A stretch of DNA of 64,000 nucleotides from a virus. The DNA is taken from positions 50,256 to 114,255 of IMG/VR virus record IMGVR_UViG_3300021178_000001. One strand, given 5' to 3'. Shown in pieces: positions 1-64,000 of the stretch. Position numbers and translations under genes: made by a program. The first letter of the stretch is position 1. Every line of letters starts with the position of its first letter. The notes under the pieces were generated by a model, which was not told the origin of the DNA, searched no databases, and saw nothing but the letters and a program-made list of their open reading frames with translations.

Positions 1-1
1 T

Positions 2-157
2 GGTGGTGCTGGAGCTTCTGGTATAGACGCGATCATTCCAAGTCCAAGCGCAACGTACTCGTACACTGTCGGTACCGGTGGTACTGGTGGCGCCGGAGGC
101 GTCACCGGCGGCAACGGCGCCGCGGGATATATTATAGTGGAAGAACATTATCAATAA
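2..157 (+). CDS. Partial glycine-rich C-terminus, probable tail-fibre protein
   Basis: Reading from base 2, the frame is open to a TAA at 155-157 and gives about 51 residues rich in Gly, Ala and Thr, ending GAAGYIIVEEHYQ. Gly-rich tandem segments ending in a short aromatic tail are common at the C-termini of phage tail fibres and adhesins. The 5' part lies outside the window. The next genes are virion surface proteins, which fits. Function is inferred from composition and context only. Confidence 0.6.
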   Translation, partial: GGAGASGIDAIIPSPSATYSYTVGTGGTGGAGGVTGGNGAAGYIIVEEHYQ

Positions 158-186
158 TATCAATCAAATAGAAGAACTAACTTCGG

Positions 187-195
187 TGATATAAT
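187..195 (+). promoter_or_regulatory. Extended -10 promoter (TGATATAAT)
   Basis: TGA-TATAAT lies just after the stop of the glycine-rich gene and 21 bases before the next ATG at 217. The same TGR-TATAAT element recurs before other genes in this window. No clear -35 box is seen. Confidence 0.55.
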
Positions 196-216
196 CTATA
201 CGAGGACTTGAAATTT

Positions 217-708
217 ATGAGCGGTAAAATACAGAACGAAGACATCAAGAGCTCGGCCGAGATCGTTACAGCCGGTGGAACTGTAGCTCAGTTGCCCAAC
301 GACTCCAAGATCTACGTGACGGGTAATGGCTTGAACGAACTCTTGTCTTCAGCTATATCCAACGGCGACTTATCTAGATCACTGAGAACGCTAAATTCTC
401 AGACTGGAACTTCTTACACTTTCGTTCTCAGCGACGGTTCCTTGAACGGAACTCAGCCCCTAGTGCTGGGCTCCAACGCAGCGCCTCAAGCTTTTACAGT
501 TCCAACTAACGCTTCGGTAGCTTTTCCAGTAGGCACTCAGATCGATGTGAGTCAAGGCGGAGCCGGTAAATTAACCTTAGTCGCTGCGGGCGGCGTGACG
601 ATCAATTCTAAGGCGGGCAACTTGTCTGCCAGCGCCCAGTATGTGGCTATGACCCTAATAAAGACGGCGACCGACGTTTGGCTCTTAATCGGAGATCTGG
701 GAGCTTAA
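217..708 (+). CDS. Virion surface / tail-fibre-like protein
   Basis: This 163-residue protein starts at ATG 217, preceded by a GAGG ribosome site at 202-205; a TTG at 208 is in frame but has no better site. The C-terminal half holds a beta-rich pattern (VPTNASVAFPVGTQIDVSQGG, then VTINS and WLLIGDL at the end) that I recognise as a repeat unit found in many phage tail-fibre and receptor-binding proteins. It lies between a fibre C-terminus and a beta-propeller, so it is probably exposed on the virion. The exact role is unknown. Confidence 0.65.
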   Translation: MSGKIQNEDIKSSAEIVTAGGTVAQLPNDSKIYVTGNGLNELLSSAISNGDLSRSLRTLNSQTGTSYTFVLSDGSLNGTQPLVLGSNAAPQAFTVPTNASVAFPVGTQIDVSQGGAGKLTLVAAGGVTINSKAGNLSASAQYVAMTLIKTATDVWLLIGDLGA

Positions 709-709
709 T

Positions 710-1759
710 ATGTTCTCTGTAGGACTCCTCAGCGGATCTGGTTCTGGTTCTGGAACAAAGTTCGTCTACACGGCGAATGGTAACGCCGTCGGAGCTTTCA
801 CCATTAATCCCTCGACGGGAGCACTGACTTTAGTGGCTGGTGAACCTTTCCCGACCACTGGGACTCCTCGCGGCTTAGCCGTCAACTTCAACGGAAAATT
901 TCTTTACGCGGCTACGTCTAGCAACAACGTCAACGCGTTTCTGATCAATCAGTCTACTGGTTCCTTGAGCGGGATCTCTGGGTCTCCTTTTTCTTCTGGC
1001 AGCGGTACTACCGCGTCGATAGCTTTGTCTCCCAACGGTAAATTCGCCTACAAGACCAACGTTAGCGGCGGCACGGTGTCTTGTTACTCTATCAACCAAT
1101 CGACCGGAGCGCTGAGTTCTGTCTCGGCAGACGTAGCGGTGGGATCAAGTCCGTGGGACGCGGTCGTCACTCCCAATTCCGCTTTCTTACTCGTGGCTAA
1201 CAGCGGCGATAATACTATCTCTGTATTATCCATCAACCCGTCCACCGGCGTTCTCACTCCGGTCTCTGGCTCTCCATTCAGCGGCTCACTGAGTGGTCCA
1301 ACTGGTGTTACAGTTTCTCCCAACGGAAATTTCGTGTATGTAGCTAGTCCTGGAACTGGCAGAGTCAACGCGTTTACGATCAACGAGTCCACCGGTTTTC
1401 TGACTTTCGTGAACTTCTTCTCGGACGGAAGCAGCGGCGTCGGGAACGTCGCCGTTTCCGTAGACAACAAGTTTTTATTCACTAATAACAACGACGGAAC
1501 CTCGTCAGTTTACAGCATCAACCCGTCCACTGGAGCTTTGACCTCCGTTTCTGGTTCTCCATTTACTACGTCGGGAACTAACCCAGTGTCTGTAGCGGTA
1601 TCCTCCAACGGAAAATTCGTCTTGGTCGCCAACAGCGGCAGCGGCAACACTACTGTATTCTCGATAGACCCGTCCACCGGCGCACTGACCCAGGTCTCCG
1701 GTTCTCCGTTCACTACGGGAGCTAACGCGCAGTCGCCCCACGCCGTAGTCGTGTTCTAA
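710..1759 (+). CDS. Seven-bladed beta-propeller protein (lactonase/YncE-like), probable virion adhesin
   Basis: The 349 residues contain seven repeats of about 45-48 residues. Each has a KFVY/KFLY strand, an INPSTGAL turn, a GSPF segment and a VAVSPNGK-like strand. This is the pattern of the lactonase / 6-phosphogluconolactonase and YncE beta-propellers. Blade 1 starts near residue 17, after a short GSGSGSG linker, and blade 7 ends at the C-terminus, so the propeller fills the protein. No signal peptide is seen. It starts two bases after the upstream gene. Among fibre and lysis genes it is more likely a carbohydrate- or receptor-binding part of the virion than an enzyme; that is inference. 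Confidence 0.75.
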   Translation: MFSVGLLSGSGSGSGTKFVYTANGNAVGAFTINPSTGALTLVAGEPFPTTGTPRGLAVNFNGKFLYAATSSNNVNAFLINQSTGSLSGISGSPFSSGSGTTASIALSPNGKFAYKTNVSGGTVSCYSINQSTGALSSVSADVAVGSSPWDAVVTPNSAFLLVANSGDNTISVLSINPSTGVLTPVSGSPFSGSLSGPTGVTVSPNGNFVYVASPGTGRVNAFTINESTGFLTFVNFFSDGSSGVGNVAVSVDNKFLFTNNNDGTSSVYSINPSTGALTSVSGSPFTTSGTNPVSVAVSSNGKFVLVANSGSGNTTVFSIDPSTGALTQVSGSPFTTGANAQSPHAVVVF

Positions 1760-1772
1760 TGGAAACCTACCC

Positions 1773-2015
1773 GTGATCTACACTCCGAGCAACTCCAAAG
1801 GTCTGATTCTCGTGGACAACACGGGGACTCGCATTCCGGCAGTCTACGAGTTCAACGACGAGACCTGTGAGGTCAAGTTCTACCTGATAGGCGACGGTCC
1901 AAGAAAACCACACTTCGCTCGCTCCGGTAACTCGTACCAAGAGGGTTACGACATCGTCAGAGCTTCCGCTGTAATCAAAGGCGCTAAAATGATTCAGAGA
2001 GAGGAGTCTCCATGA
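1773..2015 (+). CDS. Hypothetical small protein, 80 residues
   Basis: The frame starts with GTG at 1773 and overlaps the endolysin start by four bases (ATGA), so the two are probably translated together. The protein is a mixed beta pattern (KGLILVDNTGTRIPAVYEF) with no motif I recognise. A virion or lysis-linked role is possible from position only. Confidence 0.6.
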   Translation: MIYTPSNSKGLILVDNTGTRIPAVYEFNDETCEVKFYLIGDGPRKPHFARSGNSYQEGYDIVRASAVIKGAKMIQREESP

Positions 2016-2413
2016 TCTCGATGCCCGAACTCATTCACGCCCCGATCCCGCTAGAGAGTCTTCCCCGAGACCAGCGGGACAACTTGGCCGTTCTATTGGA
2101 GCGCGTCAATCAGATCCGAGCGCTTTGGGGCAAGCCCATGACCGTCACTTCCGGGTACCGCACTATGGCGGACCACCTCAGAATCTACGCCGAGAAGGGG
2201 ATAACCGATCCAGCCAAGATCCCGATGCAGTCCAAGCACTTGTACGGCCAAGCGGTGGACATTTCGGACCCAGACTTGGCCATTACGGCTTGGTTGAAGG
2301 CGAACCCACAGATCTTAGAGGACGCTGGGTTGTGGTGCGAGGACGGGAATTCAAATTGGTTACATCTGCAAAATCAACCACCTAGATCAGGTAACCGTTG
2401 GTTCTTACCTTGA
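2012..2413 (+). CDS. Endolysin, M15-family peptidase
   Basis: This 133-residue protein is a compact M15 (VanY/L-alanyl-D-glutamate) peptidase that should cut peptidoglycan cross-bridges at lysis. The zinc ligands are visible as His76 (SKH), Asp83 (AVDISD) and His118 (WLHLQ), with the SGYRT motif near residue 47. The end SGNRWFLP is the usual C-terminus of such single-domain phage lysins, so the gene is complete although a homing-type gene starts inside its last codons. There is no cell-wall-binding domain and no signal peptide, so a holin or pinholin is needed; none is clearly identifiable nearby. Confidence 0.85.
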   Translation: MISMPELIHAPIPLESLPRDQRDNLAVLLERVNQIRALWGKPMTVTSGYRTMADHLRIYAEKGITDPAKIPMQSKHLYGQAVDISDPDLAITAWLKANPQILEDAGLWCEDGNSNWLHLQNQPPRSGNRWFLP

Positions 2414-2784
2414 GAACTTGCAAAAAATGTAATCAAGAGAAAGATCTAACTAAGTTTGATCCTCACCGCCACACCTGCAGAAAGTGCAGATGCGACTGGC
2501 GCACAGGAGACAAACAACGTTCTAAAGCCTTGAAATATTACTACGGAATTTCCCTAGAGCAATATGACAAGATGCTTGCAAGTCAAAATGGTGTCTGTAA
2601 GATATGCAAAGGACCAGACAACGGTCCTTGGAACCGTTTAGCCGTTGATCACTGTCACGAGACTGGTAAAGTTAGAGGTTTACTCTGCGCCAAGTGTAAT
2701 AAAGGCTTAGGTCAGTTCAACGACAACTCAGAGCTCATCAAAAGTGCAGCTGAATACTTGGTACAATCTAGGGTGAGGACTTAA
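2398..2784 (+). CDS. Endonuclease VII-like HNH endonuclease (homing type)
   Basis: The 128 residues match the recombination endonuclease VII family. There is an N-terminal CxxC pair and a CxxCxC cluster, then YGISLEQYDKMLASQNGVC, a second CxxC, the LAVDHCHETGKVRG catalytic HNH core, and a final CAKCN. It overlaps the lysin 3' end by 16 bases and starts with a TTG (2398, AGG site at 2389-2391; TTG 2410 is the alternative). The absence of an ATG and the position at the exact end of a lysin suggest a free-standing homing gene rather than a structural resolvase, but a role in DNA junction resolution is not excluded. Confidence 0.8.
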   Translation: MVLTLRTCKKCNQEKDLTKFDPHRHTCRKCRCDWRTGDKQRSKALKYYYGISLEQYDKMLASQNGVCKICKGPDNGPWNRLAVDHCHETGKVRGLLCAKCNKGLGQFNDNSELIKSAAEYLVQSRVRT

Positions 2785-2786
2785 CT

Positions 2787-3104
2787 ATGAGCATGAAAAT
2801 CGACGGCTACTCCAAGACTATCGCTCTGGCCGCTACTCCAGAGAATCTCGTCGCTGACTCCGGTGACAAGCCTCTCTACGCGAAGAGCGTCCGAATCGCT
2901 TGTCCAGCGTCCAACGCGTCAGACCTAATGATAGGTTCAGTCTCTCGCCAGCAGTTCACCATTCCTAAAGGTACCTCGATAGACCTCGAGCAAATAAACC
3001 GCGCGGGGCAAGCCGGCAAGTTCTCTCTCAAGGACATCTGGGTCAAGGCTGGAACCAACGGCGACGCCGTTCAAGTCTTGGTGTCCGACCCGAGCGCGGA
3101 TTGA
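2787..3104 (+). CDS. Hypothetical small virion-type protein
   Basis: 105 residues, with a beta-rich pattern (SKTIALAATPENLVADS, SVRIACPASNASDLMIGS, DIWVKAGTNGDAVQVLV) that looks like a single jelly-roll or sandwich domain as found in small virion decoration proteins. It is the last gene of the plus-strand block before a large hairpin. The function is not recognised. Confidence 0.6.
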   Translation: MSMKIDGYSKTIALAATPENLVADSGDKPLYAKSVRIACPASNASDLMIGSVSRQQFTIPKGTSIDLEQINRAGQAGKFSLKDIWVKAGTNGDAVQVLVSDPSAD

Positions 3105-3141
3105 TTATTCTCTTAAGTAAACAATTGATTTAAGAGAATAA
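3105..3141. terminator. Large hairpin between convergent operons, probable bidirectional terminator
   Basis: A perfect 12-bp stem (TTATTCTCTTAA at 3105-3116 and its complement at 3130-3141) encloses a 13-base loop. It sits between the stop of the plus-strand block (3104) and the end of the minus-strand operon (3148). The stem is AT-rich and no long T run follows, so it may be a weak or factor-assisted terminator. Confidence 0.65.
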
Positions 3142-3147
3142 CTTCCT

Positions 3148-3444
3148 TCAATCTGGGTTGAACCACCCACATCGCATTTTAAGTAACGTCGATCCTATAC
3201 TTGGAAGTTTTTCAACTGGGGATCCGTCAGAGTAGCACGGAGCACATTGTTGCTCGTCTAATCCTTCTGGTATCTTTTGGTCCGCTCCAACGGAGGTCGT
3301 CGATGGTTCCTCGGGAGGTCTTCCGCTCACTTCGTTGATGATTCGCTTTCCTCGACACGTGGGACACTCTTGAGTTCCAGAGACGCTCATAGGATGCGGA
3401 ACTTGTCCCGTGCCGTCACAGACTGGGCATCTTTGCCAACTCAT
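3148..3444 (-). CDS. Small DnaJ-type zinc-finger protein
   Basis: 98 residues from ATG 3444, preceded on the minus strand by GGAG ten bases upstream. The longer frame from 3528 runs through the lipoprotein gene and is not preferred. Two CxxC-x-G motifs (CPVCDGTG and CPTCRGK) match a DnaJ-type cysteine-rich zinc module with two half-sites. The rest is Pro/Ser-rich, with CAPC further on. It could bind zinc and unfolded protein; no J domain is present. It is the last gene of a long minus-strand operon. Confidence 0.6.
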   Translation of the reverse strand: MSWQRCPVCDGTGQVPHPMSVSGTQECPTCRGKRIINEVSGRPPEEPSTTSVGADQKIPEGLDEQQCAPCYSDGSPVEKLPSIGSTLLKMRCGWFNPD

Positions 3445-3446
3445 TG

Positions 3447-3602
3447 TTAGTGTTTCTCCGGTTTCACTTCGCGCGGCTCTTTGGGTTCTACGGTGTCGCA
3501 GTAAGTCTTTTGGTTGATCTTCACGCACTCTTTTTTAGAGATGGGAGCGCTGGCACACCCGGTCAACGACGCGACAAACACTAGATAAATCAACGACTTC
3601 AT
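3447..3602 (-). CDS. Small lipoprotein, 51 residues
   Basis: A short frame begins at ATG 3602 and overlaps the upstream lipoprotein gene by four bases (ATGA). The product starts MKSLIYLVFVASLTGC, a hydrophobic signal followed by a lipobox (LTGC). The mature part of 36 residues has two Cys and a charged, Pro-rich end. It should be lipidated and membrane anchored. Tandem short lipoproteins with overlapping genes recall Rz1-type spanin subunits, but no inner-membrane Rz partner is evident. Confidence 0.65.
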   Translation of the reverse strand: MKSLIYLVFVASLTGCASAPISKKECVKINQKTYCDTVEPKEPREVKPEKH

Positions 3603-3787
3603 TTTGTCTCCTTCGGTTCTGATCTAGACTCTTTTCTCAAGCTCTTGTCGTAGCACTCGAGGATCAGTTTGCCGTTCTCTCGGCGCTCCAGGACCTTGCA
3701 CTCTCGACCCTCGTACACGAACACAGTCGCGCACCCGCTGACCAGCAAACTGACTAAAAGTAGTGACGCTTTGACACTTCCTTGCAT
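3599..3787 (-). CDS. Small lipoprotein, 62 residues
   Basis: The protein starts MQGSVKASLLLVSLLVSGC, a signal peptide with lipobox VSGC at residues 16-19. The mature part has two further Cys and a charged tail. ATG 3787 has a good AGGAG site six bases upstream. It overlaps the next lipoprotein gene by four bases. Export and lipidation are well supported; the function is unknown (superinfection exclusion and spanin-like roles are possibilities). Confidence 0.7.
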   Translation of the reverse strand: MQGSVKASLLLVSLLVSGCATVFVYEGRECKVLERRENGKLILECYDKSLRKESRSEPKETK

Positions 3788-4020
3788 CTCATTCTCCTAA
3801 GATTCTCGGCATTCTGAATCATGCCTTTCTTGCTCTTAAAAGATACTACTCCGTTCTCGGTCAGGTATAAACTGACTTGTTTCGTGGAGAAGACGTTGAG
3901 TGTGAAGCACGTCGACCACCAGTAATAGAAGAAGAGAGCCTTGAGACGAGACTGAGTTTGGACTTGATTAGTAACTAACCCGTTGTAGACGTCGATTCTT
4001 GAGTAGCTTATGGTCCACAT
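3754..4020 (-). CDS. Hypothetical protein with hydrophobic segment
   Basis: 88 residues. A hydrophobic stretch (LKALFFYYWWSTCFTLNVF, about residues 27-45) could span the membrane, followed by a basic tail. The frame fills an otherwise empty 230 bases of the operon but overlaps the next gene by 34 bases, which is more than its neighbours do. No motif is recognised. Confidence 0.5.
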   Translation of the reverse strand: MWTISYSRIDVYNGLVTNQVQTQSRLKALFFYYWWSTCFTLNVFSTKQVSLYLTENGVVSFKSKKGMIQNAENLRRMRCKEVSKRHYF

Positions 4021-4029
4021 CGAGAGTCT

Positions 4030-4215
4030 CTATTCCTCACAACATATCTCAAAGGTCATCCCCATAGTGTAGTCTACGCGGAATCCTTCCGATTTATAGT
4101 GATCTCTGCAAGAGGCTTCTCGCACGGTTTGCTGATAGCAGACTCTAGTATGCTCGATGGAAGACGAAGAGCATCCCGACAACAAAATGCCGGTCATTAA
4201 AAGTAAAGTCTTCAC
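4030..4215 (-). CDS. Small lipoprotein, 61 residues
   Basis: The better start is GTG 4215, with GGAGG four bases upstream and a four-base GTGA overlap with the preceding gene; an ATG at 4227 would place the ribosome site inside the gene. The product is a signal peptide with lipobox LSGC, then a Ser-rich linker and a short mature domain with four Cys (VCYQQ, ASC, ICCEE), perhaps disulphide linked in the periplasm. Function unknown. Confidence 0.7.
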   Translation of the reverse strand: MKTLLLMTGILLSGCSSSSIEHTRVCYQQTVREASCRDHYKSEGFRVDYTMGMTFEICCEE

Positions 4216-4454
4216 TCGTCCTCCCACTCATTTACCTGATATTCAAAAGAATCTCCGGGAAAGTGTCCCGGATCCGCGATCGTAGTTTCCGGCGGTCGCA
4301 TGCCTTCGCTGACTTGAAACGCCAACAACTTAGTCGCCAGGACCTGGTTGAACTCCCGCACCGTCATCATTGAGTAGTTGGGGTACTCCTCGATTTCCCG
4401 CGTGAACTCGAAGATCTTCAGAGCCATCTTGTCGACCATCTCGGAGCGTTTCAT
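4212..4454 (-). CDS. Hypothetical acidic protein, 80 residues
   Basis: A helical N-terminal half (KRSEMVDKMALKIFEF onward) is followed by an acidic tail ending NEWEDE. It overlaps the lipoprotein gene downstream by four bases. No family recognised. Confidence 0.6.
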   Translation of the reverse strand: MKRSEMVDKMALKIFEFTREIEEYPNYSMMTVREFNQVLATKLLAFQVSEGMRPPETTIADPGHFPGDSFEYQVNEWEDE

Positions 4455-4478
4455 TTTGGTCTCCCAGAGTGCACTGTA

Positions 4479-5015
4479 TTAGTGAATAGACTCACACATG
4501 TGATCCAACACGTACTGAGCTTGACCGACCGCGTCGTCTAGAGCGTTGTGGGCAGTTCCAGGAATGACGATCTTGGCACCTTTACCCTGAAAGCGACGGA
4601 AGGTCCTCAAGTCCATGACTTTTGAGTAGCTCCATGGACTCTCGAGACCGTACATCTTGAAGAGGTGATCCATGATGGATACGTCGAACGTCGACCCGTT
4701 GCCCCAGACGTGGGCTTTGGAGTTGTTGGCTTTCATCCACAAAGCGAAGGTCTGAAGCACTTCCGCGGTCGGTTTGGCCTTCTCGTTGAATACTCGCTTG
4801 GCGGCGTCGGCTTGACTCAACCACCACTTGATCGTGGAACCCGTGGGCTTTCGACCTCGCTTGATCTGTTCGTCGACGTCTAGAGCCATGTAGAACGTGG
4901 GTCCCAAAAGCTTCTTCTCTACGTCGAAGAATACAGCACCGATAGAGATCACGGGAGTATCTACATCCACACCCAGAGTCTCAATGTCCACCATACAGTC
5001 ATTAAAATTGCTCAT
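4479..5015 (-). CDS. DEDDh 3'-5' exonuclease (DexA/Rv2179c-like)
   Basis: 178 residues with the exonuclease motifs of the DEDDh family. Motif I is MVDIETLG (Asp10, Glu12), motif II is GNGSTFDVSIM (Asp111), and motif III is HNALDDA (His156, Asp161). The segment GRKPTGSTIKWWLSQ is typical of the phage DexA / Rv2179c-type exoribonuclease branch. It should remove nucleotides from 3' ends of RNA or DNA with two metal ions. It lies in an operon with ThyX and an HD nucleotidase, so it may help recycle host nucleic acid. Confidence 0.8.
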   Translation of the reverse strand: MSNFNDCMVDIETLGVDVDTPVISIGAVFFDVEKKLLGPTFYMALDVDEQIKRGRKPTGSTIKWWLSQADAAKRVFNEKAKPTAEVLQTFALWMKANNSKAHVWGNGSTFDVSIMDHLFKMYGLESPWSYSKVMDLRTFRRFQGKGAKIVIPGTAHNALDDAVGQAQYVLDHMCESIH

Positions 5016-5017
5016 CT

Positions 5018-5299
5018 TTATTCCTTCCAGTTGACGTGAAATTCTAAGACGGGAACTACTTTACTGTTCTCTAAAGTGCAAGTTCCGGTCTTCTTTAGAC
5101 TTGACTTGTTGGGTGCTCTCGGCGTGTAGTTGAACGCGAAGTAGTCGACGTGGTACTTGTGACTCTTGCGATCGTCCGCAGTCCTGTAAGCCACCGAGGT
5201 ATGCGCCCAAGTCAACTTGTCCGACAAGATCCAACCGATTTGGGAGTCGTCTTTCTGATGTGCAGTTAGAAACAAGAGCAGCGCAGATAGACAAGTCAT
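5018..5299 (-). CDS. Hypothetical exported protein, 93 residues
   Basis: The N-terminus MTCLSALLLFLTAHQK looks like a short signal peptide. The mature region has a mixed, beta-like pattern and two Cys are present. It overlaps the preceding short gene by an ATGA. Together with three lipoproteins in the same operon it points to a set of envelope-directed proteins. Function not recognised. Confidence 0.55.
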   Translation of the reverse strand: MTCLSALLLFLTAHQKDDSQIGWILSDKLTWAHTSVAYRTADDRKSHKYHVDYFAFNYTPRAPNKSSLKKTGTCTLENSKVVPVLEFHVNWKE

Positions 5300-5472
5300 T
5301 CTTTATCCTTTTTTAGAATCTCGTTCTTGGTCTTCACGTACAGCTGAGCGATCTCCACCGACTGCTCTATTGCAGAACGAAACCCCTTCTCATTTTCTCC
5401 AGCCAGAAACGTAGTGGGCATCTTCTTCAAGAAGATCTCGAACGCATACTCTTCAACTTCTGTCTTTTCCAT
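5296..5472 (-). CDS. Hypothetical small helical protein, 58 residues
   Basis: A short frame from ATG 5472 to a TGA that overlaps the next start. The product (MEKTEVEEYAFEIFLKKMP at the start, NEILKKDKE at the end) is charged and mostly helical. It fills the gap between two coupled genes and has the codon use of its neighbours, so it is probably real. No family recognised. Confidence 0.6.
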   Translation of the reverse strand: MEKTEVEEYAFEIFLKKMPTTFLAGENEKGFRSAIEQSVEIAQLYVKTKNEILKKDKE

Positions 5473-5483
5473 TCTATCACTCC

Positions 5484-5996
5484 CTAGTGCTCAATGTCAC
5501 TCTTTTGTTTGACCAACTTCTTAAAGTGATCTAAAGCCACTCTGTAATCCAAGTAAGTTTTTAGAGGACTCGGTTTGGGTTCTGAAACTTTCTGATTTAT
5601 GATCTCCTCGGGATCTTTGTTGCCTTGAATGAACATCGACATCAGGTCTTGTTCGACCATGTATAGTCTGAGTACATGAGCGTCGTCGCCCACGTAAGAC
5701 GTCCCGTTCGAGTCCCTCAAGTAACACGCCGTGACCCGCAAGTTGGGGTCCAAAGTGCGGATCCTAGAGAACCACTGAATGGCGACTGCTGCTTCCACTT
5801 CGATGTGGAAGGAGACCATGACGAATCCGGGTCCCTCGTCGTTCGGAGCCACGAGGATCAGCTTGAACATCGGAAGCAGTCCCTCGAAGAACTCGTGGAT
5901 GAACTCGTGTTCCGACTCCGACGCGAGGCCGTACAAGTTCTTGACCTGTTTTACTACTTCCGAATAAATCACAGTTTGTAACTCACTTTGGTCCAT
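5484..5996 (-). CDS. Hypothetical protein, 170 residues
   Basis: ATG 5996 (MDQSELQTV) is the likely start, overlapping the end of thyX by 14 bases; the longer frame to 6179 only shadows thyX. The protein is acidic, alpha/beta, without a recognised motif. Translational coupling to thyX suggests joint expression. Confidence 0.65.
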   Translation of the reverse strand: MDQSELQTVIYSEVVKQVKNLYGLASESEHEFIHEFFEGLLPMFKLILVAPNDEGPGFVMVSFHIEVEAAVAIQWFSRIRTLDPNLRVTACYLRDSNGTSYVGDDAHVLRLYMVEQDLMSMFIQGNKDPEEIINQKVSEPKPSPLKTYLDYRVALDHFKKLVKQKSDIEH

Positions 5997-6870
5997 CGAA
6001 CATTCCGGGAGTGAACTTGGTGATGTTCTCGTCCTGCAACATTTTACGATACTGAGCCCAACTCTTAAAGTTGCTGGTGTAGTAGGACGCGGCGGTCGAC
6101 TGCGCTTGGTGTTCGGCGGGAGAAGAATGTTTCGGAATACCTCCCAAAAGACGGTCGTAGAGTTTGAGGTCGTCATCAATAGAAGTTTTAATGCCGTCGT
6201 GGTTTAAGTACGAGACTCTCGCACATCTAGCCACCGAACATTTGATGGCGATCGTGATGGCCTCTGCTTCTTCTTGAAGACATGTGATGTCAAAAAGATC
6301 TGTAATTTCTTGTCGAGCGCTCTCGTCTATGAACGGGAGGTGCCATCGACCATACTTTAAAAGTTGGGGTTTACTAGCTTCTCGAACGGCATACATCTCG
6401 TCCGCCAGAGCGTGAATTTCGGGTTGAGCCATTGGATGACACCTGAGAGCAAAGAAGTTGTCCCAGTCCGTCGCAGTAGCCACAACGGTGATGTGGGAGA
6501 ATGGCTCGAGGAGACGATTCGCATACTGCTTATGCACTTCGAGGTTCACGAGAACTTGCGCTTGCATCACTGCCGCGTCTCTGGCGTCAATCCAGGCGTT
6601 GTAAGCTTGCTCTAGTGCTAGACCGTCTAAAGCTTCGCCGCCTTGCATCCCCTTTTGATTCTTGGTGAATGCCAGTGGAATGACTGGGTCATCCAGAACC
6701 ATTTGAATCTGCTTCTTTACTGGAATAGCTCTGGAAGACGAAGCGTTGCGGGAGATCATTCGATGTGTTAAAAATTCGCTGTGAATCAACCGTGGGTAAG
6801 TCAAGACGAACGTAGTGATGCGAACGCCGTCTGGATTAATAGAGTCGGCGATAATTTTTGCTGAGATCAT
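5983..6870 (-). CDS. thyX: FAD-dependent thymidylate synthase ThyX
   Basis: 295 residues. The ThyX signature appears as THRMISRNASSSRA at residues 35-48 (family RHRxxSxNxxSxRY, with Ala in place of the last Tyr). The segment RCHPMAQPEIHALADEM near residue 140 is the second conserved region. ThyX makes dTMP from dUMP with methylenetetrahydrofolate and reduced flavin. It sits with an HD-type nucleotidase and, elsewhere in the window, class II RNR, dCMP deaminase and dNMP kinase, making a complete dTTP supply route. It overlaps both neighbours by short stretches. Confidence 0.85.
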   Translation of the reverse strand: MISAKIIADSINPDGVRITTFVLTYPRLIHSEFLTHRMISRNASSSRAIPVKKQIQMVLDDPVIPLAFTKNQKGMQGGEALDGLALEQAYNAWIDARDAAVMQAQVLVNLEVHKQYANRLLEPFSHITVVATATDWDNFFALRCHPMAQPEIHALADEMYAVREASKPQLLKYGRWHLPFIDESARQEITDLFDITCLQEEAEAITIAIKCSVARCARVSYLNHDGIKTSIDDDLKLYDRLLGGIPKHSSPAEHQAQSTAASYYTSNFKSWAQYRKMLQDENITKFTPGMFDGPK

Positions 6871-7037
6871 ACTTCCACCGGACCATAGGTTATTTGATCA
6901 AACTCTTCTTTAACTACGTCGTCTTCAATCAGACCAGAAAGACCCTCCATCATTTCTTCTGCTTCTTCCAAAGTTTCGGCATGAACTCGAACGTCGACCC
7001 AAACTATCTTAGCGACTTGTCCTTCAAAAATTTTCAT
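6867..7037 (-). CDS. Hypothetical small protein, 56 residues
   Basis: The likely start is ATG 7037 (MKIFEGQVAKIVWVDVRVHA); a longer frame from 7058 overlaps the upstream gene. The product has a ferredoxin-like beta-alpha-beta pattern and an acidic tail. It overlaps thyX by four bases (ATGA). No function is recognised. Confidence 0.55.
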   Translation of the reverse strand: MKIFEGQVAKIVWVDVRVHAETLEEAEEMMEGLSGLIEDDVVKEEFDQITYGPVEV

Positions 7038-7038
7038 A

Positions 7039-7302
7039 CTATTTCCCCAACACGGCAACGCGACGGTAAAATTCTTTCAACTCGTTAGAGCGACCCAAGC
7101 AGTGGTAGACCATTTGAGTCAAGAGTTGACTGCGGTTCAGACCAGACTTTTCGCACAAGTCTTCGAAATCGATCGCGGCTTTGCCTCGGATGGTCGTAGT
7201 GCAAGTGAGTTTGTTGTCGTCGCGAACGTGCGGACTCACTTTGGGAAGTTCGAACGGAGCGAACTTGCCTTTGGGGTCATCTTTTTCTTGCTCTTTACTC
7301 AT
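7039..7302 (-). CDS. Ribbon-helix-helix-like protein
   Basis: 87 residues. After a charged N-terminus comes a beta strand plus two-helix pattern (LTCTTTIRGKAAIDFEDLC, then GLNRSQLLTQMVYHCLG) typical of ribbon-helix-helix DNA-binding proteins. It could regulate this operon. It overlaps the HD gene by eight bases. The fold assignment is by pattern only. Confidence 0.5.
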   Translation of the reverse strand: MSKEQEKDDPKGKFAPFELPKVSPHVRDDNKLTCTTTIRGKAAIDFEDLCEKSGLNRSQLLTQMVYHCLGRSNELKEFYRRVAVLGK

Positions 7303-7900
7303 TTTCGATCTCCTTTAAAACTCTCTCAAATTCTTTCATGAACATTCGTTTAGCAGTCATCGGACTAACCGGAAACAACGGGTGCACTAAGTACTTTTTA
7401 GACTCGTAAGACTTTATGATATCCCACTGGCTGATGTCTTCAAACAACAATTTAGCTTCAGTAGAAAGAGCTATCAAATCCGCGGTCTTTACTCTCGCTA
7501 ACGTTCTCTCGTCCCATCGGATCTTGAACTTCTTCGCTATCTTGACGGCCAGTTGTTCCTCCAACTCTTTGAACTGCGGGAGCAAGTCTTTTAAAGGCGT
7601 CGTTATGTCACCCACGTATGCCTCGGTCGCGTCGTGCAGCAGTCCCGCCCAGATAGCGTTGGTGTCTTGCGGATATGCGTCTCGGATGATCCTAGACACT
7701 AGGACAGAGTGTTCGGCCACTGAATAAAAACTCCGACAGTGCCCAGAAAATCGGCACAAGTTTGACAAAGCGTGGGCTATGTCGTCTACGACTACGGCGC
7801 TCAGTTTACCCACTTTGGGGTCGAAGTGCTCTCCGTTTCTAGTCTGGACACAGAATCCCCGGTTTAACTTAACTTTTGTCGTCTTCTTTCGATTTGTCAC
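7295..7900 (-). CDS. HD-domain phosphohydrolase, YfbR-like 5'-deoxynucleotidase
   Basis: GTG 7900 is the best start because GAGGAG lies seven bases upstream; a TTG at 7927 would extend the frame without a site. The HD motifs are visible: AEHSVLV (first His), LLHDATEAYVGD (His-Asp pair and nearby Glu/Asp), and VKTADLIAL (last Asp). The arrangement matches phage YfbR-like enzymes that remove phosphate from deoxynucleoside monophosphates. With ThyX two genes downstream, it probably tunes pyrimidine pools. 201 residues. Confidence 0.75.
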   Translation of the reverse strand: MTNRKKTTKVKLNRGFCVQTRNGEHFDPKVGKLSAVVVDDIAHALSNLCRFSGHCRSFYSVAEHSVLVSRIIRDAYPQDTNAIWAGLLHDATEAYVGDITTPLKDLLPQFKELEEQLAVKIAKKFKIRWDERTLARVKTADLIALSTEAKLLFEDISQWDIIKSYESKKYLVHPLFPVSPMTAKRMFMKEFERVLKEIENE

Positions 7901-8162
7901 AGTCGAACTCCTCGAGACGCTTTTCAAGTCCCGGTCTAAAATGTTTTATGAAGTCCAGGCGCCACTCGTCTTGCGTCATCATCTTTGAACTCTTCTCCTC
8001 GACGTGCTCCCTCCGCGGGCGCTCCGGCTTCATGATGTTGTCCAACTCTTGGCGCAAAGCTCTATTTTCTTTGCGCAGCTGGTTCAACATCGACTTTAAG
8101 TCCTTTACAGTCTCTCTCAACCTACGTTCACCGTTCTTCGGGTAAGTCACGCTGCGCCTCAC
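7869..8162 (-). CDS. Coiled-coil hypothetical protein, 97 residues
   Basis: GTG start at 8162 with a GAGGG site six bases upstream. Residues 14-45 (including VKDLKSMLNQLRKENRALR) form a strong coiled coil; the C-terminus is highly charged. It is the first gene after a minus-strand promoter, and its end overlaps the HD gene. Function unknown. Confidence 0.6.
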   Translation of the reverse strand: MRRSVTYPKNGERRLRETVKDLKSMLNQLRKENRALRQELDNIMKPERPRREHVEEKSSKMMTQDEWRLDFIKHFRPGLEKRLEEFDCDKSKEDDKS

Positions 8163-8182
8163 TTAGATCCCTCTTTCAACTT

Positions 8183-8188
8183 ATTATA
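8183..8188 (-). promoter_or_regulatory. Minus-strand -10 box (TATAAT)
   Basis: TATAAT on the minus strand lies 21 bases before the GTG at 8162. A GTGACT hexamer 17 bases upstream could serve as a weak -35. It would drive the nucleotide-metabolism and lipoprotein operon. Confidence 0.5.
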
Positions 8189-8203
8189 GAGTATCACGCC
8201 TCT

Positions 8204-9676
8204 TCAGTCACAGGAAATTCTATTTATCGGACACTCAAAGTTTCGACCATAAATGTCAATTCTTTGTACAGTGTGCTTTTTCATGTATTTGGTTCTTAAA
8301 AAGTCGAAATCGTGAATTTTAGCTATATTTTTACCCTCAAAGAGTCGTACAGCTCTACCTACGGCTTGGACTATGACGATCTCGGACTTGCCACCCTGGC
8401 ACATAATCAAAACATCGGTAGATTTTATATCGATCCCCTCTCCAATTACTGAGGACCCAATGAGAATCCGAAATCGCTTGTCGTTGAAAGCCTTTATAGT
8501 GTTGTTGACGACTTCTTTCTTGTCATCACCCGAGATGTACATGTTGTCGAACCCGTGCATCTTCAAGAACTCATGGAAGATGAGACCAGCTTTGTCTTTA
8601 TTCTTGACTAGAATCAAAATCTGCTCGTTGTCTCCCGACTGGTTGCAGATCTCGAGAACTTTGTTGAGGATGACTTGAGACCCGCAGTAGTTGTTGTCAT
8701 ATTCCTTCGGGTAAGACCTATTAGGTTTTCCTTGCAACTCATGAATGTTGACCTCGATCGGTGTGAGGTACCCTTCCTCGATTGCTCTGTGCGCGGGATA
8801 GCGAAAGAGGACATTCGAGAGAAACCCCCACATGTCTAAAGACTTGGAGTCGTTGCGAAGGAACGTGCCCGTGAACCCGAAGCGATAGTAGATATGGTCT
8901 AACTCATTGAGAAGGTTAGTGTAACTGGCACTTCCGGCGTGGTGAATTTCGTCGACGAACAGTGCCTCGACGTCTTTCAAGACACTCTGGATCTCTCCAC
9001 TCTTTTGCAGCGAAGCGAGAGTTTGAACGGTAGCGATGCGGATCGGAGCCAGTTTCTTTCCAGACCTGACTCTCTTAGAATCTACCGTCTCCACGGCGTG
9101 ACGACCGAACCAACTGACAAAGTCATTTTCAAGCTGAAGTCCTAGTCCCACGGACGGCACGATCACTAGGGAAACCATGCTGAGCTCTTTTATAAGGTAT
9201 CCGGCAACCAGCGATTTTCCGCTGCCTACAGCCGCTTCAAAGACTCCCCGTCCTTCTTTTAACCCCAACTCTATCATCTCTCTTTGGTAGTACCGCATCT
9301 CGTGCGGCTTGTTGTTCCACTTCAAGACGAGCGAGTTAGTCGGTACCTTGCGGTGGTCGATCTCTCGGCACTTAGTGCTCAAAGTTTTGACAACTTCGCG
9401 GACTATGTTGAGGTGTCCGGTCGGAAACACGTCGTCGTGGAACCAGCATACCCACTCGCTCTTCTTGAGAGCACTGATTCTTCCGAGAGTCATGTGGTAC
9501 ATCTTAGTGTTGTTGAACCGCTTCGCTTGGTTGAGTTGGAAGAAGAGTTGTCCAAGTTCAGCGTCGATGTCGTTGCGATAAGTCAAGACCTCTTTTACGA
9601 GTTCTCGCACGTTCGCGGGAACGTCTCCAGTCAACTTACAAAAAGAGTTGCGAATTTCGAGGTTCATCTCCACCAT
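8204..9676 (-). CDS. SF2 DEAD/DEAH-type DNA helicase (UvsW-like)
   Basis: 490 residues. Walker A is AAVGSGKS with Lys154, preceded by a Q-motif-like RYYQREMI. Motif II is DEIH near residue 240, motif III FTGTF, and motif VI QAVGRAVR near residue 447. The order and size match phage UvsW-type helicases, which act in replication-fork regression and recombination-dependent replication. It lies upstream of the minus-strand operon, transcribed divergently from groEL. Confidence 0.8.
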   Translation of the reverse strand: MVEMNLEIRNSFCKLTGDVPANVRELVKEVLTYRNDIDAELGQLFFQLNQAKRFNNTKMYHMTLGRISALKKSEWVCWFHDDVFPTGHLNIVREVVKTLSTKCREIDHRKVPTNSLVLKWNNKPHEMRYYQREMIELGLKEGRGVFEAAVGSGKSLVAGYLIKELSMVSLVIVPSVGLGLQLENDFVSWFGRHAVETVDSKRVRSGKKLAPIRIATVQTLASLQKSGEIQSVLKDVEALFVDEIHHAGSASYTNLLNELDHIYYRFGFTGTFLRNDSKSLDMWGFLSNVLFRYPAHRAIEEGYLTPIEVNIHELQGKPNRSYPKEYDNNYCGSQVILNKVLEICNQSGDNEQILILVKNKDKAGLIFHEFLKMHGFDNMYISGDDKKEVVNNTIKAFNDKRFRILIGSSVIGEGIDIKSTDVLIMCQGGKSEIVIVQAVGRAVRLFEGKNIAKIHDFDFLRTKYMKKHTVQRIDIYGRNFECPINRISCD

Positions 9677-10000
9677 TCTACTGTGCTTTTGGTGAAGTCA
9701 AAGTTTATTTTCAAAAAAGTCAAATTTTGGTGTATTTTTCTCTCTTCAAAAGATATAATAAACTATGTATAACATGCTAATGAGTAACTAAGCAGCGATT
9801 TAGCAAACATGAATTACTTGTATCTAGTAATTCATTATTCCTTTTTATCTAAAGAAATAAGAGTTAAACTGATTTTAAAGTGAAATCAGAACCGCTTCCT
9901 TTTGTCTCGTGTGGTAAGTTGAGTCGAAGTAATTCCGCGCGGCGCAGTATACGACTTGACTAACAGTGGGTTAAGATTGGTGTAACACGGAGACTCTTCA
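9677..10000. promoter_or_regulatory. Divergent intergenic region with likely promoters
   Basis: These 324 bases separate the divergent helicase and groEL genes and are AT-rich. A plus-strand TATAAT lies at 9754-9759 and a minus-strand TGT-TATACA at 9766-9771, so the two units may have nearly back-to-back promoters. A TTGACT at 9955-9960 closer to groEL may be a -35 element, but its -10 is not convincing. GGAG precedes the groEL ATG. I see no gene or RNA here. Confidence 0.5.
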
Positions 10001-11623
10001 ATGCAAAAACAGATCATAAACGCCAAAGACTTCCTTCAGTCCAAGATGGACGGCATGGCTGAACTAGCCGACATCGTGAAGAAGACCTTGGGTCCCGGAG
10101 GTCTTCCCATAATTTTAGAACGAGTCGGGCAAGCGCTCGACGGTTCACCCTTGGGTCCAAAGATCACCAAGGACGGCGTCTCGGTAGCCGAGGAGTGCGC
10201 TTCTGAAGACAAGGCCAAAGACGTCGTGATTCAAGCCGTAAAGGCTATTTGCAGAAAAACTAACTCCGACGCCGGAGACGGCACGACTACGGCCATAGTT
10301 TTGGGCCAAGCCATTCTTCAAGAAACTCAAAAGATCTTGCAAGACGATCCTTCACTCAACCCACAACTAGTCAAGGAAGACATAGAACTGGTGGCTGCGA
10401 GAGTCATAGAGAAACTAAAGAGTTTAGCCGTTAAAGTGTCCGACATGAAGGCCATCGAGGAAGTTGCGACTATCTCAGCCAACGGCGACCGATCGATAGG
10501 TCAAGTCATTCGCATGGCCTTCGAGCACGTCGGAGCCGAGGGTGTCGTCACCGTGGACGAGGGTTCTGGATCAGAAGTTACTCTAGACGTAGTCGAGGGA
10601 TACCGCTTCAACCGTGGAGCTCAGTCTAGATCCGACTTCTTCAACAACAAGGACCGAACTCACTTCGAAGCTGAGAAAGCCGCGATCGTCTTTTTTGACG
10701 GCAAACTACTCAACTTCACCGACATTATCCCGACCATTCAGTTGTTGGCCGGAGTCGACAAGGAAACTGGACAAGCTTCCAAGAAGTTGCCGCCAGTCAT
10801 ATTTGTGGCCAACGAGTTCAGTCGCGACGTGATTCAGTTCATGCTGATCCAGAAGATGGAGCGCGGAATGCAGCTGTGCGCCATCGAGGGTCCTCACATG
10901 AGTCACGTGAGAACTGGATACTACGACGACATGGCGGCTTACACCGGTGGAAGTCGGTTGGGTAACGGAGCTAGGTCACTCTCGGCCATCATAGAAGAGG
11001 ACATCGGGTACATAGACAAGATCGTTTCGGACCAGTACAAAACGACTATGTACGAGGGCAACGGTTCGGAAGAGTCAGTCTTAGAGCGAGTAGATCAGTT
11101 GAAAGCTTTGAAGGCGAAAGCCGAGAGTCCGTACGACGCTCAAGTCGTGAACGACCGCATCGCCGCGCTCACTAACGGAATCGCGAAGATCGGCGTAGGC
11201 GGAGCCACAGAACTAGAGATCAAAGAGAAGTACGACCGCATCGAGGATGCTCTCAACGCCTCGCGAGCCGCGATTCAAGAAGGAGTGGTAGTCGGAGGCG
11301 GAGTAACCCTCCTAAGAATAGCCGTCGAGATGTCTCCCGATTCCGTCGGAGCTAAGATCATGCAAAAAGCTCTGCAGTCGCCGTTTCGTCAGATCTTGGA
11401 CAACATCGGTCTCAAAGAAGATGCAGTCAACGACATCGCGCTGTTAGTTTTAGAAGAAGAAGGAACCATCTACGACGCGCGGGATAAAAGAATTAAGAAC
11501 GCCTCGGAAGCTGGTATCATAGACCCAGTTAAGGTTACTCGAACGGCGTTGGAGAATGCTGTCAGTATCGCAGGTTTGCTGAGCACCGCGGGTGGTGCGA
11601 TTGTCTACAAAAAAGATAAGTAA
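10001..11623 (+). CDS. groEL: Chaperonin GroEL (Hsp60), phage-encoded
   Basis: 540 residues, close to the usual length. The ATP-site motifs are all present: KTLGPGG near residue 28, KDGVSVAEE near 50, AGDGTTTA near 91-98, and the late VGGATELE and VVGGGVTLL segments near 395-432. The Asp of DGTTT needed for hydrolysis is kept. The C-terminus ends YKKDK and lacks the GGM repeat. The apical region is diverged from bacterial GroEL. It folds proteins in a double-ring cage, with a GroES cap apparently supplied by the phage gene at 40654. A strong terminator follows, so it is a separate transcription unit. Confidence 0.95.
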   Translation: MQKQIINAKDFLQSKMDGMAELADIVKKTLGPGGLPIILERVGQALDGSPLGPKITKDGVSVAEECASEDKAKDVVIQAVKAICRKTNSDAGDGTTTAIVLGQAILQETQKILQDDPSLNPQLVKEDIELVAARVIEKLKSLAVKVSDMKAIEEVATISANGDRSIGQVIRMAFEHVGAEGVVTVDEGSGSEVTLDVVEGYRFNRGAQSRSDFFNNKDRTHFEAEKAAIVFFDGKLLNFTDIIPTIQLLAGVDKETGQASKKLPPVIFVANEFSRDVIQFMLIQKMERGMQLCAIEGPHMSHVRTGYYDDMAAYTGGSRLGNGARSLSAIIEEDIGYIDKIVSDQYKTTMYEGNGSEESVLERVDQLKALKAKAESPYDAQVVNDRIAALTNGIAKIGVGGATELEIKEKYDRIEDALNASRAAIQEGVVVGGGVTLLRIAVEMSPDSVGAKIMQKALQSPFRQILDNIGLKEDAVNDIALLVLEEEGTIYDARDKRIKNASEAGIIDPVKVTRTALENAVSIAGLLSTAGGAIVYKKDK

Positions 11624-11643
11624 CTAGGATGGTTTTCGGCAGG

Positions 11644-11712
11644 TCCCTTAGGTCAGCAGTTCTAAGCACTTCTCCCCCCCTCCAAAGTGCAACTGGTCTA
11701 AGGGATTTTTTA
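11644..11712 (+). terminator. Rho-independent terminator after groEL
   Basis: TCCCTTAG (11644-11651) pairs with CTAAGGGA (11698-11705), with inner helices CAGTT/AACTG and GCACTT/AAGTGC, and a run of T follows directly. The loop contains a C tract. This closes the groEL transcription unit. Confidence 0.85.
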
Positions 11713-11742
11713 TTTCTAAAGTCCAATGATTCACCCAACTTT

Positions 11743-11770
11743 TTGATAAAATTTAGTATCTCGGTACATT
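11743..11770 (+). promoter_or_regulatory. Sigma70-type promoter before class II RNR gene
   Basis: TTGATA (11743-11748) and TACATT (11765-11770) are spaced by 16 bases and lie just after the groEL terminator and 14 bases before the nrdJ ATG at 11784. This is one of the few sites here with a recognisable -35. Confidence 0.5.
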
Positions 11771-11783
11771 ACAGAGGACCTCA

Positions 11784-13559
11784 ATGTTCAAGCCAGTTGG
11801 ATTTTCTGAAGTAATTTTTAAAGACAGATACGGTTTTACTAGTGAAGAAAGTTGGACCCAAGCTTGTCGCAGAGTTGCCAAACAAGCGGCCATAGCTGAG
11901 AAACCTCTAAAAGTAGAAGTCTACGAAGATAAATTCTACGACGACTTAGTCAACAACTATTTCGTACCAGGCGGTCGCATTTGGTACAACTCTGGTCGTC
12001 CTAATCCTCAATTGCTAAATTGTTTCGTGTTGAACGAAGACCTCGACTCCAAGGAAGGCTGGGGTCGTCTGTTGTACGAGAACGTCGTGACCGGAATGAC
12101 TGGTGGTGGGTGCGGACAAGACTTCAGCGAGATCCGTCCCAACGGCGCCGAGATCAATGGTCACCGTGGAGTCTGTCCTGGACCTTTAGGTCTGATGCGC
12201 GGAGTGAATGCCGGTTCCCACATGGTGCGAGCTGGAGGCGGTCGTCGCGCCGCCAACATGTTTTCTGTAGATTCTACGCATCCGGACGTTTTAGAAATCA
12301 TCGACGCCAAGCTCGTCAAGGGCGAGCTCGACATGGCTAACGTTTCCATACGATTCAAGAACGTCACCGGCTTCGTTAAAGCAGTCATAGAAGACGGATC
12401 GTGGGAACTTAGTTGGAAGGGTAAGTACAAGCGAGTTATTAAAGCTAGAGATCTATGGGACAAGATAGTGAGCAACGCCTGGAACAACGCCGAACCAGGC
12501 ATCCTCAACATGGAACTAGCACTGTCTGAGAGCACTATTTACTACATAGAAGAGCTAATCACCACCAACCCATGTGGTGAGATCTTCTTGACTAAGTACG
12601 GAAACTGCTGTCTCGGACACTTAGTGCTAACACGTTTCATCAATAATGGAAAAGTTAACTGGCAGTTATTAGGCGAAGTGATTCGCAACAGCGTTCGTTT
12701 CTTAGACAATATTCTGGACGTTAACTCATACCCGTTGCCTGAAATGAAAGCAGCTTCGCAGAAACTTCGAAGAATTGGTCTAGGCACTACTGGACTCGCC
12801 GACATGCTAGCTATGCTTGGTATCAAGTACGGTTCGAAAGAAGGCAACGAGTTTAAGGACAAACTCTTCCGATTCATATCTAAAGCGTCCTACGAAGCCT
12901 CGGTGATGCTCGCCGTAGAAAAAGGAGCTTTCCCGGCTTGTAAGCCAGAGATGCATGTCAACTCCGGTTACGTAAAGCGCATGACCGATAAGATCCGTTC
13001 TCTCATCCGCGAACACGGTATCAGAAATTGTGCCTTGCTCACTCAGGCGCCGACGGGTACCGTATCGATCTTGTCGGGCAACTGCTCGTCCGGCATCGAA
13101 CCCATGTTCGCGTTCGCTTACTGGAGAACTTACTGGGACGGAGAAGTACGCAAGTCTGAGCTGTGTTTTCACCCGTTGTTCGTAGAGTTCATGAATCAAG
13201 GCAAGTCGGTGGAACACTTCGTGGCTTCCCACGAGCTCTCAGTGCGAGACCACATGGAAGTTCAGAAAGTTATTCAGTACCACATCGACAACGCGTGCAG
13301 CAAGACTATAAACATGCCGGAGTGCTACCCAATAGAAGACATGGCCAAGCTATGGCTCGAGTACTTGCCGTTCCTCAAAGGCACGACTTTTTATCGAGAA
13401 AACTCTAGAAAGTTCATCAACGCCAAGGGTGAAGAGGAAGCGCCACCGTTGACGCCGATTCCACTCGAAGAAGCGGTCCGACTGTACAAAGAGAAGTTAA
13501 CCGCAAAAACTGAAGTGGCTGAAACTAATGATTGTCCAAATGGAAGTTGTAGTATATAA
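11784..13559 (+). CDS. nrdJ: Ribonucleotide reductase, class II (adenosylcobalamin-dependent)
   Basis: 591 residues with the ribonucleotide reductase core. The substrate-loop Cys is in LLNCFVL, the radical and catalytic segment is TNPCGEI near residue 260, and QAPTGTVS lies near 420. A C-terminal CPNGSC pair would re-reduce the active site. No small-subunit gene is present and the arrangement fits monomeric class II enzymes, which use vitamin B12 and work with or without oxygen. It makes dNTP precursors for phage DNA. A GAGG site precedes the ATG. Confidence 0.85.
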   Translation: MFKPVGFSEVIFKDRYGFTSEESWTQACRRVAKQAAIAEKPLKVEVYEDKFYDDLVNNYFVPGGRIWYNSGRPNPQLLNCFVLNEDLDSKEGWGRLLYENVVTGMTGGGCGQDFSEIRPNGAEINGHRGVCPGPLGLMRGVNAGSHMVRAGGGRRAANMFSVDSTHPDVLEIIDAKLVKGELDMANVSIRFKNVTGFVKAVIEDGSWELSWKGKYKRVIKARDLWDKIVSNAWNNAEPGILNMELALSESTIYYIEELITTNPCGEIFLTKYGNCCLGHLVLTRFINNGKVNWQLLGEVIRNSVRFLDNILDVNSYPLPEMKAASQKLRRIGLGTTGLADMLAMLGIKYGSKEGNEFKDKLFRFISKASYEASVMLAVEKGAFPACKPEMHVNSGYVKRMTDKIRSLIREHGIRNCALLTQAPTGTVSILSGNCSSGIEPMFAFAYWRTYWDGEVRKSELCFHPLFVEFMNQGKSVEHFVASHELSVRDHMEVQKVIQYHIDNACSKTINMPECYPIEDMAKLWLEYLPFLKGTTFYRENSRKFINAKGEEEAPPLTPIPLEEAVRLYKEKLTAKTEVAETNDCPNGSCSI

Positions 13560-13566
13560 TTAATCT

Positions 13567-14796
13567 ATGCATGATTCTAGAACTAAAGGATTTAAATCTC
13601 AAGAATTAATTTCTAAGGAAGAGTTAGAACTTTATGATGGCTCAACTAATAAAGAAATATCGGTGAAAACGGGAAGATCTATTTATATAGTTAAGAGATC
13701 TCTAATCCATCATGGACTTTACGTAGGAAAAGTTTATTTTACAAAGTGTCTAAGTTGTCAAAAAGAATTCGGAGACTTTGTTAAAGGAGCAAAATTTTGT
13801 TGTAATACTTGCAAACATTCAGGCCAATCTATATGGAATAGGGGACTAACAAAGACCGATTCTGAGATACTTCGCGCAAGTAGCGTTCGCATGAGAGGCA
13901 ATAAACTAGGGCATTTAATCGACTATTCCAAAAAAGCTGTAAAGAAACTTTTCTTACCTACTTTAGGAGTTGAAATAGACCATGATACAAGATCCAACCT
14001 AGAAAAAGAATGGTTACTTTTAGTAGATAAAGAACCTGGAATTAAAAAAATAGAAAGATGCGCTTTTTCAGTTCCTTTTCTTGATGATCAAAGAAAAGAA
14101 AAAAATTATTATCCAGATTTTATAGTTTATTGGGAAACTGGGGTGAAGTGGTTGGTAGAGGTGAAAGGATTAGCTACAGATTTAGATTATAGAAAATTCG
14201 AACAAACGAATTATTGGGCTAAAGATAATGGATATGACTATAGAATAATAACTACTGGAATGGTGAAACAAAATAGTTGGAGTCGAGTGTACTCACATTA
14301 TAAAAATATTAAAATAGAAAGCCATGAGTGGATGGGAATGAACCACGCGTGTGCATGGTCTAGATCATCAGCATCAAATAGATTGCAAGTCGGGTGTGTC
14401 ATATTTTCAATGGATTTTGAAGAAATATTTTCTTACGGATACAATGGAGATGAGAGAGGAGGATGCAATATTCCTACAAGTAGTGCACCCGGATGTGACA
14501 AATTTTTACACGCAGAAGAAAACGCACTTTTAAAGTTAAAAACTAGAGATGCTTGTAAGATGTTTATCACGGACTCTCCATGCGAAATGTGTGCAAAAAG
14601 AATAATAAATTCAGGAAATATAAAAGAAGTTTACTATCTAAGACCATACAGAGACATGACTGGAGTAGGACTTTTAGCGAGAGCGGGAATAAAAGTTTAC
14701 AATTTCGTACTTGTAGATCATTTGGGAAAACCTTTTTCGGCAGACCATGCATACGAGCATCTAAGACCAGCTAGTCATGATAAGTTTCCGTCTTAG
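13567..14796 (+). CDS. Fusion: zinc-finger/PD-(D/E)XK endonuclease plus dCMP deaminase
   Basis: 409 residues in two parts. Residues 1-265 hold a helix-turn-helix-like start, a CxxC...CCxxC zinc module (FTKCLSCQKEF, FCCNTCK) and a PD-(D/E)XK-like core (YPDFIVYW and LVEVKG, near 180-202), a nuclease of the homing or Vsr/TnsA type. Residues 270-400 are a zinc-dependent dCMP deaminase: His-Ala-Glu at HAEENA near 315 and PCEMC near 338-342. The deaminase would produce dUMP for ThyX. The whole gene is AT-rich and differs from its neighbours in codon use, so it arrived as a unit. Whether the nuclease half is active is unknown. Confidence 0.75.
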   Translation: MHDSRTKGFKSQELISKEELELYDGSTNKEISVKTGRSIYIVKRSLIHHGLYVGKVYFTKCLSCQKEFGDFVKGAKFCCNTCKHSGQSIWNRGLTKTDSEILRASSVRMRGNKLGHLIDYSKKAVKKLFLPTLGVEIDHDTRSNLEKEWLLLVDKEPGIKKIERCAFSVPFLDDQRKEKNYYPDFIVYWETGVKWLVEVKGLATDLDYRKFEQTNYWAKDNGYDYRIITTGMVKQNSWSRVYSHYKNIKIESHEWMGMNHACAWSRSSASNRLQVGCVIFSMDFEEIFSYGYNGDERGGCNIPTSSAPGCDKFLHAEENALLKLKTRDACKMFITDSPCEMCAKRIINSGNIKEVYYLRPYRDMTGVGLLARAGIKVYNFVLVDHLGKPFSADHAYEHLRPASHDKFPS

Positions 14797-14863
14797 TATA
14801 CGAAATTTGACAAATACACTAAGATAGAGATTGAACCCACGAAGTAACAGAAGAGGTTTCAAG

Positions 14864-15430
14864 ATGAAAGAACGGTTTGTAGGCGGTGAAGTAGTAACAG
14901 TTAGGTTCGACGACGCAGTGTCTTCCAACGCTTACTTAGTTGACTCAGACGACGGCGAAGGGACTGTACTGTTAAAGCATCCACTGTTCCCGTCTTGTCT
15001 CTTGCGTTTTCCTAAGAGTGATCTCGATCAAGTGGCTCCCAACGTCAAGGACTCTACAGAACGCTCGCTAGACTTCGCCAACGCCAACGCTAAGTACTTG
15101 GACTATAACACTTTAGCCGACCACGAGGCTTTGTGTCTTTATTTCGTAGTGCGTCGAAAGTTGACTCCTAGACAAAAAAATCTACTCTCTAACATTTGCG
15201 GACAAATTGCTGGCATTAAACTAAACGACGATATAAAATACGCCATGAGTTTAGTCGCGGCGCACGAGGCCATACTAGACGAGTTCAACCTCATGTGGTA
15301 CCGCAACTTCAGCGGATTATTTTCTGGTCGTCAAAACATCACTAGTAAAAAACAGCGTTCCGCTATCTTTAACATCGCGGGATTCGTCTTAGCCGAACTT
15401 GAGAGACCTTCGGTACCCAAAAAGGTATAA
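14864..15430 (+). CDS. Hypothetical protein, 188 residues
   Basis: ATG 14864 (MKERFVGGEVV) has AGAGG seven bases upstream and is preferred to 14831. The N-terminal 60 residues look like a small beta barrel (VVTVRFDDAV, GTVLLKHPLFPSCLLRFP). The C-terminal part is helical. No family recognised. It precedes the A1-like gene. Confidence 0.6.
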   Translation: MKERFVGGEVVTVRFDDAVSSNAYLVDSDDGEGTVLLKHPLFPSCLLRFPKSDLDQVAPNVKDSTERSLDFANANAKYLDYNTLADHEALCLYFVVRRKLTPRQKNLLSNICGQIAGIKLNDDIKYAMSLVAAHEAILDEFNLMWYRNFSGLFSGRQNITSKKQRSAIFNIAGFVLAELERPSVPKKV

Positions 15431-15431
15431 T
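15424..15431 (+). promoter_or_regulatory. -10 promoter element (GGTATAAT)
   Basis: GG-TATAAT overlaps the stop of the preceding gene and lies 33 bases before the ATG at 15464, which has an AGGAGAG ribosome site. Confidence 0.45.
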
Positions 15432-15463
15432 CAGTAACTACACCTCATTTCTAGGAGAGACAA

Positions 15464-17278
15464 ATGTCCAAAAGTGACTACTCTAAACCGCAAATCGACT
15501 TCGTGATGAACTTGAAAAAACGCGGTGCTACTTACGGCGACATCGCCGTTGAATTTGCTAAGAAATTCGGTGTAAAGAAGTCTCCAAGTGCCCTGCAAAT
15601 GTTATTTTTGCGCTGCAAGAACGACTACGACCTCAAGGGTCTCAAGACCGTCGTAGAGATCAAAGCTAAGGTGATGGAAGACCGGATCTTAGACGCGTTC
15701 GTGACTCTTGTAATCCAGCGCAAGTACGTGCCGAATCAAGTAGAGTTCTCGTCTGCCACTGGTTACGCTCTAGATCAAGTAAAGAGGTACTATCAGACTT
15801 TTGAAGGTCTAGAGACAAAAGCTAGAGAAAAATTCCCTAAAGTTTTCAAGAACATAATCGACGAGTCTAAGTTTACAGACAAAGAGTTCAATGCGCTTCG
15901 AGAAGACATCGGGAACCACCAACGTTTCGTGATTACTACGGCTGTAACGGGCGCTGACCCGCACGAGGACGGTTTGGCCGCGATCGAGAGCTACTGCAAG
16001 CGCAACAAAGCCAAGTTATTGATCCTGCCTTGCTCTGATCCAGCGCACATGAAGGAGCACAAGTATGACTTTTCTTTGAGCCACAAGTTGCCCATCGCGG
16101 CCGTCGTGTTTCGTAACTTATCTTTGAACTCGAACATCTCTTTGTCCACCATCAAGCTCAGCGCCAAGCAGATCAACCCACTGACCGGTCTAAAACGCCT
16201 CACCGACCACGGGTCGTGCATCTTGGCGTCACCCAAGCAAATGCTCGAACATGTGGCTAATTCCAACAAGAAGGACATTCCGCGCGCTCTGATGACCACG
16301 GGAGCGATCACTAAGTCTGACTATCGTACGGAACGCTACATGTCCGAGCGTACGGCTTACCTAGCCGACGAAGACCACAAACTGGGTGCCCTGATCGTAG
16401 AGATCAAGGACTCCAAGAAGTTCTTCGTTCGCAGGATCGAAATAGACGCCAAAACTGGAGCTTTCTGCGACCTCAACAAGAAGTACCACGCCGATGGTCA
16501 AGTCGAGAAGATCAACGCGGAATTGGTTCAACAACCCGACTGGCACGTTTTGTCCACTGATCCTATTTTTCGCAAAGCGTCGAAGCAGATCGTTTCTTTA
16601 GTAAAACCTGACTTTATGACCTTCGAGGACTTTTTTGACGGAATCACCATCAATCCCCACGAGCGTCACGACATCATTCAACGGGCTACTAAAGCTCTGA
16701 AGGGTGAGTTCTCGCTCTCCAGCGAGCTCAAGGCTTGTGCCAAGGAGATCAACGATCTATTGACTTGGGACGCGTCGCAACTAGTGTTCAAGTACGGCAA
16801 CCACGAAGACTTCTTGAAGAGGTGGATAGCCGCCGTAGAGTACGCGGACGACCCAGTTAACCACTACGAGGGAGTGTGTTTGGCCAAGGCGTCTCTCGAG
16901 GGACACATGCCGTTTGAGTTCGCCATGCGCGAGAGATACGCTGTCAAAGATCAGGACAGGATTCGTTTTTTGAACGTCAAGGACTCATTTAAGGTCAACG
17001 GCATCGAGAACGGAGTACACGGGCACATCGGCGCCGGCGGAAAGCGCAATCCTGGAATGGTGGGACTCGAGTCCTATGGTCCCTGCAATACTGGTCACAC
17101 CCACTCGGCGGCTATCTTGCGCGAAGTGGTGAGAGTTGGAACTGCGACCTACCTTCAGTTGTCTTACAACGACGGTGCTTCTTCTTGGACACAGACGCTG
17201 AACATTCAGCACTACGACGGTGCCAGACAATTGATCACTGTCATAGACGGCGAGTTTTGCTTGCCAGACATCCTGTAA
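15464..17278 (+). CDS. T5 A1-like protein with phosphoesterase-type C-terminus
   Basis: 604 residues. The N-terminal 100 residues look like DNA-binding helices (GATYGDIAVEFAKKFGVKKS). The C-terminal part has HGHIGAGGKRNPGM, then NTGHTHSAAIL and LSYNDGASSW. This arrangement, with a GHTH metal-binding motif of calcineurin-like phosphoesterases, resembles the T5 A1 protein involved in host DNA degradation and early DNA transfer. The full set of metallophosphoesterase motifs is not obvious. A nucleolytic or regulatory early role is inferred. Confidence 0.5.
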   Translation: MSKSDYSKPQIDFVMNLKKRGATYGDIAVEFAKKFGVKKSPSALQMLFLRCKNDYDLKGLKTVVEIKAKVMEDRILDAFVTLVIQRKYVPNQVEFSSATGYALDQVKRYYQTFEGLETKAREKFPKVFKNIIDESKFTDKEFNALREDIGNHQRFVITTAVTGADPHEDGLAAIESYCKRNKAKLLILPCSDPAHMKEHKYDFSLSHKLPIAAVVFRNLSLNSNISLSTIKLSAKQINPLTGLKRLTDHGSCILASPKQMLEHVANSNKKDIPRALMTTGAITKSDYRTERYMSERTAYLADEDHKLGALIVEIKDSKKFFVRRIEIDAKTGAFCDLNKKYHADGQVEKINAELVQQPDWHVLSTDPIFRKASKQIVSLVKPDFMTFEDFFDGITINPHERHDIIQRATKALKGEFSLSSELKACAKEINDLLTWDASQLVFKYGNHEDFLKRWIAAVEYADDPVNHYEGVCLAKASLEGHMPFEFAMRERYAVKDQDRIRFLNVKDSFKVNGIENGVHGHIGAGGKRNPGMVGLESYGPCNTGHTHSAAILREVVRVGTATYLQLSYNDGASSWTQTLNIQHYDGARQLITVIDGEFCLPDIL

Positions 17279-17305
17279 TTAGGGCTTTACGGCATATTTT
17301 CTCTG

Positions 17306-17314
17306 TGGTACGAT
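17306..17314 (+). promoter_or_regulatory. Extended -10 promoter (TGGTACGAT)
   Basis: TGG-TACGAT in the short gap before the gene at 17350. The TACGAT variant also occurs before 25222 and before the tmRNA. Confidence 0.5.
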
Positions 17315-17349
17315 TAATTAAGATTTAAGTACCAAATTTAGGAGAACAC

Positions 17350-17898
17350 ATGCAAGTACAATTCGAACTAGTAGTCGGCGAAAATAAGTTTACTCTCACT
17401 GAGAACGTAGAAAATCACAGTGAGTTCTTTCAAAAACTTCACTTTTATTCCACACTTCCCAAAGTTGGACCAAACGGTGAGACTGATCTAGTTTTGACCT
17501 TTCGCGTAGCTCAAGGGCAGTACGAATACTACTCAATCGTTTCCAAAAAAGCGGGATTAGAGTACAAATTCGGTCAGTCTAAGAAGAATGACGGCTCACT
17601 CTTCGGGAAAGGTTGGGAACCTGTTTACAACGCTAACGGCAACAATGAAGAAGGCTCTGACGACCAAGGCATTGCACCTGGTCAGAGCGTAGGACTCGGA
17701 GCTCCAGCTTCTGCACCTCCTCAGCAAACTACCGGTATAGCAGCTGCACCGAAAGTGAATGCGGCATCAAAACCCGTTACTGGACTCGGTGCTACTGCAG
17801 CAAAGCCGACCCCAGCTACGGCATCTACAGCTAGTGGTCCTATTCCAATACAAGTGCAGAATCAAGCAAAGAATGTACTGTCAAAATTTGGCATTTAA
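17350..17898 (+). CDS. Hypothetical protein with low-complexity tail, possible replication accessory
   Basis: 182 residues. Residues 1-100 form a compact alpha/beta domain (MQVQFELVVGENKFTLTENV at the start). Residues 105-165 are rich in Ala, Pro, Thr and Gly and probably disordered, and the protein ends VLSKFGI. A folded domain with a disordered tail directly before primase-helicase and polymerase genes could be a single-stranded DNA-binding or clamp-like protein, but no such motif is seen. Confidence 0.6.
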   Translation: MQVQFELVVGENKFTLTENVENHSEFFQKLHFYSTLPKVGPNGETDLVLTFRVAQGQYEYYSIVSKKAGLEYKFGQSKKNDGSLFGKGWEPVYNANGNNEEGSDDQGIAPGQSVGLGAPASAPPQQTTGIAAAPKVNAASKPVTGLGATAAKPTPATASTASGPIPIQVQNQAKNVLSKFGI

Positions 17899-17907
17899 GG
17901 AGTAATT

Positions 17908-18219
17908 ATGTCTAAAGAGAATAAACCAAATCGTAGATTTATAGCTAAAGTTAGACAACAACAAGGTGCCTACGGAGCTTTTCTAAAAATCTGCATCGAT
18001 AATCCGTCTCCGACAAAAATTGACAAGAGTACCAACATTGAAGTCGCAGATCCCTACAACAAGGGCGTTCTACTCTGGTGCGACAACGAAACTGGCAAGA
18101 AGTATTTGGTAAAGCAACTGTCCGTTAAGGGAGTCACTGAAGAAGCTCAGCAAAAGGGATTCACTAACTCAGTGTCGATTGATCTCGACAACGAGTACGA
18201 AGTTCAAGAACTGGGATAG
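17908..18219 (+). CDS. Hypothetical protein, 103 residues
   Basis: A basic N-terminus (MSKENKPNRRFIAKVRQQQG) followed by a beta-rich region ending YEVQELG. It lies between the previous gene and the primase-helicase with AAGGAGT before the ATG. No family recognised. Confidence 0.6.
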   Translation: MSKENKPNRRFIAKVRQQQGAYGAFLKICIDNPSPTKIDKSTNIEVADPYNKGVLLWCDNETGKKYLVKQLSVKGVTEEAQQKGFTNSVSIDLDNEYEVQELG

Positions 18220-18240
18220 AATCGTCAGACGGAGAAACAG

Positions 18241-20205
18241 ATGCAATTTAACCGGCTAGTTAAGCCGCAATGGGCACAACCGACTTTAGCAAACGGTGAG
18301 CCCAATCCTAAATTCTTAGCAGCCGTCGACGGACCCAACACCTTCGAGGGTTGCTTTACTCCAGAGTTCTTGACTGAACAAAACGAGAAGGGATATAACA
18401 TATATTTCTTCCCGAATCATCCGTCAACAAACGTGTATGATACTGGAGTCAAACATCTTAACGGCCGCAACATCGACGTCTTCAACTTCGTGTTCGTCGA
18501 CATGGACCTCAAGGACAAAGTCTACGCTAGCAAGGAAGAATTTTTAATACAACTGGATAAGTTTCCGCTCAAACCCACGATGGTCGTTGATTCTGGCAAC
18601 GGCATCCACGCTTACTGGCGCGTGACTGACTTAACTAGAAGCTTGTATGTAATTACCCAGATCGCACTTCTAACACACTTTAAAACCGATGAGTCGGTTT
18701 GGACCGTCTTGCAATTGATGCGAGTGCCGCAGTATCTAAACACTAAGAGACACAACGACTATGTTCCAGCTTTGATTCTGGAAGACAGGTCCAGTGGCGA
18801 AGCTTACACGATTTCTCAGTTTCCTAAAGAACTCTACGAACTCGACGAAAAACTAGTAGTAAAAGCTCAGAACCACATCAACCGCCTCGAAGGAAAACTA
18901 GAGATCGACTTTGGACAAGAAGTCAACGTAGACGAGTTGCCGGACGAGTTCGTCCAGTTGATGCTGGACAACTCAGAGATAGCTAGACTCTTTAGAGATC
19001 CTAAGTCTTTTGGGGACCGATCCAGCGCCGACATGAAGCTGGCCAACCAAATGTTCACGAAGGGACTGAACGTTAGAGTCGCCTTAGCTGTTTTATCAAA
19101 CACTCAGAAGGCTCTCGAAAAAGGAGCTCATAGAAAAGACTATGCAGCCTTGACGGTCTTTAAGGTCTACTCAGACCGTCCCAAACACAAGTTTCAGACC
19201 GTAACAGAGTACGTTCGGGACTCGCGCGACAAGATTAATGAACCACAGATCTTTGGTCCTTACTACGCCGACTACGAAGTTTTGGGCGAACCGTGGCGTC
19301 GCAAAGAGTTATTGGGGGTAATAGCAGGACCGGGCATCGGTAAAACTGCTTTCGCGCTCAACATCATTAGAGACGTGATTCAGAACAATCCGCACAACGA
19401 CGATCTGTACATATTCTTTTCGCTAGAGATGTCCAAGGGTCAAGTTATACGTCGATGGTTGAAACTAGTGGGCGAAAATTCTATTTTGGCTGATCGGCTG
19501 TACGTTATCGACACGACAGACGAGAAGGGGCTTCCAGTCTCGATCGGACTGCAAGAGATCTACGAGTACTGCTCTGAGATCAAGCAAGTCACTGGTAAGC
19601 GCATCGGTGCCTTTGTGGTAGATCATTTCCACATTATCAGCTCGCACATCAACATCCACAAGAAGCCGAATTTTGGGATCAAGAGTGAACAAAACACTGG
19701 GTACGGCGACGTACAGAACTTGAGCGCTAACGGACTGGCAACTCAACTTAAGTCGTTGGTGAAAGCGCTTGACTCGTTCGGAATAATTCTTACCCAGACT
19801 ACTAAGGAAAAAGGTGCCGGAGACTTGCCCATAGGTAAAGACGGTGCGTACGGCGTGTCACAGTACGAGTGGATCATGGATCGAATCTTAACTATATGGC
19901 AACCGTTGATGCGTGTCCAAAACTTGTGCAAGAACAACTTCTTGGCGTTTCAGTACGCTAAGATTCGCGAGAAACACCCGGCCGACAAGATCAAAGAGTA
20001 CGACCCAAAGTTGTTGACTTACGACATGGCATCTGGTAACCTAAGAATAACTTCGACGGACGAGTACACTGAGTTCTCCGACTTGTTGCCGAAAGCCAAT
20101 GAAGCCCGCGAAATGGTAACCAAGAAGAAGCCCGGAGCTTACTCCATTCAACTTGACTTAGGCAGCATAGACGCTGCACTTAACAAACTGAGGGTCAGCA
20201 GATGA
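18241..20205 (+). CDS. Primase-helicase: AEP-like primase fused to DnaB-type (SF4) helicase
   Basis: 654 residues. The N-terminal 250 residues carry motifs of archaeo-eukaryotic primase (PrimPol) type: VFVDMDLKD (metal-binding acids), VVDSGNGIHAYW (SxH-like) and RVPQYLNTKR. A linker is followed by a RecA-fold helicase with Walker A GPGIGKT at about 362-368, FFSLEMSKGQV (motif 1a) and FVVDHFH near 458 (motif 2). It would unwind DNA and lay primers at the fork, replacing separate primase and helicase proteins. The stop overlaps the polymerase start (ATGA), so the two are coupled. Confidence 0.75.
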   Translation: MQFNRLVKPQWAQPTLANGEPNPKFLAAVDGPNTFEGCFTPEFLTEQNEKGYNIYFFPNHPSTNVYDTGVKHLNGRNIDVFNFVFVDMDLKDKVYASKEEFLIQLDKFPLKPTMVVDSGNGIHAYWRVTDLTRSLYVITQIALLTHFKTDESVWTVLQLMRVPQYLNTKRHNDYVPALILEDRSSGEAYTISQFPKELYELDEKLVVKAQNHINRLEGKLEIDFGQEVNVDELPDEFVQLMLDNSEIARLFRDPKSFGDRSSADMKLANQMFTKGLNVRVALAVLSNTQKALEKGAHRKDYAALTVFKVYSDRPKHKFQTVTEYVRDSRDKINEPQIFGPYYADYEVLGEPWRRKELLGVIAGPGIGKTAFALNIIRDVIQNNPHNDDLYIFFSLEMSKGQVIRRWLKLVGENSILADRLYVIDTTDEKGLPVSIGLQEIYEYCSEIKQVTGKRIGAFVVDHFHIISSHINIHKKPNFGIKSEQNTGYGDVQNLSANGLATQLKSLVKALDSFGIILTQTTKEKGAGDLPIGKDGAYGVSQYEWIMDRILTIWQPLMRVQNLCKNNFLAFQYAKIREKHPADKIKEYDPKLLTYDMASGNLRITSTDEYTEFSDLLPKANEAREMVTKKKPGAYSIQLDLGSIDAALNKLRVSR

Positions 20206-22937
20206 ACGAGAAGTACAATTTAGTTGACACTCCCGACAAACTTCGCGAACTAGATGACCTCCTAATGGACGGAGACGCCCCTCGTTACAAACTCTTGGCG
20301 TACGACACTGAGACCAACGGACTAGCTTTATATAAAACTACGGTTATAGGATTCTCAGTGTCTTTCGACAAGCACCGAGGATTCTACGTTCCTTTACTTC
20401 GTTGGGTTCCAGACGAAGGTACTCGACGCGACCGCTCAGTCGACAAAGTAAAGTACTCGGCGTGCATGGAAGGCAAACTCCAGTGCGTCTGGACCGGCGA
20501 GTTTTTCGACGAGTTTGTGACTCCAGAAAAGTACAATCTGCGAGAGCGTTTTCCAGCTATACCGTTCTTGATCGAGCGGTGGTTTGGACACACTAACTTG
20601 ATAATGCACAACGCACCCTTCGACGTCAACCACACTTTCATAAACACTGGCGTAGACTTGAAGAACCAAGTGTTCGTCGACACCGCGTTGTTGCTCCACG
20701 TGTTGGACGAGAATAGTCCCGCCGCTTTGAAAAAAGCCGCGGAGAGATACAGAGTAGAGCTCGGTATTGACCCGTTCCGCGCCGCCGCCATTGAGAAGAA
20801 CGAACTCGACGACTGCATCATCAAGAACGGCGGGTGGGGTGGAGAAGTTTGGCGTGCGTCCATGGAGTTTCAATACAAGTACGCTTGCGCCGATACTTTT
20901 CTAACTTATGGAATCTATGAAGCCGCCATCAAAGAGTTCGACGATCGTTTCGGCGATCGTGGACTCGCTTGGTTCTTTCAGCAAGAAGTGATGCCAGTTT
21001 GCAAAGAAGTAGTGATCGACATGAAGCGTCGCGGCGTGCACGTAGACGTTCCGTACTTCAAGAAACTGTACGAAGAGAACGCGATTAAGATAGATGCACT
21101 CGAAGACGCTATAATGCAAGACTTAGCGCCCCATCTTAGCGACTTCGACTTGGGCAAGTCAATAGACGAGGCGGTCTCGAGTCAGCGATTGATCAAGAGA
21201 ATCATACAGATGGAAGGTCTGTCACTCCCAAAGAAGACAGACAAAAAGACCGGCGAGGTCAAAGAGTCGCTGGCTAAAGCAGAAGTAAAGCGAGTCTTCG
21301 AGCAGGCTCCTCATTGGATCTGGGGTTACATCTTGGGAGAAGACGAGTTAAAGTACTCGGAACAAAAGATCGCCGACATAAAGAAACAGTTGTACGTCGA
21401 GGAAGAAGGTCGCCGGTACCGATTCAACATCGGCTCCCGCGACCACTTAATGTGGTTGTTTTGCACTAAGTTGGGTACCAGTAAGACTAAGTTGCCGCAA
21501 ACTGAGTCAGCCACTAAGGATCACCCGATCCCTAGCATGGACGCAGACACTCTCAAAGAGTTCATGCTTCCTAAGTTTTCTTGGGTTGCCAAGATTTTGA
21601 CTTACAAGAAGTTGCAGAAACTTCAGACTACATACATCAAACCGGCGTTGGAACTCAACATAAACGGTTGGCTTTACATGGACATGAAGCAAAATGGAAC
21701 TACTTCGGGTCGGTTCAGCTGTGCTGGCGGTTACAATCTCCAGACTCTCCCCCGCGTAGACGACGAGATGGAAATACTGCAGTCTTGTGACAAGTGCTTC
21801 TCAGACGACGTGAAGATAGTTCAAGACTTGGAATGCATCGCGGACAGACACTGCAACAAGTGTAACCACACTTTAACTGACATTCCTAGACCCTCAGCCA
21901 TTAAGAAAGGGTTCATAGCTCCTCCGGGCTACAAGATTATTAACGCCGACTATAGTTCACTAGAACCCAGGTGCTTTGCGTTCGTGTCTGGAGAAGAGAA
22001 AATTAAGGAAGTGTATCGTAAGGGACTTGACTTATATTCTAAAGTTTACTGTGACATCTTCGACAAAGAGAAGCAGTACTCTGCAGATCCTGAAGCTCCA
22101 AACTTTCTTAAGAAAGTGGCTAAGGCTAAGAGAACTTGGGTAAAGCCTATCGTATTAGGCATACCTTACGGTGCCGAAGACGATCAGGTTGCAAATTTAA
22201 TTGACGCAAAAGTACCTAAGAAGAATTGGGCTGGAGTTCCAGTAGTAGACGACGATGGCAATCCTGTTATGGTGGCCGATCATAAAGAAGGTAAGCGAGT
22301 CCGTGACATGTACTTGGCTGCATATCCAAGTCTGAATAAGTATATGGATGATCAAGACGATAAGGCAGTTTTGCAAGGTTATGTTGAATCTTTAGTAGGA
22401 CGCCGTCGTCATTTGCCATTTGCAAAGAAGATAGGCGATATACTTTCAGCCAATGACATTGATTGGCGTGACCTCACGCAAGCGCCCATATGGGATTTGC
22501 GCAAAGGCATGAACATAAGTTACACTAGTTTTCGAGGTGCTCGAATCACACTGACCGAGACAATGATTCGACAAATTCAGGAAGCCGTAAAGTTTAAAGA
22601 AGAGTCGATGCGCGAGAAAGGCTACTGGGCTTATATCAGAGCTCTATTGCGATCAGATCTTAACAATGCTAAGAATAACCCAATTCAAGCGCTCGCTGGT
22701 TCCATAACAAACAGGGGCATGCTAGATACGAATCGTTTTTTTAATTTAAGAGCGTCTGGAGCATGGGTGGCTTTGCAAATTCATGACGAAATTACATGTT
22801 ACGCTCCCATAGGAGTAGCAGAGTCCGCATCTTCCTGTCTACAAGAAGGTATGGAAGACAATATTGTGTGCAAAATGTTAGATATTGCTATGATAGCTGA
22901 ACCTGTTATTTGTGAGAATCTAAAAGATGCAAAATAG
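20202..22937 (+). CDS. DNA polymerase, family A, with 3'-5' exonuclease domain
   Basis: 911 residues. Exonuclease motifs: AYDTETNGL near 27-35, MHNAPFDVNH near 135, and YACADTFLTYG near 228. Polymerase motifs: GTTSGRFSC, motif A NADYSSLEPR, motif B with Arg, Lys and IPYGAE, and motif C QIHDEI near 870. Between GRFSC and motif A is an inserted CxxC...CxxC segment (SCDKCF and HCNKCN, about 528-560), an unusual zinc-ribbon-like insert. From about 22100 to the end the gene is more AT-rich than its first two thirds, continuing into a homing gene that overlaps its last 11 bases. Confidence 0.9.
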   Translation: MNEKYNLVDTPDKLRELDDLLMDGDAPRYKLLAYDTETNGLALYKTTVIGFSVSFDKHRGFYVPLLRWVPDEGTRRDRSVDKVKYSACMEGKLQCVWTGEFFDEFVTPEKYNLRERFPAIPFLIERWFGHTNLIMHNAPFDVNHTFINTGVDLKNQVFVDTALLLHVLDENSPAALKKAAERYRVELGIDPFRAAAIEKNELDDCIIKNGGWGGEVWRASMEFQYKYACADTFLTYGIYEAAIKEFDDRFGDRGLAWFFQQEVMPVCKEVVIDMKRRGVHVDVPYFKKLYEENAIKIDALEDAIMQDLAPHLSDFDLGKSIDEAVSSQRLIKRIIQMEGLSLPKKTDKKTGEVKESLAKAEVKRVFEQAPHWIWGYILGEDELKYSEQKIADIKKQLYVEEEGRRYRFNIGSRDHLMWLFCTKLGTSKTKLPQTESATKDHPIPSMDADTLKEFMLPKFSWVAKILTYKKLQKLQTTYIKPALELNINGWLYMDMKQNGTTSGRFSCAGGYNLQTLPRVDDEMEILQSCDKCFSDDVKIVQDLECIADRHCNKCNHTLTDIPRPSAIKKGFIAPPGYKIINADYSSLEPRCFAFVSGEEKIKEVYRKGLDLYSKVYCDIFDKEKQYSADPEAPNFLKKVAKAKRTWVKPIVLGIPYGAEDDQVANLIDAKVPKKNWAGVPVVDDDGNPVMVADHKEGKRVRDMYLAAYPSLNKYMDDQDDKAVLQGYVESLVGRRRHLPFAKKIGDILSANDIDWRDLTQAPIWDLRKGMNISYTSFRGARITLTETMIRQIQEAVKFKEESMREKGYWAYIRALLRSDLNNAKNNPIQALAGSITNRGMLDTNRFFNLRASGAWVALQIHDEITCYAPIGVAESASSCLQEGMEDNIVCKMLDIAMIAEPVICENLKDAK

Positions 22938-23556
22938 TTTTTATGTTTACAAGCACATTCGCAAAGACACTGATCATGTTTTTTATGTTGGAAAAGGGAC
23001 AAAGAACAGAGCGTGGTCGAAAATGAAAAGAAACCGTAGATGGGAATTTATATCTAATTTTGGGTACACAGTTGATATCATCCAAGACAATTTATCTGAA
23101 ACAGATTCTTTCAAGCTCGAAATTGAGACTATAGCTTTTTATAAAAACCAGGGTCAGTGTGAAGCTAATTTTGCCATTGGAGGTATCGGAGGCAACACTT
23201 TTGTTAATAAAACAATCGAAGAACTAGAATTGTTTAAAGTAAAGATGTCAAAGATAACGTCTTCTAGACCTGTGAAATGTCTGCGACCACTTAAAGGTCC
23301 AGAACATCCTATGTGGGGAAAAAGTAATCCTTATAGTGGGCACACCGTTGAAGGTTTAGAAAAACTCAGACAATCTAAACTTGGTAATAAAAATCCAATG
23401 TACAACAAGTCTGGAGAGTTGCATCCTCGATTTGCAGGTTGGTGGATAACACCTGCTGGAAGATTTGCTAGTTTAAAAGAAGCAGAAATAGCAAATAATT
23501 CGCGCAGCGTGAAGCACAGATGCAAGAGAAGCAAGTCAACTAAATTTAAAGAATGA
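22927..23556 (+). CDS. GIY-YIG homing endonuclease
   Basis: 209 residues. The N-terminus has a GIY-YIG-like start (FYVYKHIRKDTDHVFYVGKG) with the Arg/Trp-containing helix after it and a Glu near residue 65. The C-terminal half holds NUMOD3-like repeats (HPMWGKSNPYSGH, GNKNPMYNKSGE), which bind DNA. It starts inside the end of the polymerase gene, is AT-rich, and is best seen as a selfish gene targeting the polymerase locus. Confidence 0.85.
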   Translation: MQNSFYVYKHIRKDTDHVFYVGKGTKNRAWSKMKRNRRWEFISNFGYTVDIIQDNLSETDSFKLEIETIAFYKNQGQCEANFAIGGIGGNTFVNKTIEELELFKVKMSKITSSRPVKCLRPLKGPEHPMWGKSNPYSGHTVEGLEKLRQSKLGNKNPMYNKSGELHPRFAGWWITPAGRFASLKEAEIANNSRSVKHRCKRSKSTKFKE

Positions 23557-23576
23557 TCCTTTGAGAGGAAGTTAAA

Positions 23577-24236
23577 ATGAATAAGTTAGGCATAATTGCA
23601 TTTTGTGGTTCTAAGTTTTCTGGTAAGTCGACGTCGGCGACGCTGTTCAGAGACCTAATCGGTGCACCGACGGAAGAGATAGCCATCGCCGGACACTTGA
23701 AGGAAGCTTGCGCACGGGTGTTCGGCGTCGACTACAACAAGTTCATAGACCCCAACCTCAAGGAAGTAGAGTTAGACGAGTACGCGCTGCTGACTTCCGA
23801 CAACTTGAAGGCACTCATGAAAGAGTTCGACGTGACCGACTACAAGTTCGACAAGCACATTCGACTCCACATGGGAAGGATACTGCGCACGCCTAGGACT
23901 CTGCTTCAGTATATCGGCACTGAAGTTCTTCACCCGATCGACCCGCTGATCCACGCCAAGAAGGCTTTGAGGAAGAAAGATCCGGCTAAGTTGACCGTAA
24001 TAACGGACCTTCGGTTCGTGGCGGAGTTCGAGTACTTCAAGCAACTAGAGAACTTTATGCCAGTGTATGTGAAGAACACGTCTGCGGAGACTGCGGCCAG
24101 CGTAGACGGGCACGCTTCGGAGAGACAGTACGAGCAGTTTAAAGGAAAGTGTTATTTGTTAGACAACGATGATAGGGTGGTAGTAGCTTTAAAAGCTTCG
24201 TTGAACCGCCTTGTTTTGGAGATGTACCATGACTAA
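23577..24236 (+). CDS. Deoxynucleoside monophosphate kinase
   Basis: 219 residues with a P-loop FCGSKFSGKST near residues 9-19 and the later segments RTLLQYIGTEVL and VITDLRF typical of phage dNMP kinases (T5 dnk and T4 gene 1 type). It converts dNMPs to dNDPs for DNA synthesis and may accept several bases. It returns to the normal composition of the phage, unlike the endonuclease before it. Confidence 0.8.
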   Translation: MNKLGIIAFCGSKFSGKSTSATLFRDLIGAPTEEIAIAGHLKEACARVFGVDYNKFIDPNLKEVELDEYALLTSDNLKALMKEFDVTDYKFDKHIRLHMGRILRTPRTLLQYIGTEVLHPIDPLIHAKKALRKKDPAKLTVITDLRFVAEFEYFKQLENFMPVYVKNTSAETAASVDGHASERQYEQFKGKCYLLDNDDRVVVALKASLNRLVLEMYHD

Positions 24237-25182
24237 ATTAAAACTCATCACTCTGAGCGTAGCGCTAGTAGCTTCACTTTACTTCGGAGACCGCGCCGTA
24301 GCGTACATTCGGGGAGTGACGTCTGAGAACGCTAGGCTTCACACTGACCTCATAGGACAAACCGAGAAATATCAGCAGTTGTCTGACCACGCGGCTAAAC
24401 TCGAGATTCAGTACTCTGACGCCGCCAAGATGAAGCGAGAGTTAGAGAGTAAGTTTGCGGCGGAGAAAGACGCGCTGCAAGGTCGAATCGAAGTGTTGTC
24501 CAACGCTACTTTTTTGATCCGAGAAGCCGCGCGCAAAGAGAGTAAGTCTGACGTAGTTTACCAGGGCGACAAGTTAAAGTACGTCTTGAACGAAGTGCGG
24601 TTCGGCAACGACGGACCTCCAGTAGGATACGTCTTGATCTTCGACGACGGTCGCGTCGTGTCCAAACTGTACAATCACGAAATTCAAGTGAACACGGCTA
24701 TTTCTCGAGACGAGACTTCCGGTAGATACAGCATAGTGTCCAAGGCAGACTACATCCTCAAGTCGCCGTCTCTGAACACCGGCGGTAAAGTTTGGCACAA
24801 CGAGCCTTATCCGCTAGACATTTCCGGCGGCATAGCGTACGTAGACCCGACGGAAAAGAACCAGCTTGCCAAGCGATTTCAGTTGTGGGCGCCTCACATC
24901 AACGGCGGCGTGAGCGGCGGAGCCAGCGTGGCTGGGGGATTCCTGAGACCGTCTCTAGACGTGAGTCTAGCCGGATACGGGGAGACTAAAAATGACCTAG
25001 ACTGGAAGTTCGTGCACGTCGGCCTCGACACTGATTCCAAGTTGAGTGATCCAGGAGTACATGTGTTGCCGTTCAGCTATCGTTTCTGGCCGTCTGTACT
25101 GTCAAACACTTATATAGGTCCCGGAATCGGATTCACCAAAGACGGCGTCAACGGACAGCTCAACTTGAACTTGACATTTTAA
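24229..25182 (+). CDS. Exported or membrane-anchored protein with coiled coil and beta-rich C-terminus
   Basis: 317 residues from ATG 24229 (TTG 24211 is less likely). Residues 1-25 form a signal or anchor (KLITLSVALVASLYFGD). Residues 30-85 are a coiled coil. The C-terminal half is beta-rich, Gly-rich and ends in Phe (LNLNLTF), as outer-membrane beta proteins often do. It could span or dock at the envelope. No family is recognised. It overlaps the kinase stop by eight bases. Confidence 0.6.
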   Translation: MTKLKLITLSVALVASLYFGDRAVAYIRGVTSENARLHTDLIGQTEKYQQLSDHAAKLEIQYSDAAKMKRELESKFAAEKDALQGRIEVLSNATFLIREAARKESKSDVVYQGDKLKYVLNEVRFGNDGPPVGYVLIFDDGRVVSKLYNHEIQVNTAISRDETSGRYSIVSKADYILKSPSLNTGGKVWHNEPYPLDISGGIAYVDPTEKNQLAKRFQLWAPHINGGVSGGASVAGGFLRPSLDVSLAGYGETKNDLDWKFVHVGLDTDSKLSDPGVHVLPFSYRFWPSVLSNTYIGPGIGFTKDGVNGQLNLNLTF

Positions 25183-25209
25183 AGAGTGTACTTGGCGGTA
25201 AGTTAGAGG

Positions 25210-25215
25210 TACGAT
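25210..25215 (+). promoter_or_regulatory. -10 promoter element (TACGAT), leaderless start likely
   Basis: GG-TACGAT ends six bases before the ATG at 25222. AGAGG lies too far upstream and inside the promoter, so transcription would begin at or next to the start codon. Confidence 0.5.
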
Positions 25216-25221
25216 ACTAGT

Positions 25222-25602
25222 ATGAATCGCGAAGAAATCGAAGGTTTAGTAGAGAGAGGCATCGAAGAGATAGCGATCAACGCGCAGTCTCTGGCAGACG
25301 CAAAACCGCGAGCTGGTCGCATGCTGACACGCGTCGCAGTTCTGACCAACTACTTGCGATATCTCGAGGAAGAACTGCCAAAGTTGCAGACACTCGTGAA
25401 CGCTCAGTACGCACTGGCTATTCAACAAGCTGGCGGTAAGAACATCACGGAGAAGAAGGTCGAAGCGGAAGCTTCTCAGTGTTATTCTGATGCGGTAGAG
25501 AAGAAAGCCGTTCTCGACGCCCAGCGTGACTGGGTGAAGAACTATGTCAAGATTTTTGACAATGCACATATCATGTACAGACAGTATAGTCGTGATGAGT
25601 AA
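25222..25602 (+). CDS. Hypothetical helical protein upstream of recA
   Basis: 126 residues, nearly all helical with long heptad-like stretches (AVLTNYLRYLEEELPKLQTL). It lies directly before the RecA-like gene. A role with recombination proteins is possible from position. No family recognised. Confidence 0.6.
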   Translation: MNREEIEGLVERGIEEIAINAQSLADAKPRAGRMLTRVAVLTNYLRYLEEELPKLQTLVNAQYALAIQQAGGKNITEKKVEAEASQCYSDAVEKKAVLDAQRDWVKNYVKIFDNAHIMYRQYSRDE

Positions 25603-25611
25603 GGAGATTTT

Positions 25612-26493
25612 ATGAGCAAATTTGACTTAACTAAAACTATTTCTAAGATTCAAAATTCCCTTAAGGCAGATGAGCGTAGGTCGAGCCAAATAGGCTTGGG
25701 ATCTTCTTTAGAATCTATGTCTACAGATCCCGCAGATTATATAGTTATGCCTGACTGGTGGCATAAAAGTTTTGGTATTATGGGTCTTCGTTTTGGTCAC
25801 TTTGTTCAAATTGCAGGAACTCCGGATTCTGGAAAAACTTCGCTATCACTCTGTGCCATTAAACGTGCACAAGATCAAGGGTTTGGAGTTATTTATGTAG
25901 AAACAGAAGGCAAAACTTCTGAGGAAGATCTAGTTGCTGCGGGCGTCGATCCTAATGGAGTGATCACTATTAGATCTAAAATTGTGGAAGAAGCATTTGA
26001 TGCAGCAAATCTAGCTATAGATGCTTTTTTTGATGATTTTCCTGACGCTAAATTATTATTTGTATTTGATTCTTATGGCAATACTATATCTATGCGCGAC
26101 TCTGAACTTAAGTTAGTAGATAAGTCTAGCATGGTCGGTGGTGCCGCAAAAACAAATCGCATGGGCATTGGTGCCATTGCAGCAAAGCAAATAAATCATC
26201 CTATTGCTTGCTTAATTGTGAATTACACATATTCAAATATGGGATCTCCTGGTAGAACGTGTGCAGGAGGCGAAGCTTTGAATTTTCATTGTATGTTGAC
26301 AATTCAGTCGTCGCGCAAAGGTTGGTATGAGCGAACAGTTGGTGGAGAGAAAGTTCGTGCTGGAGCAGAAGTTTTATGGCGTTCGTATAAGAATCATTAC
26401 TCAAAAAGTTTAAAAGATGCAGAAGGAAATCAAGTACTTCTACCCAAAGAAGTTACGTTGAGAATTAGTGCTGATGGATTTGAGTTACTCTAA
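25612..26493 (+). CDS. RecA/UvsX-like recombinase
   Basis: 293 residues, shorter than bacterial RecA. Walker A is GTPDSGKT at 69-76, the Walker B-like segment is LLFVFDSYG, and KTSEEDL and the IAAKQINHPIACLIVNYTY region fit the core. The C-terminal DNA-binding domain of RecA is absent, as in many phage homologues. It should form filaments on single-stranded DNA and pair homologous strands, working with the gp46/gp47 nuclease. The gene is clearly AT-richer than its left neighbour, like the HNH gene after it. Confidence 0.8.
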   Translation: MSKFDLTKTISKIQNSLKADERRSSQIGLGSSLESMSTDPADYIVMPDWWHKSFGIMGLRFGHFVQIAGTPDSGKTSLSLCAIKRAQDQGFGVIYVETEGKTSEEDLVAAGVDPNGVITIRSKIVEEAFDAANLAIDAFFDDFPDAKLLFVFDSYGNTISMRDSELKLVDKSSMVGGAAKTNRMGIGAIAAKQINHPIACLIVNYTYSNMGSPGRTCAGGEALNFHCMLTIQSSRKGWYERTVGGEKVRAGAEVLWRSYKNHYSKSLKDAEGNQVLLPKEVTLRISADGFELL

Positions 26494-27158
26494 TGAAAGC
26501 ATGCACTAGATGTAAAATGCTTAAAAGTAAGCATGAATTCGCAATTGAAAAACGTACGAATAAATTAACACCGGCATGTCGAGACTGCGAACGCCAACGT
26601 AGTCGCTTGAAATATCATAAATATAAGCTTGCTTATTTAGCAACATCAAGACGCTACAAAGAAAATAATAAAGAGCAGATTGCAAGCACATGTGCTAATT
26701 GGTATTTAGCCAATAAAGACTACGTAGATGCTAGAAACAGACTTTATGATCAAAATCATAAAATTCAAAAAGTAGAGAACTGTAGAGTTTACTCTAAAGA
26801 ACGTCGTAGAACTGATCTAAATTATAGACTAACAAAAGTTCTTCGATCTAGATTACGCTTAGCATTGAGAAATATCCAAAAGAGTGGTTCTGCTATATCA
26901 GATCTAGGGTGTTCAATAGATGAGTTAAAACAGTATATTGAGAAGCAATTTCATAATAATCCAATAACTAGCGAAAATATGTCATGGGATAACAGAGGTC
27001 CGATGAAGCCTAATTATTGGCAAATAGATCATATTCGTCCGCTAGTTTCTTTTGATCTCTCAGATCGAGAACAACTTAAAATTGCTGTACATTTTTCTAA
27101 CCTGCAACCATTATGGTTTGAGGATCATCTTCCTAAATCACAGTTGGAACGACGATGA
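26493..27158 (+). CDS. HNH homing endonuclease
   Basis: 221 residues. An N-terminal CTRCKMLKS...CRDC zinc pair, a basic helical middle, SAISDLGCSIDELKQYIEKQ, and the HNH core WQIDHIRPLVSFDL then HFSNLQPLWFEDH. This is the same family as the genes at 46871, 47485, 48081 and 62641. Its ATG overlaps the recA stop. It is AT-rich. Confidence 0.85.
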   Translation: MKACTRCKMLKSKHEFAIEKRTNKLTPACRDCERQRSRLKYHKYKLAYLATSRRYKENNKEQIASTCANWYLANKDYVDARNRLYDQNHKIQKVENCRVYSKERRRTDLNYRLTKVLRSRLRLALRNIQKSGSAISDLGCSIDELKQYIEKQFHNNPITSENMSWDNRGPMKPNYWQIDHIRPLVSFDLSDREQLKIAVHFSNLQPLWFEDHLPKSQLERR

Positions 27159-28117
27159 GTCGCTATACTGTCATCGGGGACCCTCACCTGACCCACAAGT
27201 CTCTCGACCGCGCCGCTCAACTCTTTGATCTAGTAGAAGAAATTGGACTATCCACCGTGTGGCTCGGCGATTTTCTCGATACAAAAGAGGTGGTTAGAGC
27301 TAAATGCTTGAACGCACTCGTCGAATATCTATCGCGCTCTAAATTGAAACACATCGTTTTGGTCGGAAATCACGACTGGTTTAACCACGATTGTCAAGAA
27401 CATTCTCTCGAAGCATTGAAGCTCCTCCAAAACGTAAAAGTAATTGACGCACCAGAAGTGATCGACAACATGCTCTTCGTTCCGTACATCCATGATCAGG
27501 TCAAGTTGATCAAAGTACTAACCCGATTTCAAGGTCTCGTCTCGACACTTTTCGTTCACCTCGAAGTCACTCAGTTTGATTTCGGCAACGGTCACGTCTG
27601 TACGACTGGTATCCCACTAGAAGCTCTGAAGGGTTTTAAGCGCGTGATCTCTGGTCACTTCCACAAATTCCAACAGTCTGGTAACTTGACTTATCTCGGG
27701 ACTCCGTTCTCTCACTCGTTCGGCGAGACGAATCAGACTAAATTCATCGGGATGTACGACACGGAGACCAACGAGTTCAAACTGGCGGAGACACCGTTTC
27801 CGCAGCACATAACTATAGAGTTTGACTGTGACGTGCTCACCGATGTAGACGTGAACGACGGACCGATGGGAACAGAGCATTTCTACCGTTTCATTTTAAA
27901 AGGTTCTCAGGCTAATATAGATAGATTCCCCAAACACCACTACGAGAAATTAAACATCAAGTGGATCTCTCGTCCCACGGACGACTCGTCTATCGTTACC
28001 TCAATCGACGAGACCGCTTCTAACGAAGCTCAGTTTTCTAAGTGGGCTATCGAGATCCGCAAAATGGACGAAGAGACCGTAAAGTTGGGCATGGAAATTA
28101 TGGAGGCTTGCCGATGA
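27155..28117 (+). CDS. Recombination exonuclease, Mre11/SbcD/gp47-like
   Basis: 320 residues with metallophosphoesterase motifs: GDPHLTH (8-14), WLGDFLDT, VLVGNHDWF, and SGHFHKF near 170. It pairs with the SMC-like ATPase encoded next, as in T4 gp46/gp47 and SbcCD, to resect DNA ends for recombination and host DNA breakdown. It overlaps both neighbours by four bases. Confidence 0.85.
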   Translation: MSRYTVIGDPHLTHKSLDRAAQLFDLVEEIGLSTVWLGDFLDTKEVVRAKCLNALVEYLSRSKLKHIVLVGNHDWFNHDCQEHSLEALKLLQNVKVIDAPEVIDNMLFVPYIHDQVKLIKVLTRFQGLVSTLFVHLEVTQFDFGNGHVCTTGIPLEALKGFKRVISGHFHKFQQSGNLTYLGTPFSHSFGETNQTKFIGMYDTETNEFKLAETPFPQHITIEFDCDVLTDVDVNDGPMGTEHFYRFILKGSQANIDRFPKHHYEKLNIKWISRPTDDSSIVTSIDETASNEAQFSKWAIEIRKMDEETVKLGMEIMEACR

Positions 28118-30144
28118 TTACTGGCGTCAAGGGAATTAACTTCCTGTCGTTCGAGCAACTCGACGTTACCTTTTCCAAGGGTGTCACTCTAGTCGACGGC
28201 TGGAACGAAGACGACCAAACTCCCGAAGGTTGTGGTAAGTCTGCAATTCTGAACGCCATTTGTTGGGGGTTGTTCGGCAAGATTCCTAAAGACGCTAACA
28301 TAGACGACGTGATCAAGAACGGCGAGAAGTCGTGTGCCGTAGAAGTACACTTTTCTGACGCCGTCGTTCGGAGGGCACGCAACCCCAACGAACTCGTATT
28401 AGTCGTGGAAGGCAAGTCCATAAAGGGCAAAGATGCCAAAGAGACTCAACTCTTAATCGAAGAGTTCGTTGGACTGACTTTTGAGACGTTCTGCCAGACC
28501 GTGTACTTTGCGCAGAATTATACCAAGAAGTTCATCACCGCCAATCAAGAGGAGAAGGGCAAGATCCTCTCCGAGGTCCAGAACCTCTCAGTGTTCGACA
28601 AAGCCGGTAAAGAAGTCAGAGAACTCATCAAACTCAACGAAAGCGACTCGGTCAAACTCAAGCACTCCAAGGAGCTGGCTAGCAAGGACGAGGAACTGAC
28701 TAAGCGGGACATTGCGGCGGAACACACGAAGCGTCAACACGCTCTGCAGCAACAGGAACAAAAAGTAAAGAGTTTAGAGACTCAAATTTTGTCGTTTGAA
28801 ATACTTCACCGAAGCGAGTACGACAATCAGCTTAAGCGAGTAGAGAGTCTAAACAGTCAAATTCATGAAGCAGAAAAATTGATCGGAGACAACGAAGCGC
28901 TAAAGGCACAACACTTAGCGACAGTAGCTAATTTGGTCTACGACGAAGCGGGTGAAAGAAAGTGTCAAGAAGCCAACAACCAACTGATGTCGGAAGTGGG
29001 AGCCGTAAACGCGGAAATTGCAGGCATCGACAAACTAGTAACCGCTAGAACTGCCACAGAGACTCAGGGCAAAAGGTACGCCGCCAGGTACAAGCAGTTA
29101 CTGATCGAGCGAGATAAGAACGTCGCTTTTATAGCCAACCCTTCCAAGAACTGCCCCACGTGTGGGTCGCGACTGGAAGCTTGCGACACTTCTCACGCCG
29201 AGACTGAGATTCGAAGGATCGACCAAGAGACATCCGAGATCGTGGCAACTCTCACCATAATGTCGAACGAGATAGACCTTCCGATTCCTACAAAAGACGA
29301 ACTTAACGATAAGTTATCCGTCATCCGTCAGAAGAGAGCGGCCAACGACGCTGAGATCCAGAAGATTAGATCCGTCAAAGATAAGTTGAACTCTACTGCA
29401 GTTCACCTCACGGGAATAGACCGCAACATTAAAAGTCACCGAGAGCGTGTTTCTAAACTGACAGCTTCGATCGAAGTTGAGAAACGCCCGTTAGTACTGG
29501 ATCTAACAGAACTCGAAGCACTTAAAGTGCGCTTAGACTTGGAGAGTCAAGAATTAACGTTCGACCACTCAGTCCTCGACGCGTTAGTTGCTAAGCTCGA
29601 ACTGGCGCAGTCGGACGCCATGAATTTAGAGAATCTACTGGTAGAGAAGAACAAGCACTTGGCTCGTCTAGAAAACCTAAAGATAGCTTTCAAAGAGATC
29701 AAGTCTCACGTCTTCAACTCGCTTTTGAACGAAGTCAACGCTAGAGTTCAGAAGTTCCTAGCTCATCTATTCGAGGTATCGGTTGTAGTGCGTTTCGTAA
29801 ACGAAGACATGAAGATTGAGACCAAAGTAAAGTTTGACGGAGTAGAGCGTGGACTCGGCCTGTTAAGCGGAGGTCAGTTTCGAAGAGTTAGTCTTGCGGT
29901 GGATCTAGCGCTGTCTGACACAATCATAGCGCGCAAAGGTGTCAGACTTGGTATAACAATTTGGGATGAATATATGAAAGACCTCAGTGAAACTAGTATG
30001 GAGAAAGTACTCCAATTATTTGAAGCTAGGAACCAACCTACTATTCTGATCGAACATAACTCTATTTTCAAAAATATTGTAAATAACTCAGTTTTTGTAA
30101 AGCTGGAGAACGGAACGTCTCGTGTCGAAGTTCAGAATAATTGA
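28114..30144 (+). CDS. Recombination ATPase, Rad50/SbcC/gp46-like
   Basis: 676 residues from ATG 28114. Walker A is GCGKSAIL near 42, a CPTC zinc hook lies near 347, flanked by coiled coils. The ABC signature LLSGGQFRRVSL is near 583, and Walker B IWDEYMKDL near 617 (the usual DE pair is kept). The head and hook arrangement is that of gp46/SbcC, the partner of the upstream nuclease. The stop overlaps the next GTG start. Confidence 0.9.
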   Translation: MITGVKGINFLSFEQLDVTFSKGVTLVDGWNEDDQTPEGCGKSAILNAICWGLFGKIPKDANIDDVIKNGEKSCAVEVHFSDAVVRRARNPNELVLVVEGKSIKGKDAKETQLLIEEFVGLTFETFCQTVYFAQNYTKKFITANQEEKGKILSEVQNLSVFDKAGKEVRELIKLNESDSVKLKHSKELASKDEELTKRDIAAEHTKRQHALQQQEQKVKSLETQILSFEILHRSEYDNQLKRVESLNSQIHEAEKLIGDNEALKAQHLATVANLVYDEAGERKCQEANNQLMSEVGAVNAEIAGIDKLVTARTATETQGKRYAARYKQLLIERDKNVAFIANPSKNCPTCGSRLEACDTSHAETEIRRIDQETSEIVATLTIMSNEIDLPIPTKDELNDKLSVIRQKRAANDAEIQKIRSVKDKLNSTAVHLTGIDRNIKSHRERVSKLTASIEVEKRPLVLDLTELEALKVRLDLESQELTFDHSVLDALVAKLELAQSDAMNLENLLVEKNKHLARLENLKIAFKEIKSHVFNSLLNEVNARVQKFLAHLFEVSVVVRFVNEDMKIETKVKFDGVERGLGLLSGGQFRRVSLAVDLALSDTIIARKGVRLGITIWDEYMKDLSETSMEKVLQLFEARNQPTILIEHNSIFKNIVNNSVFVKLENGTSRVEVQNN

Positions 30145-30553
30145 TGGGTCAAATGTTTCCAGCATTGCGGGTCAAAGCAGAGAAATCCAGTTGCTAGAGA
30201 TGAAGGCCGATAAGCGCGACCTGACCGATCAAGAGATCGTAGTGTTAGCTCACCACTTCGTGCGCCTGGGACAACCTATTTTAGCTCAAAAACACTTGAA
30301 CCGGCTGAGTTCTGGATACTTCGACATAATGGTGTACAAAGACTTGTTCAAAGCGCTGCTAGCGTGGTCGTTCATTCAGACCGTGAAGATACCAGAGATG
30401 GGCCAAATCCACACCCACTACGAGTACTACCTGATAGTTAAGCAAGGACTCGAGAATTTTGAGGACCTCTCTTTTACTGAAAAACCGGCATTTTATAGGT
30501 TTCGACACGAGTTCTATAAAATAGGCGAGACTTTACTAGAATCTAAGTCTTAG
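30122..30553 (+). CDS. Hypothetical protein, 143 residues
   Basis: GTG start within the last codons of the gp46-like gene. The middle (KADKRDLTDQEIVVLAHHFV, then LNRLSSGYFD) is helical; no motif is recognised. Position suggests a recombination or replication link. Confidence 0.55.
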   Translation: MSKFRIIDGSNVSSIAGQSREIQLLEMKADKRDLTDQEIVVLAHHFVRLGQPILAQKHLNRLSSGYFDIMVYKDLFKALLAWSFIQTVKIPEMGQIHTHYEYYLIVKQGLENFEDLSFTEKPAFYRFRHEFYKIGETLLESKS

Positions 30554-30554
30554 A

Positions 30555-30560
30555 TATAAT
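30555..30560 (+). promoter_or_regulatory. -10 promoter element (AGATATAAT), leaderless start likely
   Basis: TATAAT ends six bases before the ATG at 30567 and no Shine-Dalgarno site is present, so the transcript probably starts at or beside the ATG. Confidence 0.55.
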
Positions 30561-30566
30561 TGCGGG

Positions 30567-30878
30567 ATGTCCTTGAGGATCTACCGCAATAAGACGACTG
30601 GTGAAGAGAAGCGAAGTCTAAAGAAACTCGGCGACGAGTGGGAAGAGACAATCGTAGCTCCCAACCAAAAGTTCATGGTCACCGCCAACAAGGGGACTGG
30701 GACTTCTAAGCTCAAGGACTCTGAGAAAGCTCTCAGAGCTAGGTCGCGCAACCAAGCCCGCGAAGTAGACATCGACCACGACATTCAGTTCAACAGAGCT
30801 AACGGGCTGAACGCGCAAGTTGCAAACAACTTACTCAATTCCAAGGGTGAGAGGCGGAAGAAAGTGGACGATCTCTAA
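30567..30878 (+). CDS. Hypothetical basic protein, 103 residues
   Basis: Basic and polar throughout (KTTGEEKRSLKKLGDEWEE near the start), with a helical C-terminal half. It has its own -10 box directly before the ATG. The stop shares a base with the next ATG. No family recognised. Confidence 0.6.
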   Translation: MSLRIYRNKTTGEEKRSLKKLGDEWEETIVAPNQKFMVTANKGTGTSKLKDSEKALRARSRNQAREVDIDHDIQFNRANGLNAQVANNLLNSKGERRKKVDDL

Positions 30879-31492
30879 TGCAACAAAGAGTGCTGCAATT
30901 CTTTACTTCAGACTGGCATATAGGACACGAGAACGTTTTGAAGTTTGACAATCGTCCTTTCGCAGATCTGAAAGACATGCATAAAGTTTTAATAAATAAT
31001 TTCAATTCCACTGTACCGAAAGGTTCAATAACATATTTTGGGGGTGACATGGGTTTATGCTCCAATGGTCTCCTAAAGTCTGTAGTTGAACAACTCAATG
31101 GGACAAAAGTTTTGATTTTAGGTAATCACGACGGCGGAGTCAACTCAATGATCTCTGCGGGATTCGACGTCGTTCTATATGGGGCAGTATTTTATATTGC
31201 TGGACAACGTGTCACGATGTCCCATTGTCCTTTAAAGGGAGTCTGGCGCGAGAACGTAGAAGGAATGAAGGGTGCTAGTTCCGGCGAGAACTGGCACGGA
31301 GAGAGGAAACAGCATCGATTTACTTTTTCAGATGAGGGACAGTTTCAGTTGCATGGCCATATTCATTCACCTAATGGCGGCAAGTCTCAGAAGATCTTAG
31401 GAAAGCAATACGACATCGGTGTCGTAGCTAATAATTTTCGACCCGTAAGTATTTCTGTAATCGAAAGTTGGATCGCAAAGTATGGACGCTAA
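30878..31492 (+). CDS. Calcineurin-like metallophosphoesterase
   Basis: 204 residues. Metal-binding motifs are SDWHIGHEN (residues 11-19), YFGGDM, LGNHDGG and LHGHIHS, with SHCP between. It resembles phage single-domain phosphoesterases that act on nucleotides or phosphoproteins. Its substrate is not known. It overlaps the resolvase gene by 11 bases. Confidence 0.75.
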   Translation: MQQRVLQFFTSDWHIGHENVLKFDNRPFADLKDMHKVLINNFNSTVPKGSITYFGGDMGLCSNGLLKSVVEQLNGTKVLILGNHDGGVNSMISAGFDVVLYGAVFYIAGQRVTMSHCPLKGVWRENVEGMKGASSGENWHGERKQHRFTFSDEGQFQLHGHIHSPNGGKSQKILGKQYDIGVVANNFRPVSISVIESWIAKYGR

Positions 31493-32093
31493 AACTCTTC
31501 TTTCTCTCGATATATCAACTAGTTGCACTGGGTGGTCGCTATTTAATCTTGAAAGAGAACTACTGGTTTCTGGACTCATAAAACCTTCTACAAAAGGACA
31601 AGTCGTGAAGATGACTTATCCTAGGCAGCAACTCACGAAGATGCGAGACATCTCGACGCAAATCCTAAACGTGATCTTAGAATATAATCCGAGCATTATA
31701 GTGATCGAAGAGATTACGGGTTCTAAAAATCGGATGGGGCAAAAGACTTTAGATGGATGCCATTTTTTAGTAGTTGACAAGATAGAGGCTTTTTTAGATC
31801 GAGTCTACTATTACGACGTGTCAGGAAATCAGGGTTGGCGCTACCATCTCCAACTCAGACTGTCAGACGCCGACAAGTTAGCCAACAAAGAAGCCAAAAA
31901 ACTGAACAAGAAATTGGCTGCGTCACAGCGGATGCCTGTAGTGACTCCGAAGCACCTAGCCTGCAGACACGCCAATGCTAGGTTCAACCTGGCGTTAGAC
32001 TGTAACCTGAGAGAGACAGACGGCGACCTAGCTGACTCAATGTGCATGGCAGACGCTTTCTTAACTTTTCGCTTTGCAGAGATTCCAAAGTAA
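31482..32093 (+). CDS. RuvC-like Holliday junction resolvase
   Basis: 203 residues with the RNase H-like acidic residues: Asp10 in LSLDISTSCTGW, the Glu pair of IVIEEI near 73-76, and Asp residues in GDLADSMCMADAF near 183-193. This is the layout of phage RuvC-like resolvases, which cut branched DNA before packaging. It follows the recombination genes. Confidence 0.75.
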   Translation: MDAKTLLSLDISTSCTGWSLFNLERELLVSGLIKPSTKGQVVKMTYPRQQLTKMRDISTQILNVILEYNPSIIVIEEITGSKNRMGQKTLDGCHFLVVDKIEAFLDRVYYYDVSGNQGWRYHLQLRLSDADKLANKEAKKLNKKLAASQRMPVVTPKHLACRHANARFNLALDCNLRETDGDLADSMCMADAFLTFRFAEIPK

Positions 32094-32095
32094 GG

Positions 32096-32101
32096 TATAG
32101 T
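32096..32101 (+). promoter_or_regulatory. -10 promoter element (GGTATAGT), leaderless start likely
   Basis: TATAGT ends six bases before the ATG at 32108, without a ribosome site between. Confidence 0.45.
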
Positions 32102-32107
32102 TTATAT

Positions 32108-32602
32108 ATGGACGAAGAACGAGGCAAGTTTCAATTCGCTGGTTTAAAGTTTATTTACGACCTGGAGTTGGTGGATGACCCTGTCCTGATCAACAACTTG
32201 AAGATGAACATCTTAGATGTCTCAACCTGGATACAGGACGTAGAGCTTCTTTCTTCCTACAACCACCGGTGCATGCTCGTATACGTTAAGATGGGATGGA
32301 TCGGTCGTAAGTTTTTTCACAAGACTATAGAAGACGGGGTTCTAGACCGAGTAAAGCAACTGTTACCTAGATTCAAGTTTAGGGTGGTTACCGATCGTAA
32401 GATAATGGACTTAGCTCTAGAAAAAGTTAAATACGCTCTAGGAGGAACTACAAATGAGAACACTGTTGACAATGGTGTCCGCGCTTCTGATTCCAAGTCA
32501 GATACAGGCACACGAGGAAACGTTGATTCCGGTGTCAGTTCAACTGAGTCAAAACTGCAAAAAGAACCCAACGTACTGCAAGATCATAAAGTTAAAACCT
32601 GA
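32108..32602 (+). CDS. Hypothetical protein with disordered tail overprinting the next gene
   Basis: 164 residues from ATG 32108. Residues 1-115 are an ordered alpha/beta domain (FKFRVVTDRKIMDLALEKVK near its end). Residues 115-164 are Ser/Asp/Thr-rich and overlap the next gene by 149 bases in another frame, which is far beyond the usual overlaps here. The tail is probably tolerated or used as a disordered segment. Confidence 0.6.
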   Translation: MDEERGKFQFAGLKFIYDLELVDDPVLINNLKMNILDVSTWIQDVELLSSYNHRCMLVYVKMGWIGRKFFHKTIEDGVLDRVKQLLPRFKFRVVTDRKIMDLALEKVKYALGGTTNENTVDNGVRASDSKSDTGTRGNVDSGVSSTESKLQKEPNVLQDHKVKT

Positions 32603-33053
32603 GATCGATAAAGTATTCGCCCTCAATTTATCAGGTTACTTGGCGCACTACTGCAAAAAGTTTGGCTTGGATCCTACCGTATCGGTGGCTATAGCCATGC
32701 AAGAGTCTAGTTTAGAGAATAAAAACCGTGCGGGTTACATTCTCAAAGACGGCGAGCTTGTTTTTGGCACCACCGATGTGGGAGTGTTCCAGATTCATAT
32801 TCATACCTTGGCAAACCTCAAGGCCGAAGGTCAAGACATTGATGTCGTGCGTTTAAACACAGACGTAGAGTATCAGACGTACTGGCACGCTAAGATTCTA
32901 AAGAGTAAGATTCAAACATGCAAGTCCAAGCGAGTGAAACTCAATGTCACCAAGGGAAGCGAGTGGTCCTGTTACCATAGCTTTACTTTGGCAGAGCGGA
33001 AGATCTATCTGAACGACGTTGGGCTTCACTTGAGTCGGATAACTTCAAAATAA
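32454..33053 (+). CDS. Exported lysozyme-like / lytic transglycosylase
   Basis: 199 residues with a strong AGGAGG site before ATG 32454. Residues 1-20 form a cleavable signal (MRTLLTMVSALLIPSQIQA). The rest fits an SLT-type fold: GLDPTVSVAIAMQESSLENK with the catalytic Glu in QESS, then GTTDVGVFQIHIHTL. It would cut glycan strands in the periplasm. As an exported enzyme outside the tail region it could serve lysis or envelope remodelling. Confidence 0.7.
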   Translation: MRTLLTMVSALLIPSQIQAHEETLIPVSVQLSQNCKKNPTYCKIIKLKPEIDKVFALNLSGYLAHYCKKFGLDPTVSVAIAMQESSLENKNRAGYILKDGELVFGTTDVGVFQIHIHTLANLKAEGQDIDVVRLNTDVEYQTYWHAKILKSKIQTCKSKRVKLNVTKGSEWSCYHSFTLAERKIYLNDVGLHLSRITSK

Positions 33054-33110
33054 CTCAACTTTGTATACCAGCGTACTTACATTCTGATAGAACCATAGTA
33101 GGAGTACACT

Positions 33111-33722
33111 ATGGAAGATCGGGACAAGGATAAGTTCCACAAGATAGTACCGTCGCAAGGGACTGGACAAACTCACAGAGCCGTGTCTCTAGATGTCTTA
33201 AAAAGTTCTTTTATTGCTGACGGACTGTCTGCACAAGACATCTCGGACCGTTATTTTTTGTCGTTGGGTCAAGTTGAGAAGATTATAGAAGACCACAAAC
33301 TACCAGAGCTCAGACGCGAGTACATCCGCAACGGTTTGTCTAAGATTCAAGACCAACAAGTCAACCAAGCCCAGCGAATGCTAGACGTTGAACTTAACTT
33401 TAAGCGCATGCGCCTGATTCAGCTTGAAAAAGAGATCGAAGACTATATGGCCTACTACAGTAGGCACGGTGACTTCTACAAGCGTCATCCGACAACTGGA
33501 GAGATACTAAAAGACACAGACGGTATTTCTATGCAACTGCATATTCCAAACGTGTCGCGTGAGATCAAGGACTTGAAAGAGAGTGTCACGCTGTCAGACG
33601 GACTCAAGAAATTGTTGAGCAACTTGGACGAGATCATAAACGGAAAACCAAAGGGCGAAGCCGTGGGCGACAACGTAATCGACATGGACGAAATAGACGG
33701 TTTATTTAAGAAGAGAATATAG
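33111..33722 (+). CDS. Probable terminase small subunit
   Basis: 203 residues. A helix-turn-helix near 30-60 (SAQDISDRYFLSLGQVEKII) is followed by a long coiled coil (RMLDVELNFKRMRLIQLEKE) and an acidic tail. Position directly upstream of the large terminase gene supports the call; recognition by similarity alone is weak. Confidence 0.65.
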   Translation: MEDRDKDKFHKIVPSQGTGQTHRAVSLDVLKSSFIADGLSAQDISDRYFLSLGQVEKIIEDHKLPELRREYIRNGLSKIQDQQVNQAQRMLDVELNFKRMRLIQLEKEIEDYMAYYSRHGDFYKRHPTTGEILKDTDGISMQLHIPNVSREIKDLKESVTLSDGLKKLLSNLDEIINGKPKGEAVGDNVIDMDEIDGLFKKRI

Positions 33723-35557
33723 TGGACATAGAAAAACTAAGCGCGAAACAATTCGCTGCTTTATTTAGCAAAATCCTAGAGCGTATAAAAGAAGATCCGA
33801 TCGAAAATTTCGTTCGCGCGTCTGGTTTTATGGCTTTGGAGCCGTCTCCTGCACAAGAAACGATCCTCAAGGTCGTGTTCCAGAAGAAACTCGATCCAGA
33901 CACTAAGAAGACAGTCCAAATTGAAGCCGAGACTCTAGAAGGCAAGTTTACTATTATCCACGCTTCCATGACGGAAGTAGAAATATACGAGTATCTCACG
34001 GACAAGAAATATGATTCCAGCAAGATCGAGAGCATCAAAGTCAACAAGATCAATTTGATTTGTGGACGACGTTCAGGCAAGACTTTGTTGTCCGCGGTCA
34101 TTTCTATTTATTGCGCGATCTCTAGTAACTGGCGTCCGTTCTTACAGAAGACTCCTTTTGCCACAGTTCTTATCATGTCTCACTCCCGTGAGTTCTCTGA
34201 CGAGGTTTTAGAGGTAATCAAGGGTTTAATAGAAAACTCACCCGTACTGTCACGCCTCATCAATCACGAAGCCAAACAAACGGCGTCAGCTATGAACCTC
34301 AGAGTACCGTGGGTCGTAAATGGTCTAATAGAGTATTCTAGAGTTCAGATCAAAGTGGGAGCTGCTTCAAGCAAGACTACTCGAGGAATTGCGGCGTGTG
34401 CCATCCTTTGCGACGAAATCGGGTACTGGGGCATCAGCGAGAACATGGTTGAGACAGACGTCAAGATCATGAAAGCCGTTCGACCCGCCATGAAGCAGTT
34501 CGGTAACTTAGCCATGTTGATCAAGTTGTCGTCTCCGGGAATCAAGCAAGGCATCTTGTACAACGAGTACCAAATGGACCGTGCCGGCACGTTGCCGGAC
34601 ACTTACGCGGTGTTTAAAGCTCCCAGTTGGATGATGAACACTATTTTGCCCAAAGAAGAGTTCATAGAAGAGTGGGTGTACGACCAAGACGGCTTCGACA
34701 CTGAGTACCGGTCCAACTTCGCCGATTCTTTGTCTAACTTTATTTCAAGCGAGTTACTCGACTTAGCCATGCAAAAAGGGGTAACATTCACTACTCCTTT
34801 AGAAACTAAAGAAGCCAAGTACTACGCCGCCATAGACGCCGCGTTCAAAGCAGACCGCTTCACGTTCACTCTAGTTTCTTCGAGAGAGAATCGAGTCACT
34901 CAGCACGTTATCATGGGATGGGAAGGAACTAAGAAAGACCCCGTCAAAGCTCACACCGTGGCTCAGTACATCAAAAACATACTGAAGAACTTCCCAGTAG
35001 ACCACGTAGCTGCAGATCAGTACGCTTTTCAACCTTTAAAAGAGATCTTCGACCAGTACGGAGTTGAGCTCAAAGAGTACACGTTTACTCCCACATTTAA
35101 GAAGAAAATTTACTTCAACTTGAAGAAACTCGTGCACTCGCAGCAAGTCGACCTACTCGATCATGAAGACCAGTTAAAAGAGATGAAAGCTCTCGTGGTT
35201 GAACAGTCCACCATGGGAACTATTAAGATTGGACACCCACCCGGAGGCCACGACGACTACGCCGACGCAGTTGCAGTCGCCACGTTCTTGGCGACCGAGG
35301 GACAAACTATCGGAGCTTTCGAATTTGAAGCCGTGTCCATGGTAAAGACTCACGGAATCAAGACCGACATCCACGGTACAGCTTTTACGGCGCCTAGTCC
35401 AGAAATGCTAGTTGCGACTGGACACCTAGGTAGTCACATAATGGATAACTCAGAGCTCTACGGAATTGACCCCTCGGACGGCAGGTTGAAGCGGAGAGAC
35501 GACTTCGACGACGCAGACGACGAGGACGAAGACGGAGCTTTCATCGACTTTGGGTGA
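33722..35557 (+). CDS. Terminase large subunit
   Basis: 611 residues, GTG start. ATPase motifs: CGRRSGKTLLSA (Walker A, about 113-124) and ACAILCDEIGYWG (Walker B with catalytic Glu). Nuclease acids: AAIDAAFKADRF, AADQYAF and GGHDDYADAV. It packages DNA through the portal encoded next. A Asp/Glu-rich tail closes the protein. It overlaps the small subunit by one base. Confidence 0.9.
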   Translation: MDIEKLSAKQFAALFSKILERIKEDPIENFVRASGFMALEPSPAQETILKVVFQKKLDPDTKKTVQIEAETLEGKFTIIHASMTEVEIYEYLTDKKYDSSKIESIKVNKINLICGRRSGKTLLSAVISIYCAISSNWRPFLQKTPFATVLIMSHSREFSDEVLEVIKGLIENSPVLSRLINHEAKQTASAMNLRVPWVVNGLIEYSRVQIKVGAASSKTTRGIAACAILCDEIGYWGISENMVETDVKIMKAVRPAMKQFGNLAMLIKLSSPGIKQGILYNEYQMDRAGTLPDTYAVFKAPSWMMNTILPKEEFIEEWVYDQDGFDTEYRSNFADSLSNFISSELLDLAMQKGVTFTTPLETKEAKYYAAIDAAFKADRFTFTLVSSRENRVTQHVIMGWEGTKKDPVKAHTVAQYIKNILKNFPVDHVAADQYAFQPLKEIFDQYGVELKEYTFTPTFKKKIYFNLKKLVHSQQVDLLDHEDQLKEMKALVVEQSTMGTIKIGHPPGGHDDYADAVAVATFLATEGQTIGAFEFEAVSMVKTHGIKTDIHGTAFTAPSPEMLVATGHLGSHIMDNSELYGIDPSDGRLKRRDDFDDADDEDEDGAFIDFG

Positions 35558-35564
35558 GTTAACT

Positions 35565-35573
35565 TGGTATAAT
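35565..35573 (+). promoter_or_regulatory. Extended -10 promoter before portal (TGGTATAAT)
   Basis: TGG-TATAAT lies just after the terminase stop. The predicted transcript start, about seven bases on, is directly before a large hairpin. Confidence 0.6.
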
Positions 35574-35590
35574 TGACAGTAGTCTACTCA

Positions 35591-35623
35591 TTTCAAAGAC
35601 TTAGCTAGTATAAGTCTTTGAAA
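35591..35623 (+). promoter_or_regulatory. Perfect 13-bp hairpin in the portal 5' leader
   Basis: TTTCAAAGACTTA at 35591-35603 pairs perfectly with 35611-35623 around a seven-base loop. There is no T run after it, so it is not a standard terminator. Lying about 12 bases after the predicted transcript start and ahead of the ribosome site, it could protect the mRNA 5' end or be an operator. Confidence 0.7.
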
Positions 35624-35646
35624 CTATTGAGATTTTGAGGGTAAGC

Positions 35647-37686
35647 ATGCCTGATAACAAAGATCTAAAACCGTCTATCTTCAGCAAGATGCTCGAAGCT
35701 GGCACTGCTTTACTGGACGCACAGATAGTCAAAGCCAAGTCAACCGTCATGAATCAGACCGTAGAAGACGACTTCTTTTACGCTAAAGCTGTGACCGAAG
35801 ACCCAAGCTACGTAGTCACTTCTTCTGGGTGGAAAGAGAAGCCAGGCAGACTAATGGACGGCCATTTGCGCCAAATGAGCATCCAGAACTCCGTGGTTGC
35901 GGCCATTATTCAGACCAGACAAAATGAAGTCGCCAACCACTCCAAGTTAGTTAAGTCAGAAAAAGAGTGCGGTTGGAGGATGTGCCTACGAGACGAAGAA
36001 GCTCTCTTAGAAAAGATCAAGGAAGAGATTTTAGCCGAAATGGAAGCCAGCGGGCAACTTCCTCCCGGAGCCGAACCTCCACAAGACTCAGGTGAATCTC
36101 CCGACTCCGAAGGACTGCTCAACGAAGACATTGGAGAACCAGTAGAAAAAGCTGATCCCGAAGTAGACGCTTCAGTGGACGCCGGAGAAGAGTCTCAGAC
36201 TGCTCACCCCGATGCCAGTTCAAAGTCTGACGACGAAGTGGAAGCGTACAACTTCGAACTTGAGCGCAAAGCTAAAGAGCGCTTGGAGACGAAGTTCAAG
36301 GACGCCAGGAAAAAAGCTCAAGACTATCTATTGAACTGCGGTCTCGTAGAGAACCGTCCGTTCGAAACTAAAAAGTGGAACTTTGACTCGGCGCTCAGAG
36401 CTTTAGTGCGAGATTCTTTAACTTACGATCGGTACACTACAGAAACTGTTCCAGATAGAGCAAAGCGACCGCACCACTGGTTTCCCGTAGACGCAGCCAC
36501 GATCAAGTACGCCGGACCCAACTTAAAGACTTACAAACAGATCGCCGACAACTTCATCAACTTGGACATTCTTTACCCAGAGAACCAAGCTATGGCGATG
36601 GAGAAACAGAAAGTTCTCGAACTAGACGAGAGCTTGATGGCTAAGAACGCCTACAAGTACGTTCAAATCATTCGAGGCAAGATTGAGCGCGCTTACACTG
36701 AAGACGAGCTCAAGATGGGGATTCGCAACATTACTACGGACATCTACGCCAACAGCTACGGAGTGTCAGAGTTAGAACTGGCCGTATCTCTCGTTACTGG
36801 TCACCTCAACGCCGAGTTCTACAACCAAGCTTATTTCACTCAGGGATTCTCAGCTAAAGGAATTCTCCACATCAAGGCGGCCATCAACCGTCGTAAACTA
36901 GAGACCGTGCGGCAACAGTGGCAGCACATGCTCAAGGGCGCGAGAAACTCCTTCCAGACCCCCATCTTCGCCGGCATGGAAGACGTGGCTTGGATTCCGC
37001 TGACTCAGAACCACAACGACATCGGTTTTGAGGGATGGATGCGGTACCTCATCAAGATGCTGTGCGCGATCTATCAAATTGACCCCTACGAGATCGGAAT
37101 CGGCTTCAAAGACGAGGGCACCGGCGGCGGAGGGATGTCCGGTGACAACACTAAAGAAAAACTAGAGCACTCCAAGAACAAGGGCTTGTACCCGCTGTTG
37201 AGACACGTCGAGAGCTTCGTAAACGAGAATATTCTAAAACCATTCGACGCTCGGTTCATAATGGAGTTCACCGGCATAACTGCCGAGTCTAGAGAAGAGT
37301 CTGTCAAGCGTCAAGACCTAGAACGCAAGTTCAAGAAGACGCTCAACGAGATTCGCGACGAGGACGGACTTCCTCCGTTGCCGGGCGGCGACGAGATCAT
37401 CCTTGGCCCCGAGTTCATGACTTGGTACTCTAAGTTTAGTCCCAAAGCTTTGGAACAGCAGCAACAGCAACTCGACGCGCAGAATCAATCCGCTGGCGGA
37501 GACACCGGACAAGATCCATTTGGAATGGATGCCATGCCAGAAGACTCTTTGATGAGCGGAGACAACTTAGAGTCGAACGCCATCAGTCCTGAACCGGCGG
37601 ACAAACCTGGGCAACCTCCAGTCAAGAAGTCTAGACCAATCGGGTCTAAACGAGTCAAGATCGAGTACTACACTCTCAGGAAATAA
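35647..37686 (+). CDS. Portal protein
   Basis: 679 residues from ATG 35647, with GAGG six bases upstream. The segments MLCAIYQIDPYEIGIGF and EKLEHSKNKGLYPLL are typical of phage portals. It forms the dodecameric ring for DNA entry and tail attachment. An acidic, disordered insert lies near 140-200 (Pro, Glu, Ser rich) and the C-terminus is Gln-rich. Longer than many portals because of these segments. Confidence 0.85.
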   Translation: MPDNKDLKPSIFSKMLEAGTALLDAQIVKAKSTVMNQTVEDDFFYAKAVTEDPSYVVTSSGWKEKPGRLMDGHLRQMSIQNSVVAAIIQTRQNEVANHSKLVKSEKECGWRMCLRDEEALLEKIKEEILAEMEASGQLPPGAEPPQDSGESPDSEGLLNEDIGEPVEKADPEVDASVDAGEESQTAHPDASSKSDDEVEAYNFELERKAKERLETKFKDARKKAQDYLLNCGLVENRPFETKKWNFDSALRALVRDSLTYDRYTTETVPDRAKRPHHWFPVDAATIKYAGPNLKTYKQIADNFINLDILYPENQAMAMEKQKVLELDESLMAKNAYKYVQIIRGKIERAYTEDELKMGIRNITTDIYANSYGVSELELAVSLVTGHLNAEFYNQAYFTQGFSAKGILHIKAAINRRKLETVRQQWQHMLKGARNSFQTPIFAGMEDVAWIPLTQNHNDIGFEGWMRYLIKMLCAIYQIDPYEIGIGFKDEGTGGGGMSGDNTKEKLEHSKNKGLYPLLRHVESFVNENILKPFDARFIMEFTGITAESREESVKRQDLERKFKKTLNEIRDEDGLPPLPGGDEIILGPEFMTWYSKFSPKALEQQQQQLDAQNQSAGGDTGQDPFGMDAMPEDSLMSGDNLESNAISPEPADKPGQPPVKKSRPIGSKRVKIEYYTLRK

Positions 37687-37687
37687 T

Positions 37688-37930
37688 ATGGCTAAGGTAA
37701 AAATTTTACTAGAGCCTGGCGAGTCTCAACTAGACGCCGACCACGCTTTGCAGAAAGCGTTGGAACACCATTCCCAAGGAAGCGCCCACGACGACGAGTC
37801 GTTCGACGATCCCGCCATGGTAGACTTGGCTCAACGTTTAGAGAGCGATCACTCCAAGATGTACATCGAGATGATGCGCGAGATTCTCGACGTATTAGAC
37901 GAGGAGTACTCATCAGATGGTAACCTCTAG
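37688..37930 (+). CDS. Hypothetical acidic protein, 80 residues
   Basis: An acidic helical protein between portal and MuF-like genes; its end overlaps the next start by 14 bases. It may be a head assembly accessory. No family recognised. Confidence 0.6.
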   Translation: MAKVKILLEPGESQLDADHALQKALEHHSQGSAHDDESFDDPAMVDLAQRLESDHSKMYIEMMREILDVLDEEYSSDGNL

Positions 37931-38825
37931 AGAAACTCTCGAGAAAATTCGCGAGATCATAGCAAAACACTACGCTAAGTTCTCCATTTCTATGTTGGGG
38001 CGATCCGCGTTCACGCCCGACGAACTGAGAGAATTACAAGCTGCGGGCATAGACACTTCCAACAAGAGTTCTTTCTTGGAAATGGTGTACATGCACAATT
38101 TTATCAACAACCCGCGCGGGAGAAACTCTCCCACGTCGGTCGAAGACATGAAGGCTCAGCAGTCCGAGTCCGGTATAAAGCCGCACGGCGAAGCCAACGA
38201 CTACACGGTCAACAACTTAAACGACAAGACGAAGCAACTCATCGATAAACTCAGAGCTGACGTTGCGGCTCGCATTGAGGGTTTCATCCGAGACAACAAC
38301 GACGCCTATAAATTTAACGCTCTCGCCAACTTAGACCGCACCGACGCCATGGACGAGTTAGTCAAGGAATCATCGCTCGGTCGAGTTAAACAGAAGCTAA
38401 GAGACTCGTCTAAAGACGCCAACCGCGACTGGCAGCGCGTCGCACTCACTGAGATGTCCAACGCCATAGGAATCGGGTCCGTAGACCGCATCGTCACAGA
38501 CAACCGTGGCGCCGATTTGGATGACATCTACGTATATAGAATCATTGTGGGCGACGCTCTGACGTGCAAGTACTGTAGGCGTTTTTACGGAGACGTCGGG
38601 CAAGCTCCAAAACTGTATAGACTTTCTACACTTTTGGCGAATGGCTCTAATTACGGGTTAAAGCAAGATTCTTGGAAACCTGTGTCCGGTGCGACACATC
38701 CTAACACAAGAACTTCGGCTGTACTAGAGTTAAAGCCTGGGTTTGAAGTTAGACCAGGCGGTTCAGTCACTTACATAGGACTCGCAAAGTGGGCGAACTA
38801 CGTCCACGAAGTGCTAGTCGGATAA
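37917..38825 (+). CDS. MuF-like minor head protein
   Basis: 302 residues. A helical N-terminal part is followed by the MuF/SPP1 gp7-like C-terminal domain with DALTCKYCRRFYGD (CxxC pair), then GATHPNTR and a final AKWANYVHEVLVG. Such proteins join the portal inside the procapsid. Position after the portal supports the call. Confidence 0.75.
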   Translation: MVTSRETLEKIREIIAKHYAKFSISMLGRSAFTPDELRELQAAGIDTSNKSSFLEMVYMHNFINNPRGRNSPTSVEDMKAQQSESGIKPHGEANDYTVNNLNDKTKQLIDKLRADVAARIEGFIRDNNDAYKFNALANLDRTDAMDELVKESSLGRVKQKLRDSSKDANRDWQRVALTEMSNAIGIGSVDRIVTDNRGADLDDIYVYRIIVGDALTCKYCRRFYGDVGQAPKLYRLSTLLANGSNYGLKQDSWKPVSGATHPNTRTSAVLELKPGFEVRPGGSVTYIGLAKWANYVHEVLVG

Positions 38826-38854
38826 TTTTCGTTTACTTTCGTTCCCTTCTACTT

Positions 38855-38860
38855 TACAAT
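38855..38860 (+). promoter_or_regulatory. -10 promoter element (TACAAT), leaderless start likely
   Basis: TACAAT ends seven bases before the ATG at 38868, after a pyrimidine-rich stretch and without a ribosome site. Confidence 0.45.
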
Positions 38861-38867
38861 CTAAGAC

Positions 38868-39074
38868 ATGATTAAAGAATTCCAAGAAGGTGAAGTTTAC
38901 CGTAACTCCAAACTTACCCAAGACGTCATGGTCTATGCCGTCGGAATAGACGATCCAGAAGAAGTAGTTCTAGCCGTTGGTTTTATAGATCGAGCATCTG
39001 AAGAGATGACCACTCCGGGCGAACTAACTGTCAAAAAAGCTGATTTCGGAGACTGGGAACTCCTCAAGTTATGA
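38868..39074 (+). CDS. Hypothetical protein, 68 residues
   Basis: A small beta-rich protein (VMVYAVGIDDPEEVVLAVGF). It overlaps the next gene by four bases and starts the cluster that includes the chaperone-like genes. No family recognised. Confidence 0.55.
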   Translation: MIKEFQEGEVYRNSKLTQDVMVYAVGIDDPEEVVLAVGFIDRASEEMTTPGELTVKKADFGDWELLKL

Positions 39075-39604
39075 GTGCGATAGACGACAAGCTCAAGCAG
39101 CTCAAAGAACAAGAACTTCAACTTCAGCGTGAAAAACGTAAAGTTGAACTTCTCAATTTGATCCTTAGTTCCACTAAGGATTTACCACAAGAGATTGGTT
39201 TTCCAGACGTCAAGGACGAGGTAGTTACTCTGTTGGGAGAGTTCGTGAAGAACGCTACTTGGGCTATCGAGACTGGGTCGGTGCTGTGTTACGAGGCGGA
39301 CAATAGAGTTCCGATTATCGAGACCACTCACCGCGCACCTCAAATTGTGAGTCCAGTAGAGCAACCAGTAAAACCTACACCTACACCTATAGCTAAAACT
39401 GGCGCACCAGAACTCAGTCCAAACGAAAAGTTGAACTTCGCGCTCGATAACCGACATTTGGGTGGTAAAAAAGTCACAGTCGCAAACGACAAGAACCTTG
39501 TCATCAACGGCACGGTTGTTGGACTCGACGCTCCTCACGTACTTGTTAAGACAGATACAGGACCTACCATAAAAGTGCCTTTGGATAACGTGAGTTTAGC
39601 ATGA
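39071..39604 (+). CDS. Hypothetical protein, coiled coil plus SH3-like C-terminus
   Basis: 177 residues. Residues 5-35 form a coiled coil (KLKQLKEQELQLQREKRKVE). A Pro/Thr linker (VKPTPTPIAKTGAPE) leads to a beta-rich C-terminal domain of about 55 residues. Coupled to both neighbours by four-base overlaps. Function unknown; context suggests a part in the proteostasis cluster or head assembly. Confidence 0.55.
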   Translation: MSAIDDKLKQLKEQELQLQREKRKVELLNLILSSTKDLPQEIGFPDVKDEVVTLLGEFVKNATWAIETGSVLCYEADNRVPIIETTHRAPQIVSPVEQPVKPTPTPIAKTGAPELSPNEKLNFALDNRHLGGKKVTVANDKNLVINGTVVGLDAPHVLVKTDTGPTIKVPLDNVSLA

Positions 39605-40053
39605 GTGATTTTTACGATAAAAAACAGTTGGACGAGGCGCAAGCTAAAATTCGTGAGAACGCAACTCCTCAACAGTTAAAGATGCTGGAGGATGCAGACG
39701 CTGCGTTTGATGAAGTTCAAGACGAATTCGTTCAACGTCAGAGCGAGGAAGATAAGCTCCGTAGATGGGCGTTTAATTTGTGTGGGTTCAACCTAGACAT
39801 GAGTGAGATTGAGCATCTAAGAGATGTAGCTAAAATGTTAACCCCGGGAACTACGACTACTTTCTTAGCCAAGCGTGGAGTTACGCAACTCTTTAAGACT
39901 GCTTTCGGCACCCTTGATCGAGTAGATCGTTATCTTCAAACTTTGGAACGCACGGTAATCGACATCACCAACAACAGTCAGTTTACACCGCTATCATTTT
40001 GTGATCTAATAAAGTTAGCTTTCAAACGTCTACTCAAGAGGAACCAACGATGA
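39601..40053 (+). CDS. Hypothetical helical protein, 150 residues
   Basis: Mainly helical and charged, without a recognised motif. Four-base overlaps on both sides put it in one translational chain with the PPIase-like, GroES-like and ClpP genes. Confidence 0.55.
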   Translation: MSDFYDKKQLDEAQAKIRENATPQQLKMLEDADAAFDEVQDEFVQRQSEEDKLRRWAFNLCGFNLDMSEIEHLRDVAKMLTPGTTTTFLAKRGVTQLFKTAFGTLDRVDRYLQTLERTVIDITNNSQFTPLSFCDLIKLAFKRLLKRNQR

Positions 40054-40676
40054 CCAACAAACGTAAGAACTCTAATCCAGTCGCAAAACAAGTTCACCCT
40101 CAACTGTCCTTCCAGCAGTTGTTGGCCGACGCTACCTTGGCTAAGTTTAGCGGATACATCAACGAACAAATTCAAGCGTTAGCTGAAAAACTCACGGAGT
40201 ACCAGGCCACACTGCAAAAGCAGTCTACACAGGACTTGATGACACGCATCGTCTCTTTGGAAGAGATTGTCATGCAGAATATTCCGACAGTCACTAAAGA
40301 AGTGTTGGCTTCTCAAGTTGCTACCGTAGAAGACCGCAGCGAGGGTCTCAACCAAGTCTCCGACGGTGAAGTTGAGCTCAACGATCGCGTACGCGTAGAG
40401 ATCAAGACTAAGACCACAGATCAGACTGATTTTCAAGGATCTTCTAGACTGCGCATCGACGGCGTCGGCAGCGGCAGTACTTTGGGTAAAGAACTCGAGG
40501 GATCTATCTTGGGTATGAAAGTTGGAGAAACTAAAGAAGTAAAGTTCGGCAAGGACGGAAACCTCATAGCTAGTATCTTGCTCAGCAGGACCTCGCGCGC
40601 TCCTAAGACAGAGTCTGCAGTGCCGCCTCCCCCTCAAACTGAAGGAGCTGCCAATGCCAGTGCAAATGCGGGGTAA
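40050..40676 (+). CDS. Trigger-factor-like FKBP-type peptidyl-prolyl isomerase
   Basis: 208 residues. Residues 15-80 are helical. Residues 100-185 follow the FKBP/trigger-factor PPIase pattern: VELNDRVRVEIKTKT strands, GSTLGKELEGSILGMKVGETKEVKF in place of the family's GQ..IPGFEDGIKGHKAGEEFTI, and a closing strand LIASILLSRTS. The last 20 residues are Pro/Ala-rich. Trigger factor meets nascent chains and stands before clpP in many bacteria; here GroES-like and ClpP genes follow directly. Catalytic activity cannot be judged, because the aromatic pocket is poorly kept. Confidence 0.6.
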   Translation: MTNKRKNSNPVAKQVHPQLSFQQLLADATLAKFSGYINEQIQALAEKLTEYQATLQKQSTQDLMTRIVSLEEIVMQNIPTVTKEVLASQVATVEDRSEGLNQVSDGEVELNDRVRVEIKTKTTDQTDFQGSSRLRIDGVGSGSTLGKELEGSILGMKVGETKEVKFGKDGNLIASILLSRTSRAPKTESAVPPPPQTEGAANASANAG

Positions 40677-40920
40677 GCGAGTGGGTGTCGAGAAACTAGG
40701 TAAGTCATCCAGTGACCCCAAGAGTCTCTTCGCCATGCCTGAAGACACCAGCGCCGTCGGAATTATACGCTACGTGGGCAGCGATCTAAAAGATCCAGAC
40801 CTCAAAGTCGGCACTAAAGTGTACTTTGGGGATCAGCGTCAGCAAATGAAGATCCACGGCATTGACATTCTAGTCATGGAAGAGACCAATGTGCTAGCCG
40901 TCGCTCAAGACGACACGTAG
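40654..40920 (+). CDS. groES: GroES-like co-chaperonin
   Basis: 88 residues. The ATG overlaps the upstream gene and has AAGGAG six bases before it. The pattern is that of GroES: KRVGVEKL (family DRVIVKR), a mobile loop SSSDPKSLFAMPEDTS, then GIIRYVGSDLKDPDLKVGTK (family GEVLAVG...VKVGD), VYFGD, and ILVMEETNVLAVAQ (family VLIMSESDILAIV). It should cap the phage or host GroEL ring, as T4 gp31 does. The mobile loop differs in sequence from the bacterial GGIVL motif, which may suit the phage GroEL encoded at 10001. Confidence 0.8.
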   Translation: MPVQMRGKRVGVEKLGKSSSDPKSLFAMPEDTSAVGIIRYVGSDLKDPDLKVGTKVYFGDQRQQMKIHGIDILVMEETNVLAVAQDDT

Positions 40921-40937
40921 AAATTTCTGGAGGGTGC

Positions 40938-41549
40938 ATGTCGAGAAAACAAGTGAGAGACGATCTTGAACGTTTTCATGACTATAGCATTTACTTGCCC
41001 TCTAGAACTATTTACATGGGATCGGAAGAGCATCACATAGAGCACGGTGACAGCGGTACGGACGGAGCCATGGCAGAGCGCACCGCTAAAAACCTACATA
41101 TACTAGACTCTATTTCCGCTGAACCGATCAACGTGGTGATGAACAACATCGGCGGAGACGAGTACGAGTGCTTTGCCATAATCGACGCGATCCGTCAGTG
41201 CCGTTCTAAAGTGATCATCACTGTAATGGGGCATGCAATGTCTGCGGGATCTCTGATACTTCAAGCGGCGGATGAGCGAGTAATGGCACCTTTGGCTGTA
41301 CAAATGATGCACTATGGAACTTGGGGTTGCATAGACCACTCCAAGACTTTTCAAAAGTGGGCCCGCGAGGGTAAGCGGATAGACGAGTGGATGGAGCAGT
41401 TTTATCTCGATAGAATTCACCTGAAGCACCCAGCATTCACTCTCAAGAAGTTGAAGAGCATGCTCGACCACGACACTTTCTTGACGGCCGAAGAGAGTGT
41501 AGCCTTGGGTCTATGCGACAGAGTTCTAGAATCAAGAGTCAAAGAGTGA
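40938..41549 (+). CDS. clpP: ClpP-like serine protease (S14)
   Basis: 203 residues, close to bacterial ClpP. The triad is Ser102 in GHAMSAGS, His125 in VQMMHYGTWG, and Asp in LDHDTFLTAEESVALGLCD; NNIGGDE (69-75) replaces the usual NSPGG oxyanion motif. It could form a barrel that works with host ClpX or ClpA, or serve in head maturation. A separate HK97-type prohead protease is encoded at 44537, so the second role is less likely. GGAGGG precedes the ATG. It follows GroES-like and trigger-factor-like genes. Confidence 0.85.
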   Translation: MSRKQVRDDLERFHDYSIYLPSRTIYMGSEEHHIEHGDSGTDGAMAERTAKNLHILDSISAEPINVVMNNIGGDEYECFAIIDAIRQCRSKVIITVMGHAMSAGSLILQAADERVMAPLAVQMMHYGTWGCIDHSKTFQKWAREGKRIDEWMEQFYLDRIHLKHPAFTLKKLKSMLDHDTFLTAEESVALGLCDRVLESRVKE

Positions 41550-42316
41550 GCAACAAGAATCTAAAACAAATCTACGACCGCTCGTGTGAGCGTTCGATTC
41601 CAGAAAACAAGAGTAACTCTGGGCCAAGTATAAAACCGTCGATTTTAGGATCTCCGTGCTTGCGCAAAGTGTACTACTCGTACAACAAGGCGCCCGAAGA
41701 CATTCCGTTCCCACTGACTAGCTCAAGAATAACTAGTTTGGGAAATGCCATCGGCAAGATGTTGTTCGACGCCTTCGACAAGCAAGGCGTTGTCGTTAGA
41801 TTCAGAAAACCCGACGGCACTTATCATGTGGACCAGCACACTGGTGAAGTAGACTTCGAGTTTAGACTAACTTCACCTGAACTAGGAATTCGCCTTGGTA
41901 AGATTGACGCGGTTTTGATCTTAGACGACGGTTTGTGGTTGGGCGAGTTTAAGTCCATCAACGACCGCGGGTTCAAAGAACTCAAGGCTCCAAAAGGTGA
42001 CCACACTATACAAGGTGTACTGTACTTGTACTTGTTCAACAAAGCTCTCAAAGAAGGTGAGTTCAAGCACATTCCCGAATTAGCCAAGTTTGACAAGGCC
42101 AACGGCATCCGATTCCTTTATTACTACAAAGATAAGTCTGAACTTAAGGAATTTTTCATAACTACTGCGGACGAGTTGTTCAGACAAATTGTTCTGAAAA
42201 TTGAACAAGTTAAGTGGTTCTCGGAGAACAATCAGGTACCTCCTCCCACCGAAGACTACTGCAGGACTTGCGCCTATCAATTCAGGTGTCAAAAGAATAA
42301 AAAAGCAAACGACTAA
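41546..42316 (+). CDS. Cas4/RecB-like PD-(D/E)XK nuclease with Fe-S cluster cysteines
   Basis: 256 residues. GTG 41546 gives a four-base GTGA overlap with clpP; the longer frame from 41513 is less likely. The nuclease core has LGKIDAVLIL (Asp) and WLGEFKSI (Glu-x-Lys). One Cys in SPCLRKVYY and three in DYCRTCAYQFRC form the four-Cys layout of Cas4/AddB iron-sulphur nucleases. It probably processes DNA ends in recombination or host DNA degradation. No CRISPR array or Cas1 is seen nearby. Confidence 0.75.
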   Translation: MSNKNLKQIYDRSCERSIPENKSNSGPSIKPSILGSPCLRKVYYSYNKAPEDIPFPLTSSRITSLGNAIGKMLFDAFDKQGVVVRFRKPDGTYHVDQHTGEVDFEFRLTSPELGIRLGKIDAVLILDDGLWLGEFKSINDRGFKELKAPKGDHTIQGVLYLYLFNKALKEGEFKHIPELAKFDKANGIRFLYYYKDKSELKEFFITTADELFRQIVLKIEQVKWFSENNQVPPPTEDYCRTCAYQFRCQKNKKAND

Positions 42317-42343
42317 ACTAGTATCCGTGGGATAAGTCTCCGG

Positions 42344-42349
42344 TATAAT
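42344..42349 (+). promoter_or_regulatory. -10 promoter element (GGTATAAT), leaderless start likely
   Basis: TATAAT ends seven bases before the ATG at 42357. No ribosome site is present. Confidence 0.55.
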
Positions 42350-42356
42350 ATAGTTC

Positions 42357-42542
42357 ATGGACGCGCTGGACTACAGGATTCTTACGAAACGACAAGAGCT
42401 TAGGGACTTACTAAGGTTTGCTCTTTCGCAAAGTACTGTATTTTTGCCCATGGTCAGGGACCTGAAACTTGAAATCTCAGTTTGTGACTGTGCTTTAAAT
42501 AAATTGTATCGTAGGCACGCTGTACGCGTTGTTTTACGCTAG
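42357..42542 (+). CDS. Hypothetical small basic protein, 61 residues
   Basis: A short basic helical protein (LTKRQELRDLLRFALSQS), ending RRHAVRVVLR. It follows a promoter by seven bases and precedes the exported ClpP-like gene. Function unknown. Confidence 0.5.
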   Translation: MDALDYRILTKRQELRDLLRFALSQSTVFLPMVRDLKLEISVCDCALNKLYRRHAVRVVLR

Positions 42543-42557
42543 ATCAAGAGGAATTCA

Positions 42558-43508
42558 ATGAAGAAACTACTCATATTGTCAGCAATTATGCTCGGATTAA
42601 TGGTGGCGCCGATCGCAGTAATGAAGGCTGGTAAGCTAGCAGCTCACGCTACGTCGACTGAAGCAGTCAACGAGAACTATCAAAAACAAGCGCTTCCTTC
42701 ACAAAATACGGCGCTGTCCGTAGACGAACCAAAAATTTTCGACGTACAAAAGACTATCAATCTAGAAGACGACGATACCGTAGTCCTCAAGGGTCCGGTG
42801 ACAGACGACTCTGTCTCGGCCGTTGAAAAGAGACTTCAAGAGATCAGTCTTAAGCTCAGCAAAAACGCCCACATACGATTGGTGCTCGACACACCCGGAG
42901 GCGACATCACGGCTGGATCCGACTTGATCGACTTTGCAAAAGCCTTGCCTCAAAAAGTAGACACCATTTCTTTGTTCGCGGCGTCCATGGGCTTCCAAAT
43001 CGCGGAAAATCTAAATACCAGGTACATCACTCGTACCGGAGTCTTGATGAGTCACCGAGCACGTCTCGGAGGCCTCGAAGGACAAATCAACGGCGAGTTC
43101 GAGAGTCGCTACAAGATGATTCGTCGTCAAGTAGACTTCATGGAACTCATCGCTTCTAAGAGGATGGGCATCGACCTAGAGACGTACCGCAAAAAGATCG
43201 TGAATGAACTCTGGGTGTACGGCTTCGACGCTCTAGAAGAGAGAGTAGCAGACGAGACGGTTGCCGTGACTTGCGGCAAGTCGATGACTGGCTCATACTC
43301 TCAAGTGTTCAATACGATGATGGGTCCAGTTAAAGTCACTTTTAACAAGTGCCCACTCATCAAAGCTCCCGAATCGGTAGAACTTAGTCAGATCGTGATC
43401 GGAGAACAAGACAAGGTTGAAGCAGCCGTTCGCATGGCGTTCAACAACCAAAAGAAATTCGTGGACGAGTACATCACCACTAATCGTTTCTTCACCATTT
43501 TCAAGTAA
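42558..43508 (+). CDS. Exported ClpP/SDH-like protease
   Basis: 316 residues. Residues 1-22 are a signal or anchor (KKLLILSAIMLGLMVAPIAV). The core at 75-240 is ClpP-like: LDTPGGDITAGS (oxyanion motif), Ser143 in FAASMGFQIA and His166 in LMSHRARLGG. The third residue is doubtful: the segment that should hold Asp reads VNELWVYGFDALEERVADE, so Asn may stand there. A C-terminal extension of 70 residues has two Cys. It would act in the periplasm or at the membrane, unlike the cytosolic ClpP encoded 1 kb upstream. AAGAGG precedes the ATG. Confidence 0.75.
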   Translation: MKKLLILSAIMLGLMVAPIAVMKAGKLAAHATSTEAVNENYQKQALPSQNTALSVDEPKIFDVQKTINLEDDDTVVLKGPVTDDSVSAVEKRLQEISLKLSKNAHIRLVLDTPGGDITAGSDLIDFAKALPQKVDTISLFAASMGFQIAENLNTRYITRTGVLMSHRARLGGLEGQINGEFESRYKMIRRQVDFMELIASKRMGIDLETYRKKIVNELWVYGFDALEERVADETVAVTCGKSMTGSYSQVFNTMMGPVKVTFNKCPLIKAPESVELSQIVIGEQDKVEAAVRMAFNNQKKFVDEYITTNRFFTIFK

Positions 43509-43524
43509 AATCACACTCCTCAAA

Positions 43525-43548
43525 GGAGCGGCCAGGATCGGCCGCTCC
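43525..43548 (+). promoter_or_regulatory. Strong GC-rich hairpin without T run
   Basis: GGAGCGGCC (43525-43533) and GGCCGCTCC (43540-43548) form a perfect nine-pair stem with a six-base loop, 16 bases after the stop of the exported protease gene. CCGAAAG follows rather than T residues. It could shield the upstream mRNA 3' end or act as a weak terminator. Confidence 0.6.
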
Positions 43549-43567
43549 CGAAAGTTCAGGACCACGG

Positions 43568-44029
43568 ATGGAACCTAAATCTAAGTTAACACTGTTAAAG
43601 CGTCCGCAAGACTTGGGCGCGGTCAACAACTTCTGGCGGTGTTGCCCGCTTTCTAACGAGTACTTGCCTGAAACGACGTGCCCAGAGGGTTCCCCCAACA
43701 TCGTTAAGGGCAAAATTGTGGAAGAACCTAGGTGCGCCTGGTGGCTGAACTCGGCTAACCACAACTTCTGTTTTTGGCGATACGTCAAAGATAAGTCGGA
43801 TTCCGACGGCATGATGCGCGAATTGGTGCAGTCAGAGCTAGCTGCCCTTTTTGGATGGTCTAACACTAAAACACACTTTATGCTAAAACAAGCTATGACT
43901 GAACTTATTGAAGCGATGCGTGTGTACGGCGCGAAAGACTTGCTGCAAGACTTGGAAGACAATGACTCGGACGTAGAGATCAGTTTAGGCAACCTCTTAG
44001 ACCCCAGTTCTGAAGACCATCTCGAATAA
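43568..44029 (+). CDS. Cys-rich protein with helix-turn-helix, possible transcription factor
   Basis: 153 residues. The first half has several Cys (FWRCCPLS, ETTCPEG, EPRCAWW, NFCFWRYV) that could bind zinc. The second half holds a helix-turn-helix-like pattern (RELVQSELAALFGWSNTKTH) and an acidic tail. It could be a regulator of late genes. No named family is recognised. Confidence 0.5.
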   Translation: MEPKSKLTLLKRPQDLGAVNNFWRCCPLSNEYLPETTCPEGSPNIVKGKIVEEPRCAWWLNSANHNFCFWRYVKDKSDSDGMMRELVQSELAALFGWSNTKTHFMLKQAMTELIEAMRVYGAKDLLQDLEDNDSDVEISLGNLLDPSSEDHLE

Positions 44030-44040
44030 ACTTGGATTAT

Positions 44041-44580
44041 ATGCAAATTAGTAAGTCATTATCTAGACATAGAGCTAGAAGAGCATGGGAAAGTTATTAT
44101 AAAGCATCAATCTTGCCAGGAATGCATCTCCATCACAGAGACAGTAATTCTAGAAATAATAGCATTGAAAATTTAGTAGTTTGTACTCCAGAAGAACACG
44201 TAGAGTTTCATAGACAATTAGGTCATAAAATTCAACAAAATTATATATTTAAAGCAAACTTTTTTGCCGACATGACGGTAGAAGAGCAAGAAGCATTCAG
44301 ACGGAAAGCAAGTGAATATTCTAAACGTAGGATAAATTTAAGTAGATCAGATCAAACTAGACTATTGTGTAAACTCAATAGTGCTCTTCAAGCTAACTCA
44401 CTTGAAATGATAGACGTTGAAACTGGTAAAATTGTAAGTGAGTTCTTTAGCATTAAAGAAGCAGCTGAAAAACTTGACATTCAACGTGCTCATATACGGC
44501 GAGTCATAACCGGCGAGCGCAAAGGTTGGAGAGGCTATGTCTTTAGATACAAAGAGTTCAGAAATGCAGGACACCTTTAA
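44041..44580 (+). CDS. HNH homing endonuclease with NUMOD-type C-terminus
   Basis: 179 residues from ATG 44041. HNH core: GMHLHHRDSNSRNNSIENLV then CTPEEHVEFH. The C-terminal part (VSEFFSIKEAAEKLDIQRAH, then VITGERKGWRGYVFRY) is a NUMOD1-like DNA-binding helix-turn-helix. It overlaps the prohead protease start by 44 bases and is strongly AT-rich, as are the first 500 bases of the protease gene. Confidence 0.8.
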   Translation: MQISKSLSRHRARRAWESYYKASILPGMHLHHRDSNSRNNSIENLVVCTPEEHVEFHRQLGHKIQQNYIFKANFFADMTVEEQEAFRRKASEYSKRRINLSRSDQTRLLCKLNSALQANSLEMIDVETGKIVSEFFSIKEAAEKLDIQRAHIRRVITGERKGWRGYVFRYKEFRNAGHL

Positions 44581-45625
44581 GTTTGTAATTCCCGCAGACC
44601 TTGAAAAAGGCAAAGACGGCGAATGGAAGATTAGTGGTCTAGCTTCAACTCAGAAGGTAGACCTGCAAGGTGAAACCATAATTCAAAAAGGTATCGACTT
44701 AACTCCAATTGATAAGAAAAAAGGAGTGATTAATTTCGATCATCAACGCGGACCTGAAAACACTATAGGTCTTTTAGACGGGTACACTCGCACCGAAAAA
44801 GGACTTTTCATCGAAGGCCGTCTCTTTAAGAATCATACTAAGGCCAAAGCAGTGTATGAGATTATGTCTTCTTTGGGTGAGAACGATCGCGGTCGTGTAG
44901 GTCTTAGTGTAGAAGGTAAAATATTAAAACGCAGTTTGACTAATCCAGCAATAATTGAGAGATGCCAGATAAATGCAGTTGCTGTTACTCTTTCACCTGT
45001 AAATTCAGAGACTTTTGCAGATTTAGTTAAGTCTATGAACTCGGCCGATTCTGTGGAGTTCAACGCCGAAGAGCAAATCTCTGAGACTAATCCCAACGAA
45101 GCCACCTTTACTGCTGACCAAGTCATGGCTATCGTTCAAAAAGCTCTAGCCGTCGGTGGCCCCGCAGCGGTTGGTCCTCCGAACGCTAAGACAGGCGGTA
45201 ACGCTCTTCAGCCCTCCGACATGTCGGCTGAGCCAAAGAAGAAGAAAAAGCTCAAGAAGATGGTCTCCGGCATGTACAAGTCGAGTCTAGTCAGTATCCT
45301 CGACAAACTGCAGGTTTTATATCCCCAGTGCTCTCGCTCAGAGATCTGGGAAGCTGTAAAAGACCGGCTAGACACTAAGTTTGAGATGGAAAAAGGCTTG
45401 CGCATCAAGAATACTTCGGGCAAAGAGCGCGAGCACAAGTTGTACGAAGACGCCCGCCAGCGCGGCGACTACGAGACCAATAAAGATAAGTCGAGAGCTG
45501 AACTTAACCAACTGGCCGAGCAGTCGGGCGCCGGCAAGCACGACAAGCAAAAGATTAGGGCTCAACGCGACGCCGCAATTCAAGTCGGTGAGCGAGACCA
45601 CGTCAGACCCAACGTAAAAGGTTAA
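44537..45625 (+). CDS. HK97-type prohead protease
   Basis: 362 residues; ATG 44564 is an alternative start. The herpesvirus-like (U35/S78) pattern is present: GLASTQKVDLQGE, VINFDHQRGP with the catalytic His, GLFIEGRLF, then VGLSVEGKI with the catalytic Ser and INAVAVTLSPVN. It matures the capsid by cutting scaffold and shell. The C-terminal 150 residues are Lys/Glu-rich and may be a delta-domain or scaffold-like part. The first 500 bases are AT-rich and the rest has normal composition. Confidence 0.85.
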   Translation: MSLDTKSSEMQDTFKFVIPADLEKGKDGEWKISGLASTQKVDLQGETIIQKGIDLTPIDKKKGVINFDHQRGPENTIGLLDGYTRTEKGLFIEGRLFKNHTKAKAVYEIMSSLGENDRGRVGLSVEGKILKRSLTNPAIIERCQINAVAVTLSPVNSETFADLVKSMNSADSVEFNAEEQISETNPNEATFTADQVMAIVQKALAVGGPAAVGPPNAKTGGNALQPSDMSAEPKKKKKLKKMVSGMYKSSLVSILDKLQVLYPQCSRSEIWEAVKDRLDTKFEMEKGLRIKNTSGKEREHKLYEDARQRGDYETNKDKSRAELNQLAEQSGAGKHDKQKIRAQRDAAIQVGERDHVRPNVKG

Positions 45626-45635
45626 AGAACAGTTT

Positions 45636-45644
45636 TGGTATAAT
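45636..45644 (+). promoter_or_regulatory. Extended -10 promoter (TGGTATAAT)
   Basis: TGG-TATAAT-TGA, nearly identical to the element before the portal gene, 32 bases before the ATG at 45676, which has a GAGGAG site. Confidence 0.6.
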
Positions 45645-45675
45645 TGAACTATATTCTTTTTGAGGAGACGTTACC

Positions 45676-45993
45676 ATGTTGACTGCAGACCAGAGAAAAT
45701 TATTCAGAATTGCTTTAGGATCTAAGGGTCTCGTGAGCCCTCACAGCTTGGCTGACGGTATCGCAGACCAAATCGATGCTCTCCACGTCATTGCTCCCGC
45801 AGCAGACGTTCCCGCAAACTCGCCCGCTTCCGCAGTCACCATCGCGCTGTCCACCGCCAACACTTATAGTGACTCGGCTGTAAATACAGCGGTAAACGCC
45901 GCGTTAGCTTCCGCCGTAGCAGACATCAATGCTGACCGCTTGCAAATTAATGCCATTCTGACAGCTCTCAAAGCTGCCAGCATCATGTCGTAA
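45676..45993 (+). CDS. Hypothetical Ala-rich head protein, 105 residues
   Basis: Ala/Asn/Val-rich with long helical stretches (SAVNTAVNAALASAVADINA). It lies between the prohead protease and scaffold genes with its own promoter. A head accessory role is inferred. Confidence 0.6.
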   Translation: MLTADQRKLFRIALGSKGLVSPHSLADGIADQIDALHVIAPAADVPANSPASAVTIALSTANTYSDSAVNTAVNAALASAVADINADRLQINAILTALKAASIMS

Positions 45994-46010
45994 GTTTTAA
46001 GGAGTTTCTA

Positions 46011-46874
46011 ATGAGCACTGCACAAGTATCGCAAACTGAAGATTTGAACAAGTCGATCGACGCTTTATTGGACGAAGTGTTCAGCGACGTAGTAGAAAAG
46101 GGATCTCCCCTAGACCTAGCAGCCGACAACTCCAAGACTGCCGACGAAGCCGTCAACAAGGCTCCGAAGATGCAGATGGACGATGCTCGCGGCGCTGGTC
46201 GCCCCAAGCAAATTTCTGACGTTCCTCAAAACGACACCGACGGCCGCCGTGCTTCCGAGTACGACGACGCCATCGCAGAAGCTTCTGGCGCCAAAGAGCC
46301 GGACGAAGCCAAGAAGCAAGCTAAGGCTATCGATCAAGTCTCTTCCGAAGGTCACCTCAAGGACGGAAGTAAGGCTCCTCGAATGGCTCCTTTCAAGAAG
46401 TCTGAAGTTCAAATTTCTGAAGAAGAGTACCAAGAGTATGAAGAATTTAAAAAAGCCAAAGTCGAAGCAACTCAAAAGAAAGTCAAAGAAGAAGAACTTC
46501 GCAAAACTGAAGACTCTCGCAAGCAAAATGAAGAACTCATTAAGTCGGCGGTTGGGGCAGCCACTTCTAAACTTGCTAAAGAAAATGATGAGCTTCGTAA
46601 GTCTATCCTAGAGACGCAGAGTCTCATCAAGGCTATGGCTTCTCAGCCGATGACTTCCAAGTCTATCACCAACATCCAAGTTCTCGAGAAGAGTGCTCGC
46701 CCAGAAGAAAAAGGCAACGAGTCTTTCTCTAAGTCCGACGTGTTGGACGCCGCCTTCGAACTCGCTAAAGCCGGCAAGATCAGCTCGGAAGTTGTCTCTG
46801 AGATTGAGATGACGAATCGTTGTTCTGATCAAGGCGCTCGTGCCACCATCGAGAAATACTTAGAAAGTCGTTAA
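46011..46874 (+). CDS. Capsid scaffold-like protein
   Basis: 287 residues, highly charged, with long coiled coils near 140-205 (KAKVEATQKKVKEEELRKTE), acidic N-terminus and no Cys-rich or enzymatic motif. Placed between prohead protease and major capsid, it fits an assembly scaffold that the protease would later cut. It ends four bases inside an antisense HNH gene. Confidence 0.65.
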   Translation: MSTAQVSQTEDLNKSIDALLDEVFSDVVEKGSPLDLAADNSKTADEAVNKAPKMQMDDARGAGRPKQISDVPQNDTDGRRASEYDDAIAEASGAKEPDEAKKQAKAIDQVSSEGHLKDGSKAPRMAPFKKSEVQISEEEYQEYEEFKKAKVEATQKKVKEEELRKTEDSRKQNEELIKSAVGAATSKLAKENDELRKSILETQSLIKAMASQPMTSKSITNIQVLEKSARPEEKGNESFSKSDVLDAAFELAKAGKISSEVVSEIEMTNRCSDQGARATIEKYLESR

Positions 46875-47488
46875 TATTTAACGTACTTCTTCAAGTTATC
46901 TTTCGCCCAAAGTGGTTGCAAGTTTGAAAAGTGAACGGCGCTCTTTAGCTGCTCTTCGTCAGTTAAATCAAATGAACTCAACGGTTTAATGTGGTCTAAG
47001 TGCCACTTTCCGTGATTTTCCCAAGACATTCCAGGTTGGAACTTTGATTCTAGGTAGACTTTGAGTTCCTCTATAGAGCACCCCAAGTCTGTAACAGAAG
47101 AACCAGCTTTAAAGTTTTTCTTAAGAGCGGCGTTCAACCTAGACCTCAAGTTACACTGCAACTTGAAATTTACGTCGTAGCTTCGGCGTAGTTTGCGGTA
47201 CACTGCATTGTAGCGCTGCATTCGTTCTTTGTTGGCCAAGTAGTACTCTGCTTTTTGAGTCAGCATTTCCGATCTATTATCAGCGTAGTAAGCCTTGAAT
47301 TTCTTCAATAAGTTCTCTTTATTTGACGAGTAATAAAGTCTCTTTTTAGTCAAAATCTCAACTTTGTTCTTTTCGTACCTTTCTTTAACACACATTTTGC
47401 AGTACGGGTTTAACTTATCTTTTCTTTTTGAATCCTTTGAGAAAGAGGTGAAAGACTTAACTTCTTGACACATCGCGCACGTCTTCAT
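46871..47488 (-). CDS. HNH homing endonuclease, tandem copy 1
   Basis: 205 residues. N-terminal CAMCQEVKS...CKMC zinc pair, basic helices, SVTDLGCSIEELKVYLESKF, and HNH core WHLDHIKPLSSFDL then HFSNLQPLWAKDN. It is the last of three coupled paralogues (four-base overlap with the one upstream) lying antisense between scaffold and major capsid genes. Confidence 0.85.
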   Translation of the reverse strand: MKTCAMCQEVKSFTSFSKDSKRKDKLNPYCKMCVKERYEKNKVEILTKKRLYYSSNKENLLKKFKAYYADNRSEMLTQKAEYYLANKERMQRYNAVYRKLRRSYDVNFKLQCNLRSRLNAALKKNFKAGSSVTDLGCSIEELKVYLESKFQPGMSWENHGKWHLDHIKPLSSFDLTDEEQLKSAVHFSNLQPLWAKDNLKKYVKY

Positions 47489-48084
47489 CTCGCACCCTTC
47501 TTTCTGTTCTCAGTCGCCCACAACGGCTGTAAGTTAGTGTAGTGAACTGCGGCTATGAATTGAGCGGCATCAGTTAAGTCAAAAGAACTCAAGGGTCTAA
47601 TGTGGTCGATGTGCCACCCGTCACGACTCCAGTTGTCCCAAGTCATTCCTAGTTGAAACTTTGACTCAAGATGGACCTTAAGTTCGTCTAAAGTACACCC
47701 TAAGTCTCGCACTGCCGAACCGTTTCTCCGTAAAGTTTTAGATAGTCTCGACCGCAAGTTGTCCGCCAACTTAAAGTTGAGGTCTTCTGCATATCGGAGA
47801 CGTTTCTTACGCAGTGATTCTAAGCGATTCTCTTTCACCCAAGTTCTAACGTTTTTCTGACGCTGGTCTGAGTTCTTTGTGTTCCAACTTTTTGTTTTAG
47901 TTAAAACTGACTCTCGGTTTCTTTGATACCACTCGGCTTTAATGGACTTAAGTTTATCCTTACGAGTTTGGTCTATGCTAGTCAAACATTTTTTACAGTA
48001 ATAGTGTAGACCGTCTTTCTCTGCTTTTCTGCGGTAGAAATCAGTTAGAGGCAGTAAATTTAGACATTTAATGCATGTTTTCAC
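47485..48084 (-). CDS. HNH homing endonuclease, tandem copy 2
   Basis: 199 residues with the same layout: CIKCLNLLP...CKKC, SAVRDLGCTLDELKVHLESK, then WHIDHIRPLSSFDL and HYTNLQPLWATEN. Coupled by four-base overlaps to both other copies. Confidence 0.85.
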   Translation of the reverse strand: MKTCIKCLNLLPLTDFYRRKAEKDGLHYYCKKCLTSIDQTRKDKLKSIKAEWYQRNRESVLTKTKSWNTKNSDQRQKNVRTWVKENRLESLRKKRLRYAEDLNFKLADNLRSRLSKTLRRNGSAVRDLGCTLDELKVHLESKFQLGMTWDNWSRDGWHIDHIRPLSSFDLTDAAQFIAAVHYTNLQPLWATENRKKGAR

Positions 48085-48641
48085 TTGTTGTGCTTTCTGT
48101 GATTGTCTTCAGCCCACAGTGGTTGCAGGTTCGTGTAGTGCGAAGCTTTGGCGAACTCAACCGGATCCATCAAGTTGAACTTACTCAAGGCTTTGACGTG
48201 GTCCACGTGCCAGCCAGTCTTCGACCAATTCTCCCAGGTCATTCCGGGTTGAAATCGAGACTCTAGGTGTCGCTTCAACTCTTCGACCGAGCACCCAAGT
48301 GCCGTTAAAACCTTGCCGTGTCGCAAGAACTTTGTAATTCTGCTTCTAAGAATATCGGCTAATTTAAAGTTTACGTCAGTGTGGTACCTGCGGTATTTAT
48401 TTGCGTTTATCTTACTCCGGTTAGCAAAGTTCCATCGCTTTGACTTGTTTAAAACTCGTTCTTTATTCCTTAAGTACCACTCGGCTTTGCGCTGACTCTC
48501 CAAGTCTTTGTTCTTAGAAGCATAGTCGTGCGAAGCTTTTCTACTACACTCTTTGCACAAATTCTGTAGCCCGTCTTTGTTAGCTTTAGACTTACTGAAC
48601 TCCGCGAGTGGCTTCTCTATGCATTTCTTACACTTTTTCAT
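48081..48641 (-). CDS. HNH homing endonuclease, tandem copy 3
   Basis: 186 residues, CKKCIEK...CKEC zinc pair, ALGCSVEELKRHLESRF, and WHVDHVKALSKFNL then HYTNLQPLWAEDN. The HNH residues are kept in all three copies. It is the first of the three to be transcribed. Confidence 0.85.
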   Translation of the reverse strand: MKKCKKCIEKPLAEFSKSKANKDGLQNLCKECSRKASHDYASKNKDLESQRKAEWYLRNKERVLNKSKRWNFANRSKINANKYRRYHTDVNFKLADILRSRITKFLRHGKVLTALGCSVEELKRHLESRFQPGMTWENWSKTGWHVDHVKALSKFNLMDPVEFAKASHYTNLQPLWAEDNHRKHNK

Positions 48642-48784
48642 ATCTACATCGTATCTAATTTCTCAAAACATATACAAAAGAAAAAAGAGAGTTCTAGTTA
48701 TAATCTAACTTAGCTACACTTTTAACAAAGTTAACTATCTTACAGTATTCACAATAACAAAAATAACGTAACTATCGGAGACTT
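48642..48784 (+). promoter_or_regulatory. Leader region of the major capsid gene with TATAAT
   Basis: An AT- and purine-rich gap with TATAAT at 48699-48704, about 80 bases before the capsid ATG. GGAG is at 48777-48780. The antisense HNH genes start at 48641, so the two units diverge here. Confidence 0.55.
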
Positions 48785-50203
48785 ATGTCTAATATCATCG
48801 ATCAAGTTGCAAATGACCCGTCCATGACTGGATTTGGCTCTCATTCTGCAGCACAAATGGAAGCTTTGCAAAAAGCTCTCGCAATCTCTCAAAACTACGG
48901 CACGACTGCACCAAATTCCTTGGCTGGTGGTTCTGCTCTCGCAGTCGAAGACCTCGACCGCACCTTGAAACTCGTAACGCACGGACTCGAACACTTGAAG
49001 CTGTGGAAAGACATCATCAAGGAAAAGATTCCTCAAACTGTGCACGAGTTCAACGTTCAGAACTCGTACGGCCAAGAAGTTAGCCCGTTCTTCTCAATGG
49101 GCGGAACTCCTCAGTCGACCGACGCAAACTATGCTCGTGAAGTGATCCAAGTGAAGTATCTCGGAACGCAGGGACAAGTTCAGCACAACTTGACCTTGAT
49201 CCAAGCTGCTCACGGCCCAGTGATCGCTCGCGAAGTGAAGAACAAGACGATCGAACTGTTGGCACGCAACGAGCGCGCGATGTTCGAAGCCGACTCCTCC
49301 ATCAACCCGTTGGAGTACGACGGCATCTTCGCTCAAGTCGCTTTCAAAGAGCAACAAGCAGCGTTTCAGTCGACGGCTTTCGCCGGCTACGACGCAGCTG
49401 GTTCCAGCTCCAGTGTCATCCTAGACATCCGCGGTCAGTTCGACGACGTGGTTGCCGAGCAAATGGCTCTCAAGAACGTGAACAACTTCGGTATGGCCAT
49501 GGACTGCTACCTCGGTACAGACGTCCACTCGAAGTTCTCTCGTGACTTCTACAACAAACAGCGCACGTTGCCGGGTGAGACCCTCACTTCCGGTAACCGC
49601 GTGAAGGAGCACACTGGAACGCTTGACTTCCGGTTCAAGCCCAGTTTGTTCAATCGTCCCAGAATCGCTCCCCTAAGTGTGTCCGTTTCCGCTTCTGCGG
49701 CTCCTACACTCGCCAGCATGCTGACCCCTTCCGACGCTGCTTCCGAGTTTGGTGCTTCCGACGCCGGTACTTACGGCTACAAAGTGTCTCTCGTCTACAT
49801 GGACGGCGAGACTGCTCCTTCGTCTGAAATTTCGGGCGCAGTGGCTGCGGGCGACAAAGTGACGATTCAGATCTCCTACGTGGGAGCTCCTCTCTACGCC
49901 AACATCTTCCGTTCTCCCTTGAACGGTGCCGGCGCTGGTTGGGCATTCATCGGCAGGATCGCTCTGTTGTCCTCTGGCTCGGCAATGAACGTGGACTACA
50001 ACGCTCAACTCCCTGGTTCGGCGAAGGCGTTCTTGCTCATGCACGACAGCGACGCACTGTGTTGGAAACAACTCGGTTCGATGATCAAGTACGACCTCGC
50101 AGTAACTGACACCAGCTACCGCTGGTTGCAGCTGTTGTACGGCACGCCTCTCGTGGCTGCTGCTCGTAAGCAGACCATCGCAGAGAACTTGATCGTTTCA
50201 TAA
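48785..50203 (+). CDS. Major capsid protein
   Basis: 472 residues with the codon use of a highly expressed gene. ELLARNERAMFEADSSINPL and the MALKNVNNFGMAMDCYLGTD region are typical of HK97-fold capsid proteins in large phages. Residues near 295-420 (YKVSLVYMDGETAPSSE, then APLYANIFRSP) look like an Ig/FN3-type beta domain inserted in the shell protein. The terminal DTSYRWLQLLYGTP is common in this group. It is followed by a strong terminator. Confidence 0.8.
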   Translation: MSNIIDQVANDPSMTGFGSHSAAQMEALQKALAISQNYGTTAPNSLAGGSALAVEDLDRTLKLVTHGLEHLKLWKDIIKEKIPQTVHEFNVQNSYGQEVSPFFSMGGTPQSTDANYAREVIQVKYLGTQGQVQHNLTLIQAAHGPVIAREVKNKTIELLARNERAMFEADSSINPLEYDGIFAQVAFKEQQAAFQSTAFAGYDAAGSSSSVILDIRGQFDDVVAEQMALKNVNNFGMAMDCYLGTDVHSKFSRDFYNKQRTLPGETLTSGNRVKEHTGTLDFRFKPSLFNRPRIAPLSVSVSASAAPTLASMLTPSDAASEFGASDAGTYGYKVSLVYMDGETAPSSEISGAVAAGDKVTIQISYVGAPLYANIFRSPLNGAGAGWAFIGRIALLSSGSAMNVDYNAQLPGSAKAFLLMHDSDALCWKQLGSMIKYDLAVTDTSYRWLQLLYGTPLVAAARKQTIAENLIVS

Positions 50204-50230
50204 GTTCTTCGATTAGTCGCAATGACTAAA

Positions 50231-50269
50231 AAAAGGCTGAGTCCGAAAGGATTCAGCCTTTTCTTTTTT
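50231..50269 (+). terminator. Rho-independent terminator after major capsid gene
   Basis: AAAAGGCTGAGTCC (50231-50244), loop GAAA, and GGATTCAGCCTTTT (50249-50262) form a 14-pair stem (one G-T pair) with a following T run. Confidence 0.9.
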
Positions 50270-50293
50270 GTTCCAAGTTGGAAGCAATTAGCA

Positions 50294-50299
50294 TATAAT
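50294..50299 (+). promoter_or_regulatory. -10 promoter element (CATATAAT), leaderless start likely
   Basis: TATAAT ends six bases before the ATG at 50306, directly after the capsid terminator. Confidence 0.5.
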
Positions 50300-50305
50300 A
50301 GATAG

Positions 50306-51409
50306 ATGAACACTAAATGTTGGAATTGTAAAATAGAAATCTCTTCAAAAGCTAAGACTTGCGATAATTCAAAGTGTAAGTCAGCTTGGAAAATGGAGAG
50401 GAATAAACAATTTGATCCGGTCGGGAAGCTTTGTTCTAAGTGTGGACAAGCTTTCACAACTGTAGATCGCAGAAATAATTTCTGTTCTTCAAAGTGCAAA
50501 GCTTTCAGCGCTAATAAAACAAAATTAGAAAAATACGGCACTCTGAGTTTAGAATCTAGAGAATCCGTGGCGCGCCGCGTCGAAAAGTCAAAGAAAGAAA
50601 AAGTTCTGTGCTCAATCGACGGGTGCAAAAACTATAGTAGAAACAGGAAGATGTGCGCCGCTCACTACATAAAAAATTACTATTTAAAGACTCCTGAAGG
50701 AATAGAGACCTATAGACTCAACAATCAAAAAAGAAGGCACGCCGATCGGGAAACTAAGGTGTTACTCAAGTGTGAACTACAGTTCTTGAGAAAACTTCAG
50801 ACTGAGTGCGCCAAGTGTGGAAAAAATGGAGACTTAACTATAGATCACCACGTGCCGCTGTCAAGAGGCGGCCGCCTGTGTGTAGATAACGTAGTTCTTC
50901 TGTGTCAGTCGTGCAACAGCAAGAAGCATGGAAAGTTACCAGAAGAATTTTATACGACGAACGAACTTAGCTTGATAAGTGAACGTTTTAAATTTATCGC
51001 CGATTATAAAAATAGTTTGCCTATCGTCTATTTCTTATTTGGATGCTTCGGTGTAGGAAAGTCTTGGGTCGGCGACCAGTTGACCGACCAATTCTTTGTG
51101 GTTGACTACGACGATCATAGGTTCAAATCTATCGAAATCATTGATGCTTTACCCAAGACCAAACCGATTATATTCATGAGTTCTATCGGAATCACGGCAT
51201 TTATGAACAAACACGGTATGAAGTACAACATAATTCCAGTGGCTATAATAGAAGACTTGGCTACAATAGACGCTAGACTAAAGATGCGCGGAGGATCCAT
51301 GACCGAGAGCGTGAAGCGTCGATTCGATAGGGTTTCGTCAATAGCTAGTAGGTACGCGCAAGTAGCTGGTAACTCCGTACAGATACTAGAGTATTTTAAT
51401 AACCTCTAA
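50306..51409 (+). CDS. Fusion: zinc fingers, HNH endonuclease and P-loop kinase-like domain
   Basis: 367 residues in three parts. Residues 1-110 contain several zinc-finger-like Cys motifs (CWNCKIEIS, CSKCGQAF, FCSSKCKAF, CSIDGC). Residues 165-225 are an HNH nuclease: CAKCGKNGDLTIDHHVPLS then LLCQSCNSKKHG. Residues 235-360 form a P-loop domain with Walker A FGCFGVGKSW (about 245-254) and ARLKMRGGSMTESVKRRFDR, a lid-like segment seen in nucleotide kinases. It lies after the capsid terminator with its own promoter. A homing gene that picked up a kinase domain is one reading. Confidence 0.7.
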   Translation: MNTKCWNCKIEISSKAKTCDNSKCKSAWKMERNKQFDPVGKLCSKCGQAFTTVDRRNNFCSSKCKAFSANKTKLEKYGTLSLESRESVARRVEKSKKEKVLCSIDGCKNYSRNRKMCAAHYIKNYYLKTPEGIETYRLNNQKRRHADRETKVLLKCELQFLRKLQTECAKCGKNGDLTIDHHVPLSRGGRLCVDNVVLLCQSCNSKKHGKLPEEFYTTNELSLISERFKFIADYKNSLPIVYFLFGCFGVGKSWVGDQLTDQFFVVDYDDHRFKSIEIIDALPKTKPIIFMSSIGITAFMNKHGMKYNIIPVAIIEDLATIDARLKMRGGSMTESVKRRFDRVSSIASRYAQVAGNSVQILEYFNNL

Positions 51410-51414
51410 GGTGT

Positions 51415-51687
51415 TCACTTCTTCTTCTTCTTGAATATGTTACCCACTTGCTCGAACTGCTCCATTATGGACTGTTCTTGAGCCACACGGTTGGCTAAGT
51501 CTTGAAACTGTTGAAAACTACACCCCAGAGCCTTCACTTGCTCGACGAGACCGTGTTCGTCCAGCTTCTTCCACATCGGGAGTAGCTCCTTCAACACGGC
51601 GTGTCTAGACATGTTGGGATACCCCTTCGACTCTAAGTGCTCGACCATCACGGATCGGCACTTGTTTATGAGTTCTACGCGGTCCAT
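51415..51687 (-). CDS. Hypothetical helical protein, 90 residues
   Basis: Helical with a Lys-rich end (GNIFKKKKK). It is the last of five coupled minus-strand genes after the ligase. No family recognised. Confidence 0.6.
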   Translation of the reverse strand: MDRVELINKCRSVMVEHLESKGYPNMSRHAVLKELLPMWKKLDEHGLVEQVKALGCSFQQFQDLANRVAQEQSIMEQFEQVGNIFKKKKK

Positions 51688-51938
51688 CAGGTCACGTACT
51701 TGTCTATGTTGTCGATCAAAGTCTGAGATTCATCGTTATTCGAAATTATGGGAGCTCTAAATGCTCTTTCACGTTTTGATACCTGCTCATTCCATAGTTG
51801 TCTGAATTTTTCTACATTTAGATGATTTGCTAAACTATCTTCTTTCAAGACAGCAATACCTCCAATTTGACGGGCGGTCTCTGGAAATGGCAATTCTAGT
51901 ATCTGTTCTTCAGTTAACGTTATAATTTCTAGTTCCAT
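51687..51938 (-). CDS. Hypothetical protein, 83 residues
   Basis: A small acidic alpha/beta protein (ILELPFPETARQIGGIAVLK). It is AT-richer than its neighbours and touches the next gene by one base. No family recognised. Confidence 0.55.
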   Translation of the reverse strand: MELEIITLTEEQILELPFPETARQIGGIAVLKEDSLANHLNVEKFRQLWNEQVSKRERAFRAPIISNNDESQTLIDNIDKYVT

Positions 51939-51945
51939 GCTTCCC

Positions 51946-52191
51946 TCAGTTCAGTTTTATTTCTGGATCGTTCTCTTCAGACTTAACTTTTTCGCGCTCT
52001 CGGTCGGTGAACGCCGCTTCAAACTCCTCGATGTCCGTCACGTCGTCGCATCCGTTCTCGGCGCAAGACTCCCACTCGACGTCGGTCTTGATCTCGAACA
52101 AGATGTCGGACTCCTCGTGGTGTACTAGACGCCGCACGAACGGCATGCCGTCCAACAAGTCCTTTGCTTCCTCGCTCACAGATCGTCCCAT
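51946..52191 (-). CDS. Hypothetical acidic protein, 81 residues
   Basis: Strongly acidic (DVTDIEEFEAAFTDRERE), two Cys, no recognised motif. It overlaps the gene upstream by 16 bases. Confidence 0.55.
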   Translation of the reverse strand: MGRSVSEEAKDLLDGMPFVRRLVHHEESDILFEIKTDVEWESCAENGCDDVTDIEEFEAAFTDREREKVKSEENDPEIKLN

Positions 52192-52364
52192 CTAGTCACT
52201 AAAACCGGATTCTCGATGTCAAACAGCTTCTTCTCAAGCTCGTGGATCTTGACTATGTAATGGAACTCGGCGGTCTCAACCAGTTTGAGTAACTCTTTAC
52301 GGTTTGGAGCTTGAGCCATGTGGGTGTACATGAACTCGGCGACCTGTTCTACGAGGCTCTTCAT
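52176..52364 (-). CDS. Hypothetical helical protein, 62 residues
   Basis: Short helical protein starting four bases inside the end of the ligase gene, thus probably coupled to it. No family recognised. Confidence 0.55.
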   Translation of the reverse strand: MKSLVEQVAEFMYTHMAQAPNRKELLKLVETAEFHYIVKIHELEKKLFDIENPVLVTRWDDL

Positions 52365-53521
52365 AAATCTTCCCTGAAGCGAACTACGCGACCGTGGCGC
52401 GGAACGTGGTTTGCGTTAGTGAACCCCATGAACTGGACTGTCACGACGCGTCCGATTAGCAACTCTTTTTGCTTGAAGTACGTGCGCAGCTCTTCGAGCG
52501 GCGCATTCTTGACCGCCTTGAAAGTCTCTCCGTTGCCGGCGCGACACACGAACATGGCTAGACCCTTAAACTTTCCGGAGCCTTCCGTGACGTCCACGAT
52601 CTCAAACTCGGCGTCGTCGAACTTCTTCATCTTGAGTAGCCCAGAAGAACGTGACGTCGGGTGACTCTTGTACGGAGCGTCGGCGGTGCGAAGCATTAGA
52701 CCCTCGTAACCGTCCGACAGAACCGTGTCAAAGGCTACTTGAACTTCGTCTTCGGAGTCCACCTTCATCGTAGGAACATTGATGAGAACGTCTTCAACTT
52801 CCGACGCACGTAGAGAAAATACGTTGTTTAAACGGAAATTTCGTTCTTTAAAATTTACTTCTTCCGAAGGCATGTCGTAAATATAGTACTGTACCTTCTC
52901 GTGGCCCTCGACCGGAGCCTTGGGTGTTATGAGCTTAGTGATCTGCTCAAAGTTGTGCTTGTACTCGTGGTTGTACAACTCACCGTCGAGGACGGCGTCG
53001 GCTCCGCCAGTCAGTCGCTCTACAGCTCTGCAGACGTGAGGCACCGACAAGATCGGCTTGCGAGTGCGAGACCACAGAGTGCAAACTCCTTTCTTGACCA
53101 CGGCGATGCACCGGTGACCGTCAAACTTGGGTTGTATGAACACGGGATACTCGATTTTGTCGGCTCGATCCTTGAACTTCTGGGCGAGCATGGGGAAGAT
53201 CCCGCCTTGTACCAAGACGTCTACCTCACCGGCTAAAGCGGCTTCCTGGGACTCAACGTAACCCTTCTTTTTCTTCTGGAGTTCCCACTTTGACTGGGCC
53301 TCATTCAAGGCTTGCTGTTTTAGTGAGGTCTCGTTGGCTTTACCGATGTTTTTACCGCCCAGAATGGTCTCTCTAGCTTCTTGCATCTTGCCGCCCACTT
53401 TACCGTACGTAGTCACTACGTCAAAGAACAAGCGATCGACGTTGTTGGGTTCAACTCTTACTTCCCACGACTTGAGACCACCGCCAGAGTTTTTAGCGAA
53501 TAAAATAGGAAAAGTTTGCAT
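52361..53521 (-). CDS. ATP-dependent DNA ligase with N-terminal WGR domain
   Basis: 386 residues. Residues 1-85 match a WGR domain (KSWEVRVEPNNVDRLFFDVV, then TYGKVGGKMQE). The ligase core has the nucleotide-binding Lys132 in QPKFDGHR, motif III VLDGELYNH, EGLMLRTADAPYK and the motif V SGLLKMKKF; the OB domain ends the protein. It seals nicks with ATP during replication and repair. AGGAGG lies five bases before the ATG. WGR domains bind nucleic acid in PARPs and some ligases. Confidence 0.85.
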   Translation of the reverse strand: MQTFPILFAKNSGGGLKSWEVRVEPNNVDRLFFDVVTTYGKVGGKMQEARETILGGKNIGKANETSLKQQALNEAQSKWELQKKKKGYVESQEAALAGEVDVLVQGGIFPMLAQKFKDRADKIEYPVFIQPKFDGHRCIAVVKKGVCTLWSRTRKPILSVPHVCRAVERLTGGADAVLDGELYNHEYKHNFEQITKLITPKAPVEGHEKVQYYIYDMPSEEVNFKERNFRLNNVFSLRASEVEDVLINVPTMKVDSEDEVQVAFDTVLSDGYEGLMLRTADAPYKSHPTSRSSGLLKMKKFDDAEFEIVDVTEGSGKFKGLAMFVCRAGNGETFKAVKNAPLEELRTYFKQKELLIGRVVTVQFMGFTNANHVPRHGRVVRFREDL

Positions 53522-53570
53522 CGAGTCCTCCTAGTGAAATAATAATACGTTCGAGACTAAAAGTAAAACG

Positions 53571-53798
53571 TTAAGCGACTTTACTACGAAATGAAACGCG
53601 TTTTGTAGACCTACGATTCATACTCTTAAAGTCTTGTAAGATTTGAGTCAACTCGTTCACGTCTAGGCAAGCGTAAATCGTCGCGAGTTTAGACATCGCC
53701 TCGATTTGTCCCGTAGACGAGTTTGCGTGAGTGGGAAGAGTCTCGCGCAACTCTTGGATAGCTTTTAGCACTTCGATGTGGTTTTGAAATTTATACAT
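53571..53798 (-). CDS. Hypothetical protein, 75 residues
   Basis: ATG 53798 (MYKFQNHIEVLKAIQEL) is preferred over the frame start at 53858, which lies in the promoter region. Helical with a basic tail (RRSTKRVSFRSKVA). Transcribed divergently from the gene at 53903. Confidence 0.55.
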   Translation of the reverse strand: MYKFQNHIEVLKAIQELRETLPTHANSSTGQIEAMSKLATIYACLDVNELTQILQDFKSMNRRSTKRVSFRSKVA

Positions 53799-53816
53799 GT
53801 TTGGACCCCTCAAGTT

Positions 53817-53825
53817 TGGTATACT
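53817..53825 (+). promoter_or_regulatory. Extended -10 promoter (TGGTATACT)
   Basis: TGG-TATACT in the divergent gap. It would drive the gene at 53903, which has AAGGGG before its ATG. Confidence 0.45.
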
Positions 53826-53902
53826 ACTATTGTAATACGCTACGAACGTGAAGCACAAGACTTATATCATAATAAACTGTAACAAATTCAAGGGGATGTA
53901 TC

Positions 53903-54211
53903 ATGAACGAGCTAGACCAAGAACTAGAAATGACCAAACTAGAGCGTTACCTCAAGCGCGAGGGAAGGCAAGACTTCGTGGACGAGATGCACCGCGCGAG
54001 TCCGGTTCAACTCGATTCTAGGATGCTGGGACTCACCAAACATCGCGAGGAGATCGACACTACTCGCAACAACGACGAGGACCTTAAGAAAGCCAAGAAC
54101 GAAGCCAAAGCCCTCGGAGCAACTTATCGTGAACAAACCAAGATGAACAAGAAACTCACTAGATTGGTGGCTTTGCTGATGGCGGAAAAAGGTGTGCCGC
54201 TGAGCAAGTGA
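53903..54211 (+). CDS. Hypothetical coiled-coil protein, 102 residues
   Basis: Highly charged and helical (NDEDLKKAKNEAKALGATYR). It overlaps the UDG-like gene by four bases. No family recognised. Confidence 0.6.
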   Translation: MNELDQELEMTKLERYLKREGRQDFVDEMHRASPVQLDSRMLGLTKHREEIDTTRNNDEDLKKAKNEAKALGATYREQTKMNKKLTRLVALLMAEKGVPLSK

Positions 54212-54582
54212 GGATAGCGATAGTAGCCAGCAACCCGTCGCACTTGGGACCGAACTCGCCGGCTAAAAAAGTGTTCCAACGATGGATGTTCACGATGGGA
54301 GTAGACGTTCCTTACGTCTTTCTCAACGTGTCCAACTCTGTCACTCCGAACAACAGGCCGCTCAAGAAGTCTGAGTACGAACTAGTTAGACTCAAGAACG
54401 ATCTAAGGTTCTGCAGCAAGTTCTTGGCTCTCGGAAACACGGCTTCGGACGCTCTCACGAGACTCCACGTTTCGCACTTCAAGCTGCCGCACCCGAGTCC
54501 GAAGAACCGCAAGTTGAACGACCATAGTCAGGTCGTCAAACTGTTGGCGGAATGCAAGGTATACTTAGACTACCGCTTCTGA
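54208..54582 (+). CDS. Uracil-DNA-glycosylase-superfamily-like protein
   Basis: 124 residues, GTG start overlapping the previous stop. MRIAIVASNPSHLGPNSPAK near the start and FLALGNTASDALTRL, then FKLPHPSPKNRKLND near 92-106, match the GNxA and HPSPxNR pattern of the UDG superfamily and related small phage proteins. The N-terminal catalytic motif is degenerate (NPSHLGPNS), so activity on uracil is uncertain. It ends 12 bases before the tmRNA. Confidence 0.55.
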   Translation: MRIAIVASNPSHLGPNSPAKKVFQRWMFTMGVDVPYVFLNVSNSVTPNNRPLKKSEYELVRLKNDLRFCSKFLALGNTASDALTRLHVSHFKLPHPSPKNRKLNDHSQVVKLLAECKVYLDYRF

Positions 54583-54588
54583 TACGAT
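54580..54588 (+). promoter_or_regulatory. Extended -10 promoter for tmRNA (TGATACGAT)
   Basis: TGA-TACGAT ends six bases before the predicted first base of mature tmRNA (54595), so the mature 5' end may be the transcript start and need no RNase P cut. No good -35 is seen; the box overlaps the end of the UDG-like gene. Confidence 0.6.
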
Positions 54589-54594
54589 TTCTTT

Positions 54595-55003
54595 GGGTCC
54601 GACAGGTTTCGACTGGGAGCCATGTTCTTTGAAATGCGAGTCTCGGATGGTAGAAGGCCGAGTCATCAAACTACCAATCAATAACTGCCAACGACAACGT
54701 TGTTAGTTTGAATGCTTTCCGCGCTCGCAAGAACGTAGTTAGCCTTCAACACGCCGCCTAATAAGCTGCGCGGAGCCGTCTGAGCTCTGTTAAATAAGAA
54801 AGACAAAACCGAATGCCTCTGAATCGGTAGCTGTAATCAGAAATGTTCTACCAGTAACACAAAGACTGGTTGGTGGAGGTGGCGCAGAGCGAAAGCCGAG
54901 TGTTACCCTAAGTCTTGTCAACTGACTCAAATCGTTGAACACACTCGTAGACTTTCAAGAAGATGCTTTCAGGACCCGGGTTCAAGTCCCGGCGGGTCCA
55001 CCA
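54595..55003 (+). ncRNA. ssrA: Transfer-messenger RNA (tmRNA), one-piece, phage-encoded
   Basis: About 409 bases. The 5' GGGTCCG pairs with 3' CGGGTCC to form a seven-pair acceptor stem with G-U pairs at positions 3 and 4; G3-U70 is the alanine identity element. A-CCA is encoded. The T arm is CCGGG-TTCAAGT-CCCGG, and the conserved GGTTTCGAC follows the 5' strand. Helix P2 pairs about 54625-54641 with 54943-54962. An H-type pseudoknot (CTCGG/CCGAG and GGTAG/CTACC, 54642-54675) lies 11 bases before a GCC resume codon at 54687. The tag frame of 24 codons ends with TAA TAA (54759-54764). It would rescue stalled ribosomes with SmpB and alanyl-tRNA synthetase from the host; no smpB gene is in this window. 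Confidence 0.95.
54687..54764 (+). other. tmRNA tag-peptide reading frame, 24 residues
   Basis: The frame starts GCC AAC GAC and encodes a tag beginning ANDNVVSLNA and ending NVVSLQHAA, followed by two TAA codons. It starts like bacterial tags (AND) and ends in Ala-Ala as expected for protease recognition, but is about twice as long as the common 10-residue type. It contains the five-residue motif NVVSL twice. Confidence 0.85.
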
Positions 55004-55021
55004 TTTTAAGAGGAGAACGAG

Positions 55022-55354
55022 ATGTTCAGTAAAAGATGCGCGTGCGGGATAGCCACCAAGAACTTTCACCGAGACATCGGCGACTTTTACGTGGACGAGT
55101 GCTGTCTCGCAGCCGGCTACGACGAGCTTGGCAAACTCAAGAACCCGACGCCAGAAGTCAAGTCTTCAGTGACCGACAAAGTTTTGAATTTAGTAGGCTT
55201 GGGTCAAACTAATCCAGTAGTACTCAAGCGTCCGGGTCGAGGCAAACTGCGCGACCTCAGAGTCGAAGAGCTGAAGAACTTGGCCAAGACTCAAGGAATC
55301 GTCGGAAACGAAACGATGACCAAAAATCAGCTCATCGAAGCGCTCTTGAAGTGA
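55022..55354 (+). CDS. Hypothetical protein with SAP/Rho-N-like C-terminus
   Basis: 110 residues. The N-terminal half has a Cys pair (RCACG) and ECC. The C-terminal 40 residues (GKLRDLRVEELKNLAKTQGI, ending LIEALLK) resemble a SAP or Rho N-terminal nucleic-acid-binding helix pair. GAGGAG precedes the ATG, 19 bases after the tmRNA end, and it may be co-transcribed with it. A link to tmRNA function is possible but speculative. Confidence 0.55.
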   Translation: MFSKRCACGIATKNFHRDIGDFYVDECCLAAGYDELGKLKNPTPEVKSSVTDKVLNLVGLGQTNPVVLKRPGRGKLRDLRVEELKNLAKTQGIVGNETMTKNQLIEALLK

Positions 55355-55387
55355 ACTACTCCAAAAGTTAAGTTTTTTAATCTCAGA

Positions 55388-55393
55388 TATAAT
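55388..55393 (+). promoter_or_regulatory. -10 promoter element (AGATATAAT)
   Basis: TATAAT-T, 47 bases before the ATG at 55440, in the gap after the SAP-like gene. Confidence 0.5.
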
Positions 55394-55439
55394 TCATACT
55401 GGCGGCTTCAAGGGAAGTTGTGTCAGGTAGGGATTAGAA

Positions 55440-56390
55440 ATGTTTGAGAAAAAATGGGCCGTAGTGCCCGTACAACTCCTCGTCGCTAACGGCACGACCG
55501 ACGGTCAGCTGCAGATCCCCGACGCGTTCAAGCTTCGAGTCAAACAAAAACTCCTTTTAAAATCAAGCACTCAGCCCACCATCCAAGTTCAAGTCAAGCG
55601 AGTCATTTCTTCCACTACACTTTATGTAGGAAGTCCAGACGGAGACATAGACGACCGAACCAACGTCTCGGCTTACCTTGTGGCCAACGGTGCTTCCGTC
55701 TCGAACCTAGATCCAAATCAACCCAGGCCCAAGATAGGTCGCGAGGACTACGACCGAGCGGTGTACGAGGAAGAGCCCGTAGTAGCCGTCCGCACGGTCT
55801 TAGTCAACCGAGGCGGCGAGTTTGTCGGTTCCGACAAGAACTCGCCTTTTTACGTTCAACTGACCGACGGTTCCATAAACATCGAGACCATCAACGCAGA
55901 GCTGAGAGTTCAACTCTCGGCTAAAGACAACGACCCGACGGCCGGAGACGTCCACTCGTCGGTTCGGATCGGAGACGGAACTAACGAATTGGTCGTCAAC
56001 GCGGACGGTTCCTTCAACGTAAACGTGGTCAACGAGACTCCTTCGAGCGAGAAACTGATCCTAGTGTACAACGAGGACCCGAGCGTCGTGACCGGGGTTT
56101 CGTCGGACTTGGTGACTTATACTGTCCCAGTAGGCAAAAAAGGGTTGCTGATCCGAGCCGCCGTTTCGGGCGAAAACATAGCCACTTTCACTATTTTAGT
56201 CAACTCCATCATAGTGGGCACGCGTCGCACTTACTTCGGAGGCGACTTAGGCACGGAGTTCGTTTACGGCACGGGCGGAAGTTCTGGACTCGAACTAATT
56301 GCCGGAGACACCGTGCTGATCCGCGTGATTCACTACCGACCCGCCACGGCGCCGTTCGAGGGTGAGATTCAAATAATTGAAATCACTTGA
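55440..56390 (+). CDS. Virion structural protein, beta-rich
   Basis: 316 residues, beta-rich throughout (TIQVQVKRVISSTTLYVGS, then YNEDPSVVTGVSSDLVTYTV). Segments resemble virion proteins in large phages. It starts a run of structural genes that continues to 61255. Exact role unknown. Confidence 0.6.
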   Translation: MFEKKWAVVPVQLLVANGTTDGQLQIPDAFKLRVKQKLLLKSSTQPTIQVQVKRVISSTTLYVGSPDGDIDDRTNVSAYLVANGASVSNLDPNQPRPKIGREDYDRAVYEEEPVVAVRTVLVNRGGEFVGSDKNSPFYVQLTDGSINIETINAELRVQLSAKDNDPTAGDVHSSVRIGDGTNELVVNADGSFNVNVVNETPSSEKLILVYNEDPSVVTGVSSDLVTYTVPVGKKGLLIRAAVSGENIATFTILVNSIIVGTRRTYFGGDLGTEFVYGTGGSSGLELIAGDTVLIRVIHYRPATAPFEGEIQIIEIT

Positions 56391-56415
56391 TAAAATAGGA
56401 ACTACAGTCAACGGA

Positions 56416-56421
56416 TATAAT
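56416..56421 (+). promoter_or_regulatory. -10 promoter element (GGATATAAT)
   Basis: TATAAT overlaps an ATG at 56420, which therefore cannot be the start in this transcript; it lies 16 bases before ATG 56438. Confidence 0.45.
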
Positions 56422-56437
56422 GTATGAAGAGAAAACT

Positions 56438-56629
56438 ATGACGCCGCTAGAACTCAAGAGAATGAATCTCGAACTGCTCAAATTTTCCGCCTCCATAATG
56501 GAGTTGGAGTGCCGCATAGACGAGTACAACGAGGCCATCGTAAGGACTCAAGAAACTATCGACTCTCAGAAGAAAAAAGAACAAGCTCTCAGAGCCAAAG
56601 TTTCAGAAGCCAGTAAAGTTCAGTCGTAA
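56438..56629 (+). CDS. Hypothetical coiled-coil protein, 63 residues
   Basis: ATG 56438 is preferred because the in-frame ATG 56420 overlaps the -10 box. The product is one long helix (IMELECRIDEYNEAIVRTQE). A virion or assembly role is inferred from position. Confidence 0.6.
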   Translation: MTPLELKRMNLELLKFSASIMELECRIDEYNEAIVRTQETIDSQKKKEQALRAKVSEASKVQS

Positions 56630-56641
56630 TAGGGGATCATC

Positions 56642-57424
56642 ATGCCAGACACAGACTACAAGGGTGGGTTACCAGTTAAGTCGGAGATAGACGGCATAGA
56701 CGAACGCGTCCACGTTAAGATCGTGGACGGTACGGTAAGTCCCGCTGTAAACCAAGTCAAGGTGGACTCCGACAACTCTCTGAAGATTCTGAACACCGGG
56801 CACGATCCGGGAGGCGTGAATCGGATAGTTCGTACTTCAGAACTAGGAGCCATAACTCCTGACGGTGTCTACGACGCCACGAACAACACGAAGCCTGGAA
56901 ATCTAGGAGTAGTCGCCAGTTCTAGAACCGCGACTCCCAGTGACTCCACTCAGACTAACCGCGTCACTTCGATCACCAACTCCAGCACGCATTCTCTGGA
57001 CGTGGCGATCCACGACTCGGCTGGTCTCGACATCACTCCCACTAACCCTCTTCCAGTCACGATCATTTCTGAGCCTTCGGGTTCGACCGACGTTCACTCT
57101 CCGCAGCAGTCTCTGGCCGTTCCCGCTGGAACTAGCGTTAACTTGGACTACGCGATCACGTCTTCTAAAACGCTAGCTCTTCGCAGCGTTATGTGTGGGT
57201 CTTCCGTCAGAGCCAGGTATGAACTCCAGTTTAGTTCGGACGGTGTTACCTTCACGAGACTGATGGTTAAGGAAAGCTCTACGGCCGAAGCTCACTTAGT
57301 GTTCGACCTCAGCATGGTCTCGAAGAAAGTTACTGGATCGGGATCCAAGATCCGAATCATAGCTAAGAACGCAGACAACCAAGCTGCCGACATCTTCGCC
57401 TTGTTCATTGGAACCGAGACCTAA
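56642..57424 (+). CDS. Virion structural protein, 260 residues
   Basis: Beta-rich with a Gly/Thr-rich middle. DIHSPQQSLAVPAGTSVNLD-like strands (residues about 150-180) and a final ADIFALFIGTE suggest a jelly-roll domain as in tail or baseplate accessory proteins. The N-terminal part shares the VHVKIVDGTVSPAVNQVKVD style seen in the gene at 55440. Exact role unknown. Confidence 0.6.
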   Translation: MPDTDYKGGLPVKSEIDGIDERVHVKIVDGTVSPAVNQVKVDSDNSLKILNTGHDPGGVNRIVRTSELGAITPDGVYDATNNTKPGNLGVVASSRTATPSDSTQTNRVTSITNSSTHSLDVAIHDSAGLDITPTNPLPVTIISEPSGSTDVHSPQQSLAVPAGTSVNLDYAITSSKTLALRSVMCGSSVRARYELQFSSDGVTFTRLMVKESSTAEAHLVFDLSMVSKKVTGSGSKIRIIAKNADNQAADIFALFIGTET

Positions 57425-57439
57425 CATTAGAGAGTTAAG

Positions 57440-60400
57440 ATGGCAGACACCGACGCAACAGAAATACAAGCTTCGGGCTCGACTAAGATCTCTGGAGCCA
57501 CGAATCCGGGCGTAGAGGACAACTACCTCGACGTGGACGTCAACAACGCCGCGAAGACTACTATTCGTGACCCTTCGACGGGAACCGGAGTCACTACGAC
57601 TACCGTTGGGGCTAAGCAAGCTATAGATATAACCCCTCAAGCTCCAGCCATCGACAACTTCACTACGGGAACCATTACTGCGTTAAATGGCACCGTACAG
57701 CTAGCCGTTCAAGGCTATAAGTCTCACGCTATCGTTTTAACTGGAACGTGGGTTGCGTCTGTAGTATTTGAAATAAGTTCCGATGGTGGAACTACCTGGA
57801 ATCTTAGTTCAATGCACTCAACATCAGGATCCTCTCTCGATCTTGGTGTTTCCGTAACGCAAATTGCAACTTCTCAAACCACCAATGGAACTTTTAAAAC
57901 AAATTCTACTGGTGGTATAACCCATATAAGAGCTAGAGCGTCTCTTTTTACTTCTGGTACCATTAACGTTAGATTGACTGAAACCGAAGGTGCGCATATG
58001 ACGCATTATGGTCAACAGAACGTTTCTCAGGTTATTGTTGTATCTACTAATAATAGCACTACTGCTAATTTAGCTGCTGGCGCTACATTTACCGGCGTAA
58101 CGGATAATTTATTAGTATTTAATTCTATTAATATAGTTTTTAAAGCTGATCAAAACTGTACGATTCAAGTTCAGCATTCTTCTGATAACGTAAATTTTGA
58201 TGTATTAGATACTTATGCAGTATTAGCTAACCTTTCAGATGTTAGAAAATTCTCAGCTGAAGGTATTTATGTAAGAGTTTCTGTTACAAATAATGGATCT
58301 TCTACTACTACATATTTAAGACTTCAAACTCGCTTTGTTCCAATTGATAATCCTATTGCTAGGATTTCATTCCCCTTTCCTAATGGAGAAACTAGAGTTC
58401 AAACTGAAGCTAAACAGCTTTTCGATGACACCTATGATACTGGATTAGACACTACCAATCGATGGGTGACTCCAGTAGCAGCGGGCGGTGGGGTTGCCGC
58501 AAGTACTAATACTCCTGGCGATACTGCATTAGGTACTGGTACTACTGCTAATGGTTATAGCATATTGACTAGTATGATAACTTTTCCTCAACAAGCTCCT
58601 GGCTGGCTTGTACTGATGAATGCTGTTAATCTAGAATCTCCAATTATAGCAAATTCCTATAGATTTTGGGGATTTGGTTCTACTCCAGGGACTCCTACTG
58701 CAACTGCTCCATTAACAGATGCTGTTGGATATGAAATTGCTACCAATGGTAAAATGTATGCTATTTCTTATTCTGGCGGAAGTCGAAATATAATCCAGGA
58801 TTTAAGTGCTTCTACTGGAAACTCTACTCAGCCTACGGATACTTTAACTCATAAATATTTTATATACTTCAGAGGCGATCAAGCATATTGGTCTATAGAT
58901 AAAGAAATTAATATAGTTGCAACTATGTTAACTGGGGCTCCTGGTCCTATAGTCAATAAATTACCTATAAAAATGCTGGCAATTGCAGGGTCTACACCTC
59001 CTCTTAGTAGTGCAGTTTTACAAAGTAATGCTATTTTTATTGGAGATACTTCTGGATCTTCTTCTACTATAAGCGATGGAACTTTTGCTTGGAGAAAAGC
59101 TACGGTAGATTCTAGTGGCAATCTAGCTGTTAAAGATGCTGCTGATGGAACTGTTGGGGTTGCCGCTCCTACTATAGCTACTCAAGTTGGCGGAACTAAT
59201 CTATTAACTGGTAAATTACAAGACATAAATGTTGATGCCAATGGTAATCAATATGCGGTTCTGACTTCTCCCAATGGAGTTCCTGCTGGTTTATTTGCAC
59301 ATTTTAATCCAGCGGGAAGTTTAAACGTCTCTAGTGATAGTAGTGCTATTTTTAGTGATCCATTCGATGGCGGAACTTTAGATACTACAAATCATTGGAA
59401 TCCAACCACTACAGCCGGTGGTGCGACTATTACAGTTCCTGGTCAGGGCGAATTAGTTTTCACAGTGGGAACTACTGCTAGCGCAAAAGCTATTCTATCT
59501 TCTCAACCGACTTTCATTGAAATTGGCATTAACTTCGCTGTTTTTGGTTTTATTATTCAAACTGAAGCAGCTCCTTTAGCGAACGTAGAAAGATTTTGGG
59601 GTCAAGGAACCACTGGAACTAGCTATGCCTCTCCACTAACCGATGCAGTGGGATTTGAGTTAGTAGGTAGCGTTTTACAAGCTGTAGTTTACGCTTCAGG
59701 AACTAAGGTATTTAGTCAAACTATTACTGCTAACCTAGATGGCGCAGATCATAGATATGCAGTAGAAACTGGTCAAGGTGAAGTATTTTGGTATATAGAT
59801 AATTTCACGACTAGTTTTGAATTACCAGTAGCTTTTACCTCAATACGTCCTAATACAGAAACTCTTCCTATTCTTATTCAGTCGTATAATAATAGCACCC
59901 CCCCATTATCCGGGCCTACTTTTAACTGCAATGGAGTTGCTGTATCTGATAGTGGACCTAATAGTACTAGCATTGGAGATGGTACTTATAGATGGAGAAA
60001 GGCCACAGTTAAGACCTTTGGCGCTCCATCATTAACTTCAGATACTGAGTTAATTGTTAGAGCTATTCCGACAGACAGCTCTAAACAAACTTATAGCGCT
60101 GCATTCACTAACGTTGCTTCTGCTTCGGCAGCTACTGATATCTTTTCATTAACCGGAAGCGCTACAAAAGTCATAAGAGTTAATAAAATTACGTTAAGTG
60201 GAACAGATACTTCTATTACTAATGACAATTTCTTACTATTAAAAAGATCTACTGCAAATTCTTCAGGAACTTCTACTACTGCAACTAACGTCCCTCATGA
60301 TTCATTAAATGCTGCTGGAACTGCTACCTTTAAAGGATATACGGCAAATCCGACACTAGGAACTTTAGTTGGTGTTATGGTTTCCGACAAGTTGCTCGTA

Positions 60401-60574
60401 TCTCCAAGTTCTGGGGGAAATACTAATTCTAGCACTCGTGATTATAATTTCGGAGTGAACAATAATCAATGTATAGTTTTACGTGGAATTAATGAAATCT
60501 TTTCTGTAAACCTGAATGCTCAAACAATCTCAGGCGGAAGCTTTAGTTGTTGTATAACTTGGACAGAAGAATAA
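57440..60574 (+). CDS. Large tail / adhesin protein, 1044 residues
   Basis: A beta-rich protein with repeated modules. Two related blocks near 325-555 and 640-855 share FDDTYDTGLDTTNRW / FSDPFDGGTLDTTNHW, a concanavalin/LamG-like pattern (FWGFGSTPGT / FWGQGTTGTS, DAVGYE / DAVGFE), and a closing DGTFAWRKATV / DGTYRWRKATV. They look like two copies of a carbohydrate-binding or adhesive domain. The first 230 bases have the usual composition; the rest is markedly AT-richer, with different codons. It probably takes part in host recognition. Confidence 0.65.
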   Translation: MADTDATEIQASGSTKISGATNPGVEDNYLDVDVNNAAKTTIRDPSTGTGVTTTTVGAKQAIDITPQAPAIDNFTTGTITALNGTVQLAVQGYKSHAIVLTGTWVASVVFEISSDGGTTWNLSSMHSTSGSSLDLGVSVTQIATSQTTNGTFKTNSTGGITHIRARASLFTSGTINVRLTETEGAHMTHYGQQNVSQVIVVSTNNSTTANLAAGATFTGVTDNLLVFNSINIVFKADQNCTIQVQHSSDNVNFDVLDTYAVLANLSDVRKFSAEGIYVRVSVTNNGSSTTTYLRLQTRFVPIDNPIARISFPFPNGETRVQTEAKQLFDDTYDTGLDTTNRWVTPVAAGGGVAASTNTPGDTALGTGTTANGYSILTSMITFPQQAPGWLVLMNAVNLESPIIANSYRFWGFGSTPGTPTATAPLTDAVGYEIATNGKMYAISYSGGSRNIIQDLSASTGNSTQPTDTLTHKYFIYFRGDQAYWSIDKEINIVATMLTGAPGPIVNKLPIKMLAIAGSTPPLSSAVLQSNAIFIGDTSGSSSTISDGTFAWRKATVDSSGNLAVKDAADGTVGVAAPTIATQVGGTNLLTGKLQDINVDANGNQYAVLTSPNGVPAGLFAHFNPAGSLNVSSDSSAIFSDPFDGGTLDTTNHWNPTTTAGGATITVPGQGELVFTVGTTASAKAILSSQPTFIEIGINFAVFGFIIQTEAAPLANVERFWGQGTTGTSYASPLTDAVGFELVGSVLQAVVYASGTKVFSQTITANLDGADHRYAVETGQGEVFWYIDNFTTSFELPVAFTSIRPNTETLPILIQSYNNSTPPLSGPTFNCNGVAVSDSGPNSTSIGDGTYRWRKATVKTFGAPSLTSDTELIVRAIPTDSSKQTYSAAFTNVASASAATDIFSLTGSATKVIRVNKITLSGTDTSITNDNFLLLKRSTANSSGTSTTATNVPHDSLNAAGTATFKGYTANPTLGTLVGVMVSDKLLVSPSSGGNTNSSTRDYNFGVNNNQCIVLRGINEIFSVNLNAQTISGGSFSCCITWTEE

Positions 60575-60577
60575 TTT

Positions 60578-61255
60578 ATGAGACTTAACTGGACAGATTT
60601 TAAATCTTTTGTTTCTCAAAGAAATAGTTCTATTCAATGCGTAGAAATGCCTACTATGTATTGGTTACATGCTTTTAGTCAACCGTATAACGCAGAGTGC
60701 TTTGTTCTCAAAGATGGTAGAGATGATCAAACTGATTTTGAGACGAATTTTAAATCTTCTGCTAATCAACCAATATCATCGGTGGTAACTACTCAATATG
60801 AACTTAATGATAAAACTCTTAAATTAGCCTGTTTGATGGGTTCGTATGATGTAATAACTAATCTAGCAGTATTACAAATGCAAGTTCCAGGAACCTTTAC
60901 CGGTGTTGACCCAAATTCGTGCGACGGTCGTTTCGTGGCTGGTGGATACGCATTCTCTGATGCTTATAAATTTGGAGATAGAGCGGTTAAAATTGAAGTA
61001 GTTGACGTAGATAATCTATTTGGTATGGGCGCTAATACAGTGGTTAAAACTTATACTGATCAAGATGTAGACGCATCTAACTCTGGCTGGTATTTATACG
61101 CTTCTCCATCTGGTCAGGGAGAAGTTGAAATTGATCCAATTGGCGGTTATGGATTTTTACCTGCAGGTCTTTATTTAAGAATTACATTTGAACGAGTAGC
61201 TGGAAGCCCAGCGACCTCAGTTATAGCAAATCTTTGGTGGGGTAAAAGAGAATGA
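60578..61255 (+). CDS. Virion-associated protein, 225 residues
   Basis: Beta-rich (SGWYLYASPSGQGEVEIDPI, then YLRITFERVAGS). It shares the AT-rich composition of the adhesin gene. It overlaps the hydrolase gene by four bases. No family recognised; probably a fibre or adhesin partner. Confidence 0.55.
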   Translation: MRLNWTDFKSFVSQRNSSIQCVEMPTMYWLHAFSQPYNAECFVLKDGRDDQTDFETNFKSSANQPISSVVTTQYELNDKTLKLACLMGSYDVITNLAVLQMQVPGTFTGVDPNSCDGRFVAGGYAFSDAYKFGDRAVKIEVVDVDNLFGMGANTVVKTYTDQDVDASNSGWYLYASPSGQGEVEIDPIGGYGFLPAGLYLRITFERVAGSPATSVIANLWWGKRE

Positions 61256-61803
61256 TTGATATTCAAGTTGGCGACTTAGTATTTTCAGGTCGCAGAGGCA
61301 ACAATTTCTATTCTCAAGGAGTCAAGTGGTTCACGGGATCTAAATGGTCTCATTGTTTCTTCATTATGACCGACGTAGCAGGAGAGCGCGCCGTTCTCGA
61401 AGCCGACATGCACTGTCAAGTCGTTCCTTGGAACCGCGAGTACGTGCTGCAGAACGACGACTACTACGAAGTTTACAGGCCCATAAAAGACACCGACGTC
61501 GACAAAGCCGCCGCCGCTGACGCAACCTACAAAGAGTGTTCGGGCGAGATCTACGGATACACCCAGATCATTTGGTTCGTGTGGGACGCAATGTGCAAAA
61601 AATTAGGATTGAACTCAGGAAGACAATGGTTTCCTAATGGTATAGTATGTTCCGGTGTTCAAGACAAGTACGCCCAAAGGTTGCCGATTTCCAGCAAGGC
61701 GTTCTCCCAGTTGACCGTAGTTAACCGAGTAACTCCCCAAGAGATGTACGTGCCGGTTGTAACGCGCCCAGAACTGTTCAAGTTAGTTGGAAAACGAGAC
61801 TAA
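61252..61803 (+). CDS. NlpC/P60-like (YiiX-type) cysteine hydrolase
   Basis: 183 residues. QVGDLVFSGRRGN opens the fold, WFTGSKWSHCFF holds the likely catalytic His, EADMHCQVV follows, and PNGIVCSGVQ near 125-134 holds the likely Cys. The His-before-Cys order is that of permuted papain-fold enzymes such as YiiX. These cut peptide or amide bonds in cell walls or lipoproteins. Composition returns to the phage norm about 100 bases into the gene. Confidence 0.65.
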   Translation: MIDIQVGDLVFSGRRGNNFYSQGVKWFTGSKWSHCFFIMTDVAGERAVLEADMHCQVVPWNREYVLQNDDYYEVYRPIKDTDVDKAAAADATYKECSGEIYGYTQIIWFVWDAMCKKLGLNSGRQWFPNGIVCSGVQDKYAQRLPISSKAFSQLTVVNRVTPQEMYVPVVTRPELFKLVGKRD

Positions 61804-61815
61804 AATTAACTATTT

Positions 61816-61824
61816 TGATACAAT
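61816..61824 (+). promoter_or_regulatory. Extended -10 promoter (TGATACAAT)
   Basis: TGA-TACAAT-TGAG shares the TGR extension and the downstream TGA with other sites, 65 bases before the ATG at 61889. Confidence 0.5.
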
Positions 61825-61888
61825 TGAGTGATCAGACCCATCGATTTTGTTTATAAAAATTTATAATGATTACAATAGGTTATCTAAT

Positions 61889-62185
61889 ATGCCAAAGAGC
61901 GAAGTCATGATTCTGCAAGCGTTGTCGAAGTTTGAACAAAGGTTCGACAAAGTAGACTCTCGACTCGACTCTATCGAAAAGGTTCAGATCAAGCAAGAAG
62001 CTAATCTCGGCGAACACATCCGCCGCACGGAGTTGGCCGAAGAGAACTTAGTGATCTTGAGAAACGACTTCAAACCCATACAAAAGCACGTCATCTACGT
62101 CGAAGGGTTCCTCAAGGGTTTAGGTATTTTAGCCATGGTGGTTACCCTCGTCAAAGGGGTAATGGCCATCCTCCCCCATTTATAA
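61889..62185 (+). CDS. Coiled-coil protein with C-terminal membrane segment (XhlA-like)
   Basis: 98 residues from ATG 61889 (a TTG frame from 61847 is less likely). Residues 5-65 are a coiled coil (RFDKVDSRLDSIEKVQIKQE). Residues 72-95 (LKGLGILAMVVTLVKGVMAI) form a single membrane span. The layout resembles XhlA-type holin partners. It could be part of the lysis machinery, as no other holin is evident. Confidence 0.55.
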   Translation: MPKSEVMILQALSKFEQRFDKVDSRLDSIEKVQIKQEANLGEHIRRTELAEENLVILRNDFKPIQKHVIYVEGFLKGLGILAMVVTLVKGVMAILPHL

Positions 62186-62214
62186 AGTTAAGTTTTATCA
62201 GCGAGTCCAGTTCT

Positions 62215-62223
62215 TGATATAAT
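62215..62223 (+). promoter_or_regulatory. Extended -10 promoter (TGATATAAT)
   Basis: TGA-TATAAT-TGAG, the best match to the window's recurring element, 28 bases before the ATG at 62252. Confidence 0.6.
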
Positions 62224-62251
62224 TGAGTCAAGACTTTTCGAGGGACTTGCC

Positions 62252-62638
62252 ATGATCCAAGCCAAGTTAATCAACAGCGACGCCGAACTAAACGACTTCT
62301 TTTTGCTGGAAGCGGTCGAGTTCATTCCGGGTCAAAACCTGACTTTAGCCGTTCAGCTGTTCAACTCTCAGCTGAACGTTCGGTACATTCCGCCCTCCGC
62401 AGCCACGATGACGATGAGCTTCATCGACTCCAGCGGCAACGCTTTCGTGAAGACAGCCACCGTCATCGACGCGAACGACCGCTCTATGTGGAGCGTGGCT
62501 CTGAGTCAAGTGGAGACGTCCACTCTGGCTGGTCAAAACATCATCGTCACTTTAGACGTGAACGGCGACGGGACCGTGATCTTCAAGGCGTTGGTAGAAA
62601 ACGGAGTGATCCGAATCAACTTGAGCGGAGACTGCTAG
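62252..62638 (+). CDS. Virion protein, 128 residues
   Basis: A beta-sandwich-like protein (NLTLAVQLFNSQLNVRYIPP, ending LVENGVIRINLSGDC). It is of the kind seen in tail or baseplate accessory proteins. Exact role unknown. Confidence 0.55.
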   Translation: MIQAKLINSDAELNDFFLLEAVEFIPGQNLTLAVQLFNSQLNVRYIPPSAATMTMSFIDSSGNAFVKTATVIDANDRSMWSVALSQVETSTLAGQNIIVTLDVNGDGTVIFKALVENGVIRINLSGDC

Positions 62639-62640
62639 TC

Positions 62641-63191
62641 GTGAAAAAGAGTTGTTCTATATGTAAAGTGGAGAAAGATCCCAGTCACTTTTATAAGAAG
62701 ACTGAGCACACTGATGGGTTGGATTCACGCTGTAAATGTTGTGAACGAAGTAGAAAAACGAAATCTTATATTATACGCGGAGACACGATACGACGCCAAA
62801 CTCTTGAATATTATAGAAAGAATAAAGACGCTCTTTATATTAGTAGGAAAAAGAGGTTCGACGAACGTATAAAGACTGATTTAGGATTTAAATTACAAAA
62901 ACGATTAAGAACTAGACTTTGGCACGCCTTAAAATCAAATCAAAAAAGCGGATCTGCGGTGCGTGACTTGGGGTGTTCTATTGCAGAATTAAAACTTTAT
63001 TTAGAATCAAAATTTAAACCTGGGATGTCGTGGGATAACTATGGCATATTGATCATATGAAACCACTTAGTAAATTTGATTTAACAATTGCTGACCAATT
63101 GAAAGAAGCCGTTCACTTTTCAAACTTGCAACCACTTTGGGCGAAAGATAACTTGAAGAAGTACTGTAATGAGGAGATTGTATGTCTGTAA
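62641..63191 (+). pseudogene. HNH homing endonuclease, frameshifted
   Basis: GTG 62641 opens an HNH gene of the same family as those at 26493 and 46871-48641: CSICKVEK...CKCC, SAVRDLGCSIAELKLYLESK, GMSWDNYG. The frame then breaks near 63042 and stops at 63060. In another frame the missing part continues from about 63043 (WHIDHMKPLSKFDL, then HFSNLQPLWAKDNLKK) to a TAA at 63189-63191. A small deletion in the NYG-WHIDH joint separates zinc/DNA-binding and catalytic halves, so the gene is broken, unless an assembly error explains it. AT-rich. Confidence 0.8.
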
Positions 63192-64000
63192 GTGGAGGGA
63201 GCGACGGGCTCGTTCTTGATAATACGTATAACCGTAAAGGTGAGCCGATCATCGACGTGGCTAAGCTCAAGTCTACTTACTTATTCGGCGTTATCGTGCG
63301 CAACCGCGAGACGAACGAGAACTTGTCGGACGACGCATACCAACAGTTCATCGACAACGCCGTCTCGATGTTGGAGCACTACCTCGACATCTCCATTTCT
63401 CCCGTAAATAATTTCATCGAGTACAAGGATTATCGAATCAACGATTATGCCGACTGGGGATATTTCCAGTGCAACAACTACCCCGTGAGAGCCATAAGGT
63501 CCGTGCAACTAGTATACTTCAGGGACGAGAACGGAAACCCCCAAGTAGTTCAAACGATTCCAAATAACTGGTTGCGGTTGCAAGCTCACGACGGCATCTT
63601 CAGGATGATCCCAAACGCTAGATTTCCCGCGAATTTACAGATTTCTCAGACTGGTGCGTATTTTCCCGAGATCTTGCGCTCGCAGTTCGTGCCTCACTTG
63701 TGGCAAGTCACGTACGACTACGGTTTTGAACCTGGATGCGTCCCAGTGCTCCTGAATCAAGCTATAGGAACTATAGCAGCTATCCAAGCTCTGATCGTCG
63801 GCGGTCACTTGATCTTAGGCGCTGGTATCGCAGCGACCAGCATCAGTTTGGATGGGTTAAGTCAAAGTATCCAAACGACACAATCTGCGGAAAATTCAGG
63901 ATATAGCGCCGTCATCAAGGATTATTCTGACAAAATGTTTGGAAAAACTAAGGATGACCCTTATTCTATCTTATCGATATTAAAGAGCTATTACAAAGGT
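63183..64000 (+). CDS. Partial virion protein, probable head-tail or tail connector
   Basis: ATG 63183 follows GAGGAG by six bases and lies inside the last codons of the broken HNH gene. The frame is open to the window end (272 codons). The start is SVSGGSDGLVLDNTYNRKGE; the later segments DYGFEPGCVPVLLNQAIGTI and ALIVGGHLILGAGIAATSIS resemble structural proteins of large phages. The C-terminus lies outside the window. Confidence 0.6.

Follow-up and report, generated by a model that had tools for sequence, protein, structure and literature searches.

A complete one-piece tmRNA gene (ssrA) with an encoded CCA end occupies positions 54595-55003, on the plus strand, of the 64,000-nucleotide stretch of DNA analyzed here (the window, bases 50256-114255 of a 114,255-base virus record), and we consider it likely that this is a working, phage-carried tmRNA, acquired by the lineage in an operon position that serves as a cargo slot. 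An earlier note, made from the letters of the sequence, had proposed a complete one-piece tmRNA in a phage, and both ARAGORN and the Rfam model RF00023 returned this gene with boundaries that concur base for base. The Rfam match spans model positions 1-374 of 374, is not truncated, and scores 103.3 bits (E 2.8e-39) against a gathering score (cut-off) of 47 bits. In addition, a pattern that combines the GGTTTCGAC motif with the T arm, spaced as in a tmRNA, was found once in the window and in none of 100 shuffles. The nested fold energy of the tmRNA is ordinary (z -0.88) and thus uninformative, so the claim rests on the covariance-model match and on the anatomy of the molecule.

All of the parts listed in the earlier note, i.e. 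the acceptor stem with G3-U70, CCA, T arm, P2, a first pseudoknot (PK1) before a GCC codon and tandem TAA stops, could be traced in the sequence. The 5' strand of the acceptor stem, GGGUCCG (54595-54601), forms 7 of 7 pairs with 54993-54999, including G3-U70 and U4-G69, and is followed by the GGTTTCGAC motif of the tRNA-like domain at 54605-54613. The long P2 helix has its 5' strand at 54613-54641 and its 3' strand at 54943-54972, as placed by the Rfam match and by pairing of 54613-54620 with 54965-54972, 54625-54634 with 54953-54961, and 54636-54641 with 54943-54948. PK1 (54642-54676), the sole pseudoknot found by enumeration in that stretch, pairs CTCGG with CCGAG (54642-54646/54658-54662) and TGGTAG with CTACCA (54648-54653/54671-54676), and ends 10 or 11 bases, depending on how its last T-A pair is counted, before the GCC resume codon at 54687. 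The tag reading frame given by ARAGORN and by the sequence (54687-54764) continues from GCC with 24 in-frame codons, encoding ANDNVVSLNAFRARKNVVSLQHAA, and closes with TAA TAA at 54759-54764. Three further pseudoknots are probable: PK2 (54772-54804; GGAGC/GCUCU and GUCU/AGAC), a weak one of 5 and 4 pairs placed by visual reading, and PK3 (54808-54841; ACCGA/UCGGU and UCUGA/UCAGA) and PK4 (54854-54916; GUAACAC/GUGUUAC and AAGACU/AGUCUU, the top score), both candidates from an enumeration without a shuffle control. The T arm, the 3' strand of the acceptor stem, the discriminator A (A73) and CCA complete the molecule at 54976-55003, as seen in the Rfam match and the sequence. The gene therefore has in common with bacterial one-piece tmRNAs (RF00023) both domains, G3-U70, CCA, P2, PK1, the GCC resume codon, tandem stops and, as candidates, further pseudoknots. 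Unlike them, it sits in an operon with neighbors 12 and 18 bases away and with no adjacent promoter match, and its tag is 24 residues long with a doubled NVVSL and a QHAA end. The full-length model match and the intact determinants support a working tmRNA, as does the two-alanine ending (HAA) expected of a degradation signal, whereas the QHAA end in place of the usual LAA counts against it.

The genes on either side lie on the same strand as the tmRNA. The first gene of the presumed operon (53903-54211, 102 aa) has tblastn matches in five related phage records (L127, L130, L131, L149 and L150). It is followed by a gene for a 124-aa protein resembling the UDG superfamily (54208-54582; Pfam UDG E 0.0011, under the curated cut-off), with homologues in L130 and L131, which ends 12 bases before the tmRNA. 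Downstream, after an 18-base gap that contains an AGAGGAG ribosome-binding site, a gene conserved in relatives (55022-55354) encodes a 110-aa protein with a Cys-rich N-terminus and a Rho_N/SAP-like C-terminus (Pfam Rho_N E 3.1e-5, slightly under the cut-off). No sigma-70-type promoter match was found on the plus strand between 53544 and 55600, a stretch in which the phage may use other promoters, and no integrase was seen beside the tmRNA. This spacing, together with the missing promoter match, suggests that the tmRNA is transcribed as part of the operon, and it is likely to be processed from the operon transcript.

The remainder of the record has the character of a large tailed phage, with annotations for terminase, portal, major head protein, DNA polymerase and primase/helicase, as well as for ribonucleotide reductase, an SbcC-like protein, an ATP-dependent ligase, GroEL and a sigma-70-type factor. 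It also encodes a member of the PHROG "DNA transfer protein" family, which we take to be of the T5 A1 type. Among isolates, the best matches of its major head protein are approximately 30% identical and mostly belong to SPO1-type Bacillus phages. A search of bacterial genomes with the capsid gene, aimed at the host, returned none. The chaperonin is a full-length GroEL type (window 10001-11623; phrog_5725, E 1e-108), sharing approximately 38% identity with bacterial GroEL proteins from plasmid records, and its similarities name no host. Other observations include, outside the window, a 463-aa protein with sigma-70 regions 2, 3 and 4 (L002 10400-11791, minus strand) and a 967-aa protein fusing a VTC domain to NUDIX domains (L002 1117-4020). 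Thymidylate synthase families of both the ThyX (Thy1) and ThyA types are matched in one record (window 5983-6870, minus strand, and L002 13385-14170); the ThyA-type one could instead be a different pyrimidine-modifying homologue. No tRNA genes were detected inside the window or elsewhere in the 114-kb record, which leaves the tmRNA as its only tRNA-like gene seen. SmpB is absent from the record at E values up to 1 and would have to come from the host.

Most likely, the tmRNA would act with host SmpB, AlaRS, EF-Tu and proteases to add rescue capacity during infection. Its RNA would be transcribed within the unit running from 53903 through 54208 and the tmRNA to 55022, its 5' end would be cut by host RNase P, and its 3' end would be trimmed by host nucleases to the encoded CCA. 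Host AlaRS would then charge it with alanine via G3-U70, and host SmpB and EF-Tu would bind, as the determinants that are present predict. The charged molecule would enter ribosomes that had stalled on cut mRNA or on mRNA without a stop codon, where translation would resume at GCC and add (A)ANDNVVSLNAFRARKNVVSLQHAA, thereby releasing the ribosome for phage translation. The tagged product would probably be degraded by host ClpXP-type proteases via its C-terminal Ala-Ala. A decoy role and a private fate for the tag are both possible, and less supported than added rescue capacity. As a decoy, the phage RNA would mainly compete with the host tmRNA for SmpB and AlaRS, and so dampen or redirect host rescue. 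The tmRNA of mycobacteriophage DS6A, which consists of little beyond the tRNA-like domain, offers a precedent, since a molecule similar to it acts as a tmRNA inhibitor, possibly through titration of SmpB (PMC4131195), and the missing phage SmpB is compatible with such a role. However, the intact mRNA-like domain, PK1, resume codon and stops, along with the candidate further pseudoknots, are not needed by a decoy, nor would a decoy need a tag repeat that differs by silent changes only, and we therefore regard this role as unlikely.

That repeat is a conspicuous property of the tag, which also has a basic middle and lacks the usual Leu before its terminal AA. NVVSL is encoded at 54696-54710 (AAC GTT GTT AGT TTG) and again, 36 bases further on, at 54732-54746 (AAC GTA GTT AGC CTT), both on the plus strand. 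Of the 15 bases, 4 differ between the copies and every change is silent, which suggests selection on the tag peptide. When the tag was shuffled 20,000 times, 6 of the shuffles contained a repeated 5-mer; this test was picked after the repeat had been noticed. Removal of the 12-residue unit leaves ANDNVVSLQHAA, which resembles common tags of 10-12 residues, and an origin of the tag by duplication or insertion of this unit is thus plausible. Among 78 non-permuted tmRNAs of viral contigs, tag lengths range from 8 to 31, with 65 tags ending in AA and 35 in LAA. The earlier note had suggested that the phage might use a tag of its own, which the unusual sequence bears out in part: a strict pattern for its start had no match in bacterial and archaeal species genomes or in other viral contigs, and neither an identical tag peptide nor an identical acceptor 19-mer was present in other viral contigs. 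A relaxed pattern fetched four tmRNAs, among them one (L160, IMGVR_UViG_3300045970_000924) whose tag, ANDNVVSLKSYRSTRMVKPSGVVRSNAFQLAAA, starts ANDNVVSLK and shares the ANDNVVSL start and a basic middle with the present tag; the pattern itself already required most of ANDNVV, which limits the extra agreement to SL and the basic stretch. L160 is a high-GC phage and, unlike this phage, has no match to the capsid profile. Viral tmRNA tags are otherwise very diverse; several of approximately 30 residues share a form such as AESNFDFAPSVAEADAFLKASGFVDAELLAA (L011, L030, L039, L051 and L074), and those of L023 and L041 form a pair with GKxKNVVNAIFGRGSRNESFVGGELALAA. These long viral tag families merit separate study.

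The unusual tag could also redirect stalled products to a fate chosen by the phage, e.g. a phage ClpP-like or a non-ClpXP host protease, or could protect them. Such a role would fit the 24-residue length, basic middle, QHAA end and doubled NVVSL of the tag, and the phage does encode two ClpP-family proteins (window 40938-41549 and 42558-43508). However, both genes lie inside the head-gene block and have head maturation proteases as their best PHROGs matches, ClpP-family genes occur in 15 of the 16 records searched, relatives without tmRNA included, and the Clp ATPase C-terminal domain (PF10431) has no match in the record. We rejected a link between these genes and the tmRNA because they occur in relatives without tmRNA; this and their resemblance to head maturation proteases leave them as no support for a private degradation route, and redirection by the tag appears improbable. 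A more specific form of the idea, in which a dedicated adaptor or protease reads the doubled NVVSL and basic middle as a phage-specific signal and sorts stalled products unlike the host tmRNA, is very doubtful. A third protein resembling head maturation proteases is encoded at window 44537-45625 (phrog_1028), and a Cas4-like exonuclease (window 41513-42316) sits between the two ClpP-like genes. The ClpP-like gene pair recurs in most relatives searched, and its second member appears, in one pairwise alignment, to be without the aligned catalytic Asp.

A search of IMG/VR with the major head protein returned 27 loci at 62-87% identity, and no tmRNA was found in the 27 whole records, three of which are 119, 121 and 101 kb in length, while many are short fragments, so that absence there says little. 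Relatives that cover the region keep the gene order 53903, UDG-like where present, 55022, 55440; homologues of 53903, 54208, 55022 and 55440 lie in matching order in L130, and subsets of them in L127, L131, L149 and L150. The slot itself is variable between relatives: before the 55022 homologue it is empty in L127, is occupied in L130 by a 194-aa gene that has a nucleotide-binding loop motif, and contains several genes in L131 and L149 and two small ORFs in L150. No tmRNA remnant was found in the slot of these relatives, where ARAGORN at a lowered threshold made only weak, scattered calls. The conserved order of the flanks and the 27 capsid-related records without tmRNA point to a lineage-specific gain, which, on the records available, appears confined to this one. 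Since both flanks are phage genes syntenic in related phages, the tmRNA is phage-borne rather than a host ssrA at a prophage border, and its embedding between them argues against host DNA at the end of a contig. Phages and plasmids searched with the tmRNA gave no extended match, only the T-arm/acceptor end, and no close relative of it was found; global identities to other viral tmRNAs (64-70%) were too low and too alike to reveal a source, and searches with the flanking genes added no records to those already found. A host ssrA recently captured and kept without function, or a chimeric assembly, is very unlikely: the absence of tmRNA from all 27 capsid relatives does make the gain recent or lineage-restricted, but the tmRNA is intact throughout, is separated by 12 and 18 bases from two phage genes with homologues bordering the corresponding slot in relatives, adjoins no integrase that we could see, and has a tag start whose pattern fits no species genome searched.

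Phage tmRNAs are already known. The earlier note had called them rare in phages, which is too strong: tmRNA was reported in 402 of 18,146 phage genomes, about 2% (PMC9004378), and one exact tmRNA pattern retrieved at least 119 stretches from IMG/VR, some of which could be host ssrA adjoining prophages. Those of mycobacteriophages (Bxz1, Cali, Catera, Wildcat) and of Bacillus phage G (PMC4131195) are likewise phage-borne and presumably use host SmpB, while huge phages carry tmRNA and also encode SmpB (PMC7162821). In C1 mycobacteriophages the tmRNA stands beside 31-34 tRNA genes (PMC4472892, PMC9583779), whereas no tRNA gene was found in this record. Bradyrhizobium elkanii phages likewise have tmRNA without tRNA genes (PMC12656738), although they belong to another phage group and host. 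The tmRNA of the marine methylophage Melnitz (PMC9004378) is also phage-borne and patchy in its viral group, but is two-piece, is associated with a glutamine riboswitch and has been traced to Alphaproteobacteria, whereas the present one is one-piece. Distinctive here are the lineage-private gain, the unusual 24-residue tag and the lack of any tRNA gene found alongside. These results bear on the unsettled reason why lytic-type phages carry tmRNA. With an intact tmRNA, no tRNA genes, and a slot that is empty or otherwise filled in relatives, a comparison with and without the gene becomes possible inside one phage group, and the silent-only divergence of the doubled motif hints that phage tags may be under selection as peptides instead of being mere passengers.
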